From Nautilus pompilius (Eukaryota; Mollusca; Cephalopoda; Nautilida; Nautilidae): a stretch of DNA of 64,000 nucleotides. Made by a program: the position numbers and the translations under genes. The stretch lies in the NCBI GenBank assembly GCA_018389105.1, contig JACATO010001006.1:124001-188000 (forward strand), given 5' to 3'. The notes under the pieces are model-generated. The model saw only the letters and a list, made by a program, of their open reading frames with translations, was not told where the DNA came from and made no database searches. Position 1 is the stretch's first letter, and every line of letters starts with the position of its first letter. Shown piece by piece: positions 1-64,000 of the stretch.

Positions 1-1207
1 GGGTAGGCACCCAGATAGCCAGACAGTTGGAAATTGAGAAGCGCCGTTCTTAATAAAGTCAGCCTATGGTAAAGCAGTCGAAAACTTCTCGGAGTGTAAC
101 AGAACACAAGATAGCTGGGTTTAAATCCCTCTTCTGTGGTCGGAGAAGGAAATAGTATAGTGCGCTGCCAGGTGCGAAACACATTTAGGCAAATTATAAA
201 TCATTCCTTGATCTCAGATTGAAAGCAGAGTTCTATAATATATCGTTAAGTGTTCCCCCAACAAACGTAGAGGGAATCAATTCATTTAAAACAAAGACCG
301 GAGAGATAAATACCAGAAAAACAGGAGGAGCTAGAGTTAGGGGCAGGGACAGGCTGTACAAGATGAGAGGTGTAGTAAAGCTTTTTGCCGACTAGTAAAC
401 AGTATGGCTGGCTCTAAAACGATGTAAAATGACGTGTAGCACACACACACACACAAATAAAGACGGTGACACCGTCACAGAAATACAAAAAATATAATTA
501 GGGTAGAAGCTCATTGCAATAAAGAACTGTTCACTAACGAAGGGATGTGTCCGATTGCTCATGATCGGTTACTACGGAACTTAGAAAGTGAACTATCCAG
601 TTTAGGAGTTAAACTTTGTAAAGACCATCTAAACGTTTCGATTTATGTTCTTGTTTGGGATTCTAGGATAGTTTGTATGTTTGCTTTCGGCTCTATGCAA
701 AACCTATTCTGTTTCTAAATTGGCCATAAATTCTTTGGGTAAATTAGAAATAGACAGACTAACGTTTGCTTTAAAGCCGAACATAGATGGCCTTATAAGG
801 AGTTTCTTGCATGCCTCGGTGATAAGCTCGAGTTTTCAACATTCGACTGAATCTAAGACCTTCAGCCCAGTACGGCGAACTTTTAGTTTTCTCCTTTTTA
901 TCATCCTATTTTAGACGCGCAGGTCGGCCTTCTTCACTAAACCTTGACTCTGACTGTGGCGAAGCTTGGACAATTTCCAGTTCTGCCTACAATTCAGAGA
1001 CTTCATTGACAAAATATGAGTTGAAAAATTCCCTGCCACTGTCAGATTGGACTAAACTGGACGCCTCTCTGGGGAGTATACCCGCCTGTCGAAGAGGGTG
1101 ACTTGGTATCTCGAGCTAGTTCTTCGAAATGAAGGGTTTCTGACGGTCAGACCTTTCTTGAGCATTGGATTCCTTTGTTGAAAAGGTTCGAAAAAGAGTC
1201 GGATATA
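1..1207. other. No gene seen; short CA microsatellite
   Basis: I see no supported gene. A short (CA)n run lies at about 440-455. CpG is frequent here, about 33 in the first kilobase by hand count, unlike the right-hand part of the window. Small open frames of 75-77 codons show no recognisable domain. Confidence 0.6.
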
Positions 1208-1624
1208 ACATAATTACCAGTTCTGTGAATTCCTCGTATTTGACCTGTAACTCCTTTTCCAGGTGAGTGCTTCCTCTATGTTCAATACAGGTATGAGAGT
1301 GTAGAATAAGTTTTCCTTGTTTATGGATATAACATATGTTCAATACAGGTATGAGAGTGTAGAATAAGTTTTCCTTGTTTATGGATATAACATATGTTCA
1401 ATACAGGTATGAGAGTGTAGAATAAGTTTTCCTTGTTTATGGATATAACATATGTTCAATACAGGTATGAGAGTGTAGAATAAGTTTTCCTTGTTTATGT
1501 GATGCTACATAATTACCAGTTCTGTGAATTCCTCGTATTTGACCTGTAACTCCTTTTCCAGGTGAGTGCATCCTCTATGTTCAATACAGGTATGAGAGTG
1601 TAGAATAAGTTTTCCTTGTTTATG
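1208..1624 (+). repeat. Hierarchical tandem repeat, 58-bp units inside a 118-bp duplication
   Basis: A 58-bp unit beginning TGTTCAATACAGGTATGAG repeats head to tail at 1279, 1337, 1395 and 1453. The units are nearly identical, so the expansion is recent. A larger 118-bp segment is present at 1208-1325 and again at 1507-1624, exactly 299 bp apart, and each copy ends with one 58-bp unit. The block therefore arose by at least two rounds of duplication. No coding function is apparent. Confidence 0.9.
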
Positions 1625-4462
1625 TGATGCTGAAGTTTCCTTACTTCGCCAATGATTGGCAGAGTAATTTTTTCAGTACCGCCAAAAGATATCGCATCAT
1701 ATCAACTCAAGCGACCATAACCGAGTGTTTCCTTCTCCGTCTTCGCTCTAGCTTCTCTCACTTCCCTTATGAGCTGACATTACTTTTCTTTAGAAAATAC
1801 CTTCATCTACCTGTTTTCCTCTCTCTGGTGACTCCGTTAAATCCTCGCAGATCCTGTCCCGCAGGATTTTTCGACTGCACTTTCCACTTCGTTTACATCG
1901 ACACTGTTAATACTATTACTTCCCGAACTCTCTGACGTTGCCGATAAATAAGGTAATCATAAAAAAAACTAGGTGGATGAGGGCTTTACAACGATCTAAA
2001 GGACGTAAATGAACCACGAGGTCTGACGCCTTAACAGCGCTCAAATAGTTTTCTTTTTTTAAAACAATGACCGGCCAATTTGGCTGGTATGGATAACAGT
2101 TGGTCATTATATATGTTAGGTAACCACTGGTATTTTTAAACTTTAGATAATTGGAAAAACTTCCGTTTGGTTCACATGCTGAATATCCAGCATCTAAAAC
2201 CCTAAACTTGGTAACATACCATTTCAACGATTTCTGCATATTTACCTCCCACTAATTCTGCCAAATAATTTGTGATAATAATAATAATAATGGATTGCAA
2301 CATGAAACAAACTTTTGAAATGAAGAAAATCTTTTGAAACAAATGTTTGAGGCAAATCTACGCCTGTTAATTGCTACATTTATCTGCTTAAATGGCATCT
2401 ATTAACTAAACCGGTTGGTTAACAGTTGAAACCTGATATTATATTTGGCAGAGATTGGAAATATTTTTGGTTGTCAGCTTTGCGAAGTAATTGGAAGTCT
2501 CAGGATAATTTGCGGTAGATCTGATTTTCCTGAGGAAGTGAATGTTACTTTAAGGGTCACTTTGACAACGGCAGACTTGTACCATTTTTCTTTTAATTAA
2601 GAAAGACTATTTGCCGAAGCAGATGCCAGCTTTGTTTGGCTGTAAGCTGCAATAGACATCGCTGGAGTACGTTATCACATTAGTACCTATATAACAACTC
2701 CATTGAAATCTTCTTCAAATCGCAATAATAAGAATGGTCAAATTATTCTGGACAAAAGCTTTGGACGGTTCTGACCAGTAACTGCTACACGTGCACAAAT
2801 ATCCGTGATGCTAGTGCGACTGCAGATAACCACACGGCTAAACGGAAAGTTTCAGTTTATTGAAAGAAGGGAAATTCTTCATTTGGAATTTTCACAACCA
2901 TCCAAAGATCCTGTAGTTAAATTTCCAAAAATGTAATAATGGTGATTCAGTTATCAATGAACGCAATGAAGTTAAATTACTTTGATTTCGATAACGGAAT
3001 TGTCAGTAAGTTTCTAATTTCAGTCGTAGTAGCTGCTATAATAAGCTATCTTGAAATTAGAAAAAAAGGGAGGAACGAATATATCTCGACTGCTCAAGTC
3101 AACCAATAAAAAATTACAGATTGCAGAATTTGCTCCAAACTTGTCAGATTTTACTTCTATAATTTTATTTTCTGTAACTGTAATTGACGCAGAATTTATA
3201 CAATCACGGTTAATCACAGGGGCCGTTGATACAGCGTTTTAGGGAGAAGCCTAACGTAACACCGCGTCGTGATGGGATTTTGAGAAAGAAATTTGCATGT
3301 CCACCTAATAACTTGATTTTGGTTCCAAAATTCAACTTTCCAACGAAAATGGATCGTTTAAACTCGAGTGGTGAATTCCATATTAATATAACCGTTCGCC
3401 ATTTGTAATCGCCCCATAATGCAGTGCGAGCCTCGCTCTGTCGCGTTGCTAAGTTCTACCCGATCGGAATAACCAATTGGCGCAGCATAGCATCATCTCG
3501 CCCATCCATAGCGGTTACGCGCAATCGATCGCAACACCTTTAAGATGTAAATCTCATTCATCGATACTCGATATCGAGAACGAAAGCAAACCGATCTCCC
3601 GCTGTTGGTCCATCGTCGATTGATATCATTGCCGATGTCGGAGCCGGCTATTAAAGAGTGTGTACTCCTGGTACATTCCACTGGCAGCCAGGAGGGTATC
3701 AAAAACTCAACGGGCTATCTCAAGGAGGATCGTACTGAGAGTTTACTCGCACTCTTTAGCAGAGCCTTGCATACCTGAATAAGAAGCAGAAACGCCATTT
3801 ATACAGTAGTATGTCCCCAGTCCTTATTTAAGATGGTCCTTTGTTTAATCCGGAGGAGAAGTCTTACGAGGAGGGGGAGGTAATCAGTTTGAATGAAGAT
3901 TCTTTCGTTACATTTTAACCAGTTTTTGAATATCGCGGTAGGAGTTTTAAAATCCGATAAAAAAAAAAATAAATCGCAATTTTACGAAATGTGACAAAGA
4001 AAGAGACGAAGAACCCTCGAACGGTATTTCGAAAACCCGCTCATATCTGTTTGTATTTGAATGGGAAGGCCCCCCACCCGACCCGAGAACTCTAAATAAC
4101 GCTAAGGCGGGCCAAGGGTTAGCGTAGAATAAGACGCGATGACAAGACAAAATTAAATTTTAAAAAAAATAACAACAACAAAACAAGCAAGCAACCAAGC
4201 ATGTAATTAGGGCTCTGGAAAAGATAGTAAGCAAACACCCTCCAAGCTTGTAGGCCTTCTAATGCGAACAGATGGATTGATGTTGGCACCGTGTGCACCG
4301 TTGCAGTCATCATTATGCAAGAGAAGATTCGCCAAGAATTATTCGCGCGGATCTGTTTCACAAAAACGAGAGAAAGATGCTCGAAAGAGAAGACCCAGCT
4401 TTATGGGCAAGGAAAAGAGGTCCCATGATATTATATCCAAACCTTGTGAAATCTGCTAGCCC
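1625..4462. other. No gene seen
   Basis: Mixed-composition DNA with normal CpG frequency. It holds a short (ATA)n run at about 2276-2290 and small open frames of up to 107 codons without recognisable domains. The 3400-3720 part is relatively GC- and CpG-rich, but I could not assign it. Confidence 0.5.
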
Positions 4463-4673
4463 AAATAGAGAGAGAGAGAGAGAGAGAGAAGAGAGAAGAG
4501 AGAGAGAGAGAGAGAAATGGAGAGAGAGAGAGATGAAGAGAGAGAGATGGAGAGAGAGAGCGAAAGAGAGAGAGAGCGAGATGAAGAGAGAGAGATGGAG
4601 AGAGAGAGCGAAAGAGAGAGAGCGAGAGAGAGAGGAGAATGGAGAGATGGAGAGAGAGAGAGAGAGAGAGAGC
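4463..4673 (+). repeat. GA-rich microsatellite block
   Basis: About 210 bp of imperfect (GA)n interrupted by ATGG and AAGAG units. The purine bias creates an open frame encoding repetitive Glu/Arg, which is an artefact of the repeat. Confidence 0.9.
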
Positions 4674-5509
4674 TGTTATGCTAATAAAAGTGCTATTGAT
4701 ACTAACGTTTATACTGGAGGGATTCGTGAAGATCTGGCAATTAAATGTGAGAATTAAACGCGTATAAAAGGACTCGAGTACACGAGATAAAAAAAAAAAT
4801 AAGTAATAAGATCAGCGCACGTGCAGTATTCGTTACATTAATTCAGAAAGAGGGAAGAAGGATAACAACGGCCGGTAACTACACGTACTGTTACAGAGAG
4901 GACTGACGTGGCCAGAGGGTCACAACGTACCAGATAGGGCGAAGCTTCTCCCCATATATGACGCGGAATTAGAGGGGAAGCAACGTTTGTAGTTTGCACC
5001 ACCGACATCGAATTAAACATTTTTAAATAAATAATTAAAATTTTAATTTAATCGTATTATATTTATGACAGTTTCTAATCTATTTATGATGATACTAAAA
5101 ATGTTTCATGGCAATTCTGGAGGTTCTCATCGGTAGGGAAGAACTATTATGTCCAGCAGACACTCATTGATAACTACCTTTCTTCTGATTATAAGAGCTT
5201 CCTGTTTGGTGGCTTCCGAAGACCACGATGATCCATAACCAAGTCAGGCTGATAAGAATGGACTCCTCTCCATATTCACCTCACACTGTATTATGGAGAG
5301 AGGTCTGCTGTGAGAGTCCAATCTGTAGAGAACCGAAGAAAATTCATTCATTAGTTGCAAATTCTCATGGAGCCAGGCATAGAATTGCAACATTATATAC
5401 ACTATTTTATGTATGTAACAAATTGATGGGTTTTTTTTTCAAGAAAACCCAGGGGAGGAACTAACAATTGAAAAAGTTTCTATCGCTTCAGCTTCATGTT
5501 CTACTTTGA
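4674..5509. other. No gene seen
   Basis: AT-rich stretch between the GA block and the left end of the transposon at 5513. Nothing recognisable was found in either strand. Confidence 0.5.
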
Positions 5510-5512
5510 TTA

Positions 5513-5640
5513 CACTGGTCAACAAATTTTTATTTTTTTTCTTTGGCAGACCATCTAGGAGTGTTTTCTGGGGTTTTGAAGGTCGCTGATTACGAATATA
5601 ACATTGGTTTTGTCTGATTGGCTCTAGTTTAGAAGATATT
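5513..5640 (+). repeat. Left terminal inverted repeat of the CACTG element
   Basis: Imperfect inverted partner of 6964-7083. Shared blocks include CACTGGTCAAC at the outer end, a TTTCTGGGGTTTT core and GGCTCTAGTTT near the inner end. The similarity stops abruptly where the open frame begins. Confidence 0.8.
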
Positions 5641-6613
5641 GATAGCCTCAAATAAGCCTAAACTGCTAAAATTCTCCCTGAAATACTTCAATATAGAAGC
5701 AGTAAATAATAATTTTCTGAAAGTTGTACTTTTGCATAATGGCAATAAGTTTGCTCCTGTACCACTTGGCCATTCTACCAAGATGAAAGAAGAGTATGAT
5801 GGTATCCAATTTGTTCTTGAAAAGCTAAATTACAACACTCATAAATGGCTGATTTGTGTGGACTTGAAAATGGTGAATTTTCTGCTTGGTCAGCAAAGTG
5901 GGTACACAAAGTATCCCTGCTTTCTTTGTTTGTGGGATAGCAGAGCAAGAATCCAGCACTGGAGAAGGGAGAACTGGCCAGAACGAGAAAGTCTCGAAGT
6001 CGGCACAGCCAACGTCATCAATGAGCCTTTGGTACCCAGGGATAGAATCATCTTCCCTCCATTGCACATAAAACTAGGGCTCATGAAGCAGTTTGTTAAG
6101 GCGTTGAACAAAGATGGGGATTGCTTCAAGTACATATGCAGGCAATTTCCAGGTCTTTCCATCGAAAAAGCTAAAGGTGGCATCTTCGATGGACCTCAGA
6201 TTCGAACGCTCATGAGGGATTCTGACTTCACTAATCATATGAACATGGTTGAGTTAAATGCTTGGGTGTCCTTCACAGATGTAGTGACAAACTTTTTGGG
6301 AAATCACAAAGCTGACAATTACAAGCAATTGGTCCGTAAGATGCTTACTGCATACGAAAAACTAGGGGCAAATGTGAGCATCAAAGTTCATTTCTTGTTT
6401 AGCCACCTCGACAGATTTCCTGGTAATCTTGGTGATTACAGTGAGGAGCAAGGAGAGAGATTCCATCAAGACATCAAAACAATGGAAGAGAGGTATCAAG
6501 GCAAATGGGATGAGCACATGATGGCAGACTACTGCTGGAACCTTTTGAGAGACTGCCCGAAAGTTGCTCACAAGCGAAAATCGTATAAACGTCAATTTCA
6601 CTTTTGTGAATAA
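5639..6613 (+). CDS. Transposase-like protein, truncated N-terminus (RAG1/Transib/CMC-like zinc-binding core)
   Basis: A 324-codon open frame starting at a non-ATG codon; the first in-frame ATG is residue 49. The true N-terminus is therefore missing, probably removed by the deletion joining it to the left inverted repeat. I recognise it as a member of a multicopy 'uncharacterized protein' family of invertebrate genomes. Visible residues in order: D75 in CVDLK, C94-x2-C97 in PCFLCLWD, PPLHIKLG at 140-147, H251-x4-H256, and E269/E270 and E273 in YSEEQGERFHQD. The D-to-first-Cys distance (19 residues) and the CxxC/HxxxxH pair before a late Glu resemble the D708, C727/C730, H937/H942, E962 layout of RAG1. 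I infer a DDE transposase that lacks its first Asp. The frame has no internal stop. Family membership is moderately sure, the fold call less so. Confidence 0.65.
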   Translation: MIASNKPKLLKFSLKYFNIEAVNNNFLKVVLLHNGNKFAPVPLGHSTKMKEEYDGIQFVLEKLNYNTHKWLICVDLKMVNFLLGQQSGYTKYPCFLCLWDSRARIQHWRRENWPERESLEVGTANVINEPLVPRDRIIFPPLHIKLGLMKQFVKALNKDGDCFKYICRQFPGLSIEKAKGGIFDGPQIRTLMRDSDFTNHMNMVELNAWVSFTDVVTNFLGNHKADNYKQLVRKMLTAYEKLGANVSIKVHFLFSHLDRFPGNLGDYSEEQGERFHQDIKTMEERYQGKWDEHMMADYCWNLLRDCPKVAHKRKSYKRQFHFCE

Positions 6614-6963
6614 AATATTGTTTTGTGTGTTCATTGTAACTAAGAATCTAGTGTATAATAATGCTTTGCATTAATTTATGATATATAACTGATTATGTAA
6701 ATGTTTTTTTCCCTTGGAGAATTAAAATTCAGCAAATTTTTAGCAAATTTTTTGTATATTCTCGAAATATATGAAAAGTGTTCATTTATTAATAAATGAA
6801 ATGATGTTATATCTAACTTAACTTGTTAGATTGAGATTTTACACTGTCTTTGTGGTTTTGGATTATCATAAAAATCAATATCTGACATTTTTGCACTATT
6901 TAGCCGTTTTTTGTACGTTTAGTTATGGTCGCGAATGGGTGATTTCAGACGAACGACCCCCCT
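6614..6963. other. 3' non-coding part of the CACTG element
   Basis: AT-rich segment between the transposase stop and the right inverted repeat. No polyadenylation signal could be assigned with confidence. Confidence 0.4.
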
Positions 6964-7083
6964 GTGATATCTCCAAAACTAGAGCCAACTTGAAAAAACA
7001 AATGTCAGATTCGGATTCAGCGCCCTTGAAAACCCCAGAAACCAGTCTCACTTTTCCTGCCAAAAATATTGTGTTGACCAGTG
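6964..7083 (-). repeat. Right terminal inverted repeat of the CACTG element
   Basis: Reverse-complement partner of 5513-5640 ending in GTTGACCAGTG, followed by TTA at 7084-7086. The adjacent LINE begins within a few bases of this end. Confidence 0.8.
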
Positions 7084-7209
7084 TTATTAATAATCAGCTA
7101 TCAACGCCAGCATCACCGCTCGACTCCGAGGACCACCTCCACGTGGTGTCGGGCGAGACGAAGAGTCCTCCACCACAGTCAACCCACGGGGCCACCCAAA
7201 TTCCCTGGT

Positions 7210-7233
7210 GATGTTGAAAGGAACCCCGGACCT
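7210..7233 (+). other. 2A-like ribosome-skipping motif DVERNPGP
   Basis: The codons spell PGDVERNPGP and match the D(V/I)ExNPGP consensus of 2A peptides. In these peptides the bond between the last Gly and Pro is not formed, so two products come from one frame. The skip would fall at 7230/7231, ten residues' worth of sequence before the first zinc-finger Cys region. Family knowledge: 2A-like motifs occur at the N-termini of Ingi/L1Tc and other APE-type non-LTR elements. The upstream frame is lost here through an apparent one-base shift in the CCC run at 7204, so this copy may not support skipping. Confidence 0.8.
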
Positions 7234-7242
7234 GCACCTCCA

Positions 7243-8400
7243 TGTGGTGTCTGCGGGGGCCCAACAGCGAAGAAAGCCTTGTCGTGTGTCATCTGTCAGA
7301 AGTCAATCCACCAACGCTGTAGCGGCATGACGCGAGCGGAGACTGAGCAACGGCGACAAGCCGGTGCCTATCAATGCCCCCAATGCTGCAAGTGCGGGAA
7401 GGGTTTCCGACTCCTTCAAAACAGGGCGACCTGCGGAGTCTGCAATGCCCTAGCCCACCTTGCCTGCACGAACCTGCCAGAGTAGAACGTGAGAAGCTGA
7501 TCAGAGGCCCGAGGAGCTGGACTTGCTGCAACACGCCGCAGTTATCCACCCCGCCGCATTCAATCAACAAGCCGCAATCCACCAACCAACTGCCAGAAAG
7601 GACGGGTTTAGGGGCCCCCTGTCACCACCACCAGCCAAGCCGTGAAGGTCAATTGTGCAGAGGGCCGCAGAGTCATCAAGAAGACGAGCCCGAGAGCCGT
7701 ATGTGTCACGTGTGGTCAGCCCCGTCACCTCGCCTGCACCCGCCTCCCACGCAGAGAACGAGAAAACATCCGAAATGGCTGCCGAGAGTGGCGCTGCTGC
7801 GGCACTACACCACCTCCATCTTCGAATGTCCAGTCCAACCAATTTCCACCAACAGATCAAAGCAACGTAGAGTCCCGCCGACAAGACGAAGTACCAACCG
7901 ATGATGAGGGACAGGCGCGCGGTGGTGGGAGTGACGAGCTGCCAAATCCCAACCAAAAACTAGATTCCGGTCGAGAGATGAGACGAACCAGAGCAGACGT
8001 GTTGAGGGTGCTCCAGACCCCGATAAGTAACGGGCAGCAGAGAAGACCCGAGCCATGCCACGAAGAAGACCCCGAAGTTCAAGATGTGACGACCCAAGCT
8101 GACGCCGCCGAGAACTCTCCCGATACGAGTCCAGCAAGAGAAACCGATGTGCCATCACCACAGCTAGCAGAAGGGGACCTGTTACGAAGCATCGCCATTG
8201 AGGAATCGCCGAGACAAACCAGAAGGATCCCGTCGCTAGAGGGGGCGCGATGCGCGGCCTGTACCACTCGGATCCGACAGGGGGCCCAGAGACTGGTCTG
8301 CTGCCTTTGCAAATCACAATACCATTTTAGCTGTATGATGACAAGCCGATTACAGATGGAGAGAACGAAACAGATGCAGAAGTGGCGATGCAACCACTGC
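7243..8400 (+). pseudogene. PHD-like zinc-finger array of the Ingi-like LINE
   Basis: Four Cys/His modules can be read. Module 1 (7243-7386) has CGVC, CVIC, HQRC and CPQC. Module 2 (7387-7529) has CKCG, CGVC, HLAC and a final CC, split by a stop and frameshift at about 7485. Module 3 (7654-7800) has CVTC, HLAC and CC. Module 4 (8251-8400) has CAAC, CCLC, HFSC and CNHC. The C4HC3-type spacing is that of PHD fingers. Pro/Ser/Arg-rich linkers separate modules 3 and 4. The product would be the N-terminal nucleic-acid- or chromatin-contacting part of the retrotransposon protein; the exact role is unknown. The open frame from 7642 continues into the endonuclease. Confidence 0.75.
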
Positions 8401-8484
8401 ACCCAACAGCCAATAGCAGACAATGCCGGACAACAAGCGACCCCCGAGCTAAATGGAAAGAGCCCCGGTGTACACCAACCCCAA

Positions 8485-9135
8485 CTCCGCATTCTTCAGT
8501 GGAACGCCAATGGTATCCGCAGAGAGCTGCCTCTTTTGAAAGATCTCCTTGAAGCTACCAATGTGGACGTGGTGTGCATCCAAGAAAGTAAACTGCTACC
8601 GAAAGACAAGACGCCTGAGCTCCGCAACTTCTGTGCTGTTCGACGGGATCGACCAGTGCAAGGGGATGCGAGAGGGGGCGGTCTGCTGACGTACGCGAGG
8701 AAAAAACTGCCATATAAGGTAGTCGGTAGCCAGACCAGTGACACGAGTGCCCTGGAGAAGTTGACAATCGAGATCCCTACCCCACAAATGAAGACGTTCA
8801 CAGTTTCAAACTGATATCTCCCCCCGGAGAATTCTCGTTACCTGCAGAGGACTGGTTTCTCGCTGGCGGAACTCCAGATGGACATCAAGGTGCATGAGGT
8901 GATCTGCGCAGACCTGAACGCTCACGACACAGCATGGGATCAGACAGCCAAATGGACGCGAACGGAACCTTCCTCACCGACCCAGAGGTACCGACACGCC
9001 AAGATCCTGCCACAGGGTCCTTCTCCTCACCAGATGTAACGGTGGTCCACGCGGCCTTCCGAGACCAGTACGACTGGGAGCCCCTCGACACCCTCTCGTC
9101 TGATCATCGACCCATCATCATCACAATCCACCTTC
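8485..9135 (+). pseudogene. APE-type endonuclease domain of the LINE
   Basis: Catalytic motifs are present in order: LQWNANGI (metal-binding Asn), CIQES (Glu), ICADLNAH followed by W (Asp/Asn), SPDVTVV, and LSSDHRPI (Asp-His pair). In active elements this domain nicks target DNA for target-primed reverse transcription. It is interrupted by TGA at 8812-8814 and by a frameshift near 8940. All catalytic residues can be found if the breaks are ignored, so decay is mild. Confidence 0.8.
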
Positions 9136-9765
9136 CGGCGGAGAAGTTGAAGGGTACGAAACGGCTAGTCTGGGACTGGAAAAGTTGGGACCTCCAGGCT
9201 TTTGCGGCAGCAGTAGAAGATCAATTGACCGACACTGAATGCCTCGAAGAAGATCCCTTGACGCAGTTGTACCGACATTTTTGCGAAGTTGTGCTTGCAG
9301 CAGCTCGACGGCACATCGGACTGAAGGCAGTAGGAATGACCGGCGAATGCTGGAAGACAAGAGAGACAGCCGAGGCAGAGAGAGAAAGGGACGACTTGAG
9401 GGAGAGTCTCGGCATTCAATCTGAAGAATACAAAGGTAAAGACAGTGTGGTCAAGGAGCTGGTTAAGGAGAGGAAAGCGGAGATATGGGAGCGGAAGGTG
9501 ACGTCGGCGAATGGGAAAAAAGAGGGAAAAAAGAGATGTGGTCCATCCTGCGGAGCCTGACAACAAATCGAAGCACCACTACAGCCCGAATCATCTCAGA
9601 CAACGGCAAAAACTTCGTGAGCCAAAAGCAAAAAGCAGATGGCTTTGTCAAACTCTATCGGGACGTGAGCAATCTCAAAATTGAAAAGCATGAGAGAGGG
9701 ATGAAGAAAGCCTTAAACAGTCGACTGAGGGGCGAGTCAATGGATTCTGAAGAATGTCAAGCCTT

Positions 9766-10760
9766 CACGCTAGAAGAGGTGAAAGCAGCGCTGCGTAGCC
9801 TGAACCCGACGAAAGCAGCAGGGCCAGATCAGATCCACCCGAGACTCCTACATCACTTAGGTCCGGTAGCAGTTTCCACGCTCTTGATGATCTTCAACAA
9901 GTCGTGGTCAAACACCAAAATCCCCCAAGAATGGAGAGTTGCGGATATTCGACCGGTGCCGAAAGGGGGGAAGGAACCTACAAAAACTGGAGAGCTATCG
10001 CCCAATCTCTCTAACGTCGACAATAGGCAAAGCGATGGAGCGACTTGTCACCCACCGGCTAAGATATCTCACCGAAGCAAAACAGCTCCTGACAGAGAAC
10101 CAAGCGGGGTTTCGCCACGGCCGTAGTACCGAAGACCAACTGCTCAGAATGTCCCAATCGATAAGTGATGGCTTCCAACACTCCCCAATGCAGCGGACCC
10201 TGGTGGCGCTGATCGACTACTCGAGAGCTTACGACAAAGTGTGGAGAGATGCCCTGTTGATGAAGATGTCCCAAAAGGGCATCCCAAGTCACATGGTCAG
10301 ATGGGTCCAAGCATGGTTGTCGAATCGGCTCTACTGGGTGACGTTTGACAGAGTGAAGATCAAGAAGCTTACGTTCAAGCAAGGCGTCCCACAGGGGTCG
10401 GTCCTGTCGCCGCTCCTGTTTCTTTTCTACATTGACAACCTCGCAACAACGATAGAAGCCCCCTAAGTCAGCCTCTTCGCCGATGACGTTGCAGTATGGG
10501 TGCAGGATGCTGACCTGCGGAGTGCTGAGGTGAAGCTGCAGAAGGTCCTCGACGGCGTGACGAACTGGAGCACCAAGTGGAAGATGTAACTATCGACCCA
10601 AAAGTCTGAATGCTCCTTCTTCAGCACCAACACACACGAAGCTAGTTGGCGCCCTACCCTACACTTTAACGGGCAACAGATCAAGTACAACCCAAACCCG
10701 AAGTTACTGGGAGTGACGTACGATCGACAGCTCACCTTTGGCCTGCATGCATCAATTGTC
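9766..10760 (+). pseudogene. Reverse transcriptase domain of the LINE
   Basis: RT blocks in order: KAAGPDQIHPRLL, YRPISLTS, QAGFRHGRSTEDQL, motif A ALIDYSRAYDKVW with the catalytic Asp, motif B GVPQGSVLSPLLF, and motif C FADD at 10476-10487. A frameshift lies at about 9960, and stops occur at 10464-10466 (just before FADD) and about 10588. The GRSTEDQL and SRAYDKVWRD wording is characteristic of the Ingi clade by eye. The C-terminal thumb region continues into 10772-11257, with LRSTYIATGRS followed by VEYAAAAW. Confidence 0.85.
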
Positions 10761-11325
10761 GGCAGCAAGAGATGAAGCAACAGGCTGGAGCGTTACGGTG
10801 CTTGGCGTCAACTGATTGTGGATACGAGAAGACCACCCTGCGGTCCACCTACATCGCCACTGGTAGGTCGACCGTCGAGTACGCAGCGGCGGCATGGCTA
10901 CCGTGGGTATCAGCGTCAACAACGGAGAAGTTAGAATCCCGCCAGAGGTACTCAGGCCGCGCGATCACGGGACAAGTCAAAACGACCCATGTTGAATCGA
11001 TCGTGGCAGAAGCAAACCTCCCGACCGTTGCTACCAGGGCCTCCCAGCTCAGCACGATAACCATGGAGAAGTCCCTCCGAATGGCCGACACCAACCCCAG
11101 ACGACAAACAGCATTGACCGAGGTCCGGCAACGGACGAAGAAGCGAAGTTGGCGAGTGGAGGCTGGCAACACGTGGAGGTCCATCTTCGGATCAACACAG
11201 GCAGAGAAGGCTCCTGATCTCCTGCCGCCCTGGATGCGGACTCGAGGTGGAAGGTAAAAGACGGGCGAGGCGGAGAAGGACAGAGCAAGGGCGATGCAGC
11301 GACTAACGGAGGACTGGAGCTCATC

Positions 11326-11720
11326 CGACCTTGCTATCTACACCGATGGTTCGGCGACGAACGGTACCACTACAGGCGGTGGGGCCATCATCGTCACCAC
11401 TGGCCACCCAAGCGATCCAGCGATCCACCGTTCCTATGCTATCCCGGCCGGCAAATGGTGCCCGTCCTAGCAGGCCGAGATGAAGGCGATCAAAATGGCG
11501 TTGCAGATCTTGCAGGCAGAAGAGACCCCTCGGAAAGCCCGTATAGTCCGTCCCGCTACCTGCCAACCCACTGAAGAACGCAGACGAGAAAACGATCCCG
11601 ACCCTCCTCTCCACCCTCGGTGACAGCGGGGACCAGATCACCTTTACCTGGTGCCTGAGCCACTGCGGCGTAGTTGGTAACGAAATGGCGGACGAGCAAG
11701 CCAGGGAAGGTGCAGCAGCA
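11326..11720 (+). pseudogene. RNase H domain of the LINE
   Basis: YTDGSA at about 11338 gives the first Asp. AEMKAI supplies the Glu just after a stop at about 11468. HCGVVGNEMADEQAREG near 11660-11718 is the C-terminal HxGxxGNExAD signature. A frameshift separates the two halves. An RNase H after the RT is found in the I/Ingi group and absent from most Jockey- and CR1-like LINEs, which supports the clade call. Confidence 0.8.
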
Positions 11721-11942
11721 GCCAGCCAAGATGGAAATGACCACCACTACTACGACTCTGCAAAGGCAGCAATAAGACGAGCCACGAGAGGGAACCCCAT
11801 CATCCACGAGAGAAACTCGACCGCCGACCAGACGCAACGCTGTCGAGGAAGGAGCAGACGACGATGTGCCGATTGAGGAGCGGACATCATCCGGAGCTCA
11901 AGTACTGGCTGCATAAGATCCGGGCGAGCCGTCGACGTCATA

Positions 11943-11996
11943 TGCCGAAAATGTGGAATGGGAGAGGAGACGGCGGAACACGTGGTCTACGACTGC
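11943..11996 (+). pseudogene. C-terminal CCHC zinc knuckle of the LINE
   Basis: CRKCGMGEETAEHVVYDC has the spacing C-x2-C-x8-H-x4-C found downstream of the RT in many APE-type LINEs. It lies in a frame different from the adjacent 3' open frame. Confidence 0.75.
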
Positions 11997-12155
11997 CCCC
12001 GCCTCTCGAGCAGACACCCCCCCGACGCCCTGGCGACGGACCCGCTGGGCGTGCTGAGAATATGGGAGAAATGGAGCTCCGCGCCCGACCTTCCAGACGT
12101 CTAAAAACCCGGCCACCTCAACCATTAACTCCGCCCCACCCTCTGCAGAGCTGCT

Positions 12156-12177
12156 CAACAACAACAACAACAACAAC
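12156..12177 (+). repeat. (CAA)n 3' tail of the LINE
   Basis: About seven CAA units directly after the last coding remnants. I-group LINEs commonly end in a short simple repeat instead of a poly(A) tail, so I take this as the 3' terminus. Confidence 0.65.
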
Positions 12178-13299
12178 CAGCATCACCAAAATCAAGACTG
12201 GAAGGTTTACGACAGTAACATGAGTCAGGTATCGTTTTCCCAAAAGATTAAAACACAAAAATTTGTGGAAACCCGGTTTGGTAAATATACATAATTGGAG
12301 TATGACAAAGGTTGTATTACTGCTTTCTGTCATCCATATAGATAAGCATCAAAGTGCCGACAATTGGATAAAAGGTGTTATGACATTTTTCACAAGACGA
12401 AAAATGTAAAAATCATCATGATTCAGTTGACCAATTCCGATCATTGATGAAGAACGAAAACGTTTTAGTGCAAATTTCGTAGTGAGCATTTAAGAGGAGA
12501 ACCGATTTCTTGGAAGATGCTCATGAAAATATTCGTAGCCTGCAGTACTTGGTTTGACAAGAACATGCACCACGGCCACATCAGAGCATCCGGAAATCAG
12601 TCCCAACTGAGGTGAGATGATGGATTATCTTTATCTGTACAGGTAGGGTAAAACAAAAAAAAACCAAGCTGGCTTTCATCAGAGATGCAAAATGAGGCAT
12701 TTGAGCTGATGAGTCATAACATGATGCCGGGACAGCCCAGTATTAAGCTCGTCTTGCTGATGAACCTGCTGATTTCTTATGCATACCAACGTTTGTCAGA
12801 TGCTCTGGAAGTACGCGAATTAGTGTTTGGACTACATATTGAATCAATGTTATTCTGAGTACATCTTCACCGCGATCAAAGATTTTTTATGGCAGGAACT
12901 CAGTGCTATGATGGTGCCAATACTTTCCTAGGAAAATTAAAAGAATTCGGAGCGTTTTGAAGAAGAAAAAGAAAACCAGAGCGATCGATGTTTGTCCATT
13001 GTCAAATGCAAGAACTAAATTCAGCCGCTTAAAATGATATTTTGGGGAAATTCCTCATGCGTGACCTTTTAGTATTGATACAGCCAACAAATTTTGTATG
13101 GGGTTCTCCAAAATGTTTAGCAACAGTTCAAAACTGGCAAAATCGGCTAATATCCTCCAACACACACACACATAACCATTGTCTTACTCGCTTCACAGTT
13201 AAATTCATCTGCTTAGAAGTAAATATAATCGCATCTGTAGATTCTATCTGAAGTTCCAGAAACTGTACAGGAGCACTGGCCTTTCAGAAAAATTCGAAA
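12178..13299. other. No gene seen
   Basis: CpG-normal DNA with no recognisable domain in either strand. A short (CA)n run lies near 13163. Confidence 0.45.
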
Positions 13300-13470
13300 C
13301 AATTAATAGCATTGAGGTTTTCCGGAATTCCTGATGAGACCAGCAAACTTATCCGGTCTAAGAGAATGTCATCTGGCGAAGTGTTAAGGAATACGCAGTA
13401 AAGGAATTAAAGGTGACGATTTTGAATCTTGTCTTGGATGAAGCGATTTCAGGTTCTGAAAGGCTGATGC
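13300..13470 (+). pseudogene. Possible L1 ORF1-like fragment
   Basis: LRFSGIPDE can be read, followed after a shift by VKEYAVKELKVTILN and LDEAISG. This resembles the end of the RRM and the C-terminal domain of L1-type ORF1 proteins. It is short and frameshifted, so the call is weak. Confidence 0.3.
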
Positions 13471-13493
13471 AGATACTGTAAAACTACCCAGAC

Positions 13494-13757
13494 CAGGGGC
13501 GGACTGAGAGTATTATAGGCCCTCGGGCATAACTGTTCACTGGGCCCCTTAGTGCTGATGTCAGAGGCTACAAAGCGCCAGATAAGGGGAGGGCGGTTTG
13601 GGGGTGTCAATTTAAAAAAAAAAATTAAAAAATTAGTTGTCTCAGACTGCATCTGGAGTATATTGGAGTATTCATTTAATAGAATTTATATGGGAATCTC
13701 TTGTAGCTATGGGCCCTCGGGCAGTGCCCGATTGACCGATGGCTCAGTCCGCCCCTA
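13494..13757. mobile_element. hAT-type MITE, 264 bp
   Basis: The ends are AGGGGCGGACTGAG in inverted orientation (13495 onward and its complement ending near 13757), starting with the hAT-typical CAGGG. The 8 bases on each side, ACCCAGAC and ACCCCGAC, match at 7 of 8 positions as expected for a hAT target duplication. No coding capacity remains. Confidence 0.75.
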
Positions 13758-14120
13758 ACCCCGACAATCAAACGTTCTCTCTCCCCCCTCTCATCTCCCT
13801 AACTCTTTTCCGGAGCCAGAAGTCGTCCACAATTTTTTTCAAAACCGAAATACTGAGATTCTTCCCCGTGAAATATTTTTGATCCTGACCATCAGTTCGA
13901 TAGAACCAAACTAAATGATTATCCGTTCGATATTGATTTGGAAAGCTCTTGCTGTCTTCACGCCAGTTTGGGGGGGGGTGTGAAGTGCGAAACTCCAGTT
14001 TTTAAATCTGCTTGTGGACATTTCGGCGATGATCTTGGACGCGTTCTTAACTCGTGGGTCTGGAAGGCCTTTCTGGACTCAGAGAAGAACCCGCCATTAC
14101 CGAAGTCACCCCATGTCAGA
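13758..14120. other. No gene seen
   Basis: Spacer between the MITE and the second GA block. A poly(G) run lies near 13970. Confidence 0.4.
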
Positions 14121-14362
14121 TGAGAGACAGATGGGAGATGGGGGGGAGAGAGAGAGAGAGATATGGGGGGAGAGATGAGAGATGGGAGAGAGAGAGAGAG
14201 ATGGGAGATGGGGGAGAGAGAGAGATGAGATGGGAAAGAGAGAGATGGGAGATGGGAGAGAGAGAGATGGGAGATGGGAGGGAGAGAGAGAGAGAGAGAG
14301 AGATGGGAGATGGGAGAGAGAGAGAGAGAGAGAGAGATGGGAGATGGGGGAGAGAGAGAGAA
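14121..14362 (+). repeat. GA-rich repeat with GATGGGAGATGGG units
   Basis: About 240 bp of (GA)n alternating with GATGGGAGATGG units. The long Glu/Arg- and Ser/Leu/Pro-rich frames on the two strands are repeat artefacts. Confidence 0.9.
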
Positions 14363-14443
14363 GTAAAAGTTGGGATTGGGCGCGAAACCGTATTTCGCTT
14401 GGTGTCCATTAATGGGCTTGGCAGCCATGACGGCAGTTTCCGT

Positions 14444-14455
14444 AAAGATGGCGGA
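14444..14455 (+). promoter_or_regulatory. YY1-like site
   Basis: AAAGATGGCGGA matches the YY1 core AAnATGGCGG on the plus strand. In animal promoters such sites tend to lie just downstream of the start site in the sense direction, which would fit rightward transcription. Confidence 0.4.
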
Positions 14456-14907
14456 CCGTTCGTGGACAGTTCAACGTCAAACCGGACTCTACTTCGAAAA
14501 GAAAGCGCGCAAAGGATGCTGGGTAAACCTCTCCCGGCACACCCTCCGACCAAACTTCGGATGTTTACGGTCGCGGATCACGGAAAATTAAAAAAACAAC
14601 AACAACAACAACAACAAACAAACTAGTGATGAGCGGTGTTAGTAAGTAAGTAGTTTGCATTGAAATCCCTCCGCCGTCCAAACACTACCCAGCCCCCCCC
14701 CGCACTATTCCGTTATTTATTGAAACTGGATAAAAAAAAAACAACCAAAGTTAAATTTGAACGTTAATATTTAACTCGTTTTTAGTCTAATAAATTATTA
14801 TTTTCTAAAATTAAAAAAAAAAAATCCCCCCCCCGTATTGGCGAATGAATACATTTTTTTTTTTATTATTATTATCTAGACAGGAAGAAAATAGTTCGTC
14901 AGTAGGA

Positions 14908-14918
14908 ACTGCGCAGAC
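14908..14918 (+). promoter_or_regulatory. NRF1-like half site
   Basis: ACTGCGCAGAC resembles half of the palindromic NRF1 motif. It lies inside the CpG-rich block. Weak on its own. Confidence 0.25.
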
Positions 14919-15400
14919 GACATGTCCTCCTCCCTTCACCACCCTAACCCCCTCGTCTGAGGAAGGTACACTTATTTGTTTTTCGTTTTCGTTGTTGTTC
15001 TCTGTTGTCGCTCTGACTTTCAGGTTCGAACGCGTGATGATGTCTGCTTGCCGGACGATGTGTGTCGGCGTGAATGGCGGGAGGCTGGAGAACCGAAGAG
15101 GGTGAGAGAGAATTACGCTTGATGAAGTGTGCCGCAGGCGGCGGCGACCCCCCTCCCCCCTCTCTCTCCCTCCCCCCCCTTCTCCACACCCACACACCAC
15201 CCCCCAAGCCCAAGACCGAACAGCAGCGAGGAGATGAAGAGGGGGGAACTGGTGCGATCTCGTCTGGTGTTTCCGGGGGAATTCGACGCAGAATGGGAAC
15301 GCTCACCCCCGCTGTTGCTATAGAGCAGAAGGAAAAGATCAAACGACAAACGTATATTCCTTGATGAAGAACAGAGGAGGAGGAGGAGACGGCTAAATGA

Positions 15401-15789
15401 TGAATTGCAAGTCCTGTGTGTGTGTGCAATGCAAGGAAACTCGAGGATAGTAGCTGGTGGGCTTGGTGGGTGGGGTAAAGAAGGGGACTCGGCATGGCGC
15501 CCCCGGGGGACCATTCGTTATTCTCAAGTGAGCTCCAAGTTCGTCCATGTGTAAGACTGACTACGGGGCAGATCTCTCCCACTGGGAAGTATTTGCCAAT
15601 TCAGAAACAATATGGAAAATCCCAAAAAAAAATATTATGAAAATTCCAAGCAAATTTAGGGAGGGTTGGGCTACCACCGGCCTCCTCCCCTCCCCTCCCC
15701 TCCCCTCCCAGGAAACCCAGAGAGAAAAGTGGGCCCCGTTATAGGCTGACCAGGGTCGTAGAAACAGTTGATAACCTGAATAATTTTAT
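15401..15789. other. Transition segment, no gene seen
   Basis: Contains C-rich pyrimidine runs (15683-15708) and the donor-like GTGAGC at 15528. CpG density begins to fall here. Confidence 0.4.
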
Positions 15790-15829
15790 GAGAGAGTCCA
15801 TTAAGCCAATCCCTCCCTCCCTCCCCCCC

Positions 15830-16060
15830 ACTAAAGTTGTTATTGCAGGGAGAATGACAATGTATAATCAGACGGCCTGGTAAAGCTGTAGGTCCAGATA
15901 ATGATGATGATGATGTCCGTTGTAGGTTATTAGAATTAACCTCTCAACAGGTACCCTTTAAGTAGAGCTTTTTAGGGAATCTGTAAATGGGTGAGAAGTA
16001 GTAGTACTGTTAAACAAGCTGATGTTTGTAATATTTAAAATAAATAAATAAATAAAAAAA
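15830..16060 (+). pseudogene. LINE reverse transcriptase fragment (CR1/Jockey-like)
   Basis: KAVGPD is encoded at 15882-15899, followed by an Asp run from a (GAT)n microsatellite and then RLLELTSQQV. After a break LFRESVNG and LLNKADVCN can be read. KAxGPDxIxxRxLKxxA is the first RT block of CR1/Jockey-type LINEs. The microsatellite appears to have replaced the part after GPD. Only a short relic remains. Confidence 0.4.
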
Positions 16061-16548
16061 GGAAGAGGAGTTTCAGGCACGATCCCAGTAATAGCGGGCA
16101 GTTGTTTAGAAGTTGCCTGAAAGTATGAACTTGTTCTAGCAGGCTGGCTGCCACGAAAGAATGGCTGGAAGAGATTTAATGTTTTCATGTTTTGTGATGG
16201 GAACTGGAGTGTTACATGCCGCTGTTGCTGCGATAGGTAGCATAAAAAGGGTGTAAGAGTGTTTCTGGAAGGTGGTATGGTGTTGGGTATGATAAATCAT
16301 TCTATAACTAATAGATCTCAGCAGTTCAGATACCCCTCCCCCATGTTTTGATCCTTAGAGGTTTTGGAGTCTGTAGTTCAGCTCATTACTTTTAAGGATA
16401 TAAGAGGGTACTTCAGAAAATCTAGGCAATCTGTAAATAAGAGAAGTGCCCCAGTATCATATCATATATCATATATATCACTGTTCTTTTTAGTTCCCCT
16501 TTTCTGCAAACAGAGTGATAAGTCTCTTGATGCCATCCTGGTAGAGGC
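16061..16548. other. No gene seen
   Basis: Contains an (AATA)n stretch near 16040-16060 and otherwise unassigned CpG-poor DNA. Confidence 0.4.
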
Positions 16549-16700
16549 TGTGTAAGCCACAATTGCTTTGCCTGTTGGTCCTCTTGATCACTGGCAAATT
16601 TCTATTCTTGGAGATCATCTTTCAAGGCTCTAATGAGGTGAAAATCAGATGGGGCAAGATCCAGACTTTAGGAAATATGTGGTAGGTGGCCTAAGCTCTC
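16549..16700 (-). pseudogene. mariner-type transposase C-terminal relic
   Basis: Read on the minus strand, LDLAPSDFHLIRALKDDLQE followed by a stop and KFASDQED matches the mariner signature (S)PDLAPSDFHLF...LK..L....F.S..E. The final catalytic Asp lies in this block. The proline before DLAPSD is lost and a stop is present. Sequence up to about 17,000 may belong to the same relic but I could not align it. Confidence 0.55.
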
Positions 16701-19700
16701 TGGTCTTGCATTGTGCCACTGCTGGGCTATCCTAATTGATCTTCATTCACTACTGGCTTTGTTATTTAAAAATTTGTTCATCTACTTATATGCTTTTCTT
16801 TGCACCATTTAGCTCTCCATATTGCATCAACATTCAATCTCTACAGTTGTCAGAACATCTTTGACCCATAGAAAAATGAATTATGGGTTGCTGTTCTCTG
16901 ATGTGCACTACAAATGCATGACGTGTGAATGAGAAGGCGTGTTCAAGTACTCTTGCATCAGTGCCGCCTGGCAGCATGGCATTCACTGCTTTGTCATGTG
17001 GAAAAGCCCTGATGTAAGATTGTCTTTATTTTCTGAAACAACTTTATAGATACCTTGGATATAGTTTAAAAAAAGAAAGAAATGATTAATAATATATGCA
17101 GTCGTAATTATGAAGGAAGACTGACTGACAGACATTTGTGAAGTTTTCAAAACTTTCTGGAAATTTTTATTTTGGCAAGAACTTTTTAAAGAAGAACAAA
17201 AATCAGAGCTGTCTTATATTTTATACTTATCATCATCATTCTTGTATAAACAGTGATTTCTTTTGAAAGAATAGATAAAGCTGATTTATGATATTAAAGA
17301 TATCTGTTGGCTTATTTTTCAAGTAATGGATAAAACTTAGTAGTAGCCGAGAGAAATATTTACAACTATTCATTTCCCACCACAGACATTAAACTATTTC
17401 TTTAATTCCTATTAATGACAAGTATTGTGTGCATAATCACTGTTTCTGAATTAGGAAGCAACAAAATAATAGTTATGATTTAGAAATTTTAAAACCGAAT
17501 TTTAATTTAATTCATGGAAATAAATTTGTTAGAAAGTATCACTTTGTATCTTTAATATTTCTTATTTTATTGCTTGGTTGGACTTTACTAATGCATAAAT
17601 TATTAGTTACTGTCTTGCTTGTTTTGTGCCCTTGCAAGTTTTACTAGTACCTGTTTGTGTTTTAGATCGAATAAAAATCATCAGAATTGAGCATTTGTGT
17701 TGCTGAGAGAGTAGGAGCAAATGCCAAAAATTTAGAATAACTACATTTAGAAAATTTCTAAATCCTAGAAGGAAATAATAATAATTTTTTTAGATGGTAT
17801 CTTTAGGCATTTAAAGGAGGGCTAATATATTGACTTGGGGATGCACTGCTTTATGATCCAGCTTTCATGTGTGATCACCAGGGAAAAGGATTAGACTGAC
17901 TTTAACCTCTCACTAATCAGCTCAGGATTCCAGATGGTGAGTTTCATAAGCAGTATGATGCAGTTACTGATCAATTCCGACATCTTTCTGTTGTTGATTG
18001 CACTGTGGACAGATCTTAACTTGGTGCTGTCAAGTTAGAGCAAGGAGTTAGCCACTTGGATACACTAAACTGGGATGATATGTATAAACAGACAGCATTT
18101 CTGAACTCATTCTGTGAAGTAAAGAGAAGCAGAATGACTTTTCATCATTCATAGTACTTTCAGAAGGCATGGTATATATTTACTTAAAAATAAAAACTAG
18201 TCTTTCTTTTCAATAAGTAATAGAGAACAGAAACAAATACCAAAGTATACAAGTAATAATATAATCATCCTCATCTTTAGAATATTCCCATTAAATCTCA
18301 ATGACTACTCATGACTACACTTAGTTAATTATGTTGAATCTCTCTCTCTCTGCATGTGTGTTATAACTGTTTTGAAAAATTAAATACAATTCGCATGTAA
18401 TTTTTATAAAGGTAATAAAAGATATTTGATTCAGGAGAAAGGCTTTTTTTGAAATAAGATTAAACAGGTCATTTACAAGCCATTTCAGAATTTAAAAATT
18501 TGAAAACCTATAAATCAATCTTAAATGAAGCAAAAAGATGAGAAAAGAAAGTTATTTTAGTTCATGAATTATTTTAATTTAAGACAGTAAAGCATGTTTT
18601 CACAGGTGTGGGACAATTAAAGGGATATCGCTCTTTTATTTGCATTGTGAGTGCAGGATATACATAGATATCCAGTTGAAGGATAATGTATGAAAGCAAA
18701 AATACAAATAACAATTTGGTGCTGAGATGTAGGTTGTCTACAAATAACAGTTTGCTAGTTAGGAATCAGATTTCTTTCTTGATACTTCAAACCCCCATTC
18801 CTCCTCAAACGTGCAAAAATTAAAAATTCAGATTAAGAAACATGGATGTCTTATAATTTTTCATCCTTTTGTCTTCATTCCATCTGTGAATCGGGCATCT
18901 GTTTCAGTCTTGTAATGAGCATGAATTAGCTTTTTCTTCAACTTCACATCATTTGGTTTGATTGGTCATTAACTCAAATATATTAAATATCACCATTTAT
19001 ATAAAGCAACAAACGAAGAAAAACAAAACTTCACTGGTTTCTCATTATTATTATTATTATTATAATATATATTTTTTATTTTAAAGCCTCTTTTGTGAGT
19101 ATTTATTACATCAGTTTCATCAGGAGTTAAAAAAGAAAATTTGATGTTCAGACCCATTGAATTATTTTCTAGCTCTGATCCTTTGCAGTTGTTTCACATA
19201 TTCCAGAAACAGACAGACGGACATCACAATGATTTTTTTTGATTTGATGATTTTCTTTTTGTCAGTTTCTTTTCTAAAAATACTACAAATGTCTCAAATT
19301 GTTTTAGAGTACTAATGCAAGTACTTGTTGAGTCTATTGACAGTCCCTCTGAAATTAATCATGCTTAAGTGCTACTCCACTAAAGTAATTAACACAATAG
19401 TCAGTCTTTGGCAACTTATTCTAAAAAAAAAAACTGATCAGTTTTATTTATCAACTTTGTGTTTTCTCCATTGATAAATAAATGATCAGTCAAATCTCTT
19501 TGCTGTACCAGATAGTCCCTGCTAAGAGTTGATATCTCTAAATGATGTACTTAACTATGTAGTACTAGCTGACTGCATTTTATTTGATTAATCTGATGCA
19601 AGTTATGTTGATGCTAAACATGGTAAGACAGTATTTTTCTGTGATAAATTTAACAGTAAAGTAGGTAAACTTTTACCTTTCTAAAAAATTTGCTATACTT

Positions 19701-20233
19701 AAAAATAGCATTGTCCACTCATTTTCATTGTAGGAAATAGACAGTGACCATACATGGACAATAATCTTTTATTGTGTCTTTAATTTTTGACCATCAGTTG
19801 TACAAGTGTCAGAAACCTAAGTCTGTACGATGACAAATTATTCTGCAGAATGAATACTACAATTCTAAAAAATTATTTTTGCATCTAATCAGTTGATAAG
19901 TGAAGCTCAAAAAAATTGCCAGATGAGTTCCCAAGAGGCAGTGCACACAACTTTTCTAATGACACTGGTGGTTAGTAGAGGATATATGATATCTTCATGT
20001 TGTGGTAATATCTCTACTTATAGTTGGCATCTCTGAGATTTTGCATAACCAGTATTCAAAGCTGAAAGTCTACGAGAGAACAGGTGCAATTTCTGTTAAC
20101 TTGCTAGGTCTTTGAAGCTGTTTCTCTGGAAGTCAGGCATCATCTGTCCATGTTGCTAGCTGTTCTAGTCTAGCTTGGTCAAGAAGTGAGAAGTCATTAT
20201 AGCTTGTACATAGTGCCATAATAAAGGCAGTAA
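16701..20233. other. CpG-poor DNA, no gene seen
   Basis: Long AT-rich stretch with poly(A/T) runs and an (ATT)n run near 19050. I find no coding segment or element end. CpG is rare, about five in 17,001-18,000. Confidence 0.5.
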
Positions 20234-20356
20234 AGGATATGGGATATGGCTGAGCCGTTGACTGCTGACATGTGCATGCATGATGTCTAGATTTTTTACC
20301 CACGATTGACAGGTGCCTGTAGATTTAAATATTTAAAAAAAAAACAACAAAAATTG
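20234..20356 (+). mobile_element. tRNA-derived SINE
   Basis: The head contains a pol III A-box-like TGGCTGAGCCGTTGAC. About 30 bp later a degraded B-box region with CCCACGATTGAC follows, and then an A-rich tail with CAACAAAA at about 20335-20356. Layout and length fit a SINE with a tRNA-like head. The B box has lost its consensus. Confidence 0.45.
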
Positions 20357-22011
20357 AAAATAGCTAAATTGAATAAGAGAAAAAGGGGGTAGTCATGATG
20401 TCATCATCTCACAAAGCTTGGTTTTGAAGAATTACTTATTTAAAAAAAGAGAAAGATTCCTTTCTTGTTGACCACTTAACCATGTCTCTTGTTGATAAAA
20501 ATATTAATAGAAAAGTTATCCAGTCATGCTGGTTTCTAAACTTGCGCTTCATTAAACCCTTTCTACTTTATCTCACACAATATGTGACTTTTATTGCTTA
20601 AAAAGGATTATTATAATTCTTGCCCCTTCTTTCTAAATTGTACCCAAATTCTGAGAAACCTTTTTATTGACTTTTTAGGGATTGCTCTTTGAAGGAAGAA
20701 CTCAAATTTGGCCTGAGCAAATAATGGAATTGCATGAGAATCAGGCAGACCATCACATTCTGCTAATATTAAAAAAAAAGCTTTTTAATCAATATCCCAG
20801 TAACTCCTCTTCTTTCTCCCTCTTCCCCCCTTCTCCGCCAACACCATTTGATTTTGTGCTGAACAGGAGGCAAGTGTGTCTGCAACTACTTAGATGATTG
20901 CTGGAAGACTTTCTCATAATTTATTAGGCCAATCGGGTTAAGATGAAGTTACTTAGCAGCGGGAGGTGTGTTTCTGCAGAGACTTCCCATCGCTATGAAA
21001 ACTTTTTAATGGTGGTTGGAGATAAGCATCAGGTTTTCATGGCACTGACAGGCTTTTATCAGAATGATTTTTCTCTTTCTCTCCCCATTGGTATGGTGAG
21101 ATTTAATTAAATTTGCTCAATGTCATTAGGAATAATTGAGATTGTGGGCTGTCAGAAGTGCCACCATGGCAATTACCCTCAGTCTAAGTGTTGGTTAGCT
21201 GGAATTTTTTCCTGATTATCTGTGCACAAAGTTAAACAATTGAAGGAATAATTTTAAAAAAAAAGACAAAGTATTCGAGTGGATATGTTTCAAGTGTCTT
21301 ATTCCCAAGGCATGGTGTTCACACTAATTAGTTTCTTACAGCTGCTACAACCTTTCACTTGTGCTCCTGATCTCGTTAGTGAAAGTCATGATGTATATTT
21401 TTCCTTATTAATAAGGCTGCAAATAATCTTCTTAGCTTTTTTTTAAATTAAGGTAGTCATTGCAAATACTAAAGAAGTAGTTAAAAGAATGCCAGTAACG
21501 TTGTAGCTCTCTCTCTCTCTCTCGGAGTTTCTAGCTGTTAAAATTTCATAGAATTAAACTTTTAAGCCATCGACACTCATTGAAAAAAGGGTTGCTAATG
21601 GTCCTACAAAGCTATGGATCTGTGTACAAAGAAACTGGTACCTTGTGTGTGTGACAGCATCAGGATCAAGTATGAAGATGACATGGGCAGTTGAAGAGCA
21701 CTGTTTAAGATGCTCTTGTTTGTTAATATGTTTAATTTATTCTATAACTAGAAATTTATTTTAAAAGTAACTTCTGTATCATTAATTCAAGTCAAACATG
21801 TATATACAAAGCTTTGTCTTCTGTTATGAAGACTATAAAAAGTGTTGTGTAGATCATAGTTATGCATTGTGTTGTATAGTATTTGTATGTCTCTTAATGC
21901 TACTGTGTTTTCTACTCTCAATCTAGAAAAGCTCAGTAAAACAACAAAAAAGTGTTATGAGAATACTAAATTAATTATTGAAAGTAGTAATAATATGTGA
22001 TGGTATGTGTT
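20357..22011. other. No gene seen; enhancer-like block near 20,915-21,230
   Basis: The block around 20,915-21,230 is less repetitive than its surroundings and rich in TAATTA-like and ATTGT motifs, as in developmental enhancers. This is only an impression from composition. A short (CT)n lies near 21510. Confidence 0.3.
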
Positions 22012-22490
22012 CAGGGCCGCATCAAGGAAATAGTGGGCCCAGGGCAAGCAGATATTTTGGCCCCCGATGTGTACTGTATTAATATCTTTTTTAAGCTCCG
22101 TCTACACACACACCTTCCTCGCCTTACTGTTAAATGTATGTTTCCACAATCTCTGTGTCTACTCTATCTATGCAAAATGAATAAAATTAGAAAGGGAAAT
22201 ACTGTAGAATATATTTTATATTTACATAAAAAGCAGAGTCTCAGATATGAACTTTGCGTGCTTTTTGCACAGAAAATTGCTGAACAATGTCTTTAATATT
22301 TAAAATTTATAAAAATCTAACTTACAATATTATTTTCTTTTAAATTATTGATTGATTAAAACAAGATTAAAACAATAAAAATATACCGTTATTTGATAAA
22401 TTAAAATAAATTATATTATATTATTCGGGCCCCTCCCAATCGTGGGCCCCGGGCAAGTGCCCCGTTTGCCCTATGGTTGAAGCAGGCCTG
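22012..22490. mobile_element. hAT-type MITE with perfect 8-bp target duplication
   Basis: The left end is CAGGGCCGCATCAAGG; the right end, read inward, is CAGGCCTGCTTCAACC. Subterminal GGGCCCAGGGCAA and GGGCCCCGGGCAAG are further inverted blocks. TATGTGTT precedes the element (22004-22011) and follows it (22491-22498) exactly, which proves insertion with an 8-bp duplication as in the hAT superfamily. No transposase frame remains inside. Confidence 0.85.
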
Positions 22491-22498
22491 TATGTGTT

Positions 22499-25400
22499 TC
22501 TTTAACATAAGAATTAGGAGTACAGTCAAAATTTCTAATGGCTGAATATTTATACTTTTGTTAACATTTATTTTCTATAGCCTGTCAGTACTGCATTGCC
22601 ATTTAAATATACTCAAATTATACTAGTTTGGTAATATCCAGCCATAACAGTGCTGTATACTCTTGGTCCTGAATCAGCACCTCTTAACAGATTGAATCTT
22701 GTTTCTGAATAAGATTTTTATCTAGAGATTTATACTCTGTCTCTGGAACATTCATCGGAGTTTTCGTTAATCCAAAAGTCTTATCATTACTTAGGCAATG
22801 TCAGAAGTGATATCATTTTTCTAGAGCTAATTATCCTGACTTTGAAGTAAAGTGGTTTCTTAATTTTCTTCTCTCTCTCTCTGCATTCTCAGCATTTAGG
22901 ACTCTGTGAAATTACCTGATTACTCAAGAAACCTAATACCATCTGGTTGAAATCAGCTGTCAGACACCATTTTCTCAAATCTGTTAAAAAAACAACGGAA
23001 CTGACCAAAGTTATTTTTTTGATAGGTTCCATATCTCTTGTGTGCATGTATGTTAATGTCAGAAATGTTGCTACTATTAATTTTTAAATTTAAATTGTGC
23101 TTAGCCTCCCATAACCTGTTGAATTCATTATAACCTTTTATTTTCTTATGAAATTCCTGATTTTTTCTTTTTTTGAAATTGTTGACTACATTTATAATAA
23201 TAAATTTAAAGAACTAGATCCTAAAAAATGTTTGTTTTTTTGCCAAAACCATTTCAAGTATCAGCTGATCCTGTTATTAAAGAATGACTTACTGTATGTA
23301 TGTATATTTCATCCTGCTGCTAGATAGAGATGCCACAGTTCAGCAGAAAGGTCAATTGGTTAGCTTTTTCAGCTTGTTGACTGTTTAGAAATCTCAAATT
23401 TTCTAAATCCATCCTTTAAAAAAATTTTTTGTTTCTATCATTCATTAAAAAAAAAAAAGAGAGAGATGCCCTAAATATTTAATAGCTCCATTTACTGAAT
23501 CATTCCACCAGAGAAATTGGAGTTTTTCATACTATGAGTGGCTATTGGTGTGGACATGCAGGTGTTTTGTAAGTATGAGATAGAAATGCATGGTGTGTTG
23601 CTGTTATTATTATTATTAATTAGGATCTTTTCATTGGGGGGGGGGGTCCTGTACTCATTTTGTTTTGAAAAATTTAATTTGGATCTTTCCTGCACTTGTA
23701 CATTGCTATGTGCCCAGTTAATTTAACACACTGGTGTGGTCTAGGGTAACTTCAACTGCCTGATAGTCCTGTGCAAGCAGGAAAAATTGGCCAATAGTGC
23801 TTGGAGAAAGAAATGGCGCAGTGTAGCAGAGTTCCCATTTTACTAGAAGTAAGAGCTATGGAAGGATTCATCATGTGGCTTGTAAATGCTTTGCTAAGGA
23901 AACAGGTTACAAATGATTATTTCTTAGCATGTGAAGGTCATTAACTTTCCAGATCCTCCCTTCATTTTCCATCAACTCTAATAGACTTCTCCACCTACAA
24001 ATACTTCTTTCCCTCTTTGCATTATGGTAAATTGAATTTGAAATCAATAACAACAACAATTGGTATAAGGTCTCATCATGTTTATATTTCTATGCATTCC
24101 AATTTTCAGCATCTTGAAACCCTCCTTTCTCTCTTTTTTTTTTTTTTTTGTTACAAATCTTAGTTCAAAACAAAAGAAGCCATTCTGTTAAACAAAATGG
24201 AAACCATAATACCATCTGTTTATCTAACTGAATATGGTGATTAGAGAAACAAAAGTAGATAGCCATTGTATTTATAAGTACCGTGCCTAAGCTGTTTTGA
24301 TTGCTGGCAAGATTTTACTCTAATGCCATTTACGTTTTTCCTTCAACTTTTTCATACATTTAAGACAGATGGCCCACCAGGGTAATTGCTTTCTTTATCT
24401 TTCCAATTAGTTGGCTGGCCAAATGCTTTTGTGGCCAGTAGTCAACCTCAATTACAAATGGAGATTGATTTGCTATAGTGTGATGCGTGAAAATGGCTTA
24501 TAGAATCTGGTACTAGTATTCGTTGCTACTGAATTGGGTATCATGGAACAGAACCGTGCTGCAGGATTTTGCAAACATTTACATCACGAGGAAAGAGATC
24601 AAAGAGAATAACCAAGCAATTTGTTTTGGTTGAAACAGTTGTAGTTACATATCCCTGCTGTGTCTTGTTTTATTCATCCTATCCAAAGGATGTAAGTTCT
24701 GAGGCTATACCTGTTTTATTGTTGTGTGTGCATGCGCAGTAGAAACCTCTTTTCTTGAAATGTTATTATACAGCATGATATTGTGCTAAATGTTTGCAGT
24801 TGGAAGAGAGAGTTTTATGCAGTTACTTATTTTTCTTGAATCTAATAACAAAATGCATTAACCTAAGGAAATAAATTTGTAGAAAGTTTTCAAGGCTTTC
24901 TTAAAAAAAAAAAACAACTTTTTTAAAAATCAGGTGAGTGAAAATAAACATATACAAGGTGTTAGACAAGGCTTGACCTTTCTACCTGCTTCATTTCTTT
25001 TTTCTGTGTCTGTAGTCAAGCCAATTTAAATTCAGCATGGTCACTAAATGTGTAAGGTCAGGCATCAGTAGATTTTGTTTTGAGAAAATTGTTTTCAAAG
25101 TCCATTTGGCCCAGAATAGTTATCCAGGCATGACAAAAAACGGAATCTTTCCTTACATGCTGACATTATTGGCAAAAATGACAGCATTTATTTAGTTTTT
25201 TTTTTATTAAAACACATTAAAAAATTTTGTACTCCAGTTATAACAATTCCACACAGTTGAAAACATTACCTGAGTTACAAATGAATGTTTTATGAAGTTT
25301 GTACATTCTGTTGTTTGTCTGTCTGCTTGTTTTTTTTTCTCCAAGCTTTCTTTTGAATGTTTTTCCATTATTAAATTTTTGTTCTTATTGGTTTAGCAAG

Positions 25401-26024
25401 GCTGATTATAAAGTCAGCAAAAGTTTAGTTTAGTTCCGTAACTTTGCATTTTATTCTCATTTAAAGATTAGCTACTACTACGCAACACTGAGAGGGTTTC
25501 AAGAACTTATTATAGCATATATTTTTGTGGGAGAAAACAATAGAATTGTAGAGTAATTTTTTTCGCTCAAAAGTAAAAAAAAAATTTGTTACTGCATTCT
25601 TGGGATATACCATTGATTATCACAGATTGCCTGTCAACTAAATACACATTCTTCAGTTTCCATTCAGAGGAAGAACTCTACCATAGTTTTGATGTCAAAA
25701 TATTTATAAAATTATTAAAAGATTAATTTTTTTTACAAGCGAGTAGATGGCAGTGCACACTGAAGAATTTAGTCATACTTAAAAAAAAAATTGCCATTTC
25801 TGGCTTTCTGTCAAGTCACATCGCAGCCTATACAATGATACTCTTCTAGATGTAAATTTCTAAAACCTAGACTCTAAGAGGACTGTTGTCTTGCAAGACC
25901 CTTGAGTATTGTCAGTTATGTCCCTTGATCAGACTTTTTAAAGCATTTTATTCCTATTGGAAAAAAAGTGGTTTCTTACATACTGCATACATTTTTTAGC
26001 CAGTAGAGATGATGATGGACTATT
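22499..26024. other. No gene seen
   Basis: AT-rich, CpG-poor DNA with poly(A), poly(T) and a poly(G) run (23635-23646). The block at 24,355-24,480 looks unique and holds several AATTA/CCAATTA motifs, but no function can be assigned. Confidence 0.45.
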
Positions 26025-26235
26025 TATTGGCTCATTTCTGTTGCATGGGCAACATCAGCAAGAGAATCTTGATGGAGAGTGTGGATCTGGTGTGTAATGG
26101 CATGTTTAAGCTCTTCCAGGTCACTGTGCCAACAGTGGTATTTGATCTGGTGAACTTTGCAGTAATATTGGCCACAGATTCATGAGAAATGTTGAGATCT
26201 TTGGCAGCCCATTGTTAACTCTGGGCATTCTGAAT
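26025..26235 (-). pseudogene. Possible Tc1-like transposase C-terminal relic
   Basis: Minus-strand reading gives WAAKDLNISHESV and then, in another frame, DLEELKHAITHQIHTLHQ. The pattern resembles WPAKSPDLNPIEHVW...LEELK.A....W..IP of Tc1-like transposases. Short and shifted, so weak. Confidence 0.3.
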
Positions 26236-26871
26236 GGCCTGTAATCTATAACTTGAACTTGAATAAATGGAGAAATATCACAGGATCCACAAGTTTTCAT
26301 GATGATAGTACACCACTGATTATCTGCCCACCTAAACAAAGTATGTGTGTGTAATTGCATCTGAAATATACGCATTTTAGTCAGAAAATGTATTTATGGG
26401 GATGACCAAATTAATATGGCAAGGCACTATAATATAGTTGATGACATAAAAGCATCTTTGTTTAGTGAATTTCTTATATGTGAATTGATTTTCCTGAAAG
26501 TGAAAACGAAGAATATGGGCAAATAAGAGGCTGAATGTTCTCAGTGCTTGATTTAACCATTGCCGTTATAAAAGTGAATGTGCTGGGCTATTGTATGAAT
26601 CTTGTATAGATTGATATTTTATGTTACTATTGTTTATGCATATAGTAAATGTAGTAAGTGATGAATAAAAATCCCAAAACAAAGAGAGACTATTTAGCTG
26701 CAACTAGAACTGACACCTGATAGTTTTTGTACATTGATAGTTTTCTAGCGTGCATAGTAATACATTTCAAACAAGTTTTGTAATCCAGGATCTTACAAAA
26801 CAGTAATTAGAATGAGTTTCAGATGTATGGTATGTCTAATGTCCCATTAACAAGCGAGCCACTAACCTACC
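26236..26871. other. No gene seen
   Basis: Unassigned CpG-poor DNA between two transposase relics on the same strand. Confidence 0.4.
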
Positions 26872-27500
26872 AGGTGTTCAAAAAGACACAAACTTTACTG
26901 TAGCATAGTAAACAAAGACATATTGCTTGTTAGAGTTGGTGTTTTATACTGCATAACTCAGACATGATACACTATAATAAGTACTTTGAATGTCCACTAA
27001 TAACATCTACATAGGTATTGCAGTGTCTGAAACCAGAACAGCATATGATTTCACAGGAAAAGCTGTTGAGACATCAACATTTTGACTCATAAAAGTTTTT
27101 GGATGATGGGCAGGTGGCTGATCTTGCGGCATACACCTTATCTTTCAACACTCCACAGGGAAAAAATTCTGGTAGTGTGATATCTAAAGAATATGATGGG
27201 TGTTCCTTGTTCATATTGTCCCATCCACTTTCCAGTAATGTATTTAGCCAAAAATATCTGTAAATTTCGATGAAAATGCAGGAGTACCCATCTTGCTGGT
27301 AAAACACTTTTTCATTGCCAGACAGAGTCTAAATGCCATGCACATTTCTGGTCATAAGGTTGAGGTAACAGTCATCTGTCATTGTGTCATTAAAGATGAA
27401 TGGCCAAATAAGACTGGGGGAAGAGATGCCTAGTCACACCATAATAAATTTGATTGCATGAACAACCAGTGAGTGAATATTTTCATTATAACTTTGTTGG
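26872..27500 (-). pseudogene. mariner/IS630-group transposase relic
   Basis: On the minus strand, broken frames give a GISS...IGPF-like segment with FNDTMTDDCYL near 27,370-27,480, then FYQQDG at about 27,290, SLDITLPEFFPCGVLKDKVY at about 27,120-27,180, and FRHCNTYVDV...GHSKYLL at about 26,960-27,020. The order matches invertebrate transposases with FQQDGAPxH, SPDLTPLDFFLWGxLKxxVY and a C-terminal GGHFEHL. Catalytic positions are mutated. The sequence ending at 26,872 (GTGTCTTTTTGAACACCTGG on the minus strand) may be its terminal repeat. Confidence 0.6.
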
Positions 27501-28852
27501 GCTAAGGAAATCACACTGAATGGCAATCATTGCTGTTGAATGTCTGATACTAAGTGAACTTAATGGAAGGCACATTGCCAATAATACCATTTTTATTTTT
27601 TCCTTGTTTTTTATGAGATAGCAGGAAATTAAGGCATGTTTTGTAATAATTTGTGTGAGACTTTGATTACACAAACTAAACATTGAAAAGCTTGAGTAGT
27701 TTTTAGGGAAGTATTTAAAATCTTTTCCCCTTAAGAGCATAGTCAGTGCTTCCTTCGATGACTAGTGCAGGATGTGTGTCGTCAAGTTTTAGATCAAAGA
27801 ACAAAACAACAAACTTAACTTTGTGTTTATATGTAGATTGGCTTTAACAGTTTCAAGTCAACTTTTACAAATCTGAAGGCAAAATAATTTAATGCTTTTT
27901 CATGGTTTCCAAAAGAGAGTTTTGTTTTCAAAATTATATCAGAAAAAAAAAGTTTCTCAGAGGAGTTAAATATTATGATGTATTAATCATGCTGGAACTA
28001 CTAAAGTTAGCTTACACAAAAATAATAAATTTGGTATATATTCTATAATAACAAAAAAATTAAATGCCATGTGCATATTTTATGAATTGTTCTAAGTATC
28101 TCTTCTGGTTGGGGGGGGGTGTTCTTAAGAATAAATTACTTCCCTTTGCATTGACTGTTAGTTAGTCTATAAGTTTGACAAGCATCCTCTGCAACTGTTA
28201 GAAAAGATCAATAATGAATGGAATTCTTTTGATAGAAGAGACTCAGCTTCAACATTTGCTGTAGCTTTGCCTGTCAATGGACAATCCTTGAAATAAGCTA
28301 TGCAAGTAAATCTCTTTCTGCATGAAGTGGTTAGCATTAGATTCTTCACCCAAGGCAAATTTTCTCAACTCCTAATCCATTTCCTGTACTAATATGCATT
28401 TCCACAAACTTACCTCTTTTTCTTTACTTTCCACTTACTTAGTTTATATAATGACTTTGATATAAATTTTGAGCCATATTTCTGCCATTAGGCAGACGAT
28501 AAAGTAAAGCAGTGCTAAGCAGTATTTGTAGCTTATCCAAAAACACTAACAGTGAGGTTGGGGAATGTTGACTGATGATGGCTTGTACAGTTTTGCCAGA
28601 TTTCAAGAGAAACAGATTTTATTTCTTGTTTCAAATGTGAATGGAGGTGTGGCAGTGGAGATGCTTGAAATGATGATACAGAAAATCTGGAAAAGGAGAA
28701 AACAAACTTAGGTGGTGGTAATTAACAGGAATAACATGGGTTGTGAAAGATTCTTTTAGATACTTGGAACTTTGGTATTGCTAGCAAGTATCTGACAAAA
28801 ATCTTATTTATATGAGAATTGTGTACAAACTATGAGAAAATTTAATTTTGGA
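27501..28852. other. No gene seen
   Basis: Contains a poly(G) run near 28113 and short uninformative frames. A 63-codon minus frame at 28,167-28,358 is discussed among the rejected items. Confidence 0.4.
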
Positions 28853-29140
28853 TAGTACAATGGTTCTAAGGAGGCAGGAAACCATTGCAGTCCATGCAAG
28901 ATTCCATTGTTTGAGAAATGTCCATAGATAGTATAGTACAAATAAAAGTTACAAGAAGGCAGACAGGCACCACGACTTATGCAAGGTCAACAGGTTTGCA
29001 AAGTTTTGTTTGTAGACAGTATTGTATTGTGGTTACAAGGAACCAAGTAGGCATCATGGCTTATACAAGGTTTGCAGTTTTGATAAATGTGTATAGACAT
29101 GATTAGAGAAAGAAGCCATCATGGCTTATACAAGGCTCTT
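28853..29140 (+). repeat. Decayed tandem repeat, about 80-bp units
   Basis: About three and a half diverged units, each with a purine-rich AGGAGGCAGG-like block followed by a CATCATGGCTTATACAAGG-like block. The latter recurs at about 28,967, 29,051 and 29,121. Related text occurs singly at about 31,420-31,470, so the unit is also dispersed. Confidence 0.6.
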
Positions 29141-32100
29141 GTGTGAGTTGGCAGGAAGAGCAGGTTAGTATGACTTTAAAAGTTTATTTACATGATATCT
29201 ATTAACAGTTTTTACCTAGCAATTTGAGTTTTTGATGAAAAGCTAACAGTACCAAATTTTACTATTTTTTTTTTCCTTTTACAGGATTAAAATAAGCAAA
29301 ATGTAATTTTGTTTTTAAATTGTTTAAAAATCTGAAGCCCCAAGATGAGACCATAGTTAAGAAATATTGTAAAATGGATGGATGTGTAACTTTTATAACC
29401 CCTATTTATAATACAGGGAACTATCAGCTTTGCTTTAGTTTGTTGAAATTGTAGTGGTTGGAAGCCTCCCAGGAGAGTGTCTCTCAAACTCCTTTGCCCA
29501 CCCCTGTCTTCCAAACCAAGCTCTGTAGCAGCTGCTGTTTGTCCACACTATCTTTCTGGTTTCAATAAGTTTCAGTTGGGAGCTGATTGGAAAACTTTGC
29601 ACTGAGAAATTTTGCTACTCAAAACCTGGAAGAGAGTATGTAACTGAATACAACAGCACAAATTGGCTTAGATCTAGTTACATACTTGCTTTTGGGCAAT
29701 CATCACATCACTGCATAACAGAGCTTTAAAAAAAAATATATATATATTCAAGAAAGGATATCCATCAATATACTTTTTAATCTGACATGGTTCAAAACAA
29801 AGGAATGCACAGCTGGTTTTAGCAACTTTGTTTAGGCCAAAGCTGATAGCTGATGCAAATGTTGAAAATATACATGAACTTGAGCTAAACGTAGTTGGTA
29901 ATTAGTCAAACTAATAGAGAGGGGAAAAAAAAATAACAATTTTTGTCAAAAATGAGTTACTACTATAATTTTTCTTTGTAATTACCCAATGACAACAGGT
30001 GTTACAAGTTTGAAAAAAACAAGAAAATGGCCTGATTTAGCTTTGTAATTTGAAAGTTTAGCAGTGATTTTACGTGTTTCAGCTTGTTTTCCAGTACTCA
30101 TTTTGAAACTGATGATGATATGAATGAAATCTGTTCATGGGGGTCTTGTGACTATCATCTAATCCATACTATAACAGTCTCGATTTGGTGGGCATGAGGG
30201 ATATGAAAAGGAACAACTGATGATTCTGATGACAGGTGGGCTATGCTTCTGTCAGCGAATTTTTCAGTTTGTGGGTGCAACAGTTTTCTTAATTTTCTCA
30301 ATTAAGCAACCACTTTCCTAATTTTTTGTCTAGAGTACGTTCGGCAGTCAGATTTCCTAGGTAAGATGTCCCCATTTCAAGTTATCTGGGTGTCTGTCTG
30401 TCTGTCTCTCTCTTTTTTGAGTAAATCTTTTTTTAAAAAAATTTAAAAAAAAACAACATATGCTTATGATTTATTTGATGTTAAATTTTCTGGTTTTTTT
30501 TTTTTTTTTACTCATGCACTGCTTGCCTAATTGGAATAATGTGCTATCCTTGAAATTCTCAGTGATGCTCAGTGTGATAGCTTACAGGTGTCAGACATGG
30601 CAACTGGTACTGAACATGCTGAAGTACCAGGATCTACATGATTAGTTTTTCTTTATAAAAAATAAATAATTTTTTTTTTATTAATGGAAAGGAAAACGTA
30701 TCACCGTTGCTGTCATCTAAAGTAAATAATGAGTCTCAGAAGCAACATGAAAAGTGGATTTATATTATTAAATAAGCCTGACAGCAGTTTTAAGATAGAA
30801 ACAAGAAACATCCCATGATCATTGATCAGTCTACTGGCATTGTGGAGGAAGGGAAAAAAAGATGGAAAGAAGAAAATTAATGATGCAGAGATTAATTGCT
30901 CTGATCAAATATTTAACATCATGAAGTGTAATTTTCTGTTACTTGAAATTCCCTTGTCATTTAAGTAAATTAAACTAGTGTAGCTTCTTAAATTAAACTG
31001 GAATAAATTGAAAATTCCAAAAATATCATCAGATTCATGTTTATTCTAGCATAAATAAGTTGGCTTAATGTAAAACGGCATAACTCAAATAAATGGATAA
31101 TTAAAGATGTAATCTCTGTCAATTTTGTGAATCAGAAAAGACATATTTTGTTACATTGTACTTTTGTTGTCCAAATGTTACCTTAAAAAGCATTATAATA
31201 GCTTCTATACTGAATCTAGGTAAAGATATATTGTTTATTTTTGATAATGTCTCTGATGCCCTGCCTTTTTAATCTAAGAAAAATCTCTGTCTATGCATGT
31301 TATGTCATTTGTATTTCTGTTTACAGATTTACCTAAACACAGATTGATTGATTTTATGGAATTTTTTGTTTTTTTTTTCTTTTCAGTAGAACAGACCTTA
31401 CATAGTTCCATGTTCTATTGAGTTAGGAAAGGCAAGAAACCTAAGGTTTATACAAGACTTCTCCAAACTCCTCTTCCTCATCTTGCAGTTTTCAGGTAAC
31501 ATTTTTATCATTGTTGCTAATAGCTACTTAGATAGTAAATTATTTTTTTACATACCATTCTTAAAAAAATGTTGCTAACATCAAAACTGTAATTAATATT
31601 TCTGGGTGAGATCTTAAGCTGTTTTTTTTTTTAAAACAGATTAGGCTTTTGCTTTCTTAACAAATAAATTTTTATTTAACTTTAAAAATGTGCTGTGCAC
31701 AATTACCAGCACACGTACTATATATAATATGATAAAATTTACCTAAGGTTAAAGAAAGGAAAGAAATTTGTCTTCAAATATGCGAACATTCATTAAGAGT
31801 AAAAATTTCTCCATTGAGGGAAAGCTAACCCTTTAATGGCTATACTGTTAAAATATAATGCAGGAGTTGTGTTGTTAGCATACCTGCTGATGATGAAATC
31901 TGCAACCATAGCTAGTTGCATTGAGGTGGGGTAAGGTTATGGCACCAGAAGCTATAGATATTGCAATAATATTCAAAGATTTGCAACTTTGGTCAAATTG
32001 ATGGCTAAAGAGAACTTACCTAACCTCTTATATAATTAGTTGATAGATAAGGGAACGGAAATACCTGAAAAACCTAGTAGAATGGTACAGATGAGCTAAA

Positions 32101-32946
32101 AAACACAAACTGCTAGACTTCAAAATGCTTGTAGTTGGTGTTAATCCACCACCCATGTTAACATTTAAATTGTTCTCAGGTGAAGTGACATGTATCTCAT
32201 GAACAGCAACAGATTCATTAAATATAGGAACATTTCATTTTGAGACTAGAACACAAAACGAGATCAGTCAATTTAAATAAAGAACACAATTAATCAGAAG
32301 GTTTATTTGAAAAAAATAAACAACCAAAAGGATAACTATATACCATTATTAGTTCTAATTTCCATTTGTTCTCCAATAAATTCCCATCCCTTTTCTTTAA
32401 GAATAATTTGGTGCATGGATATTGTCTGTCAAAGAATTTACTTTGTAGACATCATGCCCCTTTAGCATTGCATTTACAGATATGAAATGAAAATCATCTA
32501 TCTCAACTCAAATCATTTCTGGCTGCTTCAGTCTTTTCCATTGTTGAAATATCTGTTCAAATAGGCAACTAGTCTTGACAGTAGATTTTTCCAGAAGTCT
32601 ATTTAATGTTAGATTTAAAGCAACTGTTTCAACAGTTTATTGTGAATTGTGTCTATGAAATGTGATCTTTAATTGTGTTGATTGATTTCTCTCTATGGTA
32701 TTCAGTGATTAATGTGAACCCCATTAATTTGGCATTAGCATTGTGATCATTATAATCTGTAGTTTCTGGTTCATTATTGATTATTGCAAATATGATAACT
32801 CTGTTTTCAAAGATCTACCAGTAGTGTTGTTAGATTCTTTTTGACTGGCACTATCAAAGGTGTTTTGTGTGTGAGTGCTTGTTATATTGCCAGCCGCTCC
32901 CCGTGTGACTTGGTCTTAGCTGGTACAGATTGCTTGGAAATACATA
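29141..32946. other. No gene seen; one exon-like segment at 31,388-31,495
   Basis: AT-rich DNA. The segment 31,388-31,495 is bounded by CTTTTCAG and GTAACA like an exon, but has stops in all three frames and includes repeat-like sequence. Confidence 0.4.
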
Positions 32947-32950
32947 CTAA

Positions 32951-33144
32951 CTCTTTCCCTGCTAGAGTCTGAGATCGCTGATCTAATATAGGTTTTATGA
33001 CACTCAGTAGATGGCTGGTCTGTAGCACTGGATATCATTAGTTTAAGCATTGGTGAATGCCCTTGGGGGAATTCCAAATCATCTGTCAGTGGAAGAGTGA
33101 ATCTGTTAATGGAAATAATGTCAAAAACCTTGGCATGAAAAGGG
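32951..33144. mobile_element. Candidate piggyBac-like MITE, 194 bp
   Basis: CTAA flanks both sides (32947-32950 and 33145-33148). The ends read inward as CTCTTTCCCTGCTAG and CCCTTTTCATGCCAAGG. The CCCTTT-type ends and a 4-bp TTAA-like duplication suggest a piggyBac-type element. The end similarity is limited. Confidence 0.35.
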
Positions 33145-33783
33145 CTAAGCATTGGAGCTGAACTGCAGTGTTAAAGAACAGAGACAAATGTGTTATCATG
33201 CAATTTTAATTGCTTCATTATCTGTTGTGCAATTCAAAAATAAACTCTATAAAAAAAAAATAGTCTCCTTTTGACCCAGTGATTCTGTTTTACTTTTTCG
33301 TTTGTTTCTGGAAAGGTTGTTGCATTTGGAAATTATAATCTTTGATGAAATTAACAAATGGTCAAACGTGAATGGTCCTTAATGATAGGCTGATTTGGCC
33401 TAGCTTTTATTAAACTGTAGTTAGCAAAGAATACCTTTGTTTTGACATTAGTAATAGTTGTTGCTGTTTTTTTTTCATTGCAACTTGACTTTTGCATTAA
33501 GTCAGTAACAGAGACGCTTGACTTTGTTAAAGGACTGACTAGTCTCATGTCAAAATGAACGGATCCCCCATTAAAAAGTTTATATGATGAATTATTTTAT
33601 AAATAAATATTTTGGAATTGTATTCACTCAGTTTAAAAACCTTTGACTAGCAAGTGAAGCCAGCCTGCTTTTCTTTTCTTCTGTTTTTGTTGTAATAGTT
33701 CTCAAAGCATATGAAATTCTGTCCCTTTTTTATTCTCCTTTAGTTAACCTTTGCCACTGAATTTTAAAAAAAAAAACATGCCA

Positions 33784-33836
33784 TTAACCCTTTCTGCGGC
33801 AGTGTTCCATTTCAGAAACATCTATATTTTTAAATA
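33784..33836 (+). repeat. Dispersed repeat end TTAACCCTTTC..., copy 1
   Basis: About 52 bp starting at TTAACCCTTTCTGCGGCAGT and ending ATATTTTTAAAT is shared with 38119-38170, differing at only a few positions. The TTAA-CCCTTT start fits a piggyBac-like terminus. No opposite end was found. Confidence 0.5.
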
Positions 33837-36189
33837 TTCTGGATACTGAATACAATAGATTATGTCTGTGGTAGCATTATATTCCTCGAAATGGCATATT
33901 TATTTTATTGGTGTATTTTCCTTTAAACACTAAACGTTTCCTTTAAGATCGTTCTGGAATGTTTCTTTGCATTAAAAGAAAGTTTGTTCTTTTTCACTGA
34001 GTACACTGCCATTTCTGTCTCTGGACTTCTGCTTCATCTGTCACAAAAGAAACCCTCCCTTATACCTCTTGATTTCAAACACTGGAAAAGCAAACAAGTA
34101 CCTAACTTGTGGAAAAAATATTTAAAATTTAACATTTTTGTTCTTTTCTTCTTAAAAATCAAGTTCACTTTTTTTTTTTTTTCAAGATCTGCAAAGTTTG
34201 ATCTTTGGAAACTCCTCCTCTGTTCATTAGGCACTTAGGTGAGGCGGAAGTGCACCTAAAGATGCAAGAGAAGTATTTGTCCTTCACATCACCTCCATTT
34301 CTGCAGTCCTCCACTCTCTTTGTGCACCCAATGAAATACATTTCTCTTCCTGCTTAAGTGAAACTTTAGGTTAAAAATGTCAAACATTTCATCTTTTTTT
34401 TAAAGATGATTTTTGGCACTGAAATAAAAAAATGATGCATCTAAAAGAAAGCAGATGGATAATAAATATCCATATGCAGCATTACTATTATTTTATCTTC
34501 TGCTAATTTATTCAGATTAGTCTTGAGCCTTTAGCACTACTGTATTACCAGTGCCTTTGCATTTACAAACTGAAATAAAGAAGGCAAACATTATCTTTTC
34601 TGTTTGTTTGCCCCCCTCTCCAATGCTTTGAAAGCAATCTCATTTTTTTTCTAGTCAGCTAGCTCCTCCCTCTCCCTCCCTGCTTGACTTACTCAGGAGA
34701 CTGACTGGCGAATCGTAATCCTTTGTTCAACAGCTAAGCTGCTGGAGACTGAATGACCAGTCCAATGAAAAACTATTGCAATCTCTTTGATCACAAATGG
34801 TTGTCTCATCAAGTAAAATTATTCTATACCAGTCATATTTATTTTGTTCACATCTTGCTGGGCATAAATTGGATTTTAGTCTACACACGGGCAAACAGTG
34901 ATGCCAAATAAAATTTGGGTTAAGGAAAGTAAAGTTAAATATTGGCATTTTGAAACTGCTTTATTCAGCATCATTTCTTTCATTATTATAACACAAAAAT
35001 TTTAAAAGATGAGGTACTGAATTATATTTATATGCATAATGAAGGAAGAAATTTCATAAAAATAGACTAGTGTTATGAGGTTTGTATGTATTTATGTTAC
35101 TGTTGATATATTCTGCTCACCAACAGTTCTGTTATTAAAGGTATGTTGTCCGGTATCAAGGTTTGCAGACAGTTCCGTTTATTTAAAATTATCTCCTCCA
35201 GTAGTCAAACATACGAAATTTTGGAAAAGTTCCAAGTGACCACCTTAATTTTAGATGACATTTTGAACAAAGTTACTTTGCTAAAAGCTTTCATATCAGA
35301 AGAAACATTTCCTTTCAAATACATCTTCAACCCTGAGATATTGACTGCCCGCCCCCTGAAAAACACAGAGGAAGGATGGAAGGAGGGTGGATGCATGTGG
35401 TAATCACTTTAAAGTATTTATCTATTTTTAGATGTGTTTGTGAGGAAATATCTCCAAAATTCTGAGAGGGAGTTATTGATCTATTTTGATCCAAAATATA
35501 ATAGCTTCTATCTGTCTTACTGTTTTTGGTACCTTAAAAGACTTGATGTTTCCTTGAAATAGTAGTAAACTCACAGATGATTATAATGGAGCCAAAGAAG
35601 TATGAGAAATATTGAAGCTTATTTTGGTGTATTTTTAGGTATTCTGTGTCAGAACTCGCAATGTTAAGAAAATAAACAACTTGTGCGTGGTTCGTAGTAA
35701 AATGTTTAGACATTTAAAGAAATGAATTTTAGCATCTTTGTGTGACTACTGACACACATGGGCACCAGGTGGCCGGGTGCCCAATCGTAAAGATAATATG
35801 GAGGTATTACTATTTTGAATAAATGAAAGCAAAAAAAAAAAAAATAAATAAAATGATTTACTAACTTTGCAAATAAATTAGTTAAGAAACTGATTTTGTT
35901 GTTTAAGTTTTTTTTTAAATTCAAGCAAAAAATGAGAAAAATAAAAAAGACAGAATCATAGGAAAATAAATACCTTACATATGTGCACACACTGGGAAAT
36001 TTCAACAACCATCTTCTATGGTCAACGGTGAAGTGGATTCCAGAAACAATCAAGAATAGCGTGTCTCTGGATGGATTTTACTTGTTCAGCCTCAATTGAG
36101 ACACTGCTCTGCCATGATGCTATGAAAATAAACTTTAGTGCAAAGAAGGAATGCTTATAGAAAAAGAAGAGTAGCAAAGTTAGAATCAC
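33837..36189. other. No gene seen
   Basis: CpG-poor DNA with homopolymer runs. Short frames near 34,000 and 35,143-35,403 have no recognisable domain. Confidence 0.4.
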
Positions 36190-37700
36190 CCAGTAAAGAG
36201 ATTTCTTTTGGATGCATATCTGTGAGCTTTTTCTTTACCATATGAAGATAGACCCGATGAATTTCTTTTGGCTTTAGCTTCTGCAACAGATGAAGCAAAG
36301 AGTTTATACTCAAACATCAGAAGTTCATATCTAATTTCACTTACATAGAAGGCAGCCAAAGTTTGTAACTGAAGGATTTTTTCTGCAGTTGTACACGCTA
36401 AGCAATCAGTGGACATCAAAAGCTGAAAAACATGTTCAGAAATCAGATTCTTAGTGCATTTAAAATTAAATCCAAAACTTCATAAAAACTCAACAAAACT
36501 CAACAATGACCCTTGCTTGTTAATACAACTTTAATTTTAAAATATGGATTCATGAGAAAGCTTTTGTGAAGTTCTGAATAGCCAACATTGATATTATCTG
36601 CTAGTTTTTCAGCTGTTACAAAGTGTTTAAAATTTTCTTTATTTCTCACCTGAAATTAGCACTTGAATTTGACATGTCGCTGTTGCAATGTTCACATCTT
36701 CACCTTTAAGGTATTTGGAAACTGCATCACATAATTTCAAATGATAACCCATCACCATGCTGAGGTATTAAGGATAGAAAAAGCTTCAATGTTAGTTTCA
36801 AAGTGAAAATTATCACAGTTTAAATATAATCTAGTTTAGACTTTATAATAACAGTTGCATTAAGAATTTTTCCCAAAATTGGACCAACCTGCTCAGTAAC
36901 TGCACACTGTACCAGTTCTTTTAACTGCATTTACTGTTGGGTGTTCTTAAATAAGCCATTTCTTTGTGCATAACTACCCCAAAGAAATACGTCTACAACT
37001 TGAATTTAAGTATATCCTTGACTATGCAATTCGAAGCAAAGACGCTGTATTTAAAAAAAAAAAAATAAATGTCTTGATGTTGGTTGAACATGCCTAAAAC
37101 AGATTATCATATCTAGTAATGGTTCAGTTATTTCTACAGTTCCATTGATGTATCTAAGCACAAATGGAAGTTGATCGTGTTTACTATAGTCAGGTGCTGT
37201 GTCCAGGCAGATGCAATAATACTTAACTTTTTAAAGTGTTCCATACAATAGCTTCACAAACAGTTTCAGCATATGCATGGATCATTTCATTTTGAAAAAT
37301 AGGTGGAATGTAACTCGGGTATCTTGCAGATTAGTTTTGGCTTTCTGTAAATGCACAACCAGATGTGGATTTCCGATGTAAGGTCAACAACCTCAAGAAA
37401 AGCTGCTTTGTTTGATGAGGATTCTGTTTCATTGTAACGATGGGAGAGGAAGATTTATACAGACAAGTGTTTATAACATCAAGCAGGAGATTGTCTCTGC
37501 TGCCTCTTAGTTCCTAACAAGTTTTATGTTCTGTTTGTTACTAAGCATTCTTCAATCTACAGAGACTCTTTTGTTGAAACTTATCCAACCTTCCAAACAT
37601 TTAGATTGAGGTTGGCTGTTGACATGCTTGTCAAATCCTTTCTTAGCTTGAAATGCATTGTCCATAGCCATCTTGTTGAAATGCCATGTCACAATTAGAA
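36190..37700 (-). pseudogene. hAT transposase relic (ZMYM1/DUF4371-like)
   Basis: The clearest segment, 37,080-37,226, reads on the minus strand KYYCICLDTAPDYSKHDQLP then FVLRYINGTVEITEPLLDMI. It matches the DS/DTTPDxSHxxQL...RYV block with the first catalytic Asp of ZMYM-type hAT proteins. Upstream (37,580-37,680) FQAKKGFDKHVNSQPQ fits the zinc-finger-to-core linker. Downstream, YHLKLCDAVSKYLKGEDVN and the open frame 36,186-36,419 may be later parts. Many stops and shifts occur. A host ZMYM-like gene is unlikely because the frame is broken throughout. Confidence 0.55.
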
Positions 37701-37978
37701 TTGCCAATAATCCTGCACAGAAAGGACAGAGTAGCCACTTTTTGATTTATTATAATCCAACCAAGAACTTGAATTAAACCACCAAAATTGAAAGAAAAAG
37801 ATCTTTTATTTACCATCAAGATTAGACTGTAGATAAGAACCTAGTTTAGGTTGGATAGGTCCACACTGGATATAGGCTTCATTCCAGGTACTTACCAAGT
37901 TCTTAATTTGCATCTTCTAGCTTGAGCTTGAGAAGGTTAAGTTAAAAACTGCTGCATCTGGAAAGTATAGGCGTAGAA
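37701..37978. other. Spacer between two hAT relics
   Basis: No coding signal seen. Confidence 0.4.
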
Positions 37979-38118
37979 CAGTGCTGGATTTAGGCATAAG
38001 CTAAACAAGCTATAGCTTAGGGGCCTCGAAAAATGTGAGAAGACGTGTAAAAATGTGTGAATGAGGCCTAAAGAACTGCTACCTTGGTGTGAGAAACCAT
38101 CATGATGAAAAATCTCCA

Positions 38119-38170
38119 TTAACCCTTTCCACGACGGTGTTCCATTTCAGAAACATCTATATTTTTAAAT
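38119..38170 (+). repeat. Dispersed repeat end TTAACCCTTTC..., copy 2
   Basis: Same 52-bp sequence as 33784-33836 with a few differences, nested inside the hAT element. Confidence 0.5.
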
Positions 38171-38805
38171 GTAATTTAATTGTCAGTGTGAGCAGATTGG
38201 GAACACCATGCAATATACGTCTGGCAGAAATGTATGAGAGCATGAACCTTCTCCACCTTTATATTGTTGTACATATTATTAGTATACATTTTGCTGTGGC
38301 CGTGAAAAAAACAACGTAAGTTTATTTCCATATATTTATTTTACTAATCAAGTTAAATAATTTAAATTTAGTGTTTAGCTTTCTTCTATAATGCTTTTTG
38401 AATAGATAGCAAGAAAATCTAAAATATTAAGGTTTTATTATAACTATGTTTATTTATATGGTGTTCCCAAGATCGAACACTGTCATAATAGTGTTGCCAT
38501 ATAGGATATTTTACATGAATTTTGGGAGGGTAGGCTTTTCATTCATGATATGTTTTTTTATACTTTATTTACTTATAAATTTATCTAAAGGGTATACTGA
38601 AGGAACTGTTTCCAAGTTTAGCATAGTAATAAATAAACTTGTAAACCTATAGGCTATAACCTTATATTTTATACTATAATTTTGTTCAATTGATTTAATC
38701 ATCACATAATTTAAGTTTAATAATAATGTATAATTATGTTTAATTGTCTTATGATGTTTTATTCATCTAGTGTTCCCTAATGTGGAAGCAATATTATGAC
38801 TATTA

Positions 38806-38982
38806 TGTCTGATGGTAACATCAGGAGAAAGGTCATTTTCACAGCTAAAGAGAATCAAAAACGAACTGAGAGAAACCGTGTCTCAAGAAAAACTGTCTGC
38901 ACTTAGCGTCATGTGCATAGAAAGCGATAAGCTGCGTAGCATACCATTTGAGGACACAATTCATGAATTTGCTTCTGGGTAA
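38806..38982 (+). pseudogene. hAT C-terminal dimerisation domain
   Basis: LMVTSGERSFSQLKRIKNEL, followed by SQEKLSALSVMCIES and a stop at 38980-38982, is the conserved hAT C-terminal domain (ASxERSFSxLKxIKNxLRSTMxxERLxxLxxLxIE). The frame is open for 59 codons and ends at the expected place. The rest of the transposase is absent from the element. A CTAG before 38771 may be a splice acceptor. Confidence 0.8.
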
Positions 38983-39386
38983 TCAAGAAAGAAAATGTTT
39001 TAAGTTGTATCTGATATCATTTTTCTGATTTTGCAAACAAGTTCATTATTACTTATATTAATAAAAGTGATCCTGATTACTTATTTCATCAGCATTTTGT
39101 ATATATATTAATGTATGTTAAAATTATTTTAAAAATTACATTTAAGTACTGTTTCCAGGGTATACTATATTATAATCTATGATAGAGATCAAGCCAACCA
39201 AATGATAGATATGTAATCAGTAAATGCATTCATTTGAAAATAATTTGCATTTTTCACTTTAAATGCCTTGCTATTAAATAATTAAAAGGCATATTATATT
39301 ATGAGACCCCTTCTGGTGTAATTTTTTAACAAGTGGCCTCCAAGCTTTATATAGCTTAAGGCTCACCAAGTCTAAATCTGACACTG

Positions 39387-42300
39387 GCTTAGAGTAAGAT
39401 GCTTTGGAGTATCCAGCTGAACCATAAGTTGAAGATGAGATAAAATAGTTTCTGAAACCCATTAGTAATATTGAAAATTAAAAGAAAAAAGATGCAATGT
39501 AGCTCAAGTAAAGACTAAATGATCAGTCATTTTTAAAAAGTTTTTCTTGCATATTCTTTTTTTTTTTTTTACACAAAAGACAAATAGATGAATGTATACT
39601 AGTAAATATAAGCCCCCCCACTTTATAACAGTTTTTTAAAAGGAGGGACAAGAGATTAAATTCTGTAGTTAGAAATGTTTGATTCTATTAAAATTATAAA
39701 TACCCCAGAAAAAGAAATGTTCTAGAAAGTTTTCTTCTGAAAATAAAATTTCCATTCATTGATGTGAAAATATTAGTGTGTTTCAAAGCACAATGAAGCA
39801 ATACTGTATATTTATATCAAAGCCTAACATTAGCAACATCCTACATAATAAAAATATTTTAACTTGATATTTTTAGTGTTTATGCTCGTGTGCTCACTTA
39901 ATTAGGGATGGACAAATTTTTTGGTAAAGGCTGGACAGGTAATTTACCTCTCAACGCACCAAAAAGTTAATGGTCTTTATCCAGTGATATAGTACTTATG
40001 GTTCTGTCACAAAATTTCTGGGCCTCATGGAATCTGGGGATCCTAACTTATCAGTGAAATAAAGATCAATTTCTAATTTGTGGTTTCCTGGGCATCATGG
40101 ACATGATGCCACAACTGAAATATTGAAAGATTATTGTTGGTTTTTTTGTGCTTATTTTCACTTTTTAGCAAATCTTTCTTTTCACACTTGGAATCGGTCT
40201 TCTCTGGTAACACCCATGACCTTGTTTTGGTGTTACAGCGCTAAAGGAATTACCAGAATTCAATGTGATTTCTTTTTTGATGGTAGTGACATTAGTTTTC
40301 TAGCAGCGTGTTACATTATCTAAGGGCCCATGTTTATTGATGCAGTTTCTGATCACTGGTTTACGCTGAAACCTGTACAAGTTGTAATTGAGAAGGGAAG
40401 ATGGAAATATATTGGGCATATTCTCAGTTAGCAGCTGTAATGACATTGACAAAATGGCACTAATGTGGAGCCCAGGGAAGGAGAACTGGAAGGTCAAAGA
40501 CAACTATTTGAAAGGCAAAAGTGGAAGCAGAAACAAGGTAAATGGATTGGGGGAATATGGAGAGACTAAATTAAGTTGTATGTGACAAGTGGCATATATT
40601 TCTTTTACAGACAATTCCATTATTGAGAAATTTTCCAACATAATGACTCTCAGATGTTTCATTCTTGAAATTATCCTCCGTTACTCTTATTAAATTAAGA
40701 AAGCTCAAGTGGTCATGTTCTGGTCTACACCTTATTTTTGTTATCAACTTAGCAGCAGCCTGTGCATGACTTGGCAAAGTGTATAGATACAGGGGTGGGG
40801 GTGTTTCTGAAAGCATTACACCAAGAGGTCTTCTCTGTAGCATTTTTAAACATGACCAAGTAAACGCTTATCTTATTGTATCCGGCAAAAATATTAAATT
40901 CACATGAACATTTGGCAGAACATTTTGTTGCATCTAAATTTGATTGAAATCTTTTGAAATCTGTAACCCTGTTCTTGGAAAACTAGTGCTTATCAAGGTG
41001 CTTGTTGGTGACCATATCAATAGCAAAAAAAAATTAGGTGGAAAAATGAAATAAAAAGCTGTGTTTACAGGTTATGTATGTAATTTATTTTCAAACTGTT
41101 GTTAACACTATTAAAAATATTTTGTGATTGATATTCTATTTAAGGTGCAAAGAACATGATGACACTGGAGTTGGAAACATTACATTTGTAATGATTAAAA
41201 TCAAAATTATCAGCCTTAAGTCCAAATCTCAAACCAAAGTTGTTGATTTCTTAACTTCAAGGCTTTGCCTAGAGGTTATAATATCTACTTTACTGTTGGT
41301 AGATGGTAGCACTATTATCTCAGTGGCCTGTCACCGATTAGTCCTTCACAATAAGAGGATAGATAAGTCTTTAGTAACATACTTAAGGAAATTCAACACT
41401 TTAATTAGCATGTCTGTTGATTCTAGTTATTTGGTTGATGCCTTCCAACTATTCTAGATAGTATATCTAGGTATGTGTCTGTGTTGTATTCAAATTGTAG
41501 ACTCATAGGTAATTCCAAGATACATTTCTATTTCTGGCTCACAGAGTAACTTTTGGAATCAAATTTAAAAAAAAAAAAGATTAAAAGCAATGCCGAGATT
41601 TCTGGCTTTGTAAATGCCATAATGCATTTTTGGAGGTGTACCAGCTGTCAGTTGGAGACAGTTCATTAAAGGGAAGTGTTTACATTTCTGATAAAGAAAG
41701 GCTAGATTTAAAAATGATGCTAATGCTTCATTACATGCACACCTTCAGGCAAAGCAGAAGAGTTTCAAATTGCATTCTCTGACTGCCATCAGTTTGTTTT
41801 GTGTTGCTCTCAAAGGGATGCTGGAGAAATATCAGGTTTCTAGATGTTTCCAGGAGGAGCAATCAAAGAAAGATGAAGAGCCTCCCCAGTGAGCAAAAGG
41901 TTTTGTTGTATGGTCAGATGAAGAGTGAAAAATATGGCAGACTAGCATTGCCTTTCACTAATTAATATGCATTAGCTTGTGGAAAGTTAACTGTTAACCA
42001 CCAGTGAGAAAGTTAATATTCACATAATGGATTAGAGAGATCTGGTTGCACTAAAAAAAATGGTAAGTGGTTTTGTGGATCATGTTAAATTATTAGTATA
42101 AGATACTTTTATATTTAGTCTTGGGAGTATGATACTTGGAGGGGTGGGACCTATTCATGTGCCTGCTCCCCCCAAGAATTTCCATTAGTAATAAAATAAT
42201 CCATTTATCAATACCCTTAACAGAAGTGATATCACACACTAGGATAGCATGTAAAAGTTACATATTCACACAATTACATGATACTTGTCAGTTTTCAGTG

Positions 42301-45300
42301 CTGCCTCGTGCTCACCTACCACTTGCTATGCTTCTGACTCCTTGGAGACTTTAAGACTTGCTAAATGTAATCAGAATGATGAACCACTAGCATCTGTGTC
42401 AACAAGGCTGAATTATTTTTAATAGTGAAAAGGCATTTTGAGTGAGTTTACTGTATTTTTATTTACTTTTATGAACAAATGCATGAGATAATGAAAGGGA
42501 ATAGCAAATGACCTGAGATTGAGGGCTCCAGTGTGATGCACGTACGTGCTAAAATTCTTAATGGTGGTCTTATTCAATTAGCTGTGCTAAGTAGGAGGGG
42601 GAAGGAAAGGAATTAAAGCTGGGATGTTTTTTAGTGAGCAATAAATCATTGATTTTCAATTTTTAAAAAAAAAAATTCTGAAGAAAATCAATAAGATTTT
42701 TGTCAATTGATTTTATTCGCTATTTTCCTAACATGAATTATGTGCCCTTGAATTAAAGTCAGTATAATTCACAATTATTAACCTAACTCTTAAAACACCT
42801 GGAAAATCTAGTTAGAGATTTCTTGATTTTTTTTATTTTAAAAAAAATTAATTTTCATATTTTTAATTAGTTGATGGGAAGGTATGCACTACGATGCTTT
42901 GTCCATCCATACAATATTTATACATGCCAGAAAGACGGGTTAAAAAAAAACAACCAACAGCAAATCTGCATAAGACTAATGGTGCCATACAGTCTCATTG
43001 TAACTAATTAATAGTAGCAGGTTAGGGACTTTTTAGAAAGTGAATTAATTTTGTTATTTTATGCTTTTAGTAAACAATAAGTTTCACTTATACCTATATA
43101 CCTATTTACAAATACTTACCCATCCCCATTTCTGTATATCAAATAATTGTCTTCATTACTAGTATTGTATAGAAAGAAAATATACATTTATAAGAGGAGA
43201 AGGGATTAACCCTTTGTTTAATAATGCAAAATCTGCAGTTATCAGCAGCCACGGTACTGACATACATCTCACAAGGTAGATATTATACAACCTCAGAGGC
43301 CATGTTAGTAGAACTCTTTGTATTTGAAAGCAACCGTATATAATAAATTAATCTTATCTCAGTGCACTTCTTTCAAAGCAAAAAAAATGAACTTGATTGA
43401 AGGATGATCTCTAATTGGAATGGAGAGCTGATGCTTTACAAATCACCATACTTTGAGTTTTCAATACTGACAGTAAATTCTACACTTAAAAAAGTCACTC
43501 AGACATAGGATATTGGTTTTGCTTGATGCCCCTTTGAAGTACTGTTTCTGAATGCTGCAACTGCATTAACTTCAGGGTAGTGGCGAAATGGCAGTCACAT
43601 GAGACTGATACATTAATTTACTAGGCTTCCTGGATGGAGCAGAATCTTTCTATTCTAAAGTTTCACAGATGAATGTTATGAAACCAACAACAAAATTAAT
43701 GTGCACAAGCAAACTATAAATTGTGTGTATATAATGAGAGGAACAATAAGAAAGAATAATAGGATTTCCTGTATAGCATCATGTCACAACATTGGATAAT
43801 ATTAAGAAAATTAATCCATTTATTATTATTATGACTGCATTATGAGAATAAAATGATGATACAGTAGTCCCAAGGTGAATAAAAGAAACCTATTTATAAC
43901 TGATGTACTGAATTCTTCTAAATGGATGTTATTTATGAGGGATGATTTTGGAAGCATAATACTGTAAAGTAAAACTATCATATGTCACTGTCATACCTGT
44001 TTGGTAGGGAGGGTTGACCTTGAAATTCTCCTAATTCTGGACACTCATCTCTTTGGAAACATGAAAGCTAATTTTCCGAATAAATATAACAATAACATAG
44101 TTTTTTTAAGAATTAACCAATCACGATTTAATATTCCAGCAAGCTTTAATAATAATAAAAAGTGAATCTTTATTCTGCTTAGGAAAATATTTGTTTGGTG
44201 TGTCTTTTTTTTTTTTTTTTTTTTTGTATATTTTAAAATTAGTTATCTTTAGGATCAGGGTTGACAAAACACTGTTTAGCTGTTGAATGATTGGCGTAAA
44301 GTATTTTTTGAAACCTTGGCACTTCTGATTGTTTGAATTAAAGCAGCTCTTGACCTGGCTCATTTATTTATTTTAGCAAACTTGTTGCTGATTTGAGATG
44401 GAATAATCAAGTATTCAGTCAGGGCAGAGATGCAGATGTAACCAGATTCAAGTAGGTAAATTTAAGAGAGAACATTACTTTCACCTGCAGTACGTAAAGA
44501 TCATCATCAGAAGGTTAATTTTCACTAGGGTCATTTCGTTTTTGGTGTAGGAATTCTACATCAACAGTAAATGTATTGAGTGTTGTAAATATGTTCTAAC
44601 TGGAGTTTGATGCTGGTAATTATAGATCCTTGCTTAAAATCACCACCACATCAGAAATCCATAGCTGACCTGAGTTCCCTAACTCATCTGAGTGAAAGGG
44701 GAAAGTGACTGATTACAAAAGGGCACTAATGGATAGACACCAAACATGGCTTCCACCACGGCCAGTGCATGAGCTACAATGAACCAATTTCATATTTATT
44801 TAATGTCTCTTCCTTCAGAACCAGTAAACATTGTAAAAATGAAATCTTGGCAAAAAAAAAAAAAAGAATCTTTCATGCTAACAATTTTACTTGAGACTCT
44901 GTGAAAACTACTTTGGTGCAGACAATTTTCCACTCATACCAGAAAAGGCTTTGGAATTTATGACAAGATTTTTATATTTTACAGTCATACAACTGCTTTT
45001 CAAAAATTCTCCCCCACAATTGGACCTATGGGCATCAGGACATTGTCATTTGACATCCTCCTGAGTTTCTTTTAAAGTTTACATAAATAATTTTTAGTGT
45101 TGACACGATAATCTGATTTGAAGGTGAGCATGAATAATGTGAGTGGTTGGTTTAAACAGAAACTGAACAAAAGTTCCACAGCAAGTATTCTCTTTACAGG
45201 GTTTAATAATCAATAAAGCTGACAAGTTTAACAGATAGCAATAACAACAAAATACCTTCCTTGCGACACGCGGTTGCTGATTGTGAGCATCTCAAAATGA

Positions 45301-45661
45301 TGAAGTCTTGGATGTCGATTTCAGTCGTGAAGTATACCGCACACTGGATCAGCCAATGAATATACATGTCCAACAATATCCATTATTCTTTCTTTTAATT
45401 TTCTTTTAGGTAGTTAGGTAATTGTGTTAACAGTTTTCACCACATTATCACAGACCATATGTGAAAGACTCAATAAAAGAAGAAAAATAAATATATACAT
45501 ATATAATTAACACGAGGAAATCATTCTGGAGAGAAACAGAAAGGATACTAGATATTTTCAATTAATAAGATTCATATGACATATTGATACATGGTATGGA
45601 GTATCCAATCAAAAATATTTCAAAGGGAATCACAGTTAATATTATTAAACGTTTCAATGCC
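39387..45661. other. No gene seen; hAT-like terminus near 39,904
   Basis: CpG-poor DNA. TAGGGATGGACAAA at about 39,904 followed by AAGGCTGGACAGG resembles the common CAGGGGTGGGCAAA hAT terminus, but no partner end was found. Long T and A runs lie at 44,205-44,225 and 44,850. Blocks at 41,900-42,060 and 42,480-42,640 look unique but unassigned. Confidence 0.4.
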
Positions 45662-45667
45662 TTTATT
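45662..45667 (-). terminator. Poly(A) signal of the GPCR gene
   Basis: AATAAA on the minus strand 18 bases beyond the GPCR stop codon. Its closeness would give a very short 3'UTR. Alternative signals further downstream cannot be excluded. Confidence 0.5.
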
Positions 45668-45684
45668 AATTCAGAAAATGCCGC

Positions 45685-47058
45685 TCAACAGTTTGTGTCT
45701 GCCTTCTCTTGGCGCTTTAGGCACAGAGAAGTAATCCTGTTCCGTCCAATGTTAGACTTTATTCTCAGCTGGTCGTTTGACCTGGTCAGCTTGCTCTTTA
45801 AACTCATCCAAAGTTTCATGTCCGTTGTGTTTCCCAACCGTGTTTCCCACTGGTTGGCGATCAGTGCGGTGCCATTGTGTGGCTCTGCAGCACTGTGAAA
45901 TCTTGTCAGGTTCTCATTGTAGCCATTCATTTCTATTCCTCTAACAACAGTGACAGCATTGCTGTTTCTTCGGTTGTCAAAGGACAAGCTGAAGCTCCTT
46001 GTGAGCCGGTGGACATTCTCCTTGTCCATGAAGAAAAAGCAGAAGAGTCTCCAGAACTCGTTACGAAACCTCTGACCAAAAAAGTAATAGGGGACGATGT
46101 TGATGGCAGAATTCATCAGTACAAGGAAGTTCCCAACTTCGTTCAGAATGTGGTATGGTCGGCTGGAGTAAGCTCCGGGATTGAATGCCCAGATCATGCG
46201 TGAAATCAGTGCTGGCATTTGGCAAATAAAAAAAACTATGACCACACCAATGAGCATGACAGTCGTGTCGTTGCGTCTTTTCTCCTTTGCATTGATGACT
46301 TTGCCTTTCTTCCTTGATTGGTGCACAGCATGTATTAGGAAAGCATTCAGCAGTGCAAGTGTGAAAAATGGAACCATGCAGACAAAGATCAGGTAAAGCC
46401 AAGAGTGGATGATCTCTCGGAAGTAACTGTTCTGGCCAATTTCTGTCAGCCGATATAAAACTTTTGTCTCATTAAAACCCAACTGGTCAACCACAGTGTG
46501 GTACTCAAAGAACCGTGGGATGTTGAACAGGATGCCACCTAAGTACAAGCCTATGACGACCTTACGTGCCCTTGAAATGCCACACATGTGCTCTGCTTTG
46601 AAAGGGTGACAGATCATGATGTAGCGGTCAATGGTAAATGCCAGGGTGAGCCATATTGAAGTTACCTGAAAGGTCACAGCTGCTGGATGGACAACAGGAA
46701 ACATGTAGGAGTAATATTTATCTGGCCACTGCAGCAAACCTTTCTGCGGTGCTTTCGTGTCCTTCAGCAGCAGCAGCATTGTGAACAGTAGCACGAGGCA
46801 GTCGCTGACTGCGAGTCCTGACAAGTAGGTGTATGTTGATGACTTCATGGTATTTCTGGTCAGAACGAGGAAAGACAGAATGTTTGCCACAATCCCCAGA
46901 CAGCACACAGTCATTCCACCTATCCCCATAAGGTAGTACAGAATCAGGCTGTTCTCATACACAATATCTCTGTTCTCAAAATTGGTGAGGTCAGAGCTGT
47001 TGTTGGTGAACTCCAAGAAGCTCCTGTTCCAGATCAGATCAAAGTCCAGTTCCATCAT
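45685..47058 (-). CDS. FMRFamide receptor-like class A GPCR, intronless
   Basis: A complete 457-residue frame from ATG (CCAAATGATGG context) to TGA. Seven hydrophobic segments lie at about 38-66, 74-98, 115-148, 166-182, 217-246, 265-291 and 304-327. The family marks are N59 (GIVANIL, TM1), D86 (LAVSD, TM2), DRY at 144-146, P282 in FICQMP (TM6) and NSAINIVPYYFFGQRFR (TM7 into helix 8). N-terminal N11 and N19/N20 and ECL2 N196 are glycosylation sequons. By eye it is closest to the FMRFamide receptor/GPR139-like peptide receptors, so the likely role is neuropeptide sensing at the plasma membrane of neurons or muscle; the ligand is inferred. There are three oddities: no Cys in extracellular loops 1 or 2, Gln replacing Trp in CWxP, and NIVPY replacing NPxxY. 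The 130-residue C-tail is Ser/Arg-rich. Confidence 0.9.
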   Translation of the reverse strand: MMELDFDLIWNRSFLEFTNNSSDLTNFENRDIVYENSLILYYLMGIGGMTVCCLGIVANILSFLVLTRNTMKSSTYTYLSGLAVSDCLVLLFTMLLLLKDTKAPQKGLLQWPDKYYSYMFPVVHPAAVTFQVTSIWLTLAFTIDRYIMICHPFKAEHMCGISRARKVVIGLYLGGILFNIPRFFEYHTVVDQLGFNETKVLYRLTEIGQNSYFREIIHSWLYLIFVCMVPFFTLALLNAFLIHAVHQSRKKGKVINAKEKRRNDTTVMLIGVVIVFFICQMPALISRMIWAFNPGAYSSRPYHILNEVGNFLVLMNSAINIVPYYFFGQRFRNEFWRLFCFFFMDKENVHRLTRSFSLSFDNRRNSNAVTVVRGIEMNGYNENLTRFHSAAEPHNGTALIANQWETRLGNTTDMKLWMSLKSKLTRSNDQLRIKSNIGRNRITSLCLKRQEKADTNC

Positions 47059-47062
47059 TTGG

Positions 47063-47179
47063 CTAGTTCATGTTATCCCTGGACTCAGAAAATGTGGGGT
47101 GTTGGAAAACAGCCAGTGCACTCTGCTCCATCCAATACTCTTCAGAGACATTCATTGATTGCCAACACAAGCCACACAT
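47063..47179 (-). promoter_or_regulatory. 38-codon upstream ORF in the GPCR leader
   Basis: An ATG at 47179 opens a frame beginning MCGLCWQSMN that stops with TAG at 47063-47065, four bases before the receptor ATG and in a different frame. A second in-frame ATG lies eight codons later. Such a uORF could lower receptor translation. No homology is known to me. Confidence 0.4.
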
Positions 47180-47209
47180 TCTACTGCATCAAGGAGTAAG
47201 ATGAAGAAC

Positions 47210-47225
47210 CTGGAGAAAATTAAAT
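47210..47225 (-). other. Likely 3' splice acceptor in the GPCR 5'UTR
   Basis: The minus strand reads TTAATTTTCTCCAG, a good pyrimidine tract plus AG, with the exon starting at 47209. A second weaker AG lies at 47184-47185. A 5'UTR intron with an intronless coding exon is common for such receptors. Confidence 0.4.
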
Positions 47226-47761
47226 GCAACAAAATAAAATAAGTCAATTGATTTTTATTTTAAGAAGCTCTTCAATTAGTGTGATTTATGGGAGTGACAG
47301 CTACTGGAAATAATTGAAAAATCCTGTTAATTATGAAATAAACACTTTATACTTAATCAGTAAATGTGGTAATTCATCAGGCAGTAACAGTACAAATGCT
47401 TTCTGTGCAAATGAAGATCTTCATTTAGCAACGAACAGTCATAATTTAAAGACAATTGCTTCTGATGTCATTTGTTAGAAAATAGCAGCAATCAATAAGG
47501 CTGATTGTAGAACAGAGAAACAGCTTCTTAAAGGAACTAAGCCGGTTAACGACTATGTCAAACTTGAGAACAGGAAACAACCTCCCTGTCTCTTTTTTTT
47601 ACCCCTTTAATTTGATGATGACATTCATTGTCACAGCCTAAAGCTAAACCACTTCAACAAAAGTGAATTGGATTTGAATTCTAAAAAAAAAAAAAAATGA
47701 TAAGAGGTAGAAAATGGTTTTTGTTACAATTGTTTGTCTTTTCAAAATGAAATTACAGGAG
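47226..47761. other. No gene seen
   Basis: Probable intron or upstream sequence of the GPCR gene. No recognisable element. Confidence 0.4.
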
Positions 47762-48702
47762 AAGGATGAGACTCATAGACATTTAAATGATCTGAAACAA
47801 GAGATGTAATGTGAAGAGCTTAATAATCTGCTGAAAGTTATAAGTAGAAAGAAAGAGAAATGCAGGAAGTTGATTCCAGAGTCCAAAAGTAGAAGGAAAA
47901 TGAACTTTCTTTTAGTCCTGCAATATGGGTGACTAGCTGAGGCCAAGTGAATAGCAATGGTGATGACAGTAGTGGTAAAAGAAATAGAACCTGCTCTAAG
48001 TGAACAATCTGCCACCAGTCTTGGATTGAACTCAATCAAGAATATAAACTTCAGATGAAGGGAGTAACACTCCCCCTCCCATCTTAGGATTAACTGTGAG
48101 TTATAAAGGGTAATAATTTGTGAGGTGGTAATTCTGATCTGAAATAAAAATCAAAATTTCTTGAAAGTCATTTCTGCTATAGTTAAAATATCGGGCTTCC
48201 AGGTGAGACCATTGGAGGCTTTAACTCCTAAAATGTTGATAGGGGAATTCTGACAACTTTCTGTGCAAAGTAGGGAAACATTAAAATTGGCTTTATTGGA
48301 TGTAAGTACATGGATTGTGTTTTAGAATGATTAAAATAAAGTTTTCTTAACTCTTTTCATCACAGAATCAAGTTCAAAATTAAGTGAATTTCCAGCAGCA
48401 AGTGATTGGGAGGAAAACAGCTGAGATTTGAAGCAAAGTGAAAAGTGGAATCATCAGTAAGGGAATGGATAGAATACACACATAGTAGTAGACAGAAGAT
48501 CATTAATGAAAAGAAAGAACAGGATAGTTGAAAAAATAGAACCTGGGTTACACCAGATTTAATGAGAAAATACTCATCCATACACATGGAAATGGAACAC
48601 CCTATAAGGAAGCTTTGTATCCATGAGAGAAGAGTAAATGTCATAAAGTCCTTCAACCTAAATTTCCTCTATGTACCAAACCATGTCAAATGCTTTGGAA
48701 TA
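47762..48702 (-). pseudogene. Jockey-like LINE relic, reverse transcriptase 3' part
   Basis: Minus-strand motifs in order: SKAFDMVW (motif A) at about 48,678-48,700, SGVTQV for SGVPQG at about 48,541-48,560, LMIFC for the INDL block, TDDSTFH for (A)DDSTLH at about 48,446-48,465, NILGVKASNGLTWKPDI at about 48,200-48,240, and SHPYCRTKRKF...DSGINFL near the C-terminus at 47,850-47,940. Frameshifts occur in several places. The order and wording match Jockey-type mobile elements widespread in aquatic animals. It is interrupted at 48,702 by a mariner element. Confidence 0.7.
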
Positions 48703-49219
48703 TACGAGGTCTGTCGAAAAAGTATCCGACTTTATTTTTTCCTGTGGGAAGTAATGACGTTAGGGAGGCAAAAGTGTGCATAGTGGTTTTTGGCGGGCTT
48801 GCTGGATGCATCAGTCGCTGTCAGATAGCCAGCATGTGAGGTGCTGTACCACTTGTCGCATTTTCATTTCGCCCGTGATGATGGAACATGTGGAGCAACG
48901 ATCTTGCATCAAGTTTTGCCAAAAGCTTGGAGATACCAAAGCGGAAACAATTCGCAAAATTCAACAGGCTTTTGGTGACAATGCCATGGGTGTTACCCAA
49001 ATAAAAGAATGGCACAACAGGTTCAAAGATGGCCGCACATCAGTGGAGAGTGACCAGCATTCTGGGAGGCTGTCAACAAGCTGCAATGCAGTTGTTATTG
49101 AGAAAGTGTGAACCTTGATAATTGAGGATCGTCGTTTGACAGTGCGGGAAATTGGTGATGAGGTTGGGATCAGTAAAGATTCTGCACATGCAATTTTAAA
49201 GTCATCAAATTTTTAATCA
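48703..49219 (+). mobile_element. mariner transposon, 3'-truncated, nested in the LINE
   Basis: Begins beside TA with ACGAGGTCTGTCGAAAAAGT, a typical mariner terminal repeat. A transposase N-terminus follows about 170 bp later. The element ends abruptly near 49,219, where minus-strand LINE sequence resumes, so the catalytic domain and right end are missing. Confidence 0.75.
48878..49216 (+). pseudogene. mariner transposase N-terminal DNA-binding domain
   Basis: From ATG at 48878 the frame reads MMEHVEQRSCIKFCQKLG and shows two helix-turn-helix units: the first ends with KEWHNRFKDGRTSVESD, and the second contains LTVREIGDEVGISKDSAHAI. A TGA at 49109-49111 interrupts it, probably a CGA-to-TGA change. 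The frame ends at about 49,216 before the DDE domain. The length kept is about 110 of a usual 340-350 residues. Confidence 0.75.
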
Positions 49220-50000
49220 CTGGAAATAGGGAAATCTGGATTGATTAGAGTTGGGAAAAAAGTTTGACGAAAGTTGGGAGATGAATTTTTCCATAGAGCA
49301 GAAAAAAATGACTGGTAGAGAGGCATGACTCCACTTGTTCAGACATGTGATGAACAGTAGTTACATGTTCTGATATGCAGCTTATTTCCATACTTTAGAT
49401 ACAGAGGCTCTTCTGACAAACAGATTCTAAACAGTAAAACCAATTAGGGCCTTTACCTGGTTTGATAGAGTGAGGGATATATAAAGTCATGCTGAGAAGA
49501 AAGATTCTCTCCGGGATAATTATGAGAGAAAAAAAACACAGACAAGCCATCCAACTAGCAGAGCAAAATCATCAAAGTGTACGCTTATCAGAAGGTGGTA
49601 ATTAGAAGTTCATAACAAAATGATTGATGAACACGAGACTGGTCTGAAGAACCAAGAGATTTGGCGGTATAAACCTTAGGATGATTGTTAGAATGGTTGG
49701 GAATGTAAGAAGGATCTATAGCTAGCTGAGACAGGTTAATCAGTATGTGCTGAGGTGAGAAGCCAAATGGGTTTGTGGATGTTGAAATCATGAAATCACT
49801 AAACACAGATGATTTCAGGTGGAGGGAAGGGTTGTATCAGGAACTTAGGAAGTGGTCAAGAAGGTCAAGATAATTGCCACCATTAGAAGAATAAATTTGA
49901 TGCGAACCTGGTTTCCTAAACCATTCTCACGATTAATGACTGAGGAATGCTGATCCATTCCTTGATTTGGAGGGATCAAAGGGTAGTAAGTTGGTTTTCT
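49220..50000 (-). pseudogene. Jockey-like LINE relic, endonuclease and RT N-terminal part
   Basis: Minus-strand reading gives SNFFPTLINPDFPISSD just right of the mariner (pre-RT linker, canonical SSFPPLxxPDGxIA). Further upstream PFGFSPQHILINLSQLAIDP and LGSSDQ (canonical LGSSDH, the endonuclease Asp-His motif) occur at about 49,640-49,770. The catalytic His is Gln here. About 100 residues of RT before motif A appear to be missing, so a deletion accompanied or followed the mariner insertion. Confidence 0.5.
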
Positions 50001-50610
50001 CTAGAACCTTTCTTTAGATGCAGATTATGAATGTGCATGGATCATTTGAAATTCCAACATAGTGACAAGAAAAACATCAGTGGATTTAAACATAAGTTGA
50101 TTATGCATTAATAACATTCACTGGGAAAAGGTTTAGATCTGGATAATGTTAATGACCAATGAAACACCGTTCACTTGGTATTAATTAACAATTGCCACAA
50201 ATTCATTCTGCAACCAAAAACACTTAACTAGGGATGTTCAGATTTCATCTGGGTTGGGGGATACATTTACTGTGATTTCATTTGAACATATTTTCTGCAC
50301 CAGTTAAACTGAAAGATGTAATTCTTGAAATTGGTTATTCATCATTTATAAGAATGTTCAGAAGATTTTCTATAAAGAAATTAAAGAGTTGTGGGATTGG
50401 GAGCAACTAGATATCATGTGCAGGTGGGATGAGCTTTCTAACATCTTCAATTTGAAATGAAGTACCATTCTACATTGTAGTTTGAAACTCGAAACTAATG
50501 ACAATTTGTTTATAGACCTAACTAATTAAAAAAACAATATTCCAAAAGATTCCAGGAACTGACAGAGCTTCTAGCATTTTAAAAAGTAAATTAAGTTATT
50601 TCATGCTGCT
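50001..50610. other. No clear gene; possible LINE 5' remains
   Basis: May continue the endonuclease region of the minus-strand LINE but no motif is clear. Confidence 0.3.
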
Positions 50611-50835
50611 TATTTTGGCTTTAGTTCAGCAGTTGATAAAGCTCTGCATGAAAGACAGTCAGGGGAATAGAGGTACTTTTCACGAAGTAAACAATGTATT
50701 CTTAAATAGGACATCTTCAAATCAACAAACTGCTAGTGGTGCCACCAGGTTTGCTTCGGGCTCTCCTCTCTGTGTACATAAACGAACATCAGGAAGATTG
50801 CAGATGATTATACTAAAATTTGCGCTGGTGTTAAA
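50611..50835 (+). pseudogene. CR1-like LINE reverse transcriptase fragment
   Basis: Three collinear RT marks on the plus strand: YFGFSSAVDKALHE at 50611-50652 (motif A, Asp at 50635-50637), NRTSSNQQTASGA near 50,705 (canonical NGTSSxWxxVTSGVPQG) and ADDYTKICAG at 50800-50829 (motif C). The frames differ and the SGVPQGS block is degraded. CR1/Rex-like by wording. Confidence 0.6.
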
Positions 50836-53800
50836 AAAAAAGAGAGAGAAGTTTCTGATGAAGTTAATTTGTTATATTGGTGAGTAAAATGTATTTGATA
50901 CTCATAATGTGAAATTATTGAAACAGGAAACAGTAAATTACATTTATCATTACATGGCAGATAGAAATTGTACATTCAAGAGAAAAGGATCAAGGATTAT
51001 CATTCACAAAAAAAAATATCTTAACAAGGAAGAACAGTGTATTACAGCTGCTGGTGAAGCTTAAAAGATGCTAGGAATGAATAACCTGACTATTGTATGT
51101 GAAAGCAAGGAGATTTTAATGCCACCATATAATTCATCAGTTCAGTTTGTCTGCATTTTAAATGTATTGTGTGTAGTGTTTGGAATTGTCATCATTTCCT
51201 TCCTTCCTGCAAGTGACAGCACAGACAATGATGATGTGATAATGGTGGGCTCAGGTTTATGTTAACATTAAAAAAAAAAAATTTAAATATGTTGAGCAAT
51301 TGTCTAAGGGGACATCTATAGCAGTTTCCAAAATGATTAAGAGATTTCAATGTACTGACAGTTGCAAATAGATGGGTCTTAAATATAAATTGGATAGAGG
51401 AGCATCATCATAACCTGATACTGGCAACAAAATAAAATTTTTTTTAGCAAGGGAATAAAAATGGTGTTATGTAAGATAAAGTTTATTGCCTTCCTGCAAA
51501 AACTAAAACAACTGGTAAAAATTACAAACAGCAGAGAAGCTAGCTGAAAGTTATAAAACAATTTTATGATATTGTCTCTGCACACCCCCCCCAAATTTTG
51601 TGTGTTAGATTTATTATGCATATTTCCCAGCTAAATTATGCTGAACATATTTGAAATTCAGTTGTTCTGCTGAATATGTGACTATAATTATTTTAGCAGT
51701 TATGTTGGCTGGCAAAGATACTTCAAACATAATGAAGCCAACAAAGAATAGGCAGCCCACTGAAAAAGCAGTGTTACTGCTCTCTATATATTTGGAGGCT
51801 TTTATACAAATGACAAGTTAGCCCACATTGGAACACGTGATCCAGGTGTGAAACAACACGAGGAGGAGGTCAGAGGTATGCATAATTGTTGTCAAGAAAC
51901 ACTACTACAAAGACTCAGATTACCTGGTTTATGCTCTTCTCATCTCACTGGAGATTGCAGGTAAGGAGGAAGTGTGTTCTCTGTATGAATAGCCTAACCT
52001 ATGGAATGTTTAATTAGTCATTAAAAAGTAGGTGAATTTATTGATTATTCGAATGCCAAACACTCGAAATGCCTTTGGTAAGAAAAATGTGAAATAAGGA
52101 ATCTGCCAGATGGTAATTTGAGGGCAAACATTAGAAATATCTTTTTATGCATTGCTGGCATAAATAGAACATGCGAGGATAAATGCCATCTTCCTGCAAT
52201 AAACCAATCCATCAGGTATGGATATAGAATAGCAAACAATGTGGATGTTAGACGATTAAAAACTGAATTGAAAAATAGAAAGAACATTGCTGACACTTAA
52301 ACTCTTTGCTCAAATGTCTACAAAATCATAGAATTTGCAAGTATCAGAAAAACTAACTGCAGTTGAATGGATAATGACAATGTAAATTCATGTTCCAGCT
52401 CTTGAAAGATCAATTCTGTAACTCAATTGTGTGTGAGAGACTTTCTTGCATATAAATAGGTTTTAGGATAATTTTGTTCAAATGACAAAATGGTTGCATG
52501 GTTTAATAAAAAAATTAATTGGCAATTTGATAGTTAAGATAGGAATGTTATCACTGGTAAGAGATGATGCTTTTCTTTGTTTATCTATCTAGTTTTCTCT
52601 TAAAGAAAGAAAAAGGCTAGTTTTTGCATTTGACAATATGAAAGGTCCCTTGAAAATCTGGATGAGGGCATTTTTAAAACAGCACCTTCATGATGAAATT
52701 TTTTAAAAAAGACTGGAAAAGAAAAAGGTAATTAGGATGTTTTTTTGTTTTCTTTACAATAAAATGGCAAAAATGCTTCACTAGCCACAGCAGAATCTTT
52801 AGAGGGAGGGAATTAACATGAAAGTCTAAATATTGATCTGGCAGTTGGATGTTTATAATGCCAACTAAGATCTCCATTAACTCTTGGCTGAAGGGCATAA
52901 AATAAAAAGGGAACGAGGAAAGGCTTAATTTGATGATGATATTGTTGAAATGTAAAGGTTGTAAGTGCCACAGAATTTGACTCTATAAAAGAACGACAAA
53001 TGGAATTGTTTTTCCACATTGATGAACTCTGATGACCTGAAATCACATTCTCATTATTTGCTAAGAAATTCAATCTCTTAAGTACCTCAGTTATAAATCT
53101 CTCTGTAGACACTATTTGTAAATAATAAATCACTTAAGAACACACAAATGATAGTTTTCTTTTTAAAATTACCCCCCCCCACTTTTGTTTTGGTGGGCAT
53201 GATTGTTCTAAAACTAAAATCAGATTATTTGCTAGTTATTATGGACTTAGTTTATCCTGTGAATAAATTAATCTTTTGGTTTTTTTTTTCAGCATTATGT
53301 ATTTATGAGTAAGTTAAAATCATTTCCTCATAAAGAGTCTGATAATTAATTTAGATTTCACAGCTATTGTCTTTGACTCTTCAGTAATTAGCCAGAATTA
53401 AGAGTGCTGCTGCTTAATGTAGCCATTAGTTTAACCCACAGGGAGAACCCGTCAGGAATAAGATATTTTTTTAGCATGACTGTTATGCTTGTTAATGCTC
53501 AGTTACTGAAGCTACTTGGGTGGGTAAAAACCAGAATGTCTGTGATGTGCTAAAAACTGCCTCCTGCTTCTTTATTCATCAGCTACTTATGAGTTATGTA
53601 TAAGCTCATTCTCAGATGTCAGAGGCCATGGGAGTGAAGCAGAAGGATTGTGGCAACTCCACTACCAATGTGATGATGCACCTGCCTTCAGCTTGTTGAT
53701 CTGACCTGTATCTCCAAAACAGACAAGGTCTCCCAGGTATTTATCCATTGGAATTATTTCCTGAAAGAAATCTCCAGCAGTTTTCTCAAAACTGGATCCT

Positions 53801-55172
53801 GATGTATTGAGCCTAGTGTCATGTATAACACTTCATTGGCAGAAATCTTTAAAAGCTAAAACTATTTGACTTTGCCTCCAGACCACGTTTGTCTGGGAAA
53901 GGGACAAGTATTGACTATCAAAGAAGACTATAGCTAAGGTTAAACCATGGCATCAATGAGGCATCTTGTCATTACTCTAAGCCAAAATGGTACTTGGTTC
54001 CCAGGAGGCCATCCAGGATGGTGAAGTATTTAAGTATTGTCAGCACAGTGAACAAGCCTTTCAAAAGTCCCTACTAGTACTTTTCATTTTCAGATGTGAG
54101 AAGAAATCAATGCATCTGGTGTAAACCCACATAGTTGGCTGGTGAAGAAGAGTAAGGTGGCGTCCCTCAAGGATTATTATACTGGAGCAGCTTGTCAGTG
54201 AAAATTTACTCCCATCAGTTTCTATGGGGAGGAGAGACTTTAATCATTGTCAAATTATTCATCTTTTGATCCAAATCCTTACTGCTCTGACATATAGTTT
54301 AACAAATTTGTGTCCAATAAACTGACATGCCAACATGGACTTTTTAAAAAATGTATGTATTTATAGGGATTCAGACAATAGAACAATGACTGACCACAGG
54401 AAGCAAAATGTTCATCAGGGTTCAAATACCATTTACTGGCCTGTTTAGACTAACTATTAATCTTTATTAAGTTCAATAATTTGCATCTATTTCATATTGA
54501 AAGTAATCCTTGCAGTAATAAATTACTTTTGGTGCTGGACTGAGGTGGAGTACCATAAACTAAATTTTGTACCTATCCTGTTATCAGATCATGCCATTGA
54601 TGCTCAAGTTAAATATATATCACAGTTATCTCATAATGGGACTTTCTGAATCTGTTATTCAATCATGCACCTACCTGTACATTTCTTTCTAAAGTAGCTG
54701 GGATTATTTAGATTTTTTACATCAGATAGTTAAGAATTACCTCTAATTTGACTATTGAAATATAAAGGTGTCTACATCCCATAATGACCAACTTCACTTA
54801 TACTGTAGACAGTTAAGTGCTTGGTCTTGGGTGTCTGCATAACAAAAAACTATCAGATTATGATCACTAATTCTATATCATTCATCTGTCAAAGCACGTC
54901 ATCCTGCATCAGTATAATTTATCTTGGATCACATGAGAATTCTAGGTAGGGTCTACTGATTTCAGAACAAATCTCTATTCTATCCATAATGTTCATAGTT
55001 CAAGATTAATACTAATTGAGTTTTAAAAATATTGTGGTAAATGGTTCAATAAATAAATAAATGACTAACATTTCCTTAGTGTGATTTTGGTAGAATTTGC
55101 AGAGATAAGTAGCAAGACCTTGGTAACATTGTGCACTTGTTTCCAGATGAACAGTAAGCTGTGCCCTTTCAG
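50836..55172. other. No gene supported
   Basis: CpG-poor DNA. GVPQGLLYWSSL at about 54,162 may be one more RT motif B relic but stands alone. The block 53,390-53,530 looks unique and rich in TAATTA-type motifs. No splice-bounded coding segment was found. Confidence 0.4.
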
Positions 55173-55305
55173 GCTGTCAAGGCAAGTGGCATCATAAAAT
55201 CTGTCTCAGCGTACAAATGTGTGATAGGTGACAGAATAGGCAGGCTAAATGCGGCTGCATCTCCAGCCGATGTTCTTAGTGTTGAGAGTTTATTCCAAAT
55301 ATTAG
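55173..55305 (+). CDS. Candidate spliced exon, product unknown
   Basis: A 133-bp segment bounded by a good acceptor (TGTGCCCTTTCAG) and donor (GTAAAA). Exactly one frame is open throughout and encodes 44 residues beginning AVKASGIIKSVSAYKC and ending VESLFQIL, with a phase-1 donor. The other two frames have stops. It holds three CpGs (GCG, GCG, GCCG) in a CpG-poor area, as constrained codons might. I do not recognise the protein. It could be an exon of the postulated rightward gene, an exonised repeat or chance. Confidence 0.3.
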
Positions 55306-55639
55306 GTAAAAATTGATTAAATCATTGTTTGAATTTTCAGAAAGGGTGTGCCTATTGGGTGCCAAAATTTTTAATAGAAGACCATAAAGCAACATGTTTT
55401 GTGTTCCATGACTTATCAACCAGACTTGTATGAAGAAAATTCATGCCTCTCTCGCATTGCCTCCATCAATGAAATCTGCATTTAAATAGCCAGGCTATCC
55501 AGTAACTTAAAAAATTTCAAATTTCAATATCTGGAGGATAATGACGACTTTTTTTTTGGACATGCAGGTTCCAATAGCAATCAAAGTCCCAGGAAAACCA
55601 ACTACTATATGTTGTGATCTTTTGGAAAACGAAACGAAG
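55306..55639. other. No gene seen
   Basis: Unassigned sequence between the candidate exon and a SINE-like block. Confidence 0.35.
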
Positions 55640-55860
55640 AGCTTAAAACCACTGTTGATACCTCCAGCACAGCAGTGAACACCTGCACATTGTGGACTGG
55701 TATGGCTAAGGGGCCAAGTTTGAATTCTGGTTGAGAACAGCTTGGTTTGATATACTCCCCTCTTCCAGGCCAGATCCCTTTCTGATTTCACATTTGGATG
55801 GATACTCATGACCCCTACCTAGCCCCTTTTTGGTTTCCATCTGTCTGGACCTCTCAGAGA
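55640..55860 (+). mobile_element. SINE-like copy with tRNA-type head
   Basis: A head with CACATTGTGGACTGG and the B-box-like GGGCCAAGTTTGAATTC, followed by a body containing CCTACCTAGCCCCTTTTTGG. The head resembles that at 58,726. Diverged. Confidence 0.35.
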
Positions 55861-56755
55861 AGCCCCGAAGTATAAAGGCTATGAAAATATTGGTATGTTC
55901 ATGACTTTAGCACCAGATTCAAACATCATTTGCTGCTGAACAAGGAAACCCATTGGCCATTGGAACAAGTGAATTTTATAGAGAAACAGTTGGCTTGTCA
56001 TCTTGTAGCTGCCAATAAATCTGCCTAAAAAAGTAGCATTTCAGTCTTTACTGAACCACCCTTATTACATAATTTTTCTTTTTATTAGATATATCATTGC
56101 CCTGCAATCTTTTTCACATCCTGCTGGGTTTATTTAAACTGAAGTTCAGAAAGTCTGATGGAACCTCCCATATTAGAAGTGATTTAACAGTTGGCCAGCA
56201 TTAGATCTGTTATGAGAAGAGAATTTATCCAGCTTTGTAACACATTTGTGTTTTATTATTAACACCACCACTAATTTATTTGTAAAATCTGGTCACAAAC
56301 ACATGAACAGGTTCTTGAGGTTCCTTGATGTTGCTCAATGTGAGTACAGTCTTTAGACTGGAATAAAACCATAAATCGTGAAGACTGTGGAGCATTTGCT
56401 GATTTTCCCCATTTGTTTCATTCCTGTTTAGAGATATAACCTGAAGGTTTGATTCTGTTTACGCTGACAGGCTTTCTTGTTCCCACAATTTTTATCTGCA
56501 GCTTTAGATTGCTGGGACCATTAAGCTTGACAGGTCACACCAGGAGCATTTTGCAGAGCACTTCTTTCTGTCGGACTCTTTGAAGTATTTGCACCAAGGA
56601 TAAACTAAAACTAACCAGAATTATGCTGACTGTACTTTGACTTCTGACTTCTCAGTTGTCAGTCAGGTTTGCAAGTTCATTTCTTTATACAGTTTGAATA
56701 ACTGAAAGTTGACTGAGACCATTGTTAAGAGAGTTTCCAAATCCACTAACTGATG
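55861..56755. other. No gene seen
   Basis: Unassigned CpG-poor DNA before the Tigger-like element. Confidence 0.4.
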
Positions 56756-57122
56756 TACTGTAATTTCCAAGTTATAAGACGAGTGGACTAAATTTCCCAT
56801 TTTTCTTGACTTCATTCGTAAATCAGACAAAGCTAGATAAGGTAGTTGACCAGAACACTGCAAAAAATAGAATGAAGTGTATGGTACTTCCATGCTCACG
56901 AATATTAAAGAGGACTTTTGAACTACTATGTGAATAAATTTTTGACATGTTTTGAATCATGGAGATTACTTTGAAATTCCCTGCAAACATTAAAATCTAG
57001 ATATTCAACTCATAGTATAATTTTTCATAACACGTATTGATGTGAGATATCCTTCAAGTAGTATAACATTTATAGAATAATAATGAGCTCACAATTTATA
57101 TTCTTTTAGTACTAACTAAGCT

Positions 57123-58345
57123 CTACCTCAGCCATAACTCAGCTTCAGAGAAACCTTCAAATTCTTCTTTAGTATCTGAGTGGAAGATAGCAGCAAGCTC
57201 AGGGAACAGACCAGGTGCGAAGTTTTCCTCATCCTCTGTGTAGTCTTAATCCTGGCCATTCTTTGACTTGCTGCATACAATGCGTACAACCTGTATTAGT
57301 GAAACTATGCTCACCAGTGGGCATCCACTCTTCCCATATCTGTTTCAGGTTAGACTTCAAACAGCTATTGACAAAAATGTTCAATGGCTATAATAAATCT
57401 GTCATCCTCCCAGCGATGATACCTAAGATCTTCCTCTTTCCAGCCACACTAGCTTTTGTTTCCATGCATAGTCTATGATTAGCATGGTTCAATGGCTATA
57501 ATAAATCTGTCATCCTCGCAGCGATGATACCTAAGATCTTCCTCTTTCCAGCCACACTAGCTTTTGTTTCCATGCATAGTCTATGATTAGCATGGATTTC
57601 TTTGTATGGATAAACATGAGTAGCACTCATCCAGCTATTTTTTCATCATGTTGTCGTCCATCCATCCTCCACTGTCTTTCTTTTTAAATATTTCCATGGG
57701 GGTTTGATCTCCTGCTGTTGATGCTATGCACCAACATTGTAAAATTCTGTTTTTCATGTCCTATTGTTCTGACGGTCACTATTTCTTTTTCTATGTTGTC
57801 TATAGTTTTATTCATAGGAATATCAAATATTAATGGTACTTCATCTGTCATGTTTGACATTTTAATATCATTTTCCTCTATCCTCCTCATGACAAATTTT
57901 CAAAAATTATCTAACTTCTCTTAAGATAGTTTCTGTAGTATGGTTGTGCACTGCCTGATGATGCATAGCCTTTTTCTATGCATAAAGTGGAAACACCATA
58001 ATGGACCACCCACAAAATTCTCCACTCCCAAATCAGTGGCATTTTTTATCTTTTTTTGCTTTAATTTCACCTGAAAAATGTTAAGTCTGCAATATGTGAC
58101 AACATTGTGATAATATATACTCTTCCATCCTGTCAATGTTTCCCATTTCCCATTGAGGTCTACATCTGAAATTTGCCTCCTTACTTTTCTTTGTTGTGTG
58201 CAGAGCATCATCCTTTGCCCTGTGCCACTCCAAGACACATTTTTCACAGATACTGTACTTACAATGATCAGCCATATTCCCTCCATTTCTCGTGGTGAAT
58301 TTTACAACTTCCAGTTTAAAAGATTCTCCGTGGGATTTTGAAAAT
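57123..58345 (-). pseudogene. pogo/Tigger transposase pseudogene
   Basis: Minus-strand order: SFKLEVVKFTTRNGGNMADH (N-terminal helix-turn-helix), then GGPLWCFHFMHRKRLC for the second DNA-binding part, DEVPLIFDIPMNKT with the first catalytic Asp, VTVRTIGHEKQNFT, RMTDLL then PLNIFVNSCLKSNLKQIWEEW (post-DDE block), MPTGEHSF, and an acidic tail PELAAIFHSDTKEEFEGFSE ending at TAG 57123-57125. Frameshifts, stops and a deletion after KRKT remove much of the catalytic centre. A 108-bp in-frame duplication lies inside. The C-terminal tail is remarkably intact. Confidence 0.8.
57379..57594. repeat. 108-bp tandem duplication inside the transposase
   Basis: 57379-57486 and 57487-57594 are nearly identical, for example CTCCCAGCG against CTCGCAGCG. 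108 is a multiple of three, so the transposase frame (36 codons, around the KASVAGKRKILGII text) is repeated in frame. The near identity shows the duplication is much younger than the transposon. Confidence 0.9.
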
Positions 58346-58725
58346 GAATAGGGGTTTTATACTTACAATTAAGATGGCAGTGGCTTGTTACTGATTGGAT
58401 AATTAAGCATACTTTAATGAACACCGGTCCTACGTAAAAACAAAAATTGATGTTCACCAAGTTGTTTCATATTAATTTTGTAGCTATGTTTTTGGGTTTA
58501 GCACTTTTTTCTCTATTGAGAAATTAAAATTCCATCTACATTTAAGTTGATTGGGACTTTAAAATGAGGCCCAGATTTTTGGTGGAAAAGTCTCGTCTTA
58601 TAACCTGGAAATTATGGTAACCTCAGAATATCTGTGGTTTGGATTGCCCTGCCATGTAACAACTGATCTTGCAATGAAGTGAAGCTCTCAGGAAGTCTCC
58701 AAACAAATAGAACCACACCACTACC

Positions 58726-58905
58726 AGATGGGGCAGCATGGCAGTTTGGTGATCAACTACTGGACTGCTAGATTAAGGGCTCAAGTTTGGATTTCAAATG
58801 GGACCAGTGTTTGTGGGTGCATGGCTGCTGTGCTGTTCCTTACCAGCCAACTGCATCATTTTCCTGCCACATCTATAAAAGAGAGTTCTGACAGAGCCAT
58901 ACATA
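58726..58905 (+). mobile_element. tRNA-derived SINE
   Basis: The head GGGGCAGCATGGCAGTTTGG then GATCAACTACTGGACT resembles a tRNA 5' half with an A box. GGGCTCAAGTTTGGATT about 35 bp later fits a B box (GGTTCGAATCC type). An unrelated body with GTGGGTGCATGGCTGCTG follows. No poly(A) end is clear. Confidence 0.5.
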
Positions 58906-59907
58906 GCAGGAAAATGAGACTGAGCCACAGGTGCTGTAGTCATGAAATTTATATTAAAAATTTAATGCTTCTAAATTCAGGAGGAAAGCCTTCAAAAATA
59001 ACAAAAATTATGCTTTACAAAGGAATGATAGCCCCAGACATGTCTAAAAACGAAAATGTTGAATGTTTAATTCAGCAGACCAGGTTATCACAGAGAACTG
59101 AACAACAGAAATAGCAATCAAAAATGCATAGATCTTTTGCTGGTATACTTGTGAAACAGGCTTCTTTCCTTTTCTCAAAAAGAACAGCAGTTTTCTGCCA
59201 TTGCATGACAAATGCAGCCAAGTCTGACATCACCAGAGAACATTGGCCATACTCAGGTGCAATATCCTTGGTGTGAAAATAAAGAGATTAAACAAGAAAC
59301 GGCATGGATAGGAGCTTGCTTTTTTACATTGTAATAAGTTAACGAGATAAACTAGAGGGGCTTTTGGCACCCAGTTTGACCTACAGAAGTTTCTAAAACT
59401 TTTCTACAAAGAAATGAATAAAGATGCAGGTTGATATTATTGTTGGCACAGGGTGTCACCTTGGGGGTGTGTGTGTGTGAGATGATAAATAGGAATACAA
59501 GCGTAAGAAATGTATGTGTATATTTTTGCGTGATCAAGCAATGTCAGCAGACTGAATATTAGAACTTTTTAATCAAAAACAAATAGGTCAGAGGTTATAT
59601 AGTTTTATAATCTTCCACCTGTCTGACTTTCTATCCATAAGCTGAGATTTAATTTCATCTGTTCAGGTGGATGGATATATGTTTCCTCTCATTTTAAAAG
59701 CAGCCTGATTGTATGGGATTATAAAAGATAGAACACCATGTACTTCTAAAAAAAGACGCTAAGAGAATATTGTAATGTTTAGCTTTAATCAGGAACCACT
59801 TTAAATTAAGGTAATAAAATCAAATAAATGTAAGTTTTTTTTTTCATAACTGTAATTATTAAGGTTAAGAAAAAAATTATTTCCTAAAGTTTGTATTTCA
59901 AACATCT
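58906..59907. other. No gene seen
   Basis: CpG-poor DNA with a (GT)n run near 59,466-59,480. Confidence 0.4.
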
Positions 59908-59911
59908 TTAA

Positions 59912-59995
59912 CCCTTTGCATGCCACTTGGAATCTGTTTCAAATTTACATTACTCAGCACAAGTTGAATCACATAGTACCATCCTTATTTGTTGA

Positions 59996-60040
<45 letters not shown>

Positions 60041-60123
60041 CCAGTTCAACACAAATACTAGCAAGAACTTCTAGGTTAAGATACAAATTCAGCTATAAAA
60101 GAATGGACACAGTATGCAGAGGG
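59912..60123. mobile_element. piggyBac-like MITE, 212 bp
   Basis: TTAA lies at 59908-59911 and 60124-60127. The ends read inward CCCTTTGCATGCCAC and CCCTCTGCATACTGT, so the first dozen bases are inverted copies of each other. TTAA duplication with CCCT ends is the piggyBac hallmark. There is no coding capacity. A (TA)n run has grown inside. Confidence 0.75.
59999..60039 (+). repeat. (TA)n microsatellite
   Basis: About 41 bp of pure alternating AT inside the MITE. Confidence 0.95.
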
Positions 60124-60127
60124 TTAA

Positions 60128-62829
60128 TGGAAACAGCAATGAAGCAGCACAATTTACCAGGAGAAACCTCTGAAAAGTTAAGCAGCATGAAAACTGGCTA
60201 CTTACTGTTTTTTTCCTTTCCCACGGAGAGAACCCATGAGCAAGATTTTTCCAATAAAACGCTGCTGTGGAAAACACTAAGGCGAGAGATCAATGATGCC
60301 ATGTGTTACACCATTAATTAATACATGTACAATTTGTTGTCAGGCAACTACTGATTACAGTAATAAACTGGCGAGAGCTAATTATTGTATTTGACATTGT
60401 GGAAGTTTGTTTTCTAGCCAAATCAAATCAAATCAACTGCACTCATTTTGCTGTATGATTGCAGATTATTAGAATTATTTGCTTGGAGAACAAGATAAAG
60501 GGAGAAGTGAAAAAAAAAAATCAAACAAAAGCAGCAGCTTTTAATTATTTCCTGGAAATTTTAAAAAATGAAACATTAAATATTTCATTGACCGATTCTC
60601 AAAAATTATGTTTGCTCATTTCCAAAAAAAAAAAAAAAAAAAGAAAAATGAGTGCGCGTAGGGATGTAAAATGAAGTTCACTCATGCAAAAACAAATATA
60701 TCGTAAGAAAATGCTTCATTATGATACTGACGAGTCTAAATTGAGAACCGGAGCTCAACTGATCTGTGCCAGCTATTTTTTTGTTTTTGTGGCTTTATGG
60801 GTAATTGTGCTTGCATTGGGTCTAAGGGTCGTTTATCGGCGTGGCCAACATTTTAGGCAGACCGGGAATGTTGAAAGGTAGTGCGCTATCTACTTTGGCA
60901 ATCAACAGGCTTGAAGAAAACAAATTATCAGAAACAGAGGCTGCACTTGTTTGTTTTCCTCCCTCTCATTAAAAGTTCTAGCACCAACAGAATGATTACC
61001 TAGAGTTCAGTCAGGCCTGTGTAGAAACAGGAAGCCACATTATGCATTTCACTCTGCAGCATGGCTGACTGGCACTTAATGTTAACAGCTCTCAATGGCC
61101 ATTCATTTCATTTGTTCATAATCTTCTTATCAAGAGAACATGCTTATATAAATAGCTTCAAGATAATGGAAATCTATTTCTATTTGTGAGCATTTTATGT
61201 AGCTCTACTAGGTAAAATTTACCTATTTTTATATAATGAAAAAACGCAGTTTCCATAATTTGGCTACCTGTTGTTACTATTGTAGTGGAAAGCAGTGAAT
61301 ACAGAAAAGCATTGGAGTTAAATTCCTTCCTTTAGTAGTTGGTCAGGCCACTTTTTACAACAACAAGCAGTATGGTCTGGTGTGTGTTCCCAAATCTGTT
61401 CGAGATAGGCTCCTTTAATTCCACCAGGTTGGTGGGATGTGTGGACAAGATGTTCTCAGCTAACAGTCAAGATGTATGCCACCACATGATGGCTTCGGGG
61501 TACCTATAGTAGTAGCTTAATGTTTTGATTTCTCTTCCACATGAGGTGTGTGTGTGCCTTTCTCCTGAAGAATGATGAACCAAGTACGCCTTTTTGGTAC
61601 AATGGTAGGAAGTAAATGGGTTTAAACAGATAAAGTTTTGATAAGCAAGAGATGATTGCATATAATATTGCTTGTATCAGGATGATGAAAAAAAATCCTA
61701 TTCTAGAACACTATGTATTTACCGATGATGTAATGAATTGTTTATTTAAACATTCTCCAGCATAAGAGAGAGAGAGAGATGTCAATATTCTGTGTTGCTG
61801 GTTCTTCTTAATGAGTATATCAAAATACAATGCAAACTTTTCATTTATTTAAAAATAAACATTTTTCCCTGTCAAACAAGAAAAATGCTCACCTAGATTC
61901 TATGGAATAAGCATAGCCACATGCCATTTGCAGGGACAGATTACATTTTCAATGACAACTTTACTTTATAAACTGTGTTCAGAGCCTATTAGTTTAAGAC
62001 ATTTTTGTTTTAGCTGCATGGCAACACAAATAAAAAAAGCAGAGCTGTCAATGCTTTTTTACACGCAGAGAAGGAAAAATGAGGATTTTACATGTGAGGT
62101 TGACCACAGGCAGTTAAACTTGTTTTATATATAATACGACAGTTAAAGAAAGCTTGTAAATGATTTAAAAGCAGTCAGCGAAGCCAAATTGTTAGTAGTG
62201 GTTAACACATCTATATAACTCTCTCCCTCAACCCTTCACCGAGATGTCAAGCATCATTGAAGAATTACACACAAGAGCACAGGAAATTAAAAATCTCGTT
62301 TGTTTCACAAACTTTAGCCATCAAAATTAAGCCATCAATCATTCATCATTCCGTCTACGAATTTCTTTAAATTCTGCTTTTTGTGGGAGACCTTTCACTT
62401 TGCAATTCTAAGCAGTTTCTTTTTATGGAAAATCATTAATATCCAGCGCTACAAATCTATTTTCATTTTTCGTAGTTTCAGTTTTTCAGGACAAAATTTT
62501 GGTACATAAATAAGAATACCCGCAGTAGAATAAATAGCAGTTAGCGTGTGCTAAAAGTCTTGTGATGATGGCAGATCATTCCCGAATATATGTATATATA
62601 TTTTGTAATGTGAGAACATAAGTATGGCTCGTGTCATTGGTTGAGTCTAATCTCTGCAGAAATACGTTCAAACATAGCCTAATAAATTGGCTTCTTCCCT
62701 TATCATTAGCTTATTTCTCATTTGGAAAAAAACTGCAATAAGGAAAATACATAAGATTGCTGCCGGCAAAAGTAAAACTGACATTTTATCTCATTATAAG
62801 TACTATGCCTACACTGCATCTTGTGGTGG
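60128..62829. other. No gene seen
   Basis: CpG-poor DNA with poly(A) at 60,624-60,641 and a (GA)n run near 61,771. The block 60,940-61,120 looks unique and may be conserved non-coding DNA; this is only an impression. Confidence 0.4.
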
Positions 62830-63060
62830 TAATATTTAGATAGGATGTTTGGAGTGGTCTAAGTTAGAATCCCGATCAGAACCGCTCCCATTTAGTGTAC
62901 CACCCCTACCATGGTTCTTGTTCCCTATCCAGCCACGTAGGTTTCTTTCGAGTTCTAGTAGGTTTCTCCAGTACACATGGTAAAAGTTCTGCAGGTAACT
63001 ATTGATTGGCTTACACCTGCCCTGACCACCACTCAAGAGCCCCCAACCATACCTTGGTAA
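62830..63060 (+). mobile_element. Possible SINE-like repeat
   Basis: GTGGTCTAAGTTAGAATCCC resembles a pol III B-box region, and a C-rich body follows (CCACCCCTACC, then CACCTGCCCTGACCACCACT). An A box is not convincing. Confidence 0.25.
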
Positions 63061-64000
63061 CTGCTCACTTGGTTATTTCCCTTCTCTTCTTGTGAGATGT
63101 TTTTAGACCTTAAAAGTCAGGAAAGGGCTTCCAAAGAAAATGGGATATTTATGACAGTAGGTGCTTACCTGTTAGCTCACTCGAGCAGAATTGTTAATCA
63201 TCGTCGTACCTATTTTACCATTTAAAGATGACCATGTATTTCCCGGTATAGTGTGTTATAAATATTTTGTGCAGAGCTGAATAACTTCAAGAAACCTCAT
63301 GATAACTTGTTATCAGATGTGCTTTTGGAGACATGGTTTTACATCAGTCTTGAGGTTTGTGTGTGTGCCGTCTATCTATAACCCCCTTTCTCCTCGCACA
63401 ATTAGTGTTACTCAGACAGGGCAGTTTATTTCAAATGAGTCCCTGTTCGTAAGACTTGCCAATGAATCATCATTTCTGGCAATAGGTTCAGCAAATTATT
63501 ACAAGCTAATATTCAAAACTTCAAATCACTTGTTTCCCTTTGAGAGAGATTTTCATATAGCCTTGAATAAACCTGTCAGCTTTCATTGCACATTTAGATG
63601 GCAGGATGTCATCATGGCTTACAAGAGGTTCTCCGGGGCATAGAAATCACCATGATTCTTAAAATGATTAATATTAGCATCATTAATGACAGTTGCCAAT
63701 AATCATTTCACCCATGAAAAATTCTATTATTATGGTGATGTTTCTGATAACTAATAATACTGGAATATTAGCTAATTTGTAAGTATGATCTCTAGTATTA
63801 ATAACTGTAGACAGTCATACAATGTTTCAGAACCACTAATTATTCTGAAATCTACTGTCTTTTAAATCAGCCAGATGTACATCAGAAATAAACAGTTCAC
63901 AGATCACGTAAGCACCTAAGCTCACAAATATCTGATTAATGAAATAATTGGCATGGATATTCTCTAATTTGAGCAGTTCATAAATGTAAAATAGTTTATT
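63061..64000. other. No gene seen
   Basis: A 114-codon plus frame at 63,299-63,643 has no recognisable domain. CATCATGGCTTACAAGAGG near 63,611 resembles the dispersed repeat at 28,853-29,140. Confidence 0.4.

Follow-up and report, generated by a model that had tools for sequence, protein, structure and literature searches.

The transposon in the window and its open reading frame

The window, a stretch of 64,000 nucleotides from Nautilus pompilius (contig JACATO010001006.1, positions 124,001 to 188,000), contains at 5513-7083 a complete DNA transposon of 1,571 bp with CACTGGTCAAC ends, terminal inverted repeats (TIRs) of about 120 bp and a TTA target duplication. The element begins at 5513 with CACTGGTCAACA and finishes at 7083 with TGTTGACCAGTG. 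Its left TIR occupies about 127 bp (5513-5639, forward strand) and its right TIR about 117 bp (6967-7083, reverse strand), and the two align in an ungapped core of 81 bp at 81% identity (E = 2e-16). The left copy of the TTA duplication is located at 5510-5512, preceded by an A at 5509, and the right copy at 7084-7086, with a T next at 7087. Elsewhere in the window, a GA-rich simple repeat is found at 4500-4680 and a 457-aa open reading frame at 45685-47058 on the reverse strand, the latter of which we take to resemble a rhodopsin-type G-protein-coupled receptor.

The element carries an open reading frame of 324 codons (5639-6613, forward strand), which starts with TTG and has its next in-frame methionine at codon 49. 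The residues that the original prediction regarded as a RAG1/CMC-like core, i.e. D75, C94/C97, H251/H256 and E270, are all present at these positions of the frame. The transposase remnant proper (5717-6613) equals residues 265-562 of the full-length protein described below, plus the stop, and the frame matches that protein identically only from its own residue 27 on. In terms of full-length numbering, the predicted second catalytic aspartate D75 (5861-5863) is D313, the C(2)C motif with C94/C97 (5918-5929) is C332/C335, the LH motif (6062-6067) is L380-H381, the H(4)H motif with H251/H256 (6389-6406) is H489/H494, and the presumed catalytic glutamate E270 (6446-6448) is E508, all on the forward strand. 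The frame is devoid of the first aspartate and of the N-terminal Cys/His region, leaving the catalytic core incomplete.

Copies in the genome and the full-length version

The genome searched comprises 727.6 Mb in 2,558 contigs. Among the best 40 of 925 candidates scored at the DNA level, at least 28 copies align over all 1,571 bases, and the remaining 12 matches cover bases 204-1571 at 100% identity as rounded. At least 21 places, the window copy included, carry the identical 1,571 bp at full score, a repetition that is far above chance.

Two of the 20 stretches fetched (L041 and L042) contain elements of 2,516 bp that share the ends of the window copy and show no differences between them over their entire length. 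In both, a frame beginning at a TTG stays open for 564 codons; it has an ATG product of 562 aa in which the first aspartate (D259) is found together with D313, C332/C335, L380-H381, H489/H494 and E508. A full-length version with an upstream first aspartate, as anticipated by the original prediction, thus exists, as do further genomic copies with the same CACTGG ends and TTA or TAA duplications. Two additional long copies measure 2,520 and 2,522 bp (L043 and L053); the coding region of the former is broken into two frames, and the match to the latter contains a stop.

Compared to the full-length element, the window copy consists of a common prefix of 208 bp and a common suffix of 1,364 bp, with 945 bp missing in between; the junction is located at 5716-5720 and displays a short imperfect match. 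As the deletion takes out residues 1-264, D259 is lost, and the window copy is an internal-deletion derivative and therefore non-autonomous.

Target sites and an empty site

The 58 loci L003-L060 represent 49 distinct sites, that of the window among them. The tally of target sites required exact 15-base ends, a filter that excluded L049 and left 48 sites, of which 47 possess a perfect 3-bp duplication (23 TAA, 22 TTA, one CTA and one TAT); over the 49 distinct sites the perfect duplication is missing at two, L055 and L049. The duplication is of the TWA type at 45 of the 48 tallied sites, and an A precedes and a T follows the insertion at 43 of the 48, the window site reading A-TTA / TTA-T.

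The contig itself contains the host flanks a second time, without the element, about 73 kb downstream (L069, G000 C961:203650-204050). The joined window flanks are 98% identical to this locus, unbroken across the junction, and around the junction 91 of 91 bases are identical, with one TTA only. L069 is a paralogous empty site derived from a local duplication, and it confirms the TTA duplication. The initial description of the element, as a CACTG-ended transposon with long inverted repeats and flanking TTA, agrees with what is seen. Other empty sites were sought among the fetched loci, where the search returned only two weak self-matches of L035. A host gene is ruled out by the many copies, the duplicated target and the empty site, and an assembly artefact of one place by the copies at 48 sites with differing flanks.

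The similarity to L069 ends 31 bases to the right of the junction, about where sequence shared by many contigs starts in the window. This is a repeated sequence with an open reading frame at 7115-8814, around 31 bases right of the element, the start of which is found on many contigs; the frame is presumably non-LTR-retrotransposon-like, with Cys-rich fingers followed by an endonuclease-like stretch.

Related families and conserved residues

A second query consisted of the N-terminal 253 residues, which are largely missing from the derivatives. All of the best 150 of 3,161 candidates that were scored matched, and beneath the close copies most display 46-57% identity. Eight fetched stretches were aligned with the full-length protein of the window family, yielding nine proteins in four families (L061/L062/L067, L063/L064/L065/L068, L066 and the window family) with 44-58% identity between families. 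Ten residues, D259, D313, C332, C335, L380, H381, H489, H494, E508 and E511, are conserved in all nine. As E511, three residues after E508, is equally conserved, either may be the catalytic glutamate, and the triad of D259, D313 and glutamate is presumed from motif position. Chapaev3 transposases carry a Chapa zinc domain at the N-terminus. In the window family, the N-terminal part contains a Cys/His cluster (C16, C19, H57, C60, C63, H91, C95 and C98), of which H57, C60 and H91 are kept in all nine proteins and the others in seven or eight; the Pfam zf-AD model reaches only E 0.14 on the full-length protein, below significance.

Elements of the L061/L062 family begin with CACAGGGGAAC and end with GTTCCCCAGTG. 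Both of these copies have CAC/GTG ends and A-TTA and TTA-T flanks, and they also have two further flanking bases per side in common. Proteins of the kind encoded by the window transposon are usually annotated as 'uncharacterized' in invertebrate genomes, and the present alignment shows that they bear the motif set of RAG1-related transposases.

Searches with general models were less productive. Pfam gave no significant match for the window frame, the full-length protein or the proteins of alignment A1 (five of the nine above), the matches obtained being weak and below cut-off. A PDB profile search with A1 returned no match up to E 10, and a PDB sequence search with the window fragment returned two chains at chance level. 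An AlphaFold prediction of the window fragment alone, with no relatives, had a mean pLDDT of 35.9 and the model is unusable. No relative was confirmed in viral contigs or prokaryote genomes, nor, with the 303-aa window fragment as query, in phages or plasmids; two pattern matches in viral contigs were rejected as relatives (best E 0.075).

Probable assignment to Chapaev3 and relation to RAG1

Based on these features, we consider it very likely that the element is a non-autonomous, internally deleted cut-and-paste transposon of the Chapaev3 group, within the CMC/CMCT assemblage that includes Transib and RAG1. The proposed assignment is built on the anatomy of the element and its set of motifs rather than on a tree, and Chapaev3 proteins were compared by description. 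In the available part of PMC4079192, Chapaev3 or Chapaev elements have CAC/GTG ends and TWA duplications that are always between A and T, and Chapaev3 proteins bear a C(2)C, an LH and an H(4)H motif. All the Chapaev3 features testable here are present, with the A/T rule departed from at five of 48 sites.

Comparison with the Chapaev3 families Garfield, Merrow and Conan, as excerpted from the same source, reveals the same CAC/GTG ends, TWA between A and T, the same succession of C(2)C, LH and H(4)H, similar protein lengths of around 560 aa (Garfield_BM, of 2,289 bp, has a 556-aa protein) and, likewise, amplified internal-deletion derivatives (PMC4079192). In Garfield and Merrow the protein is encoded by two exons, whereas the window family has one open frame; most of the remaining Chapaev3 proteins appear to be encoded in a single exon in the text available (PMC4079192). 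Copies of GarfieldN1_BM are given there as more than 91% identical to the ancestral sequence, compared to at least 21 identical copies here (PMC4079192). No published report of the window's own transposon family was found among the literature matches listed, and no relevant new paper on active insect Chapaev3 among those listed for that subject; of 303 papers in which the terminal sequence occurs, the 10 listed have titles that look unrelated.

The element could instead belong to another CMC/CMCT branch with 3-bp duplications, such as EnSpm/CACTA or an unnamed lineage. According to the accessible portion of PMC12730594, EnSpm, Mirage, Chapaev, Transib and RAG1 have in common a C(2)C and an H(3-4)H motif between the second aspartate and the last glutamate, and Chapaev3 is placed as a sublineage within Chapaev. 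The CMCT clade has, in the same source, CA..TG ends in most members and duplications of 2 to 5 bp, and our element resembles it in these motifs, ends and duplications. Three EnSpm families likewise make 3-bp duplications (PMC12730594, in part), and duplication length is therefore undecisive when taken alone. The placement of TWA between A and T, the LH motif and H(4)H are nevertheless marks of Chapaev3 in what is accessible of PMC4079192, and none of the five A1 proteins matches any Pfam model of EnSpm type at E values up to 1, a weak argument as a Chapaev3 Pfam match is absent too. We regard such another branch as very unlikely. The CMCT elements treated in the available sections of PMC12730594 are fungal families with a TET/JBP gene, whereas in L041 no open reading frame of 150 aa or more is present other than the transposase.

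The spacing of the motifs raises the question whether the element belongs to Transib/RAG1 in the narrow sense. RAG1 numbering, as given in the accessible part of PMC4914335, is D600, D708 and E962 with C727/C730 and H937/H942. The distance of 19 residues from aspartate to cysteine, in both D75-C94 and D313-C332, equals that of D708-C727, and the H(4)H pair is ahead of a late glutamate as H937/H942 is ahead of E962, so both similarities put forward in the original prediction hold (PMC4914335, in part). Other distances differ: H256-E270, identical to H494-E508, spans 14 residues compared to 20 for H942-E962, D259-D313 spans 54 compared to 108 for D600-D708, and the C-to-H span is longer in RAG1 (PMC4914335, same portion). 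Furthermore, no significant sequence similarity between RAG1 and the element proteins was found with the Pfam RAG1 model or the PDB profile, the RAG1 family model being without match in all five A1 proteins up to E 1 and, with the limit raised to E 10, in the full-length protein as well. The same model also found nothing in the animal's own genome, which is uninformative, as nothing was found in 14 control genomes either. Transibs typically make 5-bp duplications (PMC4411706, available part), and the 3-bp duplications observed here argue against Transib in the narrow sense, a reading that we reject and to which we assign next to no probability.

In the portion of PMC4411706 available, the Transib superfamily has four clades, with Chapaev3 as one and RAG1 in another. 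At the level of motifs the link to RAG1 is real and already in print. The expectation that a widespread orphan family would be tied to the RAG/Transib/CMC group holds for CMC-type anatomy and motifs and fails for novelty: no new link is opened, since Chapaev3 and its Transib/RAG1 kinship are described in the accessible parts of PMC4079192, PMC4411706 and PMC12730594.

Proposed transposition and derivative classes

We propose that the 562-aa protein encoded by the 2,516-bp copies would bind the CACTGG ends and excise the element through a putative DDE (D259, D313, E508) site of RNase H-like type, into which, as in RAG1, a zinc-binding C(2)C/H(4)H module would be inserted. The same protein would then join the element to targets of the A-TWA-T type, cut with a stagger of 3 bp. 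Having kept both ends and lost the first aspartate along with the N-terminal part, the window copy would accordingly be mobile only through the full-length protein.

The family is young and probably recently active. Its full-length single-frame copies, the empty site and the well-defined target make it a resource for study. We see an even chance that the Chapaev3 element is still transposing, with intact full-length copies and at least two derivative classes, reduced to the catalytic part, that may restrain it; if true, the family would exemplify a RAG1-related CMC transposase that is alive and open to testing.

P-element KP repressors damp transposase. By analogy, a short protein made from the truncated frames might dampen the activity of the full-length transposase, which would be compatible with the Chapaev3 explanation. 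The best 130 of 7,064 candidates, of all classes, were scored with the 303-aa window fragment as query, and the matched stretch is without a stop in 121 and contains one in nine. Over residues 1-303, identity is 100% in at least 26 of the scored matches; over residues 5-303, it is 100% in at least 75, all with one common top score. Such open and uniform frames would suit a damping protein, but youth by itself accounts for both, and in the window copy the first methionine codon, apart from the TTG start, is codon 49. We consider the production of such a protein unlikely.

A further derivative class of 1,752 bp, represented by L044 (1662-3413), has lost a different stretch, with the first aspartate kept and the N-terminal Cys/His region absent. 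An open frame of 353-354 aa, of the type of this class, is found in 59 of the 130 scored protein matches, and one of 326 aa, as in the window class, in 26; the 1,752-bp class may hence be the more numerous, with frame length a mere proxy for derivative class and the list biased toward the query's own class.
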